Shown in pieces: positions 1-44,978 of a stretch of DNA of 44,978 nucleotides; the stretch's first letter is position 1; the number at the start of each line of letters is the position of its first letter. The notes beneath the pieces were generated by a model, which did not search any database, was not told the DNA's origin, and saw only the letters and a list, made by a program, of their open reading frames with translations. A program made the position numbers and the translations under genes. Source of the DNA: a bacterium TMED46 (GTDB taxonomy: Bacteria > Fidelibacterota > Marinisomatia > Marinisomatales > UBA1611); NCBI GenBank assembly GCA_002167345.2, contig NHCZ02000003.1, positions 1 through 44,978 of the forward strand. The letters run 5' to 3'.

Positions 1-2
1 TC

Positions 3-1049
3 ACCTTTTTGAATCTCGCGCCTCAATTTGGCTCCAATCCAACGAAGCAGCAGATAAAGACATATGAAACTTTTAAAAACTTTAAAAATGGCGGCTTTGA
101 GAGCTTAGAGGAAACTCCTATGATGACAGGAGAGGTTTCAACCTGGGATTTCTTTACAAACCAAGAAAATAGAAGACCTGATGAAGATATAGTACCTAAG
201 CAATTAGACTACTCTAATTTCACTGACCTTTCTCATCACGGATATAAAATATCGTGGTTAGGACACTCAGCATTTATAATAAATATAGCAGGAAATATCA
301 TTCTATTGGACCCAATGCTTGGAACTCATGCAGCTCCAATTCCACTACCAAGCCTTAAAAGGTATAATCAAACACTGCCCGTTGAACTTGATTCATTGAC
401 CAATATTGATATAGTAATGATATCACATGATCATTATGATCATTTAGATCATTCTACTATAAAGAAGATAAAGAATAATGTTAGGCTATTTCTGGTACCT
501 CATGGTGTCGGTAACCATTTGAAAAGGTGGGATGTATCAGAAGAAAAGATAATTGAACTAAATTGGAATGAAAATTTCATGATAAATGATGTAGAAATTA
601 TTTGTCTTCCCTCCCGACATTTTTCTGGTAGAGGCCCATTGAATAGAAATAGTACACTCTGGAGTTCCTGGGCAATAAAGTCACCAATAATAAATATTTA
701 TTTTAGTGGAGATAGTGGCTACGGTAAACACCTCAAACAAATCGGTGATGAGCATGGACCATTTGATATATCATTGATCGATTGTGGTCAGTACAATTCA
801 GCATGGAAACATTCACATATGTTCCCTAATGAAGCCGTATTAGCTGCAAAAGATCTCAAAACAGAATTTTTTATGCCTATTCACTGGGGAGGATTTACAC
901 TTTCAATGCATCCTTGGGATGAACCTGTCAAAGAATCAATAAGGTTAGCAGATAAAATCGGCTTAAACCACTTTACCCCTGAAATAGGTGAAATAATCTC
1001 AGAGGAAAGTATCAATAGAACATTCATTAAGTGGTGGGAAAAATATTAA
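3..1049 (+). CDS. MBL-fold metallo-hydrolase, NAPE-PLD/UlaG-like (5' end cut by window)
   Basis: A metallo-beta-lactamase-fold hydrolase of the COG2220 type, related to N-acyl-phosphatidylethanolamine phospholipase D and UlaG-like proteins. Counting from the TTG at 9, the metal-binding signature HDHYDHLD lies at about residues 140-147. WLGHS at 83-87 precedes it, and downstream are the SGDSGYG segment (metal-bridging Asp) and an IHWGGF segment (late His ligand). The frame stays open to the left edge, reading T-F-L-N-L-A-P-Q-F-G. In family members this string follows an N-terminal membrane helix, so the true start and an anchor of roughly 20 residues probably lie outside the window. The TTG at 9 is unlikely to be a start. 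The substrate cannot be told; lipid-like amides or phosphodiesters are known for relatives. No partner gene is visible. Confidence 0.85.
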   Translation, partial: TFLNLAPQFGSNPTKQQIKTYETFKNFKNGGFESLEETPMMTGEVSTWDFFTNQENRRPDEDIVPKQLDYSNFTDLSHHGYKISWLGHSAFIINIAGNIILLDPMLGTHAAPIPLPSLKRYNQTLPVELDSLTNIDIVMISHDHYDHLDHSTIKKIKNNVRLFLVPHGVGNHLKRWDVSEEKIIELNWNENFMINDVEIICLPSRHFSGRGPLNRNSTLWSSWAIKSPIINIYFSGDSGYGKHLKQIGDEHGPFDISLIDCGQYNSAWKHSHMFPNEAVLAAKDLKTEFFMPIHWGGFTLSMHPWDEPVKESIRLADKIGLNHFTPEIGEIISEESINRTFIKWWEKY

Positions 1050-1067
1050 AGACCAAAAAAGATAATA

Positions 1068-1220
1068 CTATTTAACCAAAAGCATTTTTTACATCTGTTT
1101 AAAACAATCTGCTGTGATTGAATAGAGGTAGACACCAGCAGAAACCAAATTCCCTTGGCTAATGGTTGCATCCCGTTGAACAGATTTGTATCCTGAATCA
1201 TTGTAGGATAAAATTAAATT
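1068..1220 (-). pseudogene. Decayed T9SS / FlgD-like C-terminal sorting tail
   Basis: Read leftward, this stretch translates to a recognisable end of a type IX-secreted protein: a GYKSVQRDA segment, then GNLVSAGVYLYSI, then FKQM and KMLLVK before a TAG. Intact tails in this window have the same order (GY..I.WDG.., VSAGVY.Y.I, K..LLK). The tail is broken by a TAA at 1089-1091 where a Lys codon would be expected, the usual Trp is Arg, and there is no open frame upstream of 1220. It is therefore a remnant of a larger lost gene. It fills most of the gap between the MBL gene and the OB-fold gene. Confidence 0.65.
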
Positions 1221-1343
1221 TTATCGGGTCTCATTTTTCTCTAAATTATAATTCTTATTTTATATTTTGAATATTTGTCTTTTGTGAGATCAGGGTAAAT
1301 AAAACGTTTTGCATTATACCATAGCCTAAAATTAGTATCTACC

Positions 1344-1733
1344 ATGAAAAGAGCTGAGATGAATTGGAAGATATTTCGTTCTGTACTGCCGCTGATAGCA
1401 CTTATAGCGTTCGCATATTATACTACATCACTTAAAACAGATTATAGTAAAGAAGAACCAGTGGTCAGTACTGACTCCCATGAACTAACCTGGCGATTTC
1501 AAATGAATGAAGGATCTGAATTGCTTAATAAGGTAGTGCAGGTCAAAGGAAAGGTTACTGGTTATGACTCATTATTGTTGATACTTGATCATAAAGTCAT
1601 ATGTCAACTTCATAATGAAGAGATGACAAGGCCCGAAGTTGGAGATAGCGTAAGTTTAAAAGGGCGTTGCGTTACTTATGATGACCTTTTAGAAGAGCTA
1701 CGATTAGATCATGTCATACATATCATCGATTGA
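1344..1733 (+). CDS. Small membrane-anchored OB-fold protein (tRNA_anti-like)
   Basis: A 129-residue protein with one N-terminal hydrophobic segment (residues about 12-28, VLPLIALIAFAYYTT). The C-terminal domain looks like the tRNA_anti-like OB-fold family: N-x(5)-L-x-K-V-V-Q-V-K-G-K-V near residue 60, then alternating beta strands with VGDSVSLKGRC near 100-110. Proteins of this kind are anchored or periplasmic and have no firmly assigned function. A second in-frame ATG at 1359 follows an AAGAG-containing stretch and may be the real start; the ATG at 1344 has no clear ribosome site. It stands alone between decayed gene fragments, and nothing in the context suggests a partner. The family call is moderate, the coding call good. 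Confidence 0.7.
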   Translation: MKRAEMNWKIFRSVLPLIALIAFAYYTTSLKTDYSKEEPVVSTDSHELTWRFQMNEGSELLNKVVQVKGKVTGYDSLLLILDHKVICQLHNEEMTRPEVGDSVSLKGRCVTYDDLLEELRLDHVIHIID

Positions 1734-1764
1734 TCATAGATAAAAGAAGGTATTTTTTTGATGA

Positions 1765-1962
1765 TCATTTAAGATAAATGACCTTCCTATTAAGGGATTG
1801 TTGTTCACTGTTGACCCTTAGAATATAACTACCCAATAATGAAAGCCCTTTCATGTCCATTGAAATGATATGAGAACCTTTATTTAGACCCCAAATAGTC
1901 TTCGATGTAACCTCAGCACCAGTGATAGAAAACAACTTTATAATATAATAGCCAATTCCTAC
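1765..1962 (-). pseudogene. Second decayed T9SS C-terminal sorting tail
   Basis: The leftward frame from 1962 to a TGA at 1765-1767 encodes 65 residues with the pattern of a T9SS type A tail. It reads YYIIKLFSITGAEV (the V-x-L-F-x-I-x-G-x-E-V strand), a GSHIISMDMKGL segment, GSYILRV, and a terminal RKVIYLK. There is no start codon with an upstream protein body: an in-frame TAA sits at 1963-1965. The NPFNP segment that should precede it is missing. This is the 3' end of a T9SS-secreted protein gene whose 5' part has been lost or replaced. It abuts the opposite-strand remnant at 1944-2246. Confidence 0.7.
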
Positions 1963-2246
1963 TTAAGCTTATTCTCAAAGAACATGATAATGAGCCCATT
2001 ATAATCAAAGATAAGATATTAAGCTCCTGTAATGAATCGAACATTTTTAGAGTTGTTTCAGATAATGCTGTATACAAATTCTATTACTCACTTGATGATT
2101 TAAATAATTTTAATCTTCTATCAGTAATAGGTTCCGATAAGATCCTGAGCAAAGGATATACTGGTGCTTATTATGGCCTGTACTCATCTATCAATGGAAA
2201 CGATATTGAAGAATACGCTGATTATGACTGGGTCATATTAAAATAA
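1944..2246 (+). pseudogene. C-terminal remnant of a GH43-like glycosidase
   Basis: The rightward frame from about 1944 to the TAA at 2244-2246 encodes roughly 100 residues. They resemble the beta-sandwich C-terminal domain of family 43 glycosidases (beta-xylosidase type): FRVVSDNAVYKFYYSLDD, then GYTGAYYGLYSS, then EYADYDWVILK at the stop. The family pattern is y.fyyS.dg, ftGa.vGlYa, AdFDwf.y. No start codon or catalytic domain is present, and an in-frame TAA lies just upstream at 1941-1943. Its stop codon touches the last codon of dnaE2 on the other strand (2247). The coding reading is clear; the GH43 assignment is from memory of the motif. Confidence 0.6.
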
Positions 2247-5200
2247 TTAATTAAGGGTATATCTAGAGTCACCTTTGCCTAAGCGACGCACCCACTGTTG
2301 TATACTTCCTATTTTTTCAATGGTCACACTATATACCCCAAAAGATTCTTCTACGGTACCCCGTATAATAAATAGCGTTTCCCAATGAAGAATGTCACCA
2401 AACTCCTTAAAAACATCTGGAAATAGAACACACTCATATATATCCGTCTCATCCTCGAGCGTTAAAAACTCCATAGGCTCCGCTCTACGTGTCATTGATT
2501 CCTTTCGAGTGATATATAACCCTATCAGATAAATAGATTGGCCAAAAAAATGTGGAATATCTTTAGCATATCTGATCTTAGGGCTCAGTATATGTCTATA
2601 TCTAGCTAAGGGGTGAGTAGAAATAGGGAAACCAAATGTTTCTAATTCTAATAGATATGTATCATCTGATGTTGAGCTCCGTTTTATAGGTGCCGAATCA
2701 AATGATCTTCGAGACTCGTTTTGAAGGTAGAACCCGGCTACTTTGTATGCAATAGCTTGGTGAGTTAAATCTGGTGCTATTGATTTAAAACAACCAGCAT
2801 TTGTTAGAGCCATTGCATCAGCTAGATCTAGTTCAACACGGAATAAGAAATCATCTAGAGAATCAAACGCTCCTGCTTTCCGTTCATCTAGTATTAGACC
2901 TATCGATTTTTGCCGTAGTCGCTTGACACTCATGAGGCCCACTTGAATCTCATTCTTTTTACCATACCAGTTGTAAACACTATCATTAATATCTGGATGT
3001 AATATCTTGATTCCAAATCTCCGTGCTTCGCTCATGTAGGCATATGATGAATAATATCCACCCTGATTAGATATTACAGCTGCTAAGAATTCAGCAGGAA
3101 AATGCGCTTTAAGATAGGCACAGGTAAATGAAAGCATGGCATAGGATGCAGAATGTGGTTTGCAGAAAGAATAGCCCACAAAAGAGACAATCATATCCCA
3201 TATATTATGTATCATATCTAAAGAATAACCACGGCGGTGGGCTCCATTAGTGAATTTCTGTTTCCAAGTAGGGATAAGATGCTTCATAGAATCTCTACTA
3301 ATAGTCTTTCTCAGTGTTTCTGCTTCTGCATAGCCTAATCCTGCCATCGTCATAGCTGCCATAGATACCTGCTCCTCATATACCATAATACCATAGCTCT
3401 CCTTTAAAAAACCCATGTCTGGGTGAATAACATCCCATTTTTCACCATGGATTCTAGAAAGCATCAAATTAGTATATTGATTTGCTGCAGGACGAATAAT
3501 GGATGAATAGATCACCACATGTTCAAAATCCACCACACCTGCTTTAGCTAAAAGTTGACGAGTAGCTGGACTCTCAATGTAAAAAACCCCCATTGTCTTA
3601 CCTGCTTGCATAATTTTTTCAGTCTTATGATCGCCAACAGGATGTATCTGATGATAATCCAAATATTTATTCTGAGATGCACCATCTCCATAGTTTAAGT
3701 TTATACGGCGAATCGCATCACGGACGACTGAGAGACTACGATTACCCAGAAGATCTATTTTTAAAAGTCCTGAGTCCTCTACTTGATCTTTTTCCCATTC
3801 AACGATCTGCACGCCTTTTGGTGCTTGCAATACGGGTATATATCTCCTGATCTCATCAGGTACAATGACCACACCTCCTGGGTGGACCGATGAATGACGG
3901 AAAGCACCCACAACCTTCTCACTTTCTTTTAAAACCTTAAGTACGATATCATCCAGATTCACATTACTAAAACGTTGATCATTAGATATCCAGTTCTTGA
4001 GATCTCTACGAGAAGTATACCATCCAATACGATTTGTGATACTTTTGATCTCTTCATTTGACAGTCCATAGACCTTCCCCACTTCCCGGATTGCTGAACG
4101 AGGTTTTAGAAACACTTGACTAGATACCATGGCCGTACGTTCTTTCCCATACTTTCTGAAAACATAATCCAGAATATCATCTCGTTCATCCCAGGGGAAG
4201 TCAACATCGATATCTGGCATGTCCTTCCGTTCTGGATGAATGAATCTTTCAAACTGCAGTGTATACTTTAAAGGATCGACCTGAGTAATAAAAAGACAAT
4301 AGCTCACTATTGATGCCGCTGCAGAACCTCGACCAATAGTAGCACGGGTCTGGTTTACAATATCCTGAACGATAAGAAAGTAAGGTGCGAATCCTTTTTG
4401 GGTGATGATATTAAGTTCATACTCAATTCGGGAACGTACGTCTCCATTGATATTACCATAGCGTTTTTTAGCACCTTCGAACACCTTGTTTTTTAATTCT
4501 CTATTAGAACGATATGTATCTTTAAGAGAAAGGCCTGGAAAAATGGTATTAATAAATGACCAATCTGTCTTACAACGGTCTGATAGATATCGACTATTAT
4601 TAAGTGCGCCTAAACTATTAGGAAAAAGTTTTACCATTTCTTCTTCATTTCGAAACCAGTGCTGGTCTGACTTGTACCCCAATGGGTCTACTTTTTCAAG
4701 AGTAAGATTATGATCGATAGCATAAAGAATCTTATGAGATATGTGATCCTTTTTACTTTTGAAATAAACATCCCCTGTCGCCACAATTTCTAATTTTAAA
4801 TCCTTTGCTAATTTTTGTATGACTGATTCTTCCATGCCTGGTCGGAGTTCAATAAAAAGATGCGTGTTAGGTATAGAACGCTGTAATTCTTTCAAGGTCA
4901 AAGCATCATATGATAGGACAAAAAGACCTGAAGAATATTTTCTTATAATATCAGAAATTTTCTGTGTATGGTCATCATGAACATGAGATATGATCCGACA
5001 TAGGTTCTCATAGCCAGGTTGATTCTCAACTAATATCACCACTTCTTGTTTGTCTGTTATCAGATTGACCCCAGCAATGGGCTGTATATCTGAATTATTA
5101 CATTGTTGAACAAAACGAATAAAACCCCATATTCCATTTACATCTGTTAGGGCCAATGTGTTCATTGAGTGCGATTTAGCAAGACCTATCATATCTGTTA

Positions 5201-5258
5201 ATGATAAAAGACCTTTCATAGCAGAATACACAGAATGAATATTCAAATGAACAAACAT
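2247..5258 (-). CDS. dnaE2: Error-prone DNA polymerase III alpha subunit, DnaE2 / ImuC type
   Basis: A C-family DNA polymerase of 1003 residues, shorter than a replicative DnaE (about 1150) and in the range of DnaE2/ImuC, the translesion polymerase of the SOS mutasome. An N-terminal PHP domain starts with HLNIHSVYSAMKG (residues 4-16). The polymerase core shows GRGSAAAS (309-316), the catalytic aspartates in PDIDVDF (348-354) and a third Asp in KIDLLG (near 502). Finger motifs, a helix-hairpin-helix stretch and an OB-like C-terminus (a YLIGLYITRKE region, then ETDIYECVLFPDV) follow. All three catalytic Asp are present, so it should be active. It is the last gene of an operon with lexA and imuB; its ATG shares one base with the imuB stop (TAATG), which implies translational coupling. 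Expression is presumably damage-inducible. Confidence 0.93.
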   Translation of the reverse strand: MFVHLNIHSVYSAMKGLLSLTDMIGLAKSHSMNTLALTDVNGIWGFIRFVQQCNNSDIQPIAGVNLITDKQEVVILVENQPGYENLCRIISHVHDDHTQKISDIIRKYSSGLFVLSYDALTLKELQRSIPNTHLFIELRPGMEESVIQKLAKDLKLEIVATGDVYFKSKKDHISHKILYAIDHNLTLEKVDPLGYKSDQHWFRNEEEMVKLFPNSLGALNNSRYLSDRCKTDWSFINTIFPGLSLKDTYRSNRELKNKVFEGAKKRYGNINGDVRSRIEYELNIITQKGFAPYFLIVQDIVNQTRATIGRGSAAASIVSYCLFITQVDPLKYTLQFERFIHPERKDMPDIDVDFPWDERDDILDYVFRKYGKERTAMVSSQVFLKPRSAIREVGKVYGLSNEEIKSITNRIGWYTSRRDLKNWISNDQRFSNVNLDDIVLKVLKESEKVVGAFRHSSVHPGGVVIVPDEIRRYIPVLQAPKGVQIVEWEKDQVEDSGLLKIDLLGNRSLSVVRDAIRRINLNYGDGASQNKYLDYHQIHPVGDHKTEKIMQAGKTMGVFYIESPATRQLLAKAGVVDFEHVVIYSSIIRPAANQYTNLMLSRIHGEKWDVIHPDMGFLKESYGIMVYEEQVSMAAMTMAGLGYAEAETLRKTISRDSMKHLIPTWKQKFTNGAHRRGYSLDMIHNIWDMIVSFVGYSFCKPHSASYAMLSFTCAYLKAHFPAEFLAAVISNQGGYYSSYAYMSEARRFGIKILHPDINDSVYNWYGKKNEIQVGLMSVKRLRQKSIGLILDERKAGAFDSLDDFLFRVELDLADAMALTNAGCFKSIAPDLTHQAIAYKVAGFYLQNESRRSFDSAPIKRSSTSDDTYLLELETFGFPISTHPLARYRHILSPKIRYAKDIPHFFGQSIYLIGLYITRKESMTRRAEPMEFLTLEDETDIYECVLFPDVFKEFGDILHWETLFIIRGTVEESFGVYSVTIEKIGSIQQWVRRLGKGDSRYTLN

Positions 5259-6430
5259 TAGGCCGGCCTTAAAGCTTGATATACATTAGCAGTTTGTAAA
5301 CTATGGACCCCGTATTTTGAACGGATCTTATCGATTGCTATAGATAGAGATAAATTTTGTTGTTCTATATGAGAGAACAAATCTTCTTGGATTATATGAG
5401 GCTGAAAATCCCAAACATCTACAAGTATCGTGCGGACGCGATTTCGCCGTTCATTGGCCTTTTTAAATAATTTTTTACATTCAGTGATGGCAGATAGATC
5501 ATCGGTACCTTTGATTTTTCCTATCCTCTGCCTTTTATAGCCATCTGTATAGTGTACTTCCAATCGAATTTTATCTGCTATCTGCTTACGTTGTCGAAGT
5601 TTAAAAGCTACTCGCTCTGATAGATCTTTGATAACAGCATATAGTGTGTTCTCATCATTGGTATCCTCTGGAAGAATAGTCTGTTCAAGGATATGGTCTC
5701 TAAGGTGAAATGGCCTGACCAATGATGTATCATGACCCTGGCATTCCTTGTAAAGCGCAGGAGCATAAGCTCCGAATAATGTTCGAAAATCATCTGGAAC
5801 AGTTATCATTGATTGGATCTGACTAATATGTTTAACTAGTAAGAATCTTAGTAAACGTTGGACTGATTTTTCCCTTACTGTGGGCAAGACCAATGGCTTC
5901 AAAGGCGAAAGGAATTGAGCTTCCTTACCACTCTTCACCTGATGAATTGGCTCTGGAATAACAGCTGTTACAATACGGCTTACCAACTTATTCACACTGA
6001 TACCAACTATACTGGAAAGATTGGTCTGATATTTGATATGGTTGATAACAGATAGCCCTGTATTCTTTATATGTCCATTAATAGCACGCATACCATGCAT
6101 ATCTAAAAAGAACTCACCTATATCCTGAGGCTCTACAATCGGTGTAAATGATGATAAGGCTCGATATATATAACTGTGTATGCGATCATAAAGAGAGCGA
6201 TTATAAGGTAAGAGTTGCGTACGATTACTCATTTTTCGTACCACAGAAACCTTCATCCCTCGTGATAGTCCTTCTTCTTCTGCTTCAGGAGATAAAAAGA
6301 TAATACTACCATTAGGATGAGGGGAAGATATGATGGCGACCGGTCGTGTTTTTAGACCAGGATCCATCATACACTCCATCTGGAGTTCTATATTCTTAAG
6401 ACGTATATGAAAAACGTCTTTCTTGGTCAT
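5258..6430 (-). CDS. imuB: ImuB-like, catalytically degenerate Y-family polymerase homologue
   Basis: A 390-residue Y-family (ImpB/MucB/SamB) protein. The palm motif that is normally H-I-D-x-[DN]-x-F is HIRLKNI here (Arg10 for the metal-binding Asp). The usual S-I-D-E motif reads DIGE within PIVEPQDIGEFFLDMHG (Gly105 for Asp, Glu106 kept). Loss of two catalytic acids is typical of ImuB, which acts as a bridge between the beta clamp and DnaE2 rather than as a polymerase. A QEDLF sequence near residue 350 fits a clamp-binding QxxLF motif. The C-terminal AIDKIRSKYG segment is the usual Y-family tail. It lies between lexA (11 bp away) and dnaE2 (one-base overlap). No imuA/sulA-type gene is present, so the cassette is the reduced lexA-imuB-dnaE2 form. 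An active DinB is unlikely given the lost residues. Confidence 0.85.
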   Translation of the reverse strand: MTKKDVFHIRLKNIELQMECMMDPGLKTRPVAIISSPHPNGSIIFLSPEAEEEGLSRGMKVSVVRKMSNRTQLLPYNRSLYDRIHSYIYRALSSFTPIVEPQDIGEFFLDMHGMRAINGHIKNTGLSVINHIKYQTNLSSIVGISVNKLVSRIVTAVIPEPIHQVKSGKEAQFLSPLKPLVLPTVREKSVQRLLRFLLVKHISQIQSMITVPDDFRTLFGAYAPALYKECQGHDTSLVRPFHLRDHILEQTILPEDTNDENTLYAVIKDLSERVAFKLRQRKQIADKIRLEVHYTDGYKRQRIGKIKGTDDLSAITECKKLFKKANERRNRVRTILVDVWDFQPHIIQEDLFSHIEQQNLSLSIAIDKIRSKYGVHSLQTANVYQALRPA

Positions 6431-6441
6431 GCATAGTGTAC

Positions 6442-7062
6442 CTAATTCAAATAATTCCGAAAGGAATAGAGTAGCACACCATTAATATGAAAATCATCTT
6501 TGGGATCAACTTTTATAATTGGAAAATCTGGATTTCTGGGGTGTAGCTCCACACCACCAGGGCCTTGAACGTAATACTTAAGAGTAGCCTCGCCATTGAT
6601 CAACGCCACTACTATCTGTCCGGAACGCGCAGTATTGGTCTTCCTAGCAACAATATAATCTTTATCATGGATCTGTTCATCGATCATGGAGTCTCCCTTA
6701 ACCTGTAGAACATAATGATCTGGGTGCAATAAAGATACGGGGACATCTACCATTTCAGGATTTTCTAATGCTTCAATCGGTTCACCTGCTGCAATGAGTC
6801 CCAGAAGCGGCAAACGAGCCGTTGTAGTTGTGGCGTGCTCTCTATGGATTAAAGTGAGCGCCCGCTTGCCGTTGGGACCTTTTATACGTGATAAGTACCC
6901 TTGGTCTTCCAAGGTCTTTACATACCAGTTTACTGTTCCCAGTGATTCAAATCCTAGACTGACCATTATCTCTTCATACGATGGAGATTGACCATGGATC
7001 AATGTAAATCGCTGAACACAATCCAAGAATCTTTTCAATTTTGGGGACAGAGGTTTGTTCAT
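6442..7062 (-). CDS. lexA: LexA SOS repressor
   Basis: A 206-residue S24 repressor/protease. An N-terminal winged helix (residues about 1-72, with the recognition region around GFESLGTVNWYVKTLE) is followed by a linker. The peptidase domain has the self-cleavage site Ala92-Gly93 in GLIAAGEP, catalytic Ser125 in GDSM and Lys162 in ATLK. All residues needed for RecA-stimulated autocleavage are present. The ATG overlaps the stop of the 51-codon ORF upstream (ATGA), and no strong ribosome site sits directly before it, so it is probably translated by coupling. It heads the imuB-dnaE2 genes and would repress its own operon through the repeat at 7235-7256. The recognition helix differs from the classical E. 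coli type, as expected where operators differ between phyla. Confidence 0.93.
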   Translation of the reverse strand: MNKPLSPKLKRFLDCVQRFTLIHGQSPSYEEIMVSLGFESLGTVNWYVKTLEDQGYLSRIKGPNGKRALTLIHREHATTTTARLPLLGLIAAGEPIEALENPEMVDVPVSLLHPDHYVLQVKGDSMIDEQIHDKDYIVARKTNTARSGQIVVALINGEATLKYYVQGPGGVELHPRNPDFPIIKVDPKDDFHINGVLLYSFRNYLN

Positions 7063-7214
7063 GAGGTAATAGATGGATGCAAGATCGATCTCCTATCCCA
7101 TACAATAGAACGAGATTCCTGTCTATTTATATGATCATTGATCCTTGTCATAGCACGGATCACTGATATAGAAGCTTGTTTCTTATCTTGTTTATAAAAT
7201 TTATTTTTCTTCAT
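7059..7214 (-). CDS. 51-residue basic small protein, first ORF of the SOS operon
   Basis: A short frame of 51 codons from the ATG at 7212-7214 to a TGA at 7059-7061, with AGG about ten bases before the start. It overlaps the lexA ATG as ATGA, the same coupling geometry used elsewhere in this window. The product is rich in Lys, Arg, Asn and Ser (start MKKNKFYKQDKKQ, middle SVIRAMTRINDHINRQ) and has no hydrophobic segment or cysteine. I do not recognise a family. It lies between the candidate LexA operator and lexA, so it would be induced with the SOS genes. It could be a real small protein or a leader whose translation sets lexA expression. The coding call rests on position, start and overlap only. 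Confidence 0.45.
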   Translation of the reverse strand: MKKNKFYKQDKKQASISVIRAMTRINDHINRQESRSIVWDRRSILHPSITS

Positions 7215-7234
7215 TTTTAGACCTATTAATATTT

Positions 7235-7256
7235 AACTCGTAAGTTACTCGTAAGT
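7235..7256 (-). promoter_or_regulatory. Candidate LexA operator/promoter: tandem 11-bp repeat
   Basis: AACTCGTAAGT (7235-7245) is followed directly by TACTCGTAAGT (7246-7256): ten identical bases with an 11-bp period, about one helical turn. Each unit is also weakly dyad-symmetric (ACT-N4-AGT). On the minus strand TTACGA in the upstream copy and TATTAA 17 bp later could be the -35 and -10 boxes, just before the 51-codon ORF. Repressor bound there would cover the promoter. No other site is available for comparison, so the assignment is inferred from position upstream of lexA. Confidence 0.5.
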
Positions 7257-7283
7257 ATATTACAATTATTTTTGGTTTTGTGC

Positions 7284-7316
7284 AAATAAAAAGCCCCTTT
7301 CTAAGGGGCCTTTTAT
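7284..7316 (-). terminator. Rho-independent terminator after the PAS-UbiA gene
   Basis: A hairpin with a 7-bp perfect stem GCCCCTT/AAGGGGC (7293-7299 with 7303-7309) and a TCT loop. On the minus strand it is followed by TTTTTATTT. It sits about 30 bp after the stop of the PAS-UbiA gene and closes the leftward redox operon before the SOS promoter. A-rich and T-rich arms on both sides may also let it work in the other direction. Confidence 0.8.
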
Positions 7317-7342
7317 AAAAATAGCTGTAACAGAACTTTAGG

Positions 7343-8626
7343 TCATAAAGCAGGCGTACCTAGCCAGAGTCCTATGAATAGCAAAACACCTGCAACACTA
7401 TGCATAGTAATGGTGCCCCAATTCGCAGGTTGTAAAAGTCTATCATTATAATATTTATATAATGTCTGGCTCGAGGTGACTCCGAAATAAGAAGCTAGAA
7501 GAGTAATCAAGATCAAAGAAGGGAAAGTTCCATTTAAGACCAGCAATAATACACTTAAAAAAGCACCTACAACTAATGAGACATAGCCAGCTCTTGCTCT
7601 CTCAGGACCAAAGACCACTATTAGAGTATTCTTACCAGTAGCTTTATCACTATCGTGATCGGGGAATTCATTGACATAAACAACAGCCGCTATTAGAAAT
7701 CCAATTGGTATCCCTGCGAAAAAAGCTTCTGGAAGAAGTTGCCCTGTCTGTACTAGGGTACTTCCAGCTACCATAAGAGGACCGAAATTCAGACCTATGA
7801 GCAGCTCGCCCAACCCTTTCCTAGATGAAAAACGAAAAGGTGGCGCGGTATAAAACAAACCCGATAAAAATCCAATTAATCCTAACCACAAGACCGGCAT
7901 ACCTGCTTTCAATATGAGCGGAATGCCAACAATAGCACTAAGTGCAAATGTTACAATAGCAACAGTGAGCATTCCTTTTGGGGTAATCAAACCCATTTGA
8001 ATACTCCTACTTCCTCCATTCAATCCAACATTGCTGTAATTATAGTTAAGAGCGTCTGTACCACTAATATGATCAAAATAATCATTAGATGTATTGGTTC
8101 CTATATGTAAAAGACTTCCACCAAGGACAGTCAAACCTAACCATGCCCAGTCTACGGGATAACCAGCATATTTGGCAACTGCAGCACCAACCAATATCGG
8201 AACAATCGTAGCAGATAAGAATGGTAAACGCATTATGACCATCCAGGTAAATAGCTGTGTCATAAAACTAATCTTTGGTCTTACTTCATCTGGCGTTTTA
8301 TCTTTCAGAAGAGTCGTTACACCACAATATCCAATATGCTCTCCATTATTTCCTTTTGTAGGTGTAATCTTGATACGGCAAGGTAACTCACTTCCATTTT
8401 TATGGATGAAGGCAGTATTGCCTTCCCACTTCCCTTTTTTAACAGATTCATCAAGCCAATTTATAACATGCCCAAGAACGATTTGCCCATCACTAAAATC
8501 ACTTACCCTCATCTTATTAACAACTTCTTCTCTGTTGTATCCAAATAGGGTTTCAGAACCATCACTAAATGTTTCAACCTTTCCATCTAAATCGCAGGTA
8601 ATTACACTTTTCATCTGGTCATTCAT
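7343..8626 (-). CDS. PAS domain fused to UbiA-type prenyltransferase (MenA-like)
   Basis: A 427-residue fusion. Residues 1 to about 110 form a PAS sensor domain: ITCDLDGKVETFSDGSETLFGYNREE is the typical PAS start, and WEGNTAFIHKNGSELPCRIKITP the later strands. Residues about 125-427 are a polytopic UbiA prenyltransferase with about eight or nine membrane segments. Its first Asp-rich motif is NDYFDHISGTD (181-191), and the second lies in NEFPDHDSDKATGKNTL. The overall pattern is closest to 1,4-dihydroxy-2-naphthoate prenyltransferases (menaquinone synthesis), but the substrate is not certain. The PAS part contains no obvious heme or flavin residue. The gene is last in the operon with the selenoprotein genes and the cyclase, 71 bp after the cyclase stop, and ends at a terminator. 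Both Asp motifs are intact, so it should be active. A PAS-regulated prenyltransferase is unusual. Confidence 0.88.
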   Translation of the reverse strand: MNDQMKSVITCDLDGKVETFSDGSETLFGYNREEVVNKMRVSDFSDGQIVLGHVINWLDESVKKGKWEGNTAFIHKNGSELPCRIKITPTKGNNGEHIGYCGVTTLLKDKTPDEVRPKISFMTQLFTWMVIMRLPFLSATIVPILVGAAVAKYAGYPVDWAWLGLTVLGGSLLHIGTNTSNDYFDHISGTDALNYNYSNVGLNGGSRSIQMGLITPKGMLTVAIVTFALSAIVGIPLILKAGMPVLWLGLIGFLSGLFYTAPPFRFSSRKGLGELLIGLNFGPLMVAGSTLVQTGQLLPEAFFAGIPIGFLIAAVVYVNEFPDHDSDKATGKNTLIVVFGPERARAGYVSLVVGAFLSVLLLVLNGTFPSLILITLLASYFGVTSSQTLYKYYNDRLLQPANWGTITMHSVAGVLLFIGLWLGTPAL

Positions 8627-8697
8627 AATATAAATATCCTTATATAGAAAAAATAATTATCAAAAATTACGAAATAGATTTTCTGTCTGAAAAACGT

Positions 8698-9456
8698 TTA
8701 TGCAGTAGAGTAAAAAATAGGTCGACTAGGTGCTGCATCCAGACCCCAGTTTGGAATTTGTATCTGCAAAAAGCCAAATCCATCTATTACATCATCTGGA
8801 ATAAAGAGTAGTTCAGAAATGGTTTTTCCTTGTTTAAAGAATCTTTTATGATTTTCCAATTGCCCTCCATCATTTGCTTTATCAATAGAGGGGATATCCA
8901 CTAAAAGATGTTGGACACCTAAAGCATTAATATGATCAATGGCATCATTTGTAAAGAAGGGTGCAGGTTCTACATTGTAATCCCTTTTTTTCTTAGACAC
9001 ATTATTTGGGAGTGTCCTGATAATCAATGCATTATTAGGTTCCAGTGTATTTTTCTGCAGTTCATCTTTTGTGATCACCAGTTCATTCTTCATATCATAA
9101 TGATAAGATTCATTTGTCTTGTTTGCTTCCTGCAATTCCACTGAAGTCAACCACGCTGGAATCATACCCTTGGGGCAAACATCTGATATTTTTACTTCTG
9201 AATCTATTACGTGTGCAATTGATTCTGTATGGGTCCCCGTACAGTGTACATCTAAAGTGACAATAGGAACATTGCAGCTCCCCCCCTTTTTTATATCGCC
9301 AATAAAATCGCCAGATCTTAGAGCGTTCACTTGAGGTTTCTCTGCACCATAAAATATGGGACCACTACCTAAGAAATCATTTCTTATAGATAGGTCCACC
9401 CCTTCATGGGTATTAACATAATAGGTATTGGTGTTATGTTTAATTTCAGTGATCAA
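8698..9456 (-). CDS. Cyclase-family metal hydrolase (kynurenine formamidase-like)
   Basis: A 252-residue protein of the Cyclase family (PF04199 type), which includes bacterial kynurenine formamidase and isatin hydrolase. The metal-binding signature HxxGTHxExxxH is seen as HCTGTHTESIAH (residues 71-82). A later segment, HLLVDIPSIDKANDGG, matches the family's second conserved block. The first codon is TTG (9454-9456). The frame has no nearby ATG, so TTG, or a non-standard ATT one codon upstream, is the likely start. It begins 7 bp after the SelW-like gene and is co-oriented with it. The substrate is unknown; no tryptophan catabolism gene is nearby, so the formamidase role should not be assumed. 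Glu in place of the more common Asp in GTHxD is tolerated in the family. Confidence 0.8.
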   Translation of the reverse strand: MITEIKHNTNTYYVNTHEGVDLSIRNDFLGSGPIFYGAEKPQVNALRSGDFIGDIKKGGSCNVPIVTLDVHCTGTHTESIAHVIDSEVKISDVCPKGMIPAWLTSVELQEANKTNESYHYDMKNELVITKDELQKNTLEPNNALIIRTLPNNVSKKKRDYNVEPAPFFTNDAIDHINALGVQHLLVDIPSIDKANDGGQLENHKRFFKQGKTISELLFIPDDVIDGFGFLQIQIPNWGLDAAPSRPIFYSTA

Positions 9457-9463
9457 TATTGAA

Positions 9464-9688
9464 TTAACTCTGTCCTATTAGTTGCTCAATTTCACCCTGC
9501 TCAGGAAAACGGTTTAAAGCTTTTTTTGAAAATATCAGCTCTCCATTCAGGGTGACTTCGAATACACCTCCACCGCTTGAAATAAGCGAAACATTTATTT
9601 CTTGGAAAGTCTGTTTTAAGCTAGCCTCCAAACTGGAGGCTCTAGGAAGGTAGTTTCAATGGCTACAGTATTCAATGGTTACTTTCAT
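9464..9688 (-). CDS. SelW-like selenoprotein (Rdx family, CxxU) with in-frame UGA
   Basis: A 74-residue protein readable only if the TGA at 9656-9658 (codon 11) is selenocysteine. The N-terminus is MKVTIEYCSHU, giving the CxxU redox motif of the SelW/SelT/SelH (Rdx) thioredoxin-like family. The rest fits the fold without further breaks: a helix EASLKQTFQEI, strands VSLISSGGGVFEVTLNGELIF, and the family-typical SKKALNRFPEQGEIEQLI. The ATG is preceded by a good ribosome site (AGGTGA, 6 bases before). A bacterial SECIS-like hairpin follows the UGA. It lies 19 bp after the Sec-peroxiredoxin gene and 7 bp before the cyclase gene, so the three are likely co-transcribed. Its role is a small thiol/selenol oxidoreductase, possibly reducing the peroxiredoxin (inference). 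The alternative of a pseudogene with a nonsense mutation is unlikely given the position of UGA and the hairpin. Confidence 0.88.
9621..9645 (-). promoter_or_regulatory. Bacterial SECIS-like hairpin for the SelW-like UGA
   Basis: On the minus strand AGCCTCCA-GTT-TGGAGGCT forms a perfect 8-bp stem with a 3-base loop starting with G. The loop G lies 22 bases after the UGA. In known bSECIS elements a small apical loop with G in its first or second position lies about 16-37 bases downstream of UGA, within the coding sequence. This hairpin meets those rules and would recruit SelB for Sec insertion. Confidence 0.8.
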
Positions 9689-9707
9689 AAGCATTCACCT
9701 AATGTGT

Positions 9708-10193
9708 TTAGTTAAAAAATCTTAGTATATCTTTAGGATGGGTATGCAAATCAACATCATCAAAGATGTGAATTAATACTCCTTCTTTATTAATGAGAAA
9801 AGTTTTTCTTGATGGGAAAAAATAATATTTATTCACACCAAATGCCTTGCCCATTTCCCTTTTCGAATCAGATAGTAAATTGAAATTCAGATCATATTTT
9901 TTTTTGAATGATCTCAAAATGCTTTGGTCATCATAACTAATACCAAGTATCGATATATTATATTTTTCAAAATTCTTGTATTCATCACGGAACCCGCATG
10001 CCTGTCTTATTCATCCAGGAGTATCAGCCTTAGGAAAAAAATAAATAACTAAGTTATTGCCTTTGTAGTCATCAAGTTGATGCAAGTTTCCATCTTGGTC
10101 TACCAGTGAAAAGTTAGGCGCAGATTCACCAACATTTATGGTCGCTCCAAATAATGAGAATTTTAAAATGATTATAGGTAATATTTTTTTCAT
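9708..10193 (-). CDS. Selenocysteine peroxiredoxin, Bcp/PrxQ type, with in-frame UGA
   Basis: A 161-residue peroxiredoxin interrupted by one TGA (10011-10013, codon 61). Read through, the active site is PKADTPGU followed by IRQACGFRDEY. This aligns with the Bcp motif PKxxTPGC-T-x-QACGLRD, so Sec replaces the peroxidatic Cys while the resolving Cys five residues later is kept. Downstream, the thioredoxin-fold features are intact: ISILGISYDD, NLLSDSKREMGKAFGV, and KTFLINKEGVLIHIFDDVD with the H-P-K-D-I-L-x-F end. The N-terminus MKKILPIIILKFSLFGATIN looks like a signal or membrane anchor before ESAPNFSLVDQDG, suggesting an exported enzyme. It reduces peroxides or lipid hydroperoxides with an outside thiol donor. 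It is the first gene of the operon with the SelW-like gene. A frameshifted or dead gene is disfavoured because both halves are in the same frame. Confidence 0.88.
9983..10000 (-). promoter_or_regulatory. Bacterial SECIS-like hairpin for the peroxiredoxin UGA
   Basis: On the minus strand CAT-G-CGG-GTT-CCG-TG-ATG can fold into a short hairpin: CGG/CCG closing a GTT loop, then a small internal loop, then CAT/ATG. The loop G is 17 bases from its UGA, inside the known bSECIS range. The GUU loop is the same as in the SelW-like element. The stem is weaker than that one. Confidence 0.6.
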
Positions 10194-10259
10194 TTATTAA
10201 GTATTTAACTAGACATAAACTAAACAGGGCTGAATGCGAATGATATTAAATTTTATACA

Positions 10260-11240
10260 ATGAAAAACTCGAATATTAAAACTATAGCTAAAGAAGTTAT
10301 CAAGATCGAGGCTGATGCTGTTTCTTTAATTGCAGACCGTATTGACAAAAATTTTGAATCTGCAGTAAATACAATATTACAATGCAAGGGTCGCCTTATC
10401 GTATCAGGTATGGGTAAATCTGGTTTGATATCTCAAAAGATAGCCTCTACAATGGCCTCAACAGGCACACCTTCTCATTTTGTTCACCCTGGGGAGGCTA
10501 TTCATGGTGACCTGGGAATGATAACTAAAGAAGATGTATTATTAATTGTAAGCAATAGTGGTGAAACCATGGAATTAATTCAGATAATCCCAGCAATAAA
10601 AAAGAAAAATGTAAAAGTTGTTGGGATGATAGGTAGACGAGGATCCAGCTTAGCTTCTAGCGCTGATATATATTTGGATACATCTGTTGAAAAGGAAGCA
10701 TGTACTTTAGATCTAGCGCCCACAGCAAGTACAACAGCAACATTAGCAATGGGAGATGCATTAGCAGTGGCACTTTTAGAACTCAGAGGGTTTGACCAAG
10801 AAGATTTTGCAGAACTTCACCCAGGAGGGATGTTGGGAAAACGTCTTTTACTAACGCTAGATCAACTAGTTCACTCAGGTGATAAGATCCCATTTATATC
10901 GAGTGAGCATAGTATCAAAGATGCGCTATTCACTATTTCAGATAAAGGCTTAGGGATGACCGGTGTATTAAATGAAAAAGATGAATTGGTTGGGATAATA
11001 ACAGATGGAGATATTAGAAGAGGATTAGAAAAGGTTGGTCATAGTCTTCTCAATGAAAAAGCTTCATTCATCATGTCAAAAGGTCCTAAGTGGGTCACTT
11101 CTGATATCCTGGCCTTATCTGCGCTTGAGCTAATGGAAAAGCATTCTATAACAAGTTTATTTGTTTATTCTAATTCAGATATAAAAAAGCCTGATGGTAT
11201 TGTACACATTCATGACATTCTGAGATCCGGTATTCAATGA
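10260..11240 (+). CDS. kdsD: Arabinose-5-phosphate isomerase, KpsF/GutQ family
   Basis: Converts ribulose 5-phosphate to arabinose 5-phosphate, the first step to Kdo for lipopolysaccharide; cytoplasmic. This 326-residue protein has the full architecture. An N-terminal SIS domain carries GMGKSGLISQKIASTMASTG (50-69) and the HPGEAIHGDLGM block. The LAPTASTTATLAMGDALAVAL segment follows, then AELHPGGMLGKRL. A pair of CBS domains occupies about residues 205-325 (GIITDGDIRRGL in the first, IVHIHDILRSGI in the second). Length and motifs match KdsD exactly. It is transcribed divergently from the Sec-peroxiredoxin operon across a 66-bp gap and is followed by the cytochrome lipoprotein gene in the same direction. 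It is good evidence for an LPS-bearing outer membrane. Confidence 0.94.
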   Translation: MKNSNIKTIAKEVIKIEADAVSLIADRIDKNFESAVNTILQCKGRLIVSGMGKSGLISQKIASTMASTGTPSHFVHPGEAIHGDLGMITKEDVLLIVSNSGETMELIQIIPAIKKKNVKVVGMIGRRGSSLASSADIYLDTSVEKEACTLDLAPTASTTATLAMGDALAVALLELRGFDQEDFAELHPGGMLGKRLLLTLDQLVHSGDKIPFISSEHSIKDALFTISDKGLGMTGVLNEKDELVGIITDGDIRRGLEKVGHSLLNEKASFIMSKGPKWVTSDILALSALELMEKHSITSLFVYSNSDIKKPDGIVHIHDILRSGIQ

Positions 11241-11277
11241 AGCCATCTCTAATTAATAAGAATTTTTGGAGTTCTTA

Positions 11278-11700
11278 ATGAACAAGTTTTTTAGACATAT
11301 CAGTATTTTTACCTTAGTACTTATTATGGGGTGCAGTAAAAAATCACCGGCTGTAAATATCTACGATTCAGAAGAGTATAAATCACTAGATCGTAAAGAT
11401 CTGATTGTAGGAGAATCAATATGGTCAACCGCTTGTTTTAGATGTCACATGTATGGTACAAATGGAGCTGTACTTCTTGACGATAAGGCATATTGGGACA
11501 AAGCAGCATCAAAAGGTATTGATGAATTATATAAAAGTGTTTGGGAAGGTAAAAAAGGTGAGAATGGTCAAATGCCTGCAAAAGGTTTTTGTAATCTTTG
11601 CTCAGAAGATGAAATCAGAAAATCAATTTTTTATATATTTGATCTTGGAAAAAGAGTACAAGCATCAAATGAGAAAAAAGATTTAAAAAGAGAAAGCTAA
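11278..11700 (+). CDS. Monoheme cytochrome c lipoprotein (c5-like)
   Basis: A 140-residue lipoprotein with signal MNKFFRHISIFTLVLIMGC, where Cys19 is the lipidation site. A CxxCH heme site, CFRCH (residues 53-57), follows. The later QMPAKGFCNLCSEDEIRKSI segment resembles the C-terminal part of cytochrome c5, with Met as probable axial ligand and a CxxC pair. It would carry electrons in the periplasm, attached to a membrane. I chose the ATG at 11278, which has GGAG seven bases upstream, over the TTG at 11266. It starts 37 bp after kdsD and may be co-transcribed, without functional logic. It converges on the NagB-PIG-L gene with one base between stops. Confidence 0.85.
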   Translation: MNKFFRHISIFTLVLIMGCSKKSPAVNIYDSEEYKSLDRKDLIVGESIWSTACFRCHMYGTNGAVLLDDKAYWDKAASKGIDELYKSVWEGKKGENGQMPAKGFCNLCSEDEIRKSIFYIFDLGKRVQASNEKKDLKRES

Positions 11701-11701
11701 A

Positions 11702-14035
11702 TTACTTGACTTTTACTCCCGACCCCTCAATTGCATCCTCAATTCGCCTAGCAAAGTTCAAAAAATCCTCTACCTTCATTTCTTTTAAGTAAACTGCTCC
11801 ATGAACAGCCCTTAGATGTGGGTTCTTATTCCTATACCAATAATCTCTACCAAGTATTAGTTGTAGATCACGGTGCTGCTCTACCCATATTTTTTGGGAA
11901 AGTTCGCAAAACGGACCATCATATTCGTAACTAGGAAATGAAGCATCCTTTTGACTGAGGTAACAATTCATAAAAGTAGAGTTTAGTATTGACATTGAAT
12001 TCAGTGTCACCGGAACGATTATATCTGCCTCTGCTAGATTAAATCGGTACCAGACATTACGATATCCCCATATCCTCAAGTTTGATAGGTCAGCTTTTTC
12101 ATTCCACAGTCGAACTGCCTCTGCTATACTTTGTAGAACTTTATAATGAGTATCTGGGCCGCTACCTTCTGGATCCATAGCTAATGTAATGACGGTAGGC
12201 TCAAAGTCTCTTAATTGATCTAAAATAGGTGTAACATCTCGGTTTTTCTGAGGCTGTTCTGTAAAAATATCACCTTTATAGAAACCAAGTCTTAAATGAT
12301 GCACATCTCTAACTCTCACTCCATAGTTTGCCCAAACCAGCTCTTCTTCAAATTCACGTATCATACCTTTTAATTTTTGGATCTCAAAGGAATTCTTTTC
12401 TCCATCATAATAATTTTCAAGTTCACTAACTATACTAACAAGCTGTTCACGCAGCTCCTTTTTATCTTTAACATTGAAAATTTCAACGATCGATCTAATC
12501 ACCCTATGTGATAGCCCTCTTGACTGACCAATTGAATCATTATTGGCTATTTTATCTAGATAATGATATACATCCTTATCCCATTTCGATAGATATCCAC
12601 TAGAAAAGAAATCTTCATAATTAGTCATCTCAATTCTTCCATTATCTAAAAAGTCTATGGTATTTTGGATAATTGTTTTCAAAAAATGATTTGTAACAGA
12701 TGTGAATCCTGATGTCATATTTGCAAATATGTGTTTATTCGTTGGCTCTCGAACCAGATGAATTATGTGAGGCATCATTCCAAGCATAATATCATCATGA
12801 TGTGGACCTGTGTGGTAAAAAACTTGATCAGTTTCCGTTTTAATACCCAACTGTACTTTTTGATCTACACTTTTAATTATCTGAGAAACAGTTTGTTCAT
12901 CAAGACCTGGTATATTTTTACAAATAGGATCATTAACTAAATCGTCGTATAATAGTTTTTTTCCATATTTATTTTTTTTCTTTGCAAGATCTAAAAGTGC
13001 ATTTTGCTTTTTTTCTATATCCCAAGGAACATGTTGCCAATAATGTTCTTTTGTGTCTCTTAAAGCTTTGGAAGCACCTTCGGTAATATAGAATCTGCTA
13101 TTTTTGAGTTTTTGAAGTGCCGTTGCAGGGTATCTAACATCTTGTTCAGTCTCAAGAGACATTTTAACAATTGGTGCTTTCGCTTCACCAGCTGCAATAA
13201 TTATCGCTGTTGCATTTTCATTATAAGTTATGGTTCCAAGCCCAATGGTAATCACTAATCGGTTCTTACTGATCTCAATTCCACCTAAATCACTAGCCGC
13301 AGCGGCCTGAGTCTCAAAATTAGTCTCCATTAATCTTGTGGTAGAATTATGATCAGAGCCCCTTATATTAAAAGCAATATGTCCATCTGGACCAATTCCT
13401 CCAAGAAAGAAACCTATACCACCTAACCCTCTTATTTTCTCTTCATATTGGTTGCACCATTGATCAATAAGATAGATTGATTCTTGTTGCTTTTTTTGTA
13501 GATCAGTGGATGGATTTGCATGACGCAAACCAAGATCAATCAGCCCATCTGGAAATATCTGGCTCCAATGTTGATCATTATAAGTTGGTATATCATCCGC
13601 ATTGATTAATAATGCTTTTTCTTCTGAAATATTGAAACCTTCTAAATAATATTTTTTTACATAATTTGAAAAACTATTATGCTGAGATGGTTCAAGAGGA
13701 TAAAACTCATCTATCTGAATGAAATGCAATTTTGATAGGTCAGGTTTATTCTTTGAGCTAAGACCATAATTAGAACGTATTGATACCACTTTATCACTTT
13801 CCCAATTGTTTAAAATATAGTGAGTCCACTTAATAAAATATTCAGGTGTCTTTCCAGTGGGGAGACTGATGACACCTTTCGGGTTTTCAATGGCCCATTC
13901 TAAAAATCTTAAAGAAGTAATTAAACCCAGGTCAGGGTAATTACTAACCTTGATATATGGAATCTTTGTTTTTTGGAGTTCAATATCACTTGTATTAAAA
14001 AAAGAAGTTTCTACTTTAGATATATTAGTATTCAT
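11702..14035 (-). CDS. NagB-type glucosamine-6-phosphate deaminase fused to PIG-L/LmbE deacetylase
   Basis: A 777-residue two-domain protein. Residues about 30-330 are a NagB/RpiA-fold domain: SLPTGKTPEYF (58-68), IQIDEFYPL (107-114, with the base Asp and Glu) and GGIGPDGHIAFN (212-223) are the deaminase signatures. Residues about 400-777 are a PIG-L/LmbE N-deacetylase domain beginning at TGPHHDDIMLG (409-419), the zinc-binding PHxDD motif. The domain order matches fused deaminases known from Bacteroidota. A plausible role is deacetylating an amino sugar and deaminating its phosphate to fructose 6-phosphate plus ammonia, though which substrate each half uses is not proven. The gene overlaps the upstream DUF1460 gene by one base (TAATG) and is translationally coupled to it. 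It could feed products of the murein enzymes at 25-43 kb into glycolysis. Confidence 0.86.
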   Translation of the reverse strand: MNTNISKVETSFFNTSDIELQKTKIPYIKVSNYPDLGLITSLRFLEWAIENPKGVISLPTGKTPEYFIKWTHYILNNWESDKVVSIRSNYGLSSKNKPDLSKLHFIQIDEFYPLEPSQHNSFSNYVKKYYLEGFNISEEKALLINADDIPTYNDQHWSQIFPDGLIDLGLRHANPSTDLQKKQQESIYLIDQWCNQYEEKIRGLGGIGFFLGGIGPDGHIAFNIRGSDHNSTTRLMETNFETQAAAASDLGGIEISKNRLVITIGLGTITYNENATAIIIAAGEAKAPIVKMSLETEQDVRYPATALQKLKNSRFYITEGASKALRDTKEHYWQHVPWDIEKKQNALLDLAKKKNKYGKKLLYDDLVNDPICKNIPGLDEQTVSQIIKSVDQKVQLGIKTETDQVFYHTGPHHDDIMLGMMPHIIHLVREPTNKHIFANMTSGFTSVTNHFLKTIIQNTIDFLDNGRIEMTNYEDFFSSGYLSKWDKDVYHYLDKIANNDSIGQSRGLSHRVIRSIVEIFNVKDKKELREQLVSIVSELENYYDGEKNSFEIQKLKGMIREFEEELVWANYGVRVRDVHHLRLGFYKGDIFTEQPQKNRDVTPILDQLRDFEPTVITLAMDPEGSGPDTHYKVLQSIAEAVRLWNEKADLSNLRIWGYRNVWYRFNLAEADIIVPVTLNSMSILNSTFMNCYLSQKDASFPSYEYDGPFCELSQKIWVEQHRDLQLILGRDYWYRNKNPHLRAVHGAVYLKEMKVEDFLNFARRIEDAIEGSGVKVK

Positions 14036-14874
14036 TACTTTCTTCTTTGTTTTAGATCAAAAAACATAATTCCATCAAAACGAAATACTTTATCATCTTT
14101 TTTTAAAAATGAAAATAGATCAACATTAACTGTCTTTTTTTCAATCGATGAAGCATGAATTAAATCTTTTCCGTTCAAAACATATCCTTCATGAGCAATG
14201 ACAATACCATTTTTGAAATAATCTTTTTTCACAAATGCTGCACCGCAAATAGAAGGAAGGTTTGATAACATATCATCACTTAATTTTTCAATAGGAATGT
14301 AGTCTATTGATTCAACTGATGTCCATCCTAAATCTAAAAATTGTGACCCATTCTTCTTTTTATTCAATTCAATATTAATAGTTTCAAGATTCTTTGGTGA
14401 TGAGACCTTGGATGTAATATCTATTGTGTTAGGATGATTTAGTAAACGATCCGATGTAAAATGCCATCTTGACCTATAATTAGGAGTACTAGTACCATAT
14501 TGATCTGGTTTGTAATGAATATTGATCATCACATCTTTTGCATGCTGAAAGGAATTACTTTCTGCCAAAGCTATAGTGGTCAATACATGTACAGTACAAT
14601 CTGAAGTGTCAAAACGAATAATTGGATCAGTGTCAACTCCTTGCTCCTCACCTAGACAAAATATTCCATATGGTGTACCGACCCTCCATAGATTAAGTGC
14701 AATGAGTCGTTCATGATAATCAGGATGCATCTTATGAAAACGCGGTAGATAGATATCTAACTGCTCATTAGATAGGGTCCATGGGTCAGGTAAAGACTCT
14801 GTCCACTTGTAGGAGCTTTGATCAGCATAAACTCCATATACAGATAAAATTGCTAAGAAAAATTTATAATACAA
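14035..14874 (-). CDS. DUF1460 / N-acetylmuramoyl-L-alanine amidase-like exported protein
   Basis: A 279-residue protein with a short signal peptide (MYYKFFLAILSVYGVYA). It shows the DUF1460 pattern: W-R-V-G-T-P-Y-G near residue 65, then IIRFDTSDCTVHVLTTIALAES, where D-C is the putative NlpC/P60-like nucleophile site. An HFTSDRLL block and a later GIVIAHEGYVLNGKDLIHAS (candidate catalytic His) follow. DUF1460 proteins are papain-fold and include enzymes proposed to cleave murein amide bonds. It is the first gene of a two-gene operon with the NagB-PIG-L fusion, consistent with handling of cell-wall fragments. The family call is good; the exact bond cleaved is unknown. Confidence 0.78.
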   Translation of the reverse strand: MYYKFFLAILSVYGVYADQSSYKWTESLPDPWTLSNEQLDIYLPRFHKMHPDYHERLIALNLWRVGTPYGIFCLGEEQGVDTDPIIRFDTSDCTVHVLTTIALAESNSFQHAKDVMINIHYKPDQYGTSTPNYRSRWHFTSDRLLNHPNTIDITSKVSSPKNLETINIELNKKKNGSQFLDLGWTSVESIDYIPIEKLSDDMLSNLPSICGAAFVKKDYFKNGIVIAHEGYVLNGKDLIHASSIEKKTVNVDLFSFLKKDDKVFRFDGIMFFDLKQRRK

Positions 14875-14931
14875 TAATCTTTGATTAATTGTTAAGCCTA
14901 AATTTATAAATATTAGTAATATAGTATAGCT

Positions 14932-14951
14932 ATCATTTGATCATTTGATCA
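14932..14951. repeat. Tandem 8-bp repeat in a divergent promoter region
   Basis: ATCATTTG is repeated twice in tandem and followed by a partial third copy (ATCA), creating nested TGATCA palindromes. It lies in the 124-bp gap between the divergently transcribed DUF1460 and lysA-like genes, about 50 bp before the lysA ATG. A regulatory site is possible; low-complexity chance is also possible in AT-rich DNA. Confidence 0.35.
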
Positions 14952-14998
14952 CTAATGATTTTTATAAAAAAGTTTAAAGATATAATTTCATTATAAAT

Positions 14999-16249
14999 AT
15001 GTCTCATCCTCTAAAAGAACTGATCAACAATAAACCCCTATTCAACTCTCTAGCTAAAGAATATGGTACTCCACTTTATGTTTATGATAAGAACCAGTTG
15101 ATAAAAAACATAAATAAAATACATTCAGCTCTGGCCAACAATTTTGATAATTTCCATATTTGTTACACCATTAAAGCCAATAGTAATCCAAATATTATAA
15201 GAGTACTTAAATCAGAAATCCCAAGTATAGGAGCAGACTGTTCAAGTCCAGGAGAATTGTATGCTGCAAAACTTGCAGGTATATCAAGTAATGATTGCAT
15301 TTTTACCGGTAATTATGAATCACAAGAAGATCTAGAAATAGCTTTTGAACAAAAAGCCCATATCAATCTAGATGATATAACGTCTTTCACACGTTTAAAA
15401 AAGATAGGGACACCAAAAGAAATTTCATTTAGGTTAAATCCAGGATTTGGAAAAGGTGCTTTCTCGCAGGTTGTAACTGGTGGTAAAAATTCAAAATTTG
15501 GTGTTCCTAAGCACGCTATCCTTGATGCATATAAAATGGCAAAGGATAGCGGGATTGAAAATTTTGGTATACAGTGTATGACCGGATCAGGTGTTTTGGA
15601 TCACGAATATTTTCCAAAGCTTATGAAAGAGATACTAAAAACAGTTGAATTGATCAATAAAGAATTAAAAATAGATTTTCATCATATAAGCCTTGGTGGT
15701 GGATATGGCATCCCTTATAGTGATGATGAAATATCATTGGATTTCAATAAAGTGTTTCATGATGTAAGTAGGGTCTTTCATTCGTTCTATAATGGATCTG
15801 ATAAACCAGAGCTCTGGATAGAACCAGGAAAGTCTGTGGTAGGGAATACAGGTATTTTAATATCAAAGGTTACTGGAATTAAAAATAGTTATAAAAAATT
15901 TATAGGCCTTGATGCGGGAATGGAAACACTGATGCGCCCTGCACTATATAATGCACATCATCGTATATATAAGATAGGATATCCTGAAGCAGAAACAACT
16001 CAGACTGTTGATTTCACCGGACGAATATGTGAGAATACTGACCGATTAGCAATTGATAGAAAATTCACAGATATAGACGAAGGTGATCTTGTGGCTATTA
16101 TGGATGTAGGTGCCTATGGCTTTACCATGTCCCACCAATTCTGCACAAGACCTAAAGTAGCAGAAATTCTTTTAGATGGTGATAAATCAACTTTAATAAG
16201 AGAACGTGAATCAATTGAGGACCTATTTTCAAAATGTGAGGTGTATTGA
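14999..16249 (+). CDS. lysA: Diaminopimelate decarboxylase-like PLP enzyme
   Basis: A fold-type III PLP decarboxylase of 416 residues, usual length for LysA, which makes lysine from meso-diaminopimelate in the cytoplasm. The PLP lysine is K59 in YTIKANSNP. SLGGGYGIPY, EPGKSVVGNTG, ICENTDRLA (the CESxD equivalent with the incoming active-site Cys) and GAYGFTMSHQFCTRPKVAEIL (the YNxRPRPAEV block) follow in order. Where classical LysA has an HxGS turn, this protein has QCMTGSG, so the His is replaced. Such variation is seen in broader ornithine/diaminopimelate/carboxynorspermidine decarboxylase relatives, and the substrate could differ. No other lysine gene is adjacent, and it stands as a single transcription unit. 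Confidence 0.8.
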   Translation: MSHPLKELINNKPLFNSLAKEYGTPLYVYDKNQLIKNINKIHSALANNFDNFHICYTIKANSNPNIIRVLKSEIPSIGADCSSPGELYAAKLAGISSNDCIFTGNYESQEDLEIAFEQKAHINLDDITSFTRLKKIGTPKEISFRLNPGFGKGAFSQVVTGGKNSKFGVPKHAILDAYKMAKDSGIENFGIQCMTGSGVLDHEYFPKLMKEILKTVELINKELKIDFHHISLGGGYGIPYSDDEISLDFNKVFHDVSRVFHSFYNGSDKPELWIEPGKSVVGNTGILISKVTGIKNSYKKFIGLDAGMETLMRPALYNAHHRIYKIGYPEAETTQTVDFTGRICENTDRLAIDRKFTDIDEGDLVAIMDVGAYGFTMSHQFCTRPKVAEILLDGDKSTLIRERESIEDLFSKCEVY

Positions 16250-16252
16250 TAA

Positions 16253-17614
16253 TTATTTTAGCAAGATCATTTTATGATTCATCGATGACTGTCCATTCTT
16301 GATCTGGCAAAAATAAACTCCTCCAGGCACTGCCCTTCTATTGTTATCTAAACCATCCCAAACAATCTTTTTCCATGATTCTCCTTCATATATCATGTCA
16401 TTATATAGCATTCTTATATTTCTTCCAAGAAGATCAATAACTGAGACCTGCAACAATCCTGATTCTGGAATATATGTTACGATAGTTGTAGATGGATTAA
16501 ACGGATTAGGGTAATTGATGACAGGTGTATCTGGTAGGATAGAGTATACGATCTCCTCATTTCCAATACTCAGGGCATCAGTGTATTTATATATAGTTTG
16601 CCCACATGCATAACCAATATTTTGATCTATAAAGTCAAGGCGATTTACACGGCTTCCAAACCCTGCAGAATTCCAGGTCTCACCACCATCTGATGTTACA
16701 TAAGTTGGCAGACTACTATTTCCTCCCATCCAACCCAAGGTATCGTTTATGAAACCAATACCTTGGATAAAGTAATAATCATTCATAAATAGCATTTCAT
16801 TCCAGGTCTCACCACCATCTATAGTTTTTAGAAAGTATATGGGAGACTCATAATTTCGCTGTAAGGAAACATACCCTACGCTATCTGATGGAAAATCAAC
16901 CTTCCATGCCCACTCACCCGACCTAGATGTTATGAATGAGGGCATCCAGGTCTCACCACCATCAGTGGTCTTTAAAACAATGCCCCTTGAATCCTCATGA
17001 TCTGTATTGGTTAACCCAACAATAAATCCAGTATCAGGATTAAAAAAATGTAGATCAATTAAACCTGCAACTGAAACATATTGATCAAAATCATAGGATA
17101 TCCAGGTTTCACCCCTATCCATTGTTTTAGTAAAGAATGCTGGACCCCGAACGCGCCCAACCGCACACATGACCGTATCATTGATGACCTGTATACCGCA
17201 TAAACCCTGAGGAGAAGGACCTATAAAATCATCGAAAGGCATCCAGGAAGAACCTCCGTCTGAAGTATGATACAGATTTATGACATCAGTTGCACCAAAT
17301 TCACCATCACCTACATTACCAGCCCAACCATTTAACTCATCAAAAAATCCAACAGAGCGAAAATGTGTTTCAGATTGTTCAAATTGTAATTCCCAACTAT
17401 CACCGCCATCTGGTGTATGATATATTTGCCCCCAACCATTGACTGCCCAACCTAGGTTCTCGTTTAAAAATTGAATATCATTAAACCTTGTCACTACTGG
17501 TGCATTGGGCAATTCGGTCCATGTCCCTGTTTGGCCAGTTAATAATGTTAAAAAAAGAAAGAGATAATGAATAAGTTTAAATTTATATATAACAGAATAT
17601 GCTCTTAATATCAT
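16253..17614 (-). CDS. Secreted YCF48/BNR-like beta-propeller with T9SS tail
   Basis: A 453-residue exported protein. An N-terminal hydrophobic signal (about residues 14-28, LIHYLFLFLTLLTG) precedes a propeller of about six repeats. Each repeat carries a T-x-D-G-G-x-[ST]-W turn (TPDGGDSW, TSDGGSSW, TMDRGETW, TTDGGETW, TIDGGETW, TSDGGETW), the BNR/YCF48 signature. The end is a T9SS sorting domain: NYPNPFNPSTT, V-I-D-L-L-G-R, W-D-G-x-D, V-P-G-G-V-Y, and a terminal KMILLK. YCF48-like proteins often act in assembly of other complexes, but many in this lineage have no known role. It is the last gene of the TonB-receptor operon, 5 bp after the PorV-like gene. Confidence 0.85.
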   Translation of the reverse strand: MILRAYSVIYKFKLIHYLFLFLTLLTGQTGTWTELPNAPVVTRFNDIQFLNENLGWAVNGWGQIYHTPDGGDSWELQFEQSETHFRSVGFFDELNGWAGNVGDGEFGATDVINLYHTSDGGSSWMPFDDFIGPSPQGLCGIQVINDTVMCAVGRVRGPAFFTKTMDRGETWISYDFDQYVSVAGLIDLHFFNPDTGFIVGLTNTDHEDSRGIVLKTTDGGETWMPSFITSRSGEWAWKVDFPSDSVGYVSLQRNYESPIYFLKTIDGGETWNEMLFMNDYYFIQGIGFINDTLGWMGGNSSLPTYVTSDGGETWNSAGFGSRVNRLDFIDQNIGYACGQTIYKYTDALSIGNEEIVYSILPDTPVINYPNPFNPSTTIVTYIPESGLLQVSVIDLLGRNIRMLYNDMIYEGESWKKIVWDGLDNNRRAVPGGVYFCQIKNGQSSMNHKMILLK

Positions 17615-17619
17615 AGTGA

Positions 17620-18645
17620 TTAAAAATTAAAGCTAATATTTAATCGCTTGATCTCACCCAACGGTCCATAATCAGATAATGAATAATCAATAGTTAATAA
17701 TGTAGAAGTACGATTTATTAAATAATTCATGCCTATACCAAAAGAAGGTCCTTCAATTTTATCCTGCTTGTAAAACGACGGCAAACCTCCTCTTATGAAT
17801 ATTAATTTCCGATAATCTAATTCTAATCCAAAATTCAAGTATTCTGTATTATCGTTTGGATGGAGTGCATCTACGCCATATGCCAATGTAAGCGATTCTG
17901 TTTTTATAAATTCACCAGATAAACCCACTCGAAAAAATAATGGCAGAGGAAAATATTCCGTTTCATAAACCGCATTAACAAATTCTACATTACCTTGATT
18001 ATCCTGATCTGGGTCAACACTGATCTTCTGGTCTCTTCCCTCCATCCTCATTTTACCACCATAATTACTTATTGAAACGCCTAGCCTTGTACCATAAAAC
18101 GGGGTCTCAAAAAGTGTCCCTATATCAACGGCAAATGTTCTAGCGGTGGAGTGCCAAATATTCTGTTGGATATATTTAAAGGAACCACCAAGAGAAAAAC
18201 GGTCTGTTAACATTTTTGAATAGGTAAAACCTGCAGAGAGATCATTTGTTGAAAATTTTTCACCTGTGCCATGGGGTTCTGAAACAGTACGGACAAGATC
18301 ATCTGGTGAAGAAAGGTTTATCACACTCAACCCAATTACACCTTTTTCTCCTAGGTCGATACCAACAATTGCAAATTGATATTTCATTGCAACCAACCAA
18401 TCATATGAGCCAAACTGGACGCCGATACCTTTATGGCCTGCAATACTAGCAGGGTTCCAATAAATGCCACTCAAAATAGCTTTTTGACCAGCAACAGCAC
18501 CACCCATTCCAGAACTTCTCGCATCCATCCCTATTTTTAAGAACTGAGCAACCGTAGTTCCCGTTTTGCTCATGGATTGGTTATTACCAAACTGTGCTGA
18601 ACAAATGCTGATAGCACAGGTTAAAATGATCAGAGAATATTTCAT
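17620..18645 (-). CDS. PorV/PorQ-family outer-membrane protein
   Basis: A 341-residue outer-membrane beta-barrel protein of the PorV/PorQ (UPF0164) family. Signal peptide MKYSLIILTCAISICSA is followed by AQFLKIGMDARSSGMGGAVAG and IYWNPASIAG, the hallmark N-terminal pattern of PorV-like proteins. The rest is alternating beta strands ending in Phe (NISFNF), as expected for barrel insertion. In T9SS bacteria PorV shuttles secreted substrates from the translocon to the attachment complex; lineage-expanded paralogs near T9SS-tailed genes are common. I chose the ATG at 18645, which has the signal peptide, over an upstream in-frame ATG at 18753. It overlaps the preceding stop by ATGA, so it is translationally coupled. 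Confidence 0.86.
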   Translation of the reverse strand: MKYSLIILTCAISICSAQFGNNQSMSKTGTTVAQFLKIGMDARSSGMGGAVAGQKAILSGIYWNPASIAGHKGIGVQFGSYDWLVAMKYQFAIVGIDLGEKGVIGLSVINLSSPDDLVRTVSEPHGTGEKFSTNDLSAGFTYSKMLTDRFSLGGSFKYIQQNIWHSTARTFAVDIGTLFETPFYGTRLGVSISNYGGKMRMEGRDQKISVDPDQDNQGNVEFVNAVYETEYFPLPLFFRVGLSGEFIKTESLTLAYGVDALHPNDNTEYLNFGLELDYRKLIFIRGGLPSFYKQDKIEGPSFGIGMNYLINRTSTLLTIDYSLSDYGPLGEIKRLNISFNF

Positions 18646-21600
18646 TTGATCACCGCAAATCGCCCTAATTTTTCTCCAATTCCAGGGGCGTCTACATGAT
18701 AAAGGTAAACACCATAAGCTAAAGGAAAGTTGTCTTTTGTGGTCAAATCCCAATGCTCTTGACTATTATCTATCTCTGAGTCATGCTTAATGGTTTCTAC
18801 CAATTCTCCATTTACAGTATATATTGTGATTGTACATTCTTTTGGAAGATTAGTGAAATAGATTTTTCTAGGACCTCGATCCATTGGACTCTGAAGATCT
18901 AACTGCTCTAATACATTTGTGACAACATAAGGGTTAGGAACAACATAGATACTATCTAGCTTTGATGATGCAACTGTCTTATCATATTGCGTTGCTAGTG
19001 TTGTATAGATCATCGTATCACTTGCTGAAAATGGTCGATGAGTATCTATAAAAAATATATCGCCCTCGCTCGCAGCTATCGTATCCCCGCTATCAGGTAA
19101 GAAAAATGTGAACTCCCATTTTCCGCCTAAAGGCTGACCATCCATAATAATCGCTCTATCTCCTAGAGACCAAAGGCTATCGGGGTCATCACCTTCTTCA
19201 ATGATAGTGACCTCTTCTTGAAATGGTACTCTTCCTGGTGTTACATCCCAGACTTCAAAATTCATTCTTGAATTCCCAAAGCTAGGATGAAGCGAGGTAC
19301 TACTTGTATCAACTATCTCATTAAAAAATCGTACTTCATAGGCACCTGGATACATGAATTGATCTGCACCATTAAAAGGAATCACCTCTGGTTCCCACGT
19401 GCAAGATGAAGTTGGAGACCATTTTGTATTTTCTTCATTCAAAGCTAAGACCACATCTTTAGCAGTTATTTTTACTCCATCTACAATTGGATTTGTTAAT
19501 TCAAGGTCAAGGGCCTCACTATTGATAATTGGGTAATACAAATACGACACGGTATAAGTGTTGCCATCGATCATACCTCCTCCATCAATTCCCTTTATTT
19601 TCCCTGTCGTATCTAGCAATTCAAAATCATCATTAATAAAATAAGTATTACCACTTTCATCACTGACGGAAACTGATCCAAGGTCAATATTCCCATGTAA
19701 TAGTTTTCTGTATTGCTCAATAGATATAGTAACTGATTCTTCTATAAGCATAAGATCTTTTAAACTATACCTAATGGGCGATTCTCGAAATGTTATTTCA
19801 AATTGATTGGTATTCTGTAAACTATATGGATCAACTATGTCTAAAAAAATCTTAGCTGTTGTGACTCCAGTTTTATGAATGATCTCATTATTAAGTATAG
19901 TACCGTTTACAACTCCTATAGCAGGGGAACTAGGTACGACCAGTACGGTGTTAATGTCCGTAATTAGTTCATTTGTTGTGGGATTCAATGTAATGGTTTT
20001 AGAGCATTCACTTGGAGGAATCTCCAACTCTCTAGAACCATGGTCATAGGATACAACCGCATAATAATAGGATTGTCCATTTAATACATTATTAGAGTCA
20101 ATATAAGAATGTACCAAACCAGTATTATCGCCTAGAGTATAATAGGCGCCTCTTCCTGGATATACTATTTCACTCATACCATAATAATCATTATCCAGAT
20201 CAAAACGAGCAGGTGCACCATTATACATCTTTAATGGTTCAAATAAGAACTTTGAACCATTTGCATCAGTAATGGTCTGCTGGTCTAAAAACTGCGGGTG
20301 GGTACTTCTATAAATAACATATCCTTCAAAATCATACTCATCAGAAATTGGATCTAATGACTCTTCTGCTATTTGATCCCAATATAATGTAACGCGTTCG
20401 TCACCAGGTATGGCTGTGACCGTTGGCTTATCTGGTGGTTTTGCAAACTGATAATTTCTTTCATAGATATCCTGAGAAGTAATAGCATTAAGCGTTAGGT
20501 CATCATAGTCCTCACCAATTAATAAGGCTATAGAAAAACGTCGTGTTTCACCTGCCGGTAGTGAGATAGGTCCTGAACTGTATATAAAGACATAGTCGCC
20601 TGACTGGGTCGCATTCGCTGAATCAAAAACACCAGGTTGTAAAAAATCATCAAAGACCCGCTGGTCATCAGCAATAGTGGTACCAGAAAAAGGTGGTGAG
20701 GTAAATCCAGTTAATCCAACCATATCAGACTCATCTAGGTCGGTCCATTCAAAATTGGGTTCGCCAGGCTGTCTAATATCATACTGATCACCTGCCGTAG
20801 GGATACCATCGCCTTCACCCATATCACCTGTATTAGGAACCCCATCTACACCAATATCATCTTTTTCTGGATCCCAGTCATTATCATCATCAATCCCATT
20901 ACTTCTGCTTTCATCTATCATGCCATCTCCATCATTATCTATCTGATCATATGGATTTCCAGGACTTTCAAGAAATTTATAGCCAAAATACCCAGGATTA
21001 TTTGCACTGCCGCTGGCGCTTCCATCCTCATCCCAGCAATATACCATGTTGATATCTTGATCAAAATATGATAGATCATCGCTCCAATCGCTAGGTCCTC
21101 CAATATGTGGATCGCCCCACATGCCAAAGATAACATCATTTAAATCTTTGGGACTTTTGTTGGTTATTTTATATATTAAAAAAATAATATCCTCTGCTAA
21201 AGGATTCGCCCACTGGTAATATCGATACTCTACCTGTAGGCCTAGTCCCTTACGTGATGAGTCATCAGGAAACGGATAGTAATCGAATTCTTTATTCTTT
21301 CTATCATCACAAACAAAGAATGCTTCTTCATCGGCATTCGATGCACCTTGTCTTAGATCTCCAGGCCAAACAAATTCTTTGAGGTTAGGATTATACCAAT
21401 CATTGGACCAACTATCCGGCTTACCATCGAGATCTCGATCTATATCACTAGCAGTAGGAATTTTATCATAATCAGGATTAGCAAAATATAAACCTTCATC
21501 GCTGTATGCTAAGGGTTCCCAGGTCCAATATTCCGATCCATCTGGTGATCTTTCAGGGTCCGTAACAAGTCCATCACTGATCACCCTAGCATACCAGGTC

Positions 21601-22016
21601 GTATCTCCATTTTCAACTTTTGGATATGCATCAGGATGGTTATTTGACGACAGAGGAACTTCTGCACAGATAAATGGACCAAATTCATATCCATAGCCTA
21701 GGCCTTCCCAAATAATATCTGTTACCCTGTTCCCTGGCTCAGATATAGAACCATAATTCCAAATCTGCGTCGTTATTTTGTTACCTGATATTATAGCATC
21801 TTGCCTTCTAAGTATCTGGTCATCTGAATCTGCAGCCCTTTTTGAATATCTATCAATCGTTCTATAGTATTTTGCAAACTGCCTTTGGCTCCAGTCTTTT
21901 TGTGGACCATTCGGATATTTGTTTTTCTTTATTGATAACGGTCCAGCAATAAGTCCTGAAAAAAACAGACCATGCAGTAGCAGAACAACTATTAAAGATC
22001 TATTATTCTTTATCAT
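18642..22016 (-). CDS. Large secreted protein with T9SS-type tail
   Basis: An 1124-residue exported protein (signal about residues 8-25, LIVVLLLHGLFFSGLIAG). It has no recognised enzyme motif. The middle has a run of acidic Asp-rich turns (QIDNDGDGMIDE, GIDDDNDWDPEKDD, GEGDGIPTAGD) like calcium-binding thrombospondin type-3 or dockerin-like loops. A fibronectin-type segment follows (KPPDKPTVTAIPGDERVTLYWD), with the S-Y-Y-Y-A-V-V-S-Y strand. The C-terminus has VPNPYVVTN, ITIYTVNGELVETI, YGVYLYHVDAPG and a terminal GRFAVIK, a variant T9SS/FlgD-like tail. It lies between the TonB receptor and the PorV-like gene with 4-bp overlaps on both sides. It may be a surface partner of the receptor, but no function can be assigned. 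Confidence 0.82.
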   Translation of the reverse strand: MIKNNRSLIVVLLLHGLFFSGLIAGPLSIKKNKYPNGPQKDWSQRQFAKYYRTIDRYSKRAADSDDQILRRQDAIISGNKITTQIWNYGSISEPGNRVTDIIWEGLGYGYEFGPFICAEVPLSSNNHPDAYPKVENGDTTWYARVISDGLVTDPERSPDGSEYWTWEPLAYSDEGLYFANPDYDKIPTASDIDRDLDGKPDSWSNDWYNPNLKEFVWPGDLRQGASNADEEAFFVCDDRKNKEFDYYPFPDDSSRKGLGLQVEYRYYQWANPLAEDIIFLIYKITNKSPKDLNDVIFGMWGDPHIGGPSDWSDDLSYFDQDINMVYCWDEDGSASGSANNPGYFGYKFLESPGNPYDQIDNDGDGMIDESRSNGIDDDNDWDPEKDDIGVDGVPNTGDMGEGDGIPTAGDQYDIRQPGEPNFEWTDLDESDMVGLTGFTSPPFSGTTIADDQRVFDDFLQPGVFDSANATQSGDYVFIYSSGPISLPAGETRRFSIALLIGEDYDDLTLNAITSQDIYERNYQFAKPPDKPTVTAIPGDERVTLYWDQIAEESLDPISDEYDFEGYVIYRSTHPQFLDQQTITDANGSKFLFEPLKMYNGAPARFDLDNDYYGMSEIVYPGRGAYYTLGDNTGLVHSYIDSNNVLNGQSYYYAVVSYDHGSRELEIPPSECSKTITLNPTTNELITDINTVLVVPSSPAIGVVNGTILNNEIIHKTGVTTAKIFLDIVDPYSLQNTNQFEITFRESPIRYSLKDLMLIEESVTISIEQYRKLLHGNIDLGSVSVSDESGNTYFINDDFELLDTTGKIKGIDGGGMIDGNTYTVSYLYYPIINSEALDLELTNPIVDGVKITAKDVVLALNEENTKWSPTSSCTWEPEVIPFNGADQFMYPGAYEVRFFNEIVDTSSTSLHPSFGNSRMNFEVWDVTPGRVPFQEEVTIIEEGDDPDSLWSLGDRAIIMDGQPLGGKWEFTFFLPDSGDTIAASEGDIFFIDTHRPFSASDTMIYTTLATQYDKTVASSKLDSIYVVPNPYVVTNVLEQLDLQSPMDRGPRKIYFTNLPKECTITIYTVNGELVETIKHDSEIDNSQEHWDLTTKDNFPLAYGVYLYHVDAPGIGEKLGRFAVIK

Positions 22017-24811
22017 AGGTCAACACTCAAACCAAATGTTAACAATCTAGGCGGAGAAAAATAATCAGGTCGTGTAAAGTATTCTTCCCATGTATGGACT
22101 CCAGGCTCACCATAGTGAGCTTTAAAACCATCTGTCTCCTGGAGTGAACGGTTGATAAAAGTGTATTCCGATCGACCAGTGTCTGTAAAGACATATCTTT
22201 CATTTCGTAGGTCTAATACATTATAGACCTTCATGAAGAATTCAAAACCAATATTCATCAATGATAAATTCTTATAGATCCTCATATCTAATGATCTTTG
22301 AAATGGTTTACGATCACTATTTGGTAATGGTACGTATCCCGCAAATGGGATATTAGGTGTATAAGGCCATCCAGTACTTAATTTTCCAATCAAACTTAAG
22401 CCCCAACCATTTATGCCAGGCTCGGTAATAGATAGTGTTGTATTAAATACATGGCTTTGATCCCAACTTAGTGGTACGATCTTCTTTTCTTCTTCATCAC
22501 CCGTTAAAGCATTAAAATAAAATGATCCACTCGTTACGCTATTACCTTCTGTCATCTGGAAAGAATAATCTATAAACGCAGATATTTTTGTTTTTGGGTC
22601 ACGTCTCTTTGTTAAACTGAGGGTAATTCCCTTCACCATTGAATAATCTTTATTTAAATAAACTGCATAAGATGAAGGACCATATGTAGGAGAATTATAG
22701 TTAATGGTCTGTAGCGCTAACAGATCTCTAATATCCTTATAGAAAAGACTACCATTTATTGCTATATATCTACTTAATTGTTGCTGTAAACCAAATTCAT
22801 ACATAACTGTTTTTTGTGGTTTGAGGTCACTGTATCCTATGGTTGGTGATAATCCAGCTCCAAAAATATTTTTTAAGAAAAGATTTCTCATTGTTGGCAT
22901 CTGGTAAAAATGACCATATGAAAAATGAAGTATACCCTCATCTGTGATAGGATAGGCAACACCGATCCGTGGAGATATCATATTTTTCTTTGTACTCTTT
23001 ACTAAACCATGTTCAGGATTTAAAAGACTGTCAATATGTGTACTTTGAGGGTCGAACGAATCATATCGCAAACCTAGATTCATTATAAAACTTTGGTATT
23101 CAAGCTTGTCTTGGATGTAACCACTAAAGAATAGAGCATTTTCAGAATAATAACTGTGGGAAGGAGATGCATTCTCTGGAGCGATAGTTGGAATTCTATA
23201 TGTATTATCATCATATAGGATACTGAATATCCTTTCATTCAGATTATCTATTCTATATTGTATACCTGCTTTGATCTCATGACGACTGTTGACCTGTGAT
23301 GTAATGTCAAATTTTCCACCGTATGATAGAGAGTAACGATATGTATGTCCTCTATTAGACCCGCCAAAAGAAAAAGTAGGGCTACTTGGAGCGCCTAAAA
23401 TATTTTGAGAAGATGCATAATTTGAATTGGGCAGTATATACGTATCTTCATTCAAGATATTGATCGTTTGATCTCCGACCAAGTACTGACCTGGGTCCTC
23501 TATGAATAGAAGCACATCTTCATCGCTACCAAAACTACTACCACTTGCGTATGGGATGGCATTACCAAGGTCTAATGGCTTGAACTGAAATGAGCCATAA
23601 TCTGTTCGATTTGTGAAGACGTGTGCTTCATAAAATGTTTTCTTTCCAATTGCATGATTGATCTTCATTGAGATATTATGGTTATTGGATAGTAATCTTG
23701 AACGTCCATCTGGGTTATATTTATAATAGTGTACATAGGACTGACTTTCTCCATTAGAGCCTAGGTACTGTGCAGAGAATTTTAATCGAGGGTTAGCCCT
23801 GTAAGTAAGTTTTAGAAGTGAATTAAGGTTTTTACTAGGGTTCATGGAAATAGTATCACCATCCCCTCCCATTTCAATATACCAATCATCAGAGAAAAAA
23901 TTTGCATGGTCCTGTACATCGTGCTCCCTGACTCCAAAGAGATATCCATCCTGTGAGGAGTATCTTAAGCTGGAATTAAATGTTAGTTTTTTTCGAAAAA
24001 ATGGAACTGGTCCACTAAAGTAGCCTTCAAGAGTTTTTCTATTTAATAGTTCAAACTCGTTTATCTTTGGATACAATTCTGTATCGTTGGAATAACGATC
24101 ACCAGTATAGAATGATACGCTACTTTCGTAATCTTCTCTTCCCTCCTTTATCTGCAGGTTTACTATTCCACTCATTGCATTACCAAATTCAGCATTAAAC
24201 CCACCGCTTACAACCTTGAGCTCGCTTAGCGCCTTATTTGAAACATTAACAGATAAGCTATTTGTGAAAAAGGGATTGCTTACAGATATACCATCAATGT
24301 AATAACCCACTTCATTACTTCGACCTCCACGTATGTGCAACTCACCACCGGCTCCAACATTTACTCCTGCTTGAGTTGTTAAAACACCAAGGAAGGATTC
24401 TACTGGCATACTTAGGATCTCTTCTGATGTTGTAATCTTCTGTGTGGAGGTTAGATCTTTAAAAATGAGTGGTCTTTCAGCAAGAACCGTGATCTCTTCA
24501 CCTTCTAGTGTTTCTTGGTCCAATGAAAAATTTTGTTCTGTTGTCCTGCCGGAACTGACCAAGAGACCTGTGACCTTTACGGATGCGTAACCAATTATGG
24601 ATGTTTTTATATCATATTTTCCGATAGGAACATTAATAATGCTATACCTCCCATCTTGATCCGTATCTGCACCTATACCCTTTCCCATCACGATGACACT
24701 TACACCGACAAGAGGTTCATTAGAGGCAGAGTCTTTGATATTCCCAGTAATTTTTCCTGTTTGACCATAAAGGAAAAGAATTAGCTGGAGAAATATGAAT
24801 AAGTTTTTCAT
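22013..24811 (-). CDS. TonB-dependent receptor with carboxypeptidase-like N-terminal domain
   Basis: A 932-residue outer-membrane receptor. After a signal peptide (MKNLFIFLQLILFLYG), residues about 17-105 form a CarboxypepD_reg-like domain (GKITGNIKDSASNEPLVGVSV, DQDGRYSIINVPIGKYDI), typical of SusC-like and other Bacteroidota-type receptors. The plug follows, with GGELHIRGGRSNEVGYYIDG and ELKVVSGGFNAEFGNAMSGI. The 22-strand barrel ends in the terminal LLTFGLSVDL. It would import a large substrate using TonB-ExbBD energy; the ligand is unknown. No SusD-like partner gene is present, so it is not a classical Sus pair. It heads the four-gene operon down to 16253, with 4-bp overlap to the next gene. 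An 84-bp gap separates it from the divergent amidotransferase gene and must hold both promoters. Confidence 0.93.
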   Translation of the reverse strand: MKNLFIFLQLILFLYGQTGKITGNIKDSASNEPLVGVSVIVMGKGIGADTDQDGRYSIINVPIGKYDIKTSIIGYASVKVTGLLVSSGRTTEQNFSLDQETLEGEEITVLAERPLIFKDLTSTQKITTSEEILSMPVESFLGVLTTQAGVNVGAGGELHIRGGRSNEVGYYIDGISVSNPFFTNSLSVNVSNKALSELKVVSGGFNAEFGNAMSGIVNLQIKEGREDYESSVSFYTGDRYSNDTELYPKINEFELLNRKTLEGYFSGPVPFFRKKLTFNSSLRYSSQDGYLFGVREHDVQDHANFFSDDWYIEMGGDGDTISMNPSKNLNSLLKLTYRANPRLKFSAQYLGSNGESQSYVHYYKYNPDGRSRLLSNNHNISMKINHAIGKKTFYEAHVFTNRTDYGSFQFKPLDLGNAIPYASGSSFGSDEDVLLFIEDPGQYLVGDQTINILNEDTYILPNSNYASSQNILGAPSSPTFSFGGSNRGHTYRYSLSYGGKFDITSQVNSRHEIKAGIQYRIDNLNERIFSILYDDNTYRIPTIAPENASPSHSYYSENALFFSGYIQDKLEYQSFIMNLGLRYDSFDPQSTHIDSLLNPEHGLVKSTKKNMISPRIGVAYPITDEGILHFSYGHFYQMPTMRNLFLKNIFGAGLSPTIGYSDLKPQKTVMYEFGLQQQLSRYIAINGSLFYKDIRDLLALQTINYNSPTYGPSSYAVYLNKDYSMVKGITLSLTKRRDPKTKISAFIDYSFQMTEGNSVTSGSFYFNALTGDEEEKKIVPLSWDQSHVFNTTLSITEPGINGWGLSLIGKLSTGWPYTPNIPFAGYVPLPNSDRKPFQRSLDMRIYKNLSLMNIGFEFFMKVYNVLDLRNERYVFTDTGRSEYTFINRSLQETDGFKAHYGEPGVHTWEEYFTRPDYFSPPRLLTFGLSVDL

Positions 24812-24895
24812 TTGAATGGATTATGAATAGTTACCAATATAATTATAATCAAAAAGATTTAGAAATTAATAAATAGAAAATATTTATCTTTTATC

Positions 24896-25549
24896 ATGGA
24901 TTCTCAAAACTTAATGATCATTGACCCCGCATTAGAGGTTCCCGAAATAGAATCTTTTAATGGAATCGTTGCCAAGTCGCCTTTAAAGGTAACCTACCAC
25001 CTGCCTGCTCTACACTCTCCAGACTCTATGCATATAAAATTAAAAAATACCCGTGGTATAATCCTGATGGGTAGTGCTGCATCAGTAAATGACAAATACG
25101 AATGGATGAAGGATATTGAAAAAGTGATTCTTACGGCAATTGAAAAACAATTACCAATACTTGGTATTTGTTTTGGGCACCAATTCTTAGCTCATATCTT
25201 TGGTGGGAAAGTTGACTATCTATGGGATACTACAAAAAAGAGGGGTATCAGAAAGGTTCAAACTCTAGAAAATAATCTATTGGTTGAGCCCCAAGATGAC
25301 TTTTTGGTCTATTCTCATCAAGAGGGAGTAACGATATCTCCAAAAGATTTTGAAGTATCAGCCACAAGTGAAATGGTTAAGATCGAAGGTATGGTTCATA
25401 AGGAATTACCAATATGGAGTTTTCAACCTCATATTGAATCATCGAGGACATTTGCAACCAGGATCGGAGTAAACTCAAAGGACTTTGAAAAAACCAGGCC
25501 CTATAGCTCAGTATTACTTGAATCATTTTTAAATAATCTCAAATATTAA
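24896..25549 (+). CDS. Class I glutamine amidotransferase-like protein
   Basis: A stand-alone class I (triad) amidotransferase domain of 217 residues. The nucleophile elbow is ILGICFGHQFLAH with Cys92; the oxyanion-side strand is GIILMGSAAS (54-62). The catalytic His179 and Glu181 lie in SFQPHIESS. All triad residues are present, so it may hydrolyse glutamine or a gamma-glutamyl compound. It resembles the GMP synthase-like group of GATase1 proteins that act without a fused synthetase. It starts the rightward gene run and ends 4 bp before the D,D-peptidase gene. In a cell-wall context it might act on gamma-glutamyl peptides, but that is inference. Confidence 0.85.
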   Translation: MDSQNLMIIDPALEVPEIESFNGIVAKSPLKVTYHLPALHSPDSMHIKLKNTRGIILMGSAASVNDKYEWMKDIEKVILTAIEKQLPILGICFGHQFLAHIFGGKVDYLWDTTKKRGIRKVQTLENNLLVEPQDDFLVYSHQEGVTISPKDFEVSATSEMVKIEGMVHKELPIWSFQPHIESSRTFATRIGVNSKDFEKTRPYSSVLLESFLNNLKY

Positions 25550-25553
25550 CCCA

Positions 25554-26954
25554 ATGAAATTCATAAACATCATTTTAATAGTGTCTTTTTTCTTTTTTTC
25601 CTGTACTCCGCATTCAACACTAATGACAAATAAAGGAATTCCATCTGTAAAAGGTAAAATAAATAAACTTATTGCTGAATCTGATCTGGATGTATCATTA
25701 GGTATCAAGGTCATTTCTGTTGAAGATGATAAGACATTGTATGAACTCAATAGTAATAAATTATTTCTGCCAGCAAGTAATAATAAACTTTATACATGCG
25801 CAGCTGCTTTACATTATTTAGGTAGAGACCATATTTTCAAAACAACTATTCTAAAAAACAATAATGATCTTGTCTTAAAGGGTGGTGGAGACCCTGACCT
25901 TTCAATAGACCAACTTGATTCTCTTGCGCATACCACCGCAGAAATCGTTGAAGATGTTGATACATTATATCTGGATGCGACTCTTTTGGACTCAATGTAC
26001 TATGGGAAAGGATGGATGTGGGATGAAGGATCCTGGTGGTATGCAGCACCAATAGGAGCATTATCTGTTAATGATAATTGCATTGATTTTCATATAAAAC
26101 CAGGAAAGCTAGGAGGACCTGCTAGAATAGATCATTTTCCAAAAACTAAATATATATCTCAATCAAATAAAACGACCACAGTTGATAGCAATGCAGAGTT
26201 AAAAAAACTAAAAATCGAACGAGACTGGGTAGGAAAAACAAACCATTTTTCAATAACTGGTGAGATAGTAATTAGCGATAGTAGTGATACACTGCAAAGG
26301 AATATTCATGACCCAACTTTATTTACGGGTACTCTATTTAAAGAATCCCTAGCTAAATACGGAGTCCAAGTAGACCACATACAAAAAGGGACTAATGTCA
26401 ATCAGTCAGAAACTATAGCGACCCATTACTCAGACCCACTGATTGCTTCAGCTACAAACTTAATGAATGAGAGTGATAACCTTACAGCTGAATTACTTAT
26501 AAAAGTAATAGGAAGAAATAATCAAATTGAGGGGAATTGGAAAGATGGACTTGACAGTGTAAAGACATTACTTTCTGATTCTGCCGGTATTGATACATCT
26601 AGAATAAGATTAGTTGACGGCTCTGGTGTATCTAGGTACAACCTTACTAGCCCAGATCAATTGACAAGATTTTTAAAATGGTCATATAATAGTAAATATA
26701 AAGACGATTTCATCTCCACCCTGGCTTCAGGAGGCAATAAAGATGGAACCATGGAAAAAAGATTAGAAAAAGAGGGGAATCTTATCAGAGCAAAAACAGG
26801 CGGTCTATCAGGGGTGAGTAATTTGTCTGGATATATCTTCTCGCCAAAACATGGCCCCTTAGCATTCTCTATTCTGATAAGTGGTTATAAGGGTAGTTCT
26901 TACCAAGCTATTCAACTTCAGAACAAAATAGTTCAATTGTTTGCAAATGATTAA
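25554..26954 (+). CDS. dacB: D-alanyl-D-alanine carboxypeptidase/endopeptidase, PBP4 (S13)
   Basis: A 466-residue penicillin-binding protein of peptidase family S13, which removes the terminal D-Ala of murein peptides or cuts cross-links in the periplasm. The three active-site motifs are present: SxxK as SNNK (Ser75, Lys78), SxN as SDN in MNESDNLTAELL (near residue 306), and KTG in IRAKTGGLSGVSN (near residue 418). The inserted domain between the first two motifs, usual for S13, is present. The N-terminus MKFINIILIVSFFFFSC may be a lipoprotein signal (Cys17), though the lipobox is not classical. Its stop overlaps the LD-carboxypeptidase ATG by 8 bp. It is part of the rightward murein-peptide operon. 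Confidence 0.9.
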   Translation: MKFINIILIVSFFFFSCTPHSTLMTNKGIPSVKGKINKLIAESDLDVSLGIKVISVEDDKTLYELNSNKLFLPASNNKLYTCAAALHYLGRDHIFKTTILKNNNDLVLKGGGDPDLSIDQLDSLAHTTAEIVEDVDTLYLDATLLDSMYYGKGWMWDEGSWWYAAPIGALSVNDNCIDFHIKPGKLGGPARIDHFPKTKYISQSNKTTTVDSNAELKKLKIERDWVGKTNHFSITGEIVISDSSDTLQRNIHDPTLFTGTLFKESLAKYGVQVDHIQKGTNVNQSETIATHYSDPLIASATNLMNESDNLTAELLIKVIGRNNQIEGNWKDGLDSVKTLLSDSAGIDTSRIRLVDGSGVSRYNLTSPDQLTRFLKWSYNSKYKDDFISTLASGGNKDGTMEKRLEKEGNLIRAKTGGLSGVSNLSGYIFSPKHGPLAFSILISGYKGSSYQAIQLQNKIVQLFAND

Positions 26955-27885
26955 ACCAAGACAATTAAAGCAAAACTCAAAGATCGGTATTGTAAGTCCG
27001 TCTTACTGGTTAAATGTGGATGTCCTGAATAAAACAGCAAAATATTACTCTGATATGGGTTTTAGGATAAAAATTGGGCCAAGTAATAAATTGAAAAATG
27101 GACCATTTGCTGGAAGCCCAGAAGAACGTGCAGAAGATATTAATGCTATGTTTGCTGATCCATCTATAGATGCTATCTTTTGCGCTCGTGGTGGATATGG
27201 CTGTAATAAGGTATTACCACTGCTTGATTATGAACTTATTAAAGATAATCCAAAGATCTTTATGGGCTTTAGTGATATAACAGCATGTTTGAACTCAATT
27301 ACACAAAAGACAAAAATGGTCAGTTTCCATGGTCCGATGCTCGTAAGTAACAAAAATGGTATAATTGAGTTCAATATGAGGATCATGCAACAGGTACTAA
27401 GTGGTACTTCAGATATGATAATTGATACGCCAAAGGAAACACCTGCACATATTCTAAAATCAGGAGTTGGAAGAGGACCATTGTGGGGCGGAAATATGAC
27501 ACTACTGATCAATCGACTTGGAACTGAGGACAATATAAACACAGATGGCGTCATCCTATTCCTTGAGGATATCAATGAATATTTATATTCTTTTGAAAGA
27601 ATGCTCATACATATGAAAATTGCTGGCATGTTCGATAAAATAGCGGGACTAGTGTTTGGAGAATTAAAAGATCTTAAAGAAGAAGATATCCCTTTTGGTA
27701 AGTCATCAGATGAAATAATCATGGATATTTGCGGTGAATTAGAAATACCGATCGTGTCAAACTATCCTTGTGGGCATGGGAAATACCAAGCTACACTACC
27801 TATATCTATTCCAGCTGAATTAAATGCTAATGATCATAAACCCTATCTAACGATCCTTGAATCTGCCGTAAACAAAGATGAATAA
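26947..27885 (+). CDS. ldcA: LD-carboxypeptidase (muramoyltetrapeptide carboxypeptidase, S66)
   Basis: A 312-residue S66 serine peptidase, which removes the terminal D-Ala from murein tetrapeptides to give tripeptides for recycling. Family blocks are all visible: KIGIVSPSYW (12-21), CARGGYGCNKVLPLLDY (79-94), and the nucleophile Ser109 in FMGFSDIT. The catalytic Glu lies in LFLEDINEYLYSFERML near residue 206, and the His in YPCGHGKYQATLP near 279. There is no signal peptide, so it is probably cytoplasmic. I use the ATG at 26947, not the TTG two codons upstream. It overlaps dacB and precedes spmA by 4 bp. The combination with an NlpC/P60 enzyme recalls the B. subtilis ykfA-ykfC murein-peptide pair. 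Confidence 0.92.
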   Translation: MIKPRQLKQNSKIGIVSPSYWLNVDVLNKTAKYYSDMGFRIKIGPSNKLKNGPFAGSPEERAEDINAMFADPSIDAIFCARGGYGCNKVLPLLDYELIKDNPKIFMGFSDITACLNSITQKTKMVSFHGPMLVSNKNGIIEFNMRIMQQVLSGTSDMIIDTPKETPAHILKSGVGRGPLWGGNMTLLINRLGTEDNINTDGVILFLEDINEYLYSFERMLIHMKIAGMFDKIAGLVFGELKDLKEEDIPFGKSSDEIIMDICGELEIPIVSNYPCGHGKYQATLPISIPAELNANDHKPYLTILESAVNKDE

Positions 27886-27889
27886 TTAA

Positions 27890-28489
27890 ATGCTAAACTA
27901 TATTTGGTTCGGAATGATGTTTATTGCCGTTATTGTGGGGATTTTAACTGGCAATATTGATGCAGTGACTCAGGCTGCGATCGATATGGCAAAGACAGCT
28001 GTTGAAATTGCCATTGGTCTTATTGGGATCATGGCTCTATGGCTTGGCACAATGAAGATCGCAGAAGAGTCAGGTCTGATACGAATTATTGCACGGGCCA
28101 TTCGTCCGATCACGATCAGGCTATTCCCAGATGTGCCTGAAGACCACCCTGCTATTGGTTCGATTATATTGAATATGGCAGCAAACTTACTTGGTCTTGG
28201 CAATGCAGCAACACCTTTAGGACTTAAAGCCATGGAGGAGTTACAAGAATTAAATCCAGAGAAAGATACTGCTACAAATGCGATGTGTACTTTCTTAGCG
28301 ATCAATACATCCAGTGTTCAACTTATATTGCCCGCTACCGTTGTTGCACTTATGGGTGCAGCAGCGAATCAGATATTTATTACTACCATCCTTGCTACAG
28401 GTTTATCAACCATTACAGCAATTATTACTGTTAGGTTTTTAGAAAAATTTAAACGTTTTGAAATGCCAACAAGGAACGAACATGATTGA
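27890..28489 (+). CDS. spmA: SpmA-like nucleoside-recognition (Gate) membrane protein
   Basis: A 199-residue integral membrane protein with about four or five membrane segments. The pattern matches spore maturation protein A: a VEIAIGLIGIMALWLGTMKI segment, ARAIRPITIRLFPDVPEDHPA, NMAANLLGLGNAATPLGLKAM, and FLAINTSSVQLILPATVVAL. Despite the name, SpmA/SpmB pairs are widespread in non-sporing bacteria, often next to murein peptidases. They may form a transporter, but the substrate is unproven. It overlaps the SpmB-VanX fusion by 8 bp and is clearly coupled to it. It lies in the run dacB-ldcA-spmA-spmB/vanX-NlpC. Confidence 0.9.
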   Translation: MLNYIWFGMMFIAVIVGILTGNIDAVTQAAIDMAKTAVEIAIGLIGIMALWLGTMKIAEESGLIRIIARAIRPITIRLFPDVPEDHPAIGSIILNMAANLLGLGNAATPLGLKAMEELQELNPEKDTATNAMCTFLAINTSSVQLILPATVVALMGAAANQIFITTILATGLSTITAIITVRFLEKFKRFEMPTRNEHD

Positions 28490-29645
28490 TAATATTGTGA
28501 TATTCACAAACGAACTTTCTAGGTATATCATTCCTTTAATGTTGGTCATGATACCATTTTATGGTCTTGTTTTTAAGAAAGTAAAGGTATATGAATCATT
28601 TGTTGAGGGTGCAAAGGATGGTTTTGATATAGCAGTACGAATTATTCCATATTTGGTGGCGATATTGGTGGCAATTGGTATGTTCAGAGCTTCTGGTGCC
28701 TTAGAAATTTTATTAACTACAATGGCTCCTTTATTACAATACATAGGTTTCCCTCCTGAGAACCTTCCTCTAGCCCTAATGCGTCCTCTTTCTGGTAGTG
28801 GGTCCCTTGGACTTTTGACAGACCTGATCAATGAACATGGACCGGATTCTTTGATAGCAAAGATCGGAGCCACTATGTTTGGATCAACTGAAACAACATT
28901 TTATGTGCTCGCAGTTTATTTTGGATCTGTAGGTATTAGAAAGACCAGGCATGCACTTGCAGCCGGTTTGATCGCAGATCTAGTTGGAGTATTGAGTGCC
29001 GTTTTCTTCTGCCAATTATTCTTTGCTCAGTCAATCGCTTCCTCAATCCATGATCATGAAATTGAGGTTGTAAATATTCAGGAACTTGATCCAACCATAA
29101 TGGTCGATCTTAGATATTCATCAAAAAATAATTTTCTAAAAAAGGATATATATGGGGATCTTGAAGAGTGTTTTTTAAGAAAAGAACCAGCCGAAATGCT
29201 TTGCCTTGCAAATAAACACTTAAAAGAATCTCACCCAGAACTGCGGTTACTTGTTTTTGATGGTTTGCGAACCCGGAGTGTCCAAAAGAAACTTTGGGAT
29301 GCACTAGATACTATTCCTTTAAGTGAGCGTACGCAATTTGTTGCTAATCCGAAAAAAGGATCGATACATAATTATGGCGCAGCAGTAGACCTCACCCTAT
29401 CCTTAGAAAATGGTCTAGAACTTGATATGGGAACAAATTATGATCATTTTGGAGAGCTAGCATTTCCAGCACTAGAAGATTCTCTTTTAGCTCTTGGGAG
29501 GTTGACAGATAAGCAGATAGGAAATAGAAGAATATTACGTGAGGTAATGACAAAAGCTGGTTTTTCTACAATAGATTCTGAGTGGTGGCACTTTGATGCA
29601 TTCTCATATAATGAAACCAAAAATAAGTATAAGATCGTAGAATGA
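28482..29645 (+). CDS. SpmB fused to VanX-type D-Ala-D-Ala dipeptidase
   Basis: A 387-residue fusion. Residues 1 to about 185 are SpmB: YGLVFKKVKVYESFVEGAKDGF, MRPLSGSGSLGLLTDLI and FGSTETTFYVLAVYFGSVGIRKTRHAL, with a last helix ending near VFFCQLFFAQ. Residues about 190-387 are an M15D D-alanyl-D-alanine dipeptidase: VDLRYSSKNNF, FDGLRTRSVQKKLWD, the zinc motif SIHNYGAAVDLTL (His296, Asp303) and EWWHFD (catalytic Glu367, zinc ligand His370). All VanX catalytic residues are present. The topology after the last SpmB helix decides whether the peptidase is periplasmic; this is not resolved here. I chose the ATG at 28482 where SpmB homology starts, overlapping spmA by 8 bp. D-Ala-D-Ala released by neighbouring peptidases is the natural substrate. 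Confidence 0.88.
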   Translation: MIDNIVIFTNELSRYIIPLMLVMIPFYGLVFKKVKVYESFVEGAKDGFDIAVRIIPYLVAILVAIGMFRASGALEILLTTMAPLLQYIGFPPENLPLALMRPLSGSGSLGLLTDLINEHGPDSLIAKIGATMFGSTETTFYVLAVYFGSVGIRKTRHALAAGLIADLVGVLSAVFFCQLFFAQSIASSIHDHEIEVVNIQELDPTIMVDLRYSSKNNFLKKDIYGDLEECFLRKEPAEMLCLANKHLKESHPELRLLVFDGLRTRSVQKKLWDALDTIPLSERTQFVANPKKGSIHNYGAAVDLTLSLENGLELDMGTNYDHFGELAFPALEDSLLALGRLTDKQIGNRRILREVMTKAGFSTIDSEWWHFDAFSYNETKNKYKIVE

Positions 29646-29649
29646 CCTT

Positions 29650-30798
29650 ATGAATAGAATACGTATTCAAACACACTTTTGGAGTATTGTACTTTTTTTA
29701 CCAATGATTTTTATTACTCTTAATTGCTTCAACCATACTAAACGTATATCCAATTTTGATTCAAGAAAAGATCAAATAAGAAAAAAATATATAAATGATG
29801 GTTCATTGGCCGTCTTTTCAGCAAATATTGATAAGATCGATAATATATGGATCATTAAAGGCGAGACCACTGATCCAACTGCATATCAAAGTATTTTAAG
29901 ATTAAAAGATTCCTTATTTAAGAATAATAACGTAAAAAATAATTTTGTATTACTGCCCGACCCAGCTCTAAATGATAAAGTTTTTGGAATTGTGAACGTA
30001 AGCGTTACTCCAATGAGAGAAGAACCAAGACATTCAAGTCAAATGGTCGATCAGGCAATTATGGGGAATGTTGTTAGGTTACTCAAAAATGATAATGGAT
30101 GGTATCTAGTCCAAACGCATTATGATTATGTAGGTTGGATAAATAAGTCAGGTCTTTTTGTCACTAATGAATCAGGTAAAAATAACTGGCAAGAAAAAGC
30201 AGATAAATCTTTTACTGGTTTGCAAAACCTCATTCGTTCAGAACCAGATAATAATAGCTTGCCAGTATCAGACATTGTATTGAATAATATTGTTATCAGT
30301 GAAACGTATGATAATGATTGGTCGCTGATACATTTACCTGATGGACGAAAGGGCTATCTCAAAAGCAAATCCCTGAGATATTTTAATACAAAAAATCAAA
30401 ATAATATTTACCCTGGTAATATCATTTCGGACGCTAAAAGAATGATGGGAACCCCATATCTTTGGGGAGGGAATTCTACAAAAGGAAATGACTGTTCAGG
30501 GTTCACTCAAACAGTTTTCAAAGCAAATAATATTCAGATTCCAAGGGATGCTAGGCAGCAAGCACTGATTGGGACCCCTATACTTCCATCTAAGGATTGG
30601 TCAAACATTTTACCAGGTGATCTGCTATTTTTTGGAAGGGGAAATAGAGTAACCCATGTTGGTATAAGTCTGGGTCAAAAGGATTTTATAGATCAAGGTG
30701 GTAAAGTGGGCATCAACTCACTTGATAAAGTGTCTCCAGAATTCAATAAGGGAAGATTAGAGTCATTTCTCTTTATAAGACGTATTCTAAATCAATAG
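29650..30798 (+). CDS. SH3-NlpC/P60 gamma-D-glutamyl murein endopeptidase
   Basis: A 382-residue exported cysteine peptidase. After an N-terminal hydrophobic segment (about residues 10-26) come two bacterial SH3-like domains (about 111-172, with VSVTPMREEPRHSS and GWYLVQTHYDYVGWI; and about 200-243, with DNDWSLIHLPDGRKGYL). The C-terminal NlpC/P60 domain has GTPYLWGGNSTKGNDCSGF with Cys282 as nucleophile, then PGDLLFFGRGNRVTHVGI with His336. This matches YkfC/gamma-D-glutamyl-L-diamino acid endopeptidases that trim murein tripeptides made by LdcA. It ends the rightward operon, 4 bp after the SpmB-VanX fusion, and converges with the cytochrome lipoprotein gene. Confidence 0.9.
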   Translation: MNRIRIQTHFWSIVLFLPMIFITLNCFNHTKRISNFDSRKDQIRKKYINDGSLAVFSANIDKIDNIWIIKGETTDPTAYQSILRLKDSLFKNNNVKNNFVLLPDPALNDKVFGIVNVSVTPMREEPRHSSQMVDQAIMGNVVRLLKNDNGWYLVQTHYDYVGWINKSGLFVTNESGKNNWQEKADKSFTGLQNLIRSEPDNNSLPVSDIVLNNIVISETYDNDWSLIHLPDGRKGYLKSKSLRYFNTKNQNNIYPGNIISDAKRMMGTPYLWGGNSTKGNDCSGFTQTVFKANNIQIPRDARQQALIGTPILPSKDWSNILPGDLLFFGRGNRVTHVGISLGQKDFIDQGGKVGINSLDKVSPEFNKGRLESFLFIRRILNQ

Positions 30799-30815
30799 AA
30801 TTAAATAATTCTATC

Positions 30816-31247
30816 TCATTCTAAACACCCAAAATGGATCCAATCATAAATCAATTGGAGCTTTTCAGGCTTATCATCAAAAAAGTTCAGATCATCTTGA
30901 GGCATTCTTTCACCTTCAGTATGTTCTCCAGAACACTTGGTGTATAATAGACTCTGTTCTGGTTCAAATGGTACAACAATGGGACCATGCTGACTGCCTA
31001 ACATTGTGTTCTCGTAAGTATCCAAGTTAAGAGCGTAAAAGCTATATTCGGGTTCACTATGACAGTGATAACATCTATTTTCAAAAAGGGTAGTCAGGTC
31101 TCCAAATCGAACTGTATCAACAACAGCGATTGTGTCCTGATCCTGATCACTATTTGCTATTTTTTCATTATCTTCGCATGAAATAATAAAAACTGTTGAT
31201 AGCACGCTGAAAATAAATAATAAAATAGGTGGTATATTCTTTTTCAT
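30816..31247 (-). CDS. Monoheme cytochrome c-like lipoprotein
   Basis: A 143-residue lipoprotein with signal MKKNIPPILLFIFSVLSTVFIISC (described by its end IISC, Cys24). One CxxCH site, CYHCH (59-63), follows. The surrounding pattern LFENRCYHCHSEPEYSF, then LNLDTYENTMLGSQHGP, a CSGEHTEGERMPQDD segment and LIYDWIHFGC is that of planctomycete-type cytochrome C (PSCyt1-like) domains, with Met in RMPQ as probable ligand. Such proteins often sit beside sugar or murein enzymes, but their role is unclear. It is the last gene of the leftward operon, 21 bp after the symporter-hydrolase gene. Confidence 0.82.
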   Translation of the reverse strand: MKKNIPPILLFIFSVLSTVFIISCEDNEKIANSDQDQDTIAVVDTVRFGDLTTLFENRCYHCHSEPEYSFYALNLDTYENTMLGSQHGPIVVPFEPEQSLLYTKCSGEHTEGERMPQDDLNFFDDKPEKLQLIYDWIHFGCLE

Positions 31248-31268
31248 AAAATATTCAAAATCATTGAG

Positions 31269-33899
31269 TTATAATGATTCAAGTTTGCTTAAATAAGTGA
31301 AGTCTGGTGCAAACTCTTTATTCCTTTCCAATTCATATTCATAAACAGCCTTGCCTAAATCAGCCAAAAATGGAATGGTAAGGGAATCATAATCATATGA
31401 ATCATCATTTAATATTCCATTACTATTCCCATACACAACTGCGCTTAGAAAAAATTCAATCTTGTTCTCGATATCCACAATATATGCATTATCTAAAAGA
31501 AAACCATATGCCAATCCTGATTTATTAAATATACTTACTTGATTAGGTATCGCTTTTCTACTATTGCCATATAAAAAGAACTTACAATAACTATCATAAT
31601 AGCTTTCATCATACCTTGGGGACTCACTCTCTCTTGGTAGAGCTGACATCTTATCTCTGATAAAGTCATAATCTGATCTTGTAAGGTTGAGTTGGGTTTT
31701 TGAGTTTGATATCTCAGGAAACATAAGTTTGATTAAAAAGTGATGTTGATCAAGCAAGTTCATGAAATTCTTATTAGAAAAATCCATGGATCTGTCGAAT
31801 TTTTTACTCTTAAAATAATGAGAATCACCAATCAAATAATCATTGAAAGGGATGTCAAGATGCAGTTCTGAAATTTGCCTGGGTTGTTCATAAACCATTA
31901 AGGAATCTTTATAGAATTGAAATCCATTTGTATATCTATTTTCATTAATTGAGAGCTGTAAATTGAGTCTGTGTTTTATTCGTGTTTGTATATGACCAAG
32001 TTCCCAGAGTCGTCGATTAATATGTTCACGTCCTAGGAATTCATAAAGTCTGTTATATGATTCGTTATCTGATACAATGAGCAATTTATGTATATAATGA
32101 CCTATGGTTGCATAACCATCCTCTGATGACGAGTCGTTTATAACACCAGTTAATTTATCTGGTCCTGGTAAAATATTAAGGTGCGTATCTTTATCTATAT
32201 TCTCTATTGTATTCAGTTTTTCAAGTGCGAGAGCCGCTATGGGTAATTTGATCGTACTCGCGGGATAGAAATAACTGTTAGGATTGAATCCGAATGTATG
32301 CTCAGTAAATTTTGGAAGGTTATTGATATCTCTATCTATTTGTGTATAGATAATTTGAGCTCTATATCTTTCAGGCTGAGTTATAATAGTATGATATTTT
32401 GCATCAAGCTTATGTAGTAGGTCTGTTAGTATCTTGGAATCTATAGATTTGTCATGCTCTACTGAAGATTTGAAAAATGAAATGGTTCCTAGGGCTAAAG
32501 TAATTGTAAGAATGAAGAAAATAAAAGTTCTGGAGTAAAGATTTTTAATAAAAAGATCGATAAAAATAGTAACACATATATTCACCACCACTGATATCAT
32601 TATGAACCAGGTCCAGGCCAAACCCACTTGCTTTAAATAAAAGACTATCAAAAAGCTCGATATCAATCCAGTGATTAAACTTATTGAGTTGAACTTTCTA
32701 TTTATCTTGGTCAATAAAAATAACCCAAGTAGACCGCCATATGTAAAGGATGCGATCTGAAGACCAATAATTACTATTGCCGAATCACTCTCATCAAAAA
32801 TAAGTGCAATGCTTATAAGAACTGATGCCCAGAATAAACTGACGATTCTTGACGTTTTTATTGATGACCTTCCGCCAAACCAATCGACAATGGTTGAAGA
32901 TGCCAAAGAATTGATAGAAGAGCTAAGAGTTGACATGGCTGCCGAAAATATACCAGCAAGTAATAATCCGCGGAGACCTATCGGCAAATGATCTACGATA
33001 AAACTAGAGAATTCTCTATCTTTTTGTAAAGGTATACCATCAAAAAAATGGAATATAAGTGAGCCAGCTAGTAAGAATATTCCAAATTGAAGCATGACAA
33101 ATATGCCACTTCCGATCATGGCTTTTTGTCCTGACCTTAGATCTTTTGTTCCTAGAACCCTCTGAACCATCATATGGTCAACACCATGTGATGAAAAAGA
33201 AAGGAACATACCTCCAATCACTGCACTTATGAAAAAATAGGGGTCTTTGAATAATTCACCAGAAAAATTAAAGATCTTTGTTTTTTCAGCTCCATTTAGG
33301 TCTGAGATGATAGCTAAGGCAGAATTATCTGAATGAAGGAGAATATATATAATGGAAATCAGACCTCCCAAAAGATACAGGATAAATTGAAAACTATCTA
33401 CCCATACAATTGTCCTGATACCTCCCAGTGCTGAATAAATCAGCGTTACAACTCCAATTAAAAGAACTGCAACAGGAAGTGACCACCCTGTAACAACTTG
33501 TACAATTACTGCCGTAGCTAAAAATCTGATGCCATCCGCAAGAATACGCGTCAAAAGGAAAACGCCTGATGCTATTTTTTGGATATCCTTATCAAACCTT
33601 TCTCCTAATATCTCATAAATAGATGTAATACCTGATGAAAAATATTTTGGAAGAAAAAAGATAGATACGAGTATCCTGCCTAAGATATATCCAAATGCTA
33701 GTTGCAGAAAGAACCAATTTCCTCGGTAAGCAATACCGGGGATACTGATGAAGGTAAGTACTGATGTTTCTGTTGCAACAATAGAAAACATGGCAACGAC
33801 CCAAGGTAGACTTTTATTACCTAAGAAGTAATCTGATGTTGTCTTATTTTGAAGACTCTGGTACCACCCAAAACCAATAAGCCCTGCTAAAAAAATCAA
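31269..33899 (-). CDS. Sodium/solute symporter fused to beta-lactamase-fold serine hydrolase
   Basis: An 876-residue fusion. Residues 1 to about 475 form a sodium/solute symporter (SSS family) with about 12-13 membrane helices. SDYFLGNKSLPW near 22, YSALGGIRTIVWVDSFQ (155-171) and AAMSTLSSSINSLASSTIVDW (320-340) are family signatures. Residues about 485-876 form a class A beta-lactamase-like domain with SxxK as STIK (Ser548, Lys551), SDN (610-612) and KSG in NKSGLAYGFLLD. All catalytic motifs of a serine transpeptidase/lactamase-type hydrolase are present. The start is uncertain. The TTG at 33899 shortens the first helix; an ATT at 33924-33926 with AGGAG just upstream would give a full first helix (HWVDSLIILIFLAGL). 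It lies between the T9SS amidase and cytochrome genes in one operon. The substrate is likely a sugar or murein fragment by context only. Confidence 0.87.
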   Translation of the reverse strand: MIFLAGLIGFGWYQSLQNKTTSDYFLGNKSLPWVVAMFSIVATETSVLTFISIPGIAYRGNWFFLQLAFGYILGRILVSIFFLPKYFSSGITSIYEILGERFDKDIQKIASGVFLLTRILADGIRFLATAVIVQVVTGWSLPVAVLLIGVVTLIYSALGGIRTIVWVDSFQFILYLLGGLISIIYILLHSDNSALAIISDLNGAEKTKIFNFSGELFKDPYFFISAVIGGMFLSFSSHGVDHMMVQRVLGTKDLRSGQKAMIGSGIFVMLQFGIFLLAGSLIFHFFDGIPLQKDREFSSFIVDHLPIGLRGLLLAGIFSAAMSTLSSSINSLASSTIVDWFGGRSSIKTSRIVSLFWASVLISIALIFDESDSAIVIIGLQIASFTYGGLLGLFLLTKINRKFNSISLITGLISSFLIVFYLKQVGLAWTWFIMISVVVNICVTIFIDLFIKNLYSRTFIFFILTITLALGTISFFKSSVEHDKSIDSKILTDLLHKLDAKYHTIITQPERYRAQIIYTQIDRDINNLPKFTEHTFGFNPNSYFYPASTIKLPIAALALEKLNTIENIDKDTHLNILPGPDKLTGVINDSSSEDGYATIGHYIHKLLIVSDNESYNRLYEFLGREHINRRLWELGHIQTRIKHRLNLQLSINENRYTNGFQFYKDSLMVYEQPRQISELHLDIPFNDYLIGDSHYFKSKKFDRSMDFSNKNFMNLLDQHHFLIKLMFPEISNSKTQLNLTRSDYDFIRDKMSALPRESESPRYDESYYDSYCKFFLYGNSRKAIPNQVSIFNKSGLAYGFLLDNAYIVDIENKIEFFLSAVVYGNSNGILNDDSYDYDSLTIPFLADLGKAVYEYELERNKEFAPDFTYLSKLESL

Positions 33900-33953
33900 T
33901 ATTATTAAACTATCTACCCAGTGAATAACCTACTCCTATTTTTCAGTATCTAG

Positions 33954-36461
33954 TTATTTTATTAATATCATACGTCTTGATTCTTTATGATCATTTGATA
34001 CGATGGTATATATATATATACCAGACGATACATAATTACCGTATTGATTTATCCCATTCCATCGAATTCTATGTTGACCAGGAATAAAGGTATCTTTGAC
34101 AAGTTCTGCGATCTTATTTCCAATAAGATCATAAATGAATAATTGAACAGTGCGCTCTTTATCGACAGTAAATGATATTTCTGTTGACATATTAAAAGGA
34201 TTAGGAAAATTCTTGCCAAGGCTTATTTGTGAAGGATGGTCATTAACACCTGTAGTAGAGAGATCTATATTATTGATAATACTTAGATCGTCGATATAGA
34301 TACTTCCAAATTGTGATTGGCCCTCTGTAAAGCTCAATTGGAAACTATCAAATCTCATATTTCCGTTTAAATTACCATCGCCAATCCATTCTCCTGTACC
34401 ATCAACATCCATATCCCAAGAAATCAATTTCCAACCGACCCAATCAATAATATACCAAGGGCTGACCTCATGATTTGAACTACTTGTAGATGGTAGGTTA
34501 TCATCAACACAGAATCTAAACTTATTTCCAGAACCATCACCAAACACATAAACCTGAATTGTCTTTGAATCATTAAAAATAACATCTCTAGGCGGACCAC
34601 CACTTAAATAAACCCTTATAAGCCAATCATTATCAGAAAGATCCCACCCATATGAAATTTCCATGGATTGACTACTCTCATATAATAAGCTCAAAATTTG
34701 TGAATTGGATTGCATCAAAGTACTATCTGGGATAATACCTGTGGTACTTCCTGATGACTGAGGTCCCCACCAATTTGCACCAATACCCTGCTCTAGATTA
34801 TCTATCTCATTTATTTCGATATCAAAATTTCGTGTTTGGAAACTAAATGACTGATCTATTTCGATCACATTATCAAAAATGTCTGTTATTCCAGAATATA
34901 ACCTTGTTACGTATACTTCGTTAGGATACAGATTCTGATCAGGGAAATAACATATTGAACTTTTTTCACCTAAAGGATAATAAACCATATCTCCTGAAAC
35001 TGATGAATAATCTTGAAACCGTTCGAGTAAAAAGTAATCTAACAGATCGATACTGGTATCTAATGTTTCATCAAATTGTATATTAATAATAGGGAAGATT
35101 TCAACATTCGTAGCGACACTTGGAGGAAAGATGTTTTCTATTTCTGGCGGAACCATATCTGCTGGTCCAGTTTTAAAAAGCAAATGAAAATCTCCTCCTT
35201 CTTCGCCATTCTGATCACCATCCATAAAATGTCCATATACGTCGCGCGCCTCATCAAATATTGTTAATGTATAATTCGTCTCAAATAATAAAGGGTCAGG
35301 TGTAAGAATAAGCGTTTGATTATCATACCAATAATACCCTTCAAGGTCGGTAGCAGGACTCATAACAATAGAAGCAATAACTGAGGCAGTATCCATAGGT
35401 CTACTAAATTGAATCTCAATTGGATCCCATGCAGGAAAAAGAGAATCTCCTTCAACAGGAACCGTTTCCATGACTATAGGTGGTTGGCTTGATAATAACT
35501 CAACATCATGGAATGTAATAAATGTATCCAGAATGGACACCTGAGTAGTGTCACTATAATATCCAGGCGCAGAAACGATTACTTCATAGGTCGAATCAGA
35601 TAATCCCTCAAACCAGTAGAATCCATTTCTCAATTCCTGTTCATCATTTGAAAATTGATGGAATAATGAATTATAGGTATCTGTGATATACAGATATTCA
35701 TCGCTTTGTACGGTAGAGCCATTGATCGGGTCTTGTGATTCTATATCCAATATTTGCCCAGCCAATTGTCCTACAAAAGGTCTATCAATTTCATGATAAT
35801 CAAGAATGGAATAGAAAAATAAATATGCCAACATTCTTTTATATTCTTCATTCATTACTAATTGATTTTGAGCTGGGTTTGTATGGTGTCCTTCCTCGCT
35901 TAGTTCTGAAGGCATATTTGTATTTCGATTAACATATAGATAAGGCCCACCAGAATTGGCGCAATAATCACTCCATGTATAAAAACTGCAATCTCCATAG
36001 GAGCCTGTTGTCTCTATCCTCATTCCTTGAGTAAGGATATCGATCATAAAAGAACTCATTTCTTCTCCACCAACAGGTGGATCAGGGTTACCATTATTTA
36101 GTTGTCCCCACAATAATAGCGTTCTATTCGTATTAGTATTTGAACTGGCATCACTATGGATAGAATGATACCAGGATGCACCAACAGTATTAGCATAATT
36201 AGTGCGCTGATATAAGGATACACTTTGATTATCATTAGTTCTAGAAATGTATACCGTATCTATGTCAGACTGTGAATTAAGTATATCCCTAAGCTCTAAA
36301 CCTACCTGTAATACTTCCTTAGCTTCAGAGTATCCGTTTATTCCCATATTCTCATCCTGGCTATGACCAGGATCAATAAATAGATTCCACCCAGCGAGAC
36401 CAGTAACCTGAGCATTATATATGGACACTATCAAAAAGAAATATTTTAAATATTGCATCAA
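33954..36461 (-). CDS. Secreted N-acetylmuramoyl-L-alanine amidase (Amidase_3) with T9SS tail
   Basis: An 835-residue multidomain exported protein. After the signal (about residues 2-18) an Amidase_3 domain spans about 25-220: IDPGHSQ (His33), GYSEAKEV (Glu46), YHSIHSDA (His102) and SELSEEGHHTN (Glu189). These are the zinc ligands and catalytic Glu of murein amidases. A carboxypeptidase-regulatory-like domain and two SbsA-like Ig domains follow. A beta-sandwich module (WW..QSSGSTTGI to IYIDDLSII) shared with the GHL10 protein comes next, then a T9SS tail (NFPNPFNMSTEI, YVSSGIYIYTIVS, RRMILIK). It would cleave peptides from murein glycan strands outside the cell or at the surface. It overlaps the TolB-like gene by 4 bp. 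Confidence 0.88.
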   Translation of the reverse strand: MMQYLKYFFLIVSIYNAQVTGLAGWNLFIDPGHSQDENMGINGYSEAKEVLQVGLELRDILNSQSDIDTVYISRTNDNQSVSLYQRTNYANTVGASWYHSIHSDASSNTNTNRTLLLWGQLNNGNPDPPVGGEEMSSFMIDILTQGMRIETTGSYGDCSFYTWSDYCANSGGPYLYVNRNTNMPSELSEEGHHTNPAQNQLVMNEEYKRMLAYLFFYSILDYHEIDRPFVGQLAGQILDIESQDPINGSTVQSDEYLYITDTYNSLFHQFSNDEQELRNGFYWFEGLSDSTYEVIVSAPGYYSDTTQVSILDTFITFHDVELLSSQPPIVMETVPVEGDSLFPAWDPIEIQFSRPMDTASVIASIVMSPATDLEGYYWYDNQTLILTPDPLLFETNYTLTIFDEARDVYGHFMDGDQNGEEGGDFHLLFKTGPADMVPPEIENIFPPSVATNVEIFPIINIQFDETLDTSIDLLDYFLLERFQDYSSVSGDMVYYPLGEKSSICYFPDQNLYPNEVYVTRLYSGITDIFDNVIEIDQSFSFQTRNFDIEINEIDNLEQGIGANWWGPQSSGSTTGIIPDSTLMQSNSQILSLLYESSQSMEISYGWDLSDNDWLIRVYLSGGPPRDVIFNDSKTIQVYVFGDGSGNKFRFCVDDNLPSTSSSNHEVSPWYIIDWVGWKLISWDMDVDGTGEWIGDGNLNGNMRFDSFQLSFTEGQSQFGSIYIDDLSIINNIDLSTTGVNDHPSQISLGKNFPNPFNMSTEISFTVDKERTVQLFIYDLIGNKIAELVKDTFIPGQHRIRWNGINQYGNYVSSGIYIYTIVSNDHKESRRMILIK

Positions 36462-37378
36462 TGTTCTTCTAATAACATCTCATTTACGGACCCGTCATTC
36501 AGATCAATATAAAAGAAGGAATGATTGCTGATCCATATGGGATTCATTTCTATTTTTTCTAAATCATTTGCAACTGGATCTATATTTCCAGTTTTTGAAT
36601 CCCATAAGTAAATATCTCCTGATGTGACCTGATAACCATCGTCTTCCAGTACCATGAAAATAACCATATTGCCATCTGGTGAGACCTTAGGTGCATTCCC
36701 ATTCCCAATATCATCTATTACGGTATCACTATTTTTGATGATCATCGTATTATTTCCATATACTTCAAAAGTAATTAACCTGGCATCGGAAGAGTAGGAC
36801 AGATTTAAGATCATATCATTCGCTTCGTACAATAGAGTAGTATCAAGATCACCGGTCTTTTTATATAATTTATTTCTTATAGCATAGATGAGTGGCATAT
36901 CCCACTCATTATTAGATCCTTTGATATTTTGGGTCATCAATTCACTATCTAACAGATAGTGAATGGTATTATTTCCCGTCCAGCCAATTGGATATATATT
37001 TTGATCAGTGAGTTCAATCACCGTATAATCAATAGCTCCCATCTTATTAATCACTATTAAACCATTCTCTCTTCTTTTTCTTTCATAGACAGATTTCATT
37101 ACCATAAGCTTTTCACTATCTGGAGACCACTTGCATTGGAAGGAATTAATATTTGGAATATCTACCATAATAGAACCTTTGGCCTCGATAATATCTAAGC
37201 TGGTATAATTAGAATTTGTGAGCGTTAGAGTAGACCTGTCTGGTGATGCATGTATGGAAAAAAAGGCTCGCTGTGATCCTATTTCATCTAACTGAGAAAT
37301 AAGATGGTTGCTAGACAAGAGCATATTAAAAAATAGAATTAATGGAAAAAGTTTTCTTTTTGAAACTCTGATAAACAT
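36458..37378 (-). CDS. TolB-like/PD40 propeller protein, exported
   Basis: A 306-residue protein with an N-terminal hydrophobic signal (about residues 10-22, LFPLILFFNMLLSS). Repeated W-S-P-D or S-P-D-G turns follow, as in FFSIHASPDRSTL, CKWSPDSEKLMVM, LSYSSDARLITF and KVSPDGNMVIFMV, the PD40/WD40-like pattern of TolB and prolyl-oligopeptidase propellers. No enzyme domain is attached. It is the first gene of the leftward operon and is coupled by ATGA to the amidase. It may bind a partner or ligand in the periplasm; function is not assigned. It could also be called a hypothetical protein with PD40 repeats. Confidence 0.75.
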   Translation of the reverse strand: MFIRVSKRKLFPLILFFNMLLSSNHLISQLDEIGSQRAFFSIHASPDRSTLTLTNSNYTSLDIIEAKGSIMVDIPNINSFQCKWSPDSEKLMVMKSVYERKRRENGLIVINKMGAIDYTVIELTDQNIYPIGWTGNNTIHYLLDSELMTQNIKGSNNEWDMPLIYAIRNKLYKKTGDLDTTLLYEANDMILNLSYSSDARLITFEVYGNNTMIIKNSDTVIDDIGNGNAPKVSPDGNMVIFMVLEDDGYQVTSGDIYLWDSKTGNIDPVANDLEKIEMNPIWISNHSFFYIDLNDGSVNEMLLEEH

Positions 37379-37464
37379 AATTTTCTTAAGCCAATATTTT
37401 TAAACTTGTAATTAGATTAACGGTATTGATTTTTAATACCTAATTTAAACTTATTAAAAAGTGT

Positions 37465-40400
37465 ATGACCAAAATTAGATATAAGATATTATTTTTTTCA
37501 ACGTTGACCATTTTGGCAAATGCGATGCCTCTAAATAAAGAGTTTAGGGCAACTTGGGTGATAACATGGGAATATATTAATTCCTCACAAAATGCTGAAC
37601 AGACCATGGCTCGTATAGATGAGATCATGGATAATCACGCGATTGCTAACATGACTGCCGTTTTTTTTCAGGTTAGACAAAGTGGTACCGCTTACTATAA
37701 CTCTAGCTATGAACCTTGGGGGTATTACGCCGGTTATCAACATCCAGGATTCGATCCACTACAATATGCTATTAATGCTGCTCACAATAAAGGTCTTGAA
37801 CTTCATGCTTGGTTCAATGTATTTCAGGCTTCTAGTATGCATGAAGGAGCACCTGCTCAGTTGCATCCGGAATGGGTGTGTAGAGATCGAGATGGAGACC
37901 CAATGACATCAAGCCGTAGTCTTTCTCCGGGTCTCGAAGATGTAAGGCAGTACACAGTCAATGTTGCAATGGAAATAGTGAATAATTATGATATCGATGG
38001 CCTTCATTTAGATTATGTAAGGTGGAACGAACATTCTAGTGGCTCCTTTAACACACTGCCACCTGGACAGGTCGAAGAGATCAGAATGATGGATGGAACA
38101 ATAGCTCAAGAAGCGTTAGAGGATCTTGAAAACACAAGAACGGGAAGGTATTTGTATGATATCGACCATCCATACTCAGCTGGGATCCCAGATAATTTCT
38201 CTAATTGGGAAGACTGGTGGAGAGATGGTGTGACCACTTTTGTAAGCACCCTCCATGACTCCATCCAAAGTATAAAACCATATGTAAGACTTTCCGCTGC
38301 TGTATTGGGTCGATATAACTGGGGTGGATGGCAAGGATATGGTACCGTATATCAGGATGGTGCTTTATGGTTCAATGAAGGATTTGTGGATCAATTAACT
38401 CCTATGCACTATCACTGGACATCACCAAATAGTTTTGTTCAAATGCTAACAGGTTCTAATGAGAGCTGGTCGCCATACATTCAACAGGGGATAGATGAAG
38501 GAAGGCTTTTCTCTGCAGGTCCTGGATCATATGTTCTGGCTGATCAAAACCTTTGGGATAATCACTCTGGAATTGTTAATGCTGTTAGAAACCTACAATT
38601 CATTGATGGTTTTCAATTCTTTAGTAACGGGACATGGGAAGACTATCAATATTGGGAAGAAACAGGACATACTTTTTTTAAAGAAAAAGCAATAGTAAGA
38701 AATATTTCTGAATATGAAACCAACACAGGTATTCCTGAGGTCCCTGAGGTTTCCATCGATCAAACCAATGAACTAGAATATCTAATTAATATTTCAACGA
38801 GTGATCAGGATGATATGATCTGGACTGTGGTGGGACTTACCCCTTCTGATAGTTTAAATATGTCTCCGAAGATCCAAAGCACCTATTATGGAACTGGAAA
38901 TATGGTAGTACCACTCAACTTTGATGGGCTACAGCTCTATGAAGGCACCTACGATATTAGTATTCAAAATTTTAATCGATTCTGGGTTGGTTCTGAAACT
39001 ATTGCACTATCCACAACAGGTACTATACCATCTTACCCCCCAACACTCTTAGAAGTTAATATTGACCAGGGTGATACTATTGCTGTAAATACTGTTGTAA
39101 GATTTGAATTCTCAAAGGAAATGGATCAGTCATCATTTTTATCCGCATTATCACTAAACCCCGAGCCCGATACTCTTTTGATTGAGTGGTCTGAATACTG
39201 GGAAGACCAGGGAAGGGTCGTTTCAATATATTTCCCTGAACTATTGGATTTTGATACGGATTATACCATTGGGTTATCCTCTGACCTGACAGATATAATA
39301 GGACTTGAATTTGATGGAAATATGGATGGGACAGCTGGTGATGGTATCTCGATAACTTTTCATACAGAACCAACAGATCTTACTGGTCCTCAGGTTACAA
39401 GTACATACCCATTATCGAATCATGTTTTTGATACAGAAGGTGTATTTAATGTTATGTTTGATGAGATGTTGGACGTCTCCTCAATAGATGAGGTGTCAAT
39501 TCAGTTCCAATCTGATGGACAGACTCTAACCACGGATCATATTGAGTATACTGTTGATGAGATAACAATACTTTCTATTAAACCATTCGCACCATTGATC
39601 AATAATACTAATTGTATGATTACTCTTAATGGTATAACTGATACGCTTGGGAATAGCATAGAAAATCCACTGGAATATTTATTCTACACCACAGACTTTT
39701 ATTATAGCAATAAAACTTATATAGATCGATTTAATGCAGGCGCCGGATGGTGGCAGCCCGACGGAAGTGGTTCAACCACTGGAATTCTTGGTAGCGAGAC
39801 CCAGTTCAATTACAGTAACTCTGTATTCGTACCTGGTCTAAGTATGAATACAAATGGTAGAAAATCTGGTTCACTTCGATATGGATGGGATCCTAATGCA
39901 TCATCATCTTTTTTAAGATTACATAATGGAGGAGAACCCTCCGATATACCTTTGGATACATCAGATGTTATCCAATTGTATGTTTACAGTGATGGTAGTG
40001 GAAATCAATTCAGTATTTCTCTGTATGAGTATCTAGATGGATCTTTGACGGAAGATGTGATTGAGATCATGGGATGGAAAGAATTGAATTGGACAGGATG
40101 GAGATTAATAGAATGGGATCTTTCTGACCCAGATCAGGTTGGAAACTGGCTCAGCAACAGCGAGACAATGAATGGAGATGAATACTATTTGGATGGGTTC
40201 TTATTAAAACCAGGCTCCAATAGTGATATGGTTGGAAGGGTCTACTTTGATGATTTGCGAATAGTAACCAAAGCACAAGGTAACCCACCTCAGAACTTTG
40301 TCCCTATCATAACATCGATCCCAGATACTATCATTGAAGATGGCTCTAATTTTTACTTCTATGTACAGTTTTCTGATAATAACGAAAATGACATTCATCA

Positions 40401-40893
40401 GATAGATGTAACTACCGATACTTCAGCAGTTCAAGCAACTATTTATGGGCACACATCCGGCTCCGTAGTCAATATTAATTATGAACCATTCATTGGCACA
40501 ACAAATATTAGTGTTATCGTCAATGATTTTGGGTTTGGAGAATTATCAGATACAGTTCAATTTTCTCTGCAGATACAAGGAGAGCTGTCAGGTGATGCAG
40601 AACCCTTACCCAGACTATTTCAAATAAGCAATACATACCCTAACCCCTTTAATCCAGTGATCACAATAGACTTTGAGATCGATAGACCAAGAAATATATC
40701 AATGCATTTATTTGATTTAAAGGGGAGAAAGATAAGAACTGTCTTTGAGAATAAGGAATTTCAGGCTGGATTCTTTCAAGAAAAGTGGTTTGGAAAAGAT
40801 GATAAGGGTATACAGGTATCAAATGGTATATATATGGTACTTCTTATATCAGATAAAAATAGATTGAAAAGAAAAATAACACTTTTAAAATAG
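37465..40893 (+). CDS. Secreted GHL10-type glycoside hydrolase with T9SS tail
   Basis: A 1142-residue exported protein. Residues about 25-390 are a glycosyl hydrolase-like 10 domain (PF02638, YngK-like): FRATWVITWEY, FFQVRQSGTAYYNSSYEPW, ELHAWFNVFQAS, NNYDIDGLHLDYVRW and MHYHWTSP are its blocks. SbsA-like Ig domains follow (FEFSKEMDQSSF; VMFDEMLDVSSI). Then comes a beta-sandwich module (WWQPDGSGSTTGI to VYFDDLRIV) shared with the amidase. A cadherin/Ig-like segment and a T9SS tail close it (NTYPNPFNPVITIDFEI, VSNGIYMVLLIS, KITLLK). GHL10 enzymes act on glycans, and some cut murein-like or denuded strands; the exact bond is not set here. It is followed by namZ at 5 bp, so it is probably co-transcribed with a murein exo-enzyme. 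Confidence 0.86.
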   Translation: MTKIRYKILFFSTLTILANAMPLNKEFRATWVITWEYINSSQNAEQTMARIDEIMDNHAIANMTAVFFQVRQSGTAYYNSSYEPWGYYAGYQHPGFDPLQYAINAAHNKGLELHAWFNVFQASSMHEGAPAQLHPEWVCRDRDGDPMTSSRSLSPGLEDVRQYTVNVAMEIVNNYDIDGLHLDYVRWNEHSSGSFNTLPPGQVEEIRMMDGTIAQEALEDLENTRTGRYLYDIDHPYSAGIPDNFSNWEDWWRDGVTTFVSTLHDSIQSIKPYVRLSAAVLGRYNWGGWQGYGTVYQDGALWFNEGFVDQLTPMHYHWTSPNSFVQMLTGSNESWSPYIQQGIDEGRLFSAGPGSYVLADQNLWDNHSGIVNAVRNLQFIDGFQFFSNGTWEDYQYWEETGHTFFKEKAIVRNISEYETNTGIPEVPEVSIDQTNELEYLINISTSDQDDMIWTVVGLTPSDSLNMSPKIQSTYYGTGNMVVPLNFDGLQLYEGTYDISIQNFNRFWVGSETIALSTTGTIPSYPPTLLEVNIDQGDTIAVNTVVRFEFSKEMDQSSFLSALSLNPEPDTLLIEWSEYWEDQGRVVSIYFPELLDFDTDYTIGLSSDLTDIIGLEFDGNMDGTAGDGISITFHTEPTDLTGPQVTSTYPLSNHVFDTEGVFNVMFDEMLDVSSIDEVSIQFQSDGQTLTTDHIEYTVDEITILSIKPFAPLINNTNCMITLNGITDTLGNSIENPLEYLFYTTDFYYSNKTYIDRFNAGAGWWQPDGSGSTTGILGSETQFNYSNSVFVPGLSMNTNGRKSGSLRYGWDPNASSSFLRLHNGGEPSDIPLDTSDVIQLYVYSDGSGNQFSISLYEYLDGSLTEDVIEIMGWKELNWTGWRLIEWDLSDPDQVGNWLSNSETMNGDEYYLDGFLLKPGSNSDMVGRVYFDDLRIVTKAQGNPPQNFVPIITSIPDTIIEDGSNFYFYVQFSDNNENDIHQIDVTTDTSAVQATIYGHTSGSVVNINYEPFIGTTNISVIVNDFGFGELSDTVQFSLQIQGELSGDAEPLPRLFQISNTYPNPFNPVITIDFEIDRPRNISMHLFDLKGRKIRTVFENKEFQAGFFQEKWFGKDDKGIQVSNGIYMVLLISDKNRLKRKITLLK

Positions 40894-40898
40894 GTAGT

Positions 40899-42197
40899 AT
40901 GAGAATAATCAAATTAATTGCTCTAGTGTTTCTCCTACTAAGGTGTAGCTCACCTGTAGATACGATCACAATACTTGAACCGGTTCATATTAGCAATGAT
41001 AGCATTGTTAGAACTGGGCTGGATGTTCTTATTGAAGACCATCTTAATTATTTAAAGGGAAGATCAATAGGGTTGGTCACAAACCATACAGGAATAACCA
41101 AAAATAAGGAAAAGAACTATGAACTTTTTCAAGCCATCCCGGTTGTATCCTTAAAACGAATATTTGCTCCAGAACATGGGTTCTATGGAGAAGCAAGTGC
41201 AGGGGATAAGGTGGACTATGATGGTAAAAACACTTCAGGACCTGAAATAATCTCACTCTATGGTAAAACAAGAAAGCCAACAAAAGAGATGCTAGATGGA
41301 ATCGACCTTATTATCTATGATATACAGGATGTAGGAGCCAGGTTCTACACTTATATATCCACACTTGGTATTGTCATGGAGGCAGCAGGAGAATATGGTA
41401 TTGATGTGATGGTCTTAGATAGACCAAATCCTATTGGAGGAGAGATAATTGAGGGGGCTATTCTTGATACAGCCTTTAAATCATTTGTAGGATACTACCC
41501 TATACCTATACGATATGCATTGACCGTTGGTGAGTTGAGCCAAATGGCAGTAAAAGAGGGTTGGTTAACTTCAAATCCACCTAACCTTACCATAGTGAAA
41601 ATGGATGGCTGGAAACGAAAAATGTTTTATGATGATACAAATCTACCTTGGATTCCACCCTCACCTAATATTCCAGACTTAGAAACAGCGATCATATATC
41701 CTGGGATGTGTTTATATGAAGCCACTAATGTATCTGAGGGGCGAGGAACAAATAATCCGTTCAAGCAAATGGGGGCTCCTTGGATGACTTATACGATTGC
41801 GAAAGAAATGAGAGATCTAAGTTTTGAAGGAATCGACTTTAAATACGCAAAATTCAAACCAAAGAATATTCCCGGAAAGGCAGAAAAACCAAAATTTGAA
41901 AACCAACGTTGCTGGGGACAAAAATTCGAGATAACTGATAGAAATAAATTTCGATCAGTAGAGGTTGCGATCCAAAGTATTTACATAACCTTTGGATTAT
42001 TTACAGAGCACTTTCGTTTTAAACAAGGGAGATTAAATAAATTATTTGGTACCAATCAATTATTCCTTTTACTTAGGGGTAAACTAAAGAATGATAAAGG
42101 GAAATTGATCAAATCACCACCCGAATTATTAAAGACCCTTGATGAAGACAGGAAAAAGTTTTCTGTAAAATCAGCAAGTTACCATTTATACAATTAA
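40899..42197 (+). CDS. namZ: Exo-beta-N-acetylmuramidase NamZ-like (DUF1343, GH171)
   Basis: A 432-residue DUF1343 protein; the characterised member NamZ releases MurNAc from non-reducing ends of murein glycans. The pattern is complete: GLDVLIEDHLNYLKGRSIGL, VTNHTGITKN, IFAPEHGFYGEASAG, SLYGKTRKPT, YDIQDVGARFYTYISTL, VLDRPNPIGG, WIPPSPNIP and NVSEGRGTNNPF. The N-terminus MRIIKLIALVFLLLRCSS looks like a lipoprotein signal (Cys16), although Arg before Cys is unusual. It is in one unit with the GHL10 gene. With the amidase, the GH18 enzyme and the peptidases it gives a set able to dismantle murein. It converges on the GH18 gene with 4 bp between stops and no visible terminator. Confidence 0.9.
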   Translation: MRIIKLIALVFLLLRCSSPVDTITILEPVHISNDSIVRTGLDVLIEDHLNYLKGRSIGLVTNHTGITKNKEKNYELFQAIPVVSLKRIFAPEHGFYGEASAGDKVDYDGKNTSGPEIISLYGKTRKPTKEMLDGIDLIIYDIQDVGARFYTYISTLGIVMEAAGEYGIDVMVLDRPNPIGGEIIEGAILDTAFKSFVGYYPIPIRYALTVGELSQMAVKEGWLTSNPPNLTIVKMDGWKRKMFYDDTNLPWIPPSPNIPDLETAIIYPGMCLYEATNVSEGRGTNNPFKQMGAPWMTYTIAKEMRDLSFEGIDFKYAKFKPKNIPGKAEKPKFENQRCWGQKFEITDRNKFRSVEVAIQSIYITFGLFTEHFRFKQGRLNKLFGTNQLFLLLRGKLKNDKGKLIKSPPELLKTLDEDRKKFSVKSASYHLYN

Positions 42198-42201
42198 AGA
42201 A

Positions 42202-43539
42202 TTATTTTAGATATAAAACTTTTTTATTTATTCTTTGACTTGGAGTATTTAATTCAAGAATATAAATACCATTTGATAAATGGAAATTAGTTGAGCTAGG
42301 TGACCAACTAAGCAAGTGGTTCCCTTCCCTATACTCCCCACTCACTATAGATTCAATCAGTCTACCTCTCATGTCAAATAATTTCAAATCAACATTATCT
42401 CTTACAGGTAAATAGAAATTGATCTTCATCATTGGATTAAACGGATTAGGATAGGTGCATAGCTCTATTCCGCTAGGTAAGGTATTTTTTATATTTTTTT
42501 CAGAATTCAGCCAATGAGAATTAATGGATTCGGTCAATGACTCTTCTGAGTTCATATCATCATATCCTAATGCCCAAACCATCACACCGCCGAGGTTCCT
42601 GCTTTGAGCAAATTCACATTTGTGTTGAATAGATATTGGATCATCAAATGTGATGATCTTCGATTGGTCTTCTTTGACAAGATAGGGACATTTGGCAATA
42701 TTATCCCATTCGTAGGTCCAACCATTTCCTATAAGAGGTAATATTTCACTATAATACATATCAATAACAGACCCTGTAAAAGACCCGTTGATTGTAGATG
42801 CATTGTATTTTTTACCCCAGAATGGAATCCCCATATTAATCTTATTTTCAGGTAACCCCCTTGTATTAACTAGGTAGTTAATTCCTGTCTCTATCGAACC
42901 ATCTGCATCACCTGGTGGTGATTGATATAAAGGGGAATTATGACCAGCATGGGAACTCCAACCTCCGTGAATGTCATATGTCATAGCATTGAAAAAATCT
43001 ACATGAGGTCTTAAAGCGCTCATATTAAGCCATTGCCCCGACCAATTTGATATTGGAACGGCCATAGTGATCAGTAATTGAGGATCAAAACTATAAAATA
43101 CAGAATCAAGTTCTTCAATAAAGTATGTAAGATTATTCTTTTGTTCGATGGTTTGTGGGAATTCCCAATCAATATCTACTCCATCGTAACCAAAAGCAAT
43201 TATCTTATCTATGATACTAGAAATAAATTCAGCTCTCAATTCATACGTTGAGGTAGAGGATACAAAACCTTCCGTATGGCCCCAACCACCTAAGGCAAGG
43301 ATAAACTTACTATTATTATTATGAATATGATCTGCAATTGAAGGGTCAAAAAATCCAGCAGGGGATTCGATCCCTCCTTCTTCATCTGGCCAGGCAAAGG
43401 AATGATTGATATGAGTGAAGGTTTCCAGATCAAGATCCTGTGGTGGAAATGCATCCTGAACCCAGTAAGGGTAATAACCTACAACACGCTGAGCATTTAG
43501 GATACTAAAAAAAAGAAAAAGGACTATGTTAAACTTCAT
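42202..43539 (-). CDS. Secreted GH18 chitinase/endo-beta-N-acetylglucosaminidase with T9SS tail
   Basis: A 445-residue exported family 18 glycosidase. After signal MKFNIVLFLFFSILNA the barrel starts with VVGYYPYW and has FILALGGWGHTEGF. The catalytic motif is DGVDIDWE (119-126, acid Glu126), followed by FNAMTYDIHGGW and GGVMVWALGYDD. All catalytic features are intact. A T9SS tail ends it (CTYPNPFNPMMKI, LSNGIYILELN, KKVLYLK). It would cut beta-1,4 GlcNAc bonds in chitin or, as an endo-N-acetylglucosaminidase, in murein or glycoproteins; the murein context favours the second but does not prove it. It is transcribed alone, just left of the terminator at 43551. Confidence 0.91.
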   Translation of the reverse strand: MKFNIVLFLFFSILNAQRVVGYYPYWVQDAFPPQDLDLETFTHINHSFAWPDEEGGIESPAGFFDPSIADHIHNNNSKFILALGGWGHTEGFVSSTSTYELRAEFISSIIDKIIAFGYDGVDIDWEFPQTIEQKNNLTYFIEELDSVFYSFDPQLLITMAVPISNWSGQWLNMSALRPHVDFFNAMTYDIHGGWSSHAGHNSPLYQSPPGDADGSIETGINYLVNTRGLPENKINMGIPFWGKKYNASTINGSFTGSVIDMYYSEILPLIGNGWTYEWDNIAKCPYLVKEDQSKIITFDDPISIQHKCEFAQSRNLGGVMVWALGYDDMNSEESLTESINSHWLNSEKNIKNTLPSGIELCTYPNPFNPMMKINFYLPVRDNVDLKLFDMRGRLIESIVSGEYREGNHLLSWSPSSTNFHLSNGIYILELNTPSQRINKKVLYLK

Positions 43540-43550
43540 TGGTCTATAAA

Positions 43551-43581
43551 CTAAAAAGGGGCTTTAAATGCCCCTTTTTAG
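43551..43581 (-). terminator. Strong Rho-independent terminator
   Basis: A perfect 12-bp stem CTAAAAAGGGGC/GCCCCTTTTTAG (43551-43562 with 43570-43581) around a 7-base TTTAAAT loop. It follows the stop of the T9SS propeller gene at 43607 (leftward) and precedes the GH18 start at 43539. A- and T-rich arms make it able to act in both directions. It isolates the GH18 gene from its right neighbour, so GH18 must have its own promoter in the few bases between or inside the stem region. Confidence 0.85.
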
Positions 43582-43606
43582 TACTAGAATATTTAAATAT
43601 TCTTAT

Positions 43607-44977
43607 TTATTTAACAAAGGTCATTCTACGATTCAGCAGAATTGAATTTGTCCTTAACTGGTATATATACATACCTGTAGATACCTTAGCACCTATCTCA
43701 TTTGTTCCATCCCAATTCGCAATATGCTGCCCTGAGTTCATCGCTTGATTGACAAGTGTCTTGACCAATCTACCTTCAAGATTGTAAACAGCAAGGTTTA
43801 CATGCTCATTAGCAGGAATGGTAAAATCAATTCTAGTATCAGGATTGAATGGATTAGGATAGTTCTGTTTTAGAACATAACCACTAGCTACTACAGTTTT
43901 TGGGTCATCATCAGAGATAGATGACATATCTGCTGCATAATGGAAAATAGCATTAGTGTAAAAGTCAGCTAAGTATATGTTTCCATCGGCATCCCATGAT
44001 GCACCACGTGGACCATCTGTGACTCCTTCACCAGAACCATCAAGGTTGTGCCTATTACCCACAAGACCGAATGGAAAACTTAAATCTTCCATGTCAAATA
44101 ACCAGTTTGTACCTCCAAGAGGTCCACCCCAGCCAGCTGTAAGTGCTCCAACTACAAGATAGTCTTCATCTGGAGAAAGATCAAGCGCACTTACCCAGAG
44201 AGCAGTTGTGTCAAATAATGTATCTGCATAGTAATAATCATAAAGGTCAACAACATAGGCTGAATCTGCGCCCATTGCACTACCAATGTGTTCATAGTTA
44301 GCATCAACATCATAGTATACACCAAATGTATCAACAAATGTATGCTGAATCACACCAGGAACAGAACTGTTCCAATGAGTAAAACCATGACCGTTCCAGG
44401 TTGATCCAAGTAGCATATCTTCCCCGCTTCCTGTTACAACAATTGTGCGGTTAATATGTCCTACTGTATCGATCGCATTACCAACGTAGTTGAGGTCAGT
44501 ATCTAGGGTCACGACAGGTAGTTCAGCTGCTAGTACATAACTGACAAAAACATTACCATTGTCATCAGCCGCTGCTTCTGAAAGTGATCCCTCACCTATC
44601 CACATTGCAGCACCTTCACCAGTCATATAGTTGATTTTGTAAAGTGTTTTGTAATGCGAGCTTAGGATATGCCCATCAGCGTCCAGAGCGATACCACGTC
44701 CACCACCTGAGTTCGCACTCTCTGCTGTAAGAGAGTCTGAAGTCCCATCAGGAAATGTTAAAATTTCAATTGGTGAGAAATCTGCATGTTGGCCTGTTGC
44801 TGGATCTAATACATAGATTCCTCTATAGTGAACTGTGTCACCATTTGCCAGAACTTCCATACGTCCTTGACCACCATTGATATTTATCCATACATGTCCA
44901 TCAGGTGCGACAACCACACCATGAGGAGCACCCTGCCAGACTCCTTCTGAGCCTTGTACAACGCCTCCGAGAGTATC
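43607..44977 (-). CDS. NHL/Vgb-like secreted propeller protein with T9SS tail (5' end outside window)
   Basis: At least 457 codons of a leftward gene that stays open to the right edge; the GTG at 44917 is internal, since the frame before it continues (GGVVQGSEGVWQGAPHG). Repeated [APD]-D-[AG]-[DG]-G-[NH]-[IV] turns (VAPDGHVWI, ALDADGHIL, ADDNGNVFV, SWDADGNIYLADFYTNAIF) indicate an NHL- or Vgb-like beta-propeller. The tail is a full T9SS domain (NYPNPFNPDTRIDF, VSTGMYIYQL, RRMTFVK). Codon use looks somewhat GC-richer than its neighbours by eye, which could reflect high expression. Function is unknown; such proteins are abundant secreted or surface proteins in this lineage. Confidence 0.82.
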   Translation of the reverse strand, partial: DTLGGVVQGSEGVWQGAPHGVVVAPDGHVWININGGQGRMEVLANGDTVHYRGIYVLDPATGQHADFSPIEILTFPDGTSDSLTAESANSGGGRGIALDADGHILSSHYKTLYKINYMTGEGAAMWIGEGSLSEAAADDNGNVFVSYVLAAELPVVTLDTDLNYVGNAIDTVGHINRTIVVTGSGEDMLLGSTWNGHGFTHWNSSVPGVIQHTFVDTFGVYYDVDANYEHIGSAMGADSAYVVDLYDYYYADTLFDTTALWVSALDLSPDEDYLVVGALTAGWGGPLGGTNWLFDMEDLSFPFGLVGNRHNLDGSGEGVTDGPRGASWDADGNIYLADFYTNAIFHYAADMSSISDDDPKTVVASGYVLKQNYPNPFNPDTRIDFTIPANEHVNLAVYNLEGRLVKTLVNQAMNSGQHIANWDGTNEIGAKVSTGMYIYQLRTNSILLNRRMTFVK

Positions 44978-44978
44978 A

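Follow-up and report, generated by a model that had tools for sequence, protein, structure and literature searches.

The question raised by this locus is whether a TGA triplet that interrupts a short reading frame is a stop codon or specifies selenocysteine (Sec). The frame occupies positions 9464-9688 of the window (the whole stretch of 44,978 nucleotides analyzed here) on the minus strand, and the triplet, which we take to encode Sec, is its eleventh codon (9656-9658, minus strand). An earlier note had proposed a hidden SelW-like selenoprotein gene at these exact coordinates without stating a strand; a plus-strand reading is ruled out by several stops. Translated from 9688 to 9464 with the TGA read through, it encodes a 74 aa protein, MKVTIEYCSHUNYLPRASSLEASLKQTFQEINVSLISSGGGVFEVTLNGELIFSKKALNRFPEQGEIEQLIGQS, followed by a stop. 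The lone TGA at codon 11 and the unbroken SelW-type remainder are as first described, but the TGA had been placed four residues from Cys8, while U11 is in fact three residues past C8, giving the CxxU motif C8-S-H-U11. The good ribosome site claimed for the gene is a Shine-Dalgarno sequence, AGGTGA (9695-9700, minus strand), 6 nt 5' of the ATG. A standard gene caller would indeed lose the active site, because without read-through the remnant could start only at a TTG at codon 20. In this sense the gene is hidden from such programs, but the family itself is not, as its occurrence in marine bacteria was already reported in 2005 (PMC1088965).

Profile searches place the read-through protein in the SelW family. 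It scores above the cut-offs of PF10262 (Rdx; 85.4 bits, cut-off 22.6), TIGR02174 (CXXU_selWTH, the NCBIfam model for SelT/W/H; 71.1 bits, cut-off 34.2) and NF041051 (105.3 bits, cut-off 88), and it carries its CxxU redox motif close to the N-terminus, as is characteristic of Rdx and SelT-SelW-SelH proteins. The match is not due to chance: the E-value against Pfam Rdx is 3.1e-24 for the read-through protein, and when the genome was searched in six frames with the same model, this locus was the single place of similarity (77 bits, E-value: 2.5e-21), with one TGA inside the match. The selenoprotein reading made in the earlier note is supported, since this check and the two others that the note recommended, on the Sec machinery and on the orthologues, all came out in its favor. 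Relatives with solved structures that can be detected by sequence (PDB 2fa8, 3dex, 2obk and 2oka, and selenoprotein W, 2npb) resemble the protein described here over almost all of its length. They differ from it in two respects: in 2fa8 and 3dex, Cys occupies the column of the predicted Sec (CxxC), and the chains are longer (96-117 residues, compared to 74 aa).

An in-frame TGA is a stop by default and the sequence comes from a draft genome (2.35 Mb in 56 contigs), so the simplest alternative is that the triplet is a real stop, marking either a pseudogene or a sequencing or assembly error in a gene for a Cys protein. However, the same TGA occurs at the same column far beyond this genome. An Rdx match was found in 130 of 200 relatives' genomes, with one TGA within the match in 127; the other three matches are fragments that start downstream of the motif. 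The codon at the Sec column was then counted at 110 loci, comprising 80 genome records (retrieved using peptide patterns that leave out the Sec column itself) and 30 loci from the host genome and its relatives. TGA is present at 106 of these loci and TGC at the remaining four, with no other codon observed; among the 80 genome records, which represent many phyla, 76 have TGA. The first Cys column of the motif is TGT or TGC, except at two loci where it too is TGA. Based on this conservation across genomes, and with the frame otherwise intact, we reject the pseudogene or error explanation as very improbable.

The two exceptional loci encode a UxxU motif and belong to a Desulfobulbaceae metagenome-assembled genome (L123, 3001-3210) and a Verrucomicrobiales metagenome-assembled genome (L110, 3001-3222). 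The former carries selB, and ten further members of its family show just one TGA; a selB search of the latter returned nothing above the cut-off. A UxxU motif has been reported in Trx-like 1 and Prx-like 2 proteins (PMC2398784). No SelW relatives were found in phage records. Four contigs from the IMG/VR viral collection (L161-L164) do encode SelW relatives, and these contigs may represent host DNA or provirus flanks.

A second line of evidence comes from RNA structure. A SECIS-like hairpin with an 8 bp stem and the apical loop GUU (GAGCCUCCA-GUU-UGGAGGCU) is located inside the SelW coding region (9623-9641, minus strand), its loop 22 nt 3' of the TGA. By itself, the folding energy only modestly beats that of shuffled sequences (z -1.3 to -2.0). 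In 103 distinct sequences, however, each of the five inner pairs is standard in 94 to 97% and the loop begins with G in 97%. One of the pairs (offsets 20/32) joins two codon third positions, those of an Ala codon and of a Glu or Ala codon four codons on; it is standard in 96% of the 103 sequences, with CG, TA, GC, AT, TG and GT all occurring. When third bases were shuffled within codon class, a mean of 62% and a maximum of 78% were paired, and none of 20,000 shuffles reached the observed 96%. These shuffles ignore the relatedness of the sequences, while controls in which the partner position was slid retain it and gave 34-67% paired. The pattern indicates selection on the hairpin at synonymous sites, with compensatory changes maintaining it, a further argument against a pseudogene. 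The hairpin agrees with the description of the bacterial SECIS as a stem-loop right after the UGA with a small apical loop containing guanosine (PMC1088965). A scan of the window against Rfam at gathering thresholds gave no match, so no curated SECIS family backs the hairpin, and the four Cys homologues recovered are too few to show that it is missing from genes without Sec.

The SelW gene has a neighbor of the same kind that is absent from the earlier note. Ending 19 bp upstream of the SelW start, on the same strand, is a 161 aa peroxiredoxin frame (9708-10193, minus strand) with an in-frame TGA at codon 61 (10011-10013, minus strand) in the motif TPGUIRQACGF, in which TPGU corresponds to the TxxU of Sec-containing peroxiredoxins at the peroxidatic site. 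The list of open reading frames of 80 aa and more is empty between 9456 and 10260, where this gene sits; a gene caller that treats TGA as a stop would not report it whole because of the TGA at codon 61. The protein matches PF00578 (AhpC-TSA) with 122 bits. It reaches the cut-off of no specific NCBIfam peroxiredoxin equivalog, the closest being Bcp/PrxQ (NF006960; 130.5 bits, below the cut-off of 140), and the label "PrxQ/Bcp-like" used here accordingly denotes closest kin by sequence without formal membership. From the anatomy of Bcp/PrxQ enzymes, we take codon 61 to be the peroxidatic position and C66, five residues later, to be the resolving Cys. All 20 close orthologues in the bacterial family have TGA at the position of codon 61 and a Cys five residues downstream.

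Past this TGA there is a weak SECIS-like hairpin (9983-10000, minus strand) that also has the apical loop GUU, with its loop 17 nt from the TGA; its energy is no better than that of shuffled sequences (z about +0.7), and several relatives fold otherwise. The N-terminus of the peroxiredoxin is hydrophobic, a feature that is conserved among its orthologues and lacking in SelW, which suggests that the enzyme is exported or attached to the membrane. Compared to known TxxU peroxiredoxin selenoproteins (PF00578 / COG1225), the TxxU motif and the AhpC-TSA domain are shared, whereas the hydrophobic N-terminus belongs to the protein described here. Other peroxiredoxin-like genes that each contain one in-frame TGA are present elsewhere in this genome (G000:C5:123855-124280) and at many places in the bacterial family, and the lineage seems to be rich in selenoproteins.

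Sec insertion would require dedicated machinery, and all four components for which the earlier note had recommended a search are encoded in the same genome. The selB (333 bits) and selA (498 bits) genes are adjacent on contig 6, about 24 bp apart, and a tRNA-Sec with the anticodon TCA was found by both Infernal and ARAGORN. The selD gene (364 bits; contig 46, G000:C46:85215-86141, L019) carries an in-frame TGA of its own (HGSGUACKIG), by which it is itself predicted to be a selenoprotein gene.

These genes also bear on two other ways of accounting for the open frames. The first is that TGA has been reassigned throughout the genome to Trp, Gly or another residue, since an open frame under an altered code does not by itself name the residue inserted. 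TGA is the ordinary stop for nine of the 26 large ORFs in the window, however, and therefore the code is not reassigned. Furthermore, the two TGA-interrupted frames of recognised family are both redox genes with the TGA at the active-site Cys column. Taken with the presence of selA, selB, selD and tRNA-Sec, this makes reassignment extremely improbable. The second is that read-through takes place at a low level, with the TGA mostly terminating translation or yielding another residue and the product largely truncated. The efficiency of Sec insertion is not readable from sequence, but a complete dedicated machinery, a conserved SECIS-like element and the almost exclusive use of TGA in place of Cys codons within this clade point to genuine use of Sec, and we give this explanation a very small probability.

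Based on these results, the locus almost certainly consists of two selenoprotein genes that form a unit, Prx(U)-SelW(U), in a member of Candidatus Marinimicrobia (SAR406). The UGA of each gene would be decoded as Sec by SelB and tRNA-Sec under the direction of a hairpin that closely follows the UGA and has an apical loop beginning with G. The nearest named records are from uncultured Candidatus Marinimicrobia or Neomarinimicrobiota (SAR406). Both TGAs and the gene order are recurrent in the bacterial family: in 19 of the 27 SelW-bearing genomes, a peroxiredoxin gene precedes SelW on the same strand at a distance of no more than 400 bp, and in 18 of these 19 the gap is within 60 bp. One close locus with a pair of the Marinimicrobia type comes from a record titled Chloroflexi (L059, NP954); this is probably a mislabelled bin or a case of transfer, and the title itself may be a misassignment.

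Directly 3' of SelW is a putative cyclase / arylformamidase-like gene (8698-9456, minus strand; PF04199) that is retained beside SelW in the close relatives L038, L051, L052, L053 and L056, and it is possible that this is the third gene of the cluster. Scans of promoter and terminator patterns gave results not above those for shuffled sequences. Elsewhere in the window (7343-8626, minus strand), an unusual fusion combines a PAS domain and then a UbiA/MenA-type prenyltransferase in one frame.

The two genes would be co-transcribed and share a role in defence against oxidative stress. The SelW-like protein would use its CxxU pair for redox chemistry on a thioredoxin fold, and the peroxiredoxin would reduce peroxides with U61 and resolve through C66 as in PrxQ/Bcp enzymes. 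The two proteins may be functionally linked. A direct redox relay from SelW to the peroxiredoxin is possible, but the case for it is weakened because the peroxiredoxin may be exported and SelW, which has no hydrophobic N-terminus, would be cytosolic. It is a more speculative proposal, and one that we consider rather unlikely, that Marinimicrobia use the pair as a dedicated selenium-based couple for peroxide detoxification, with SelW serving specifically to reduce or repair the peroxiredoxin.

Selenoproteins of both kinds are already known. In the Sargasso Sea survey of 2005, SelW-like proteins were the most abundant selenoprotein family and peroxiredoxins (TxxU) the second (PMC1088965), and SelW-like proteins were also at the top of the list in the GOS survey of 2008 (PMC2398784). 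The SelW described here does not differ in principle from these proteins, with which it shares the family, the CxxU motif, a bacterial-type SECIS within the coding region and an origin in marine bacteria; here the host, machinery and neighbors are identified. The GOS survey also reported ten reads in which selenoprotein genes for Prx and SelW are neighbors; the reads come from a single small phylogenetic group with an unnamed host, and a functional link between the two genes was left open (PMC2398784). These reads very likely represent the same arrangement, which is tied here to Candidatus Marinimicrobia genomes. Three SAR406 single-cell genomes appear in one table of a 2016 survey (PMC5029168). 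What is added to this earlier work is the host, its machinery, the family-wide gene order and the support that synonymous sites give to the SECIS.

The annotation of two neighboring genes that standard callers get wrong is corrected as a result, and the Prx/SelW pairing seen in unassigned ocean reads in 2008 gains a host phylum for which genomes, Sec machinery and the order of the genes are available. If SelW does prove to be the partner of a Sec-containing peroxiredoxin, bacterial SelW would gain a defined role, and the conserved pairing makes that role testable with a named partner.
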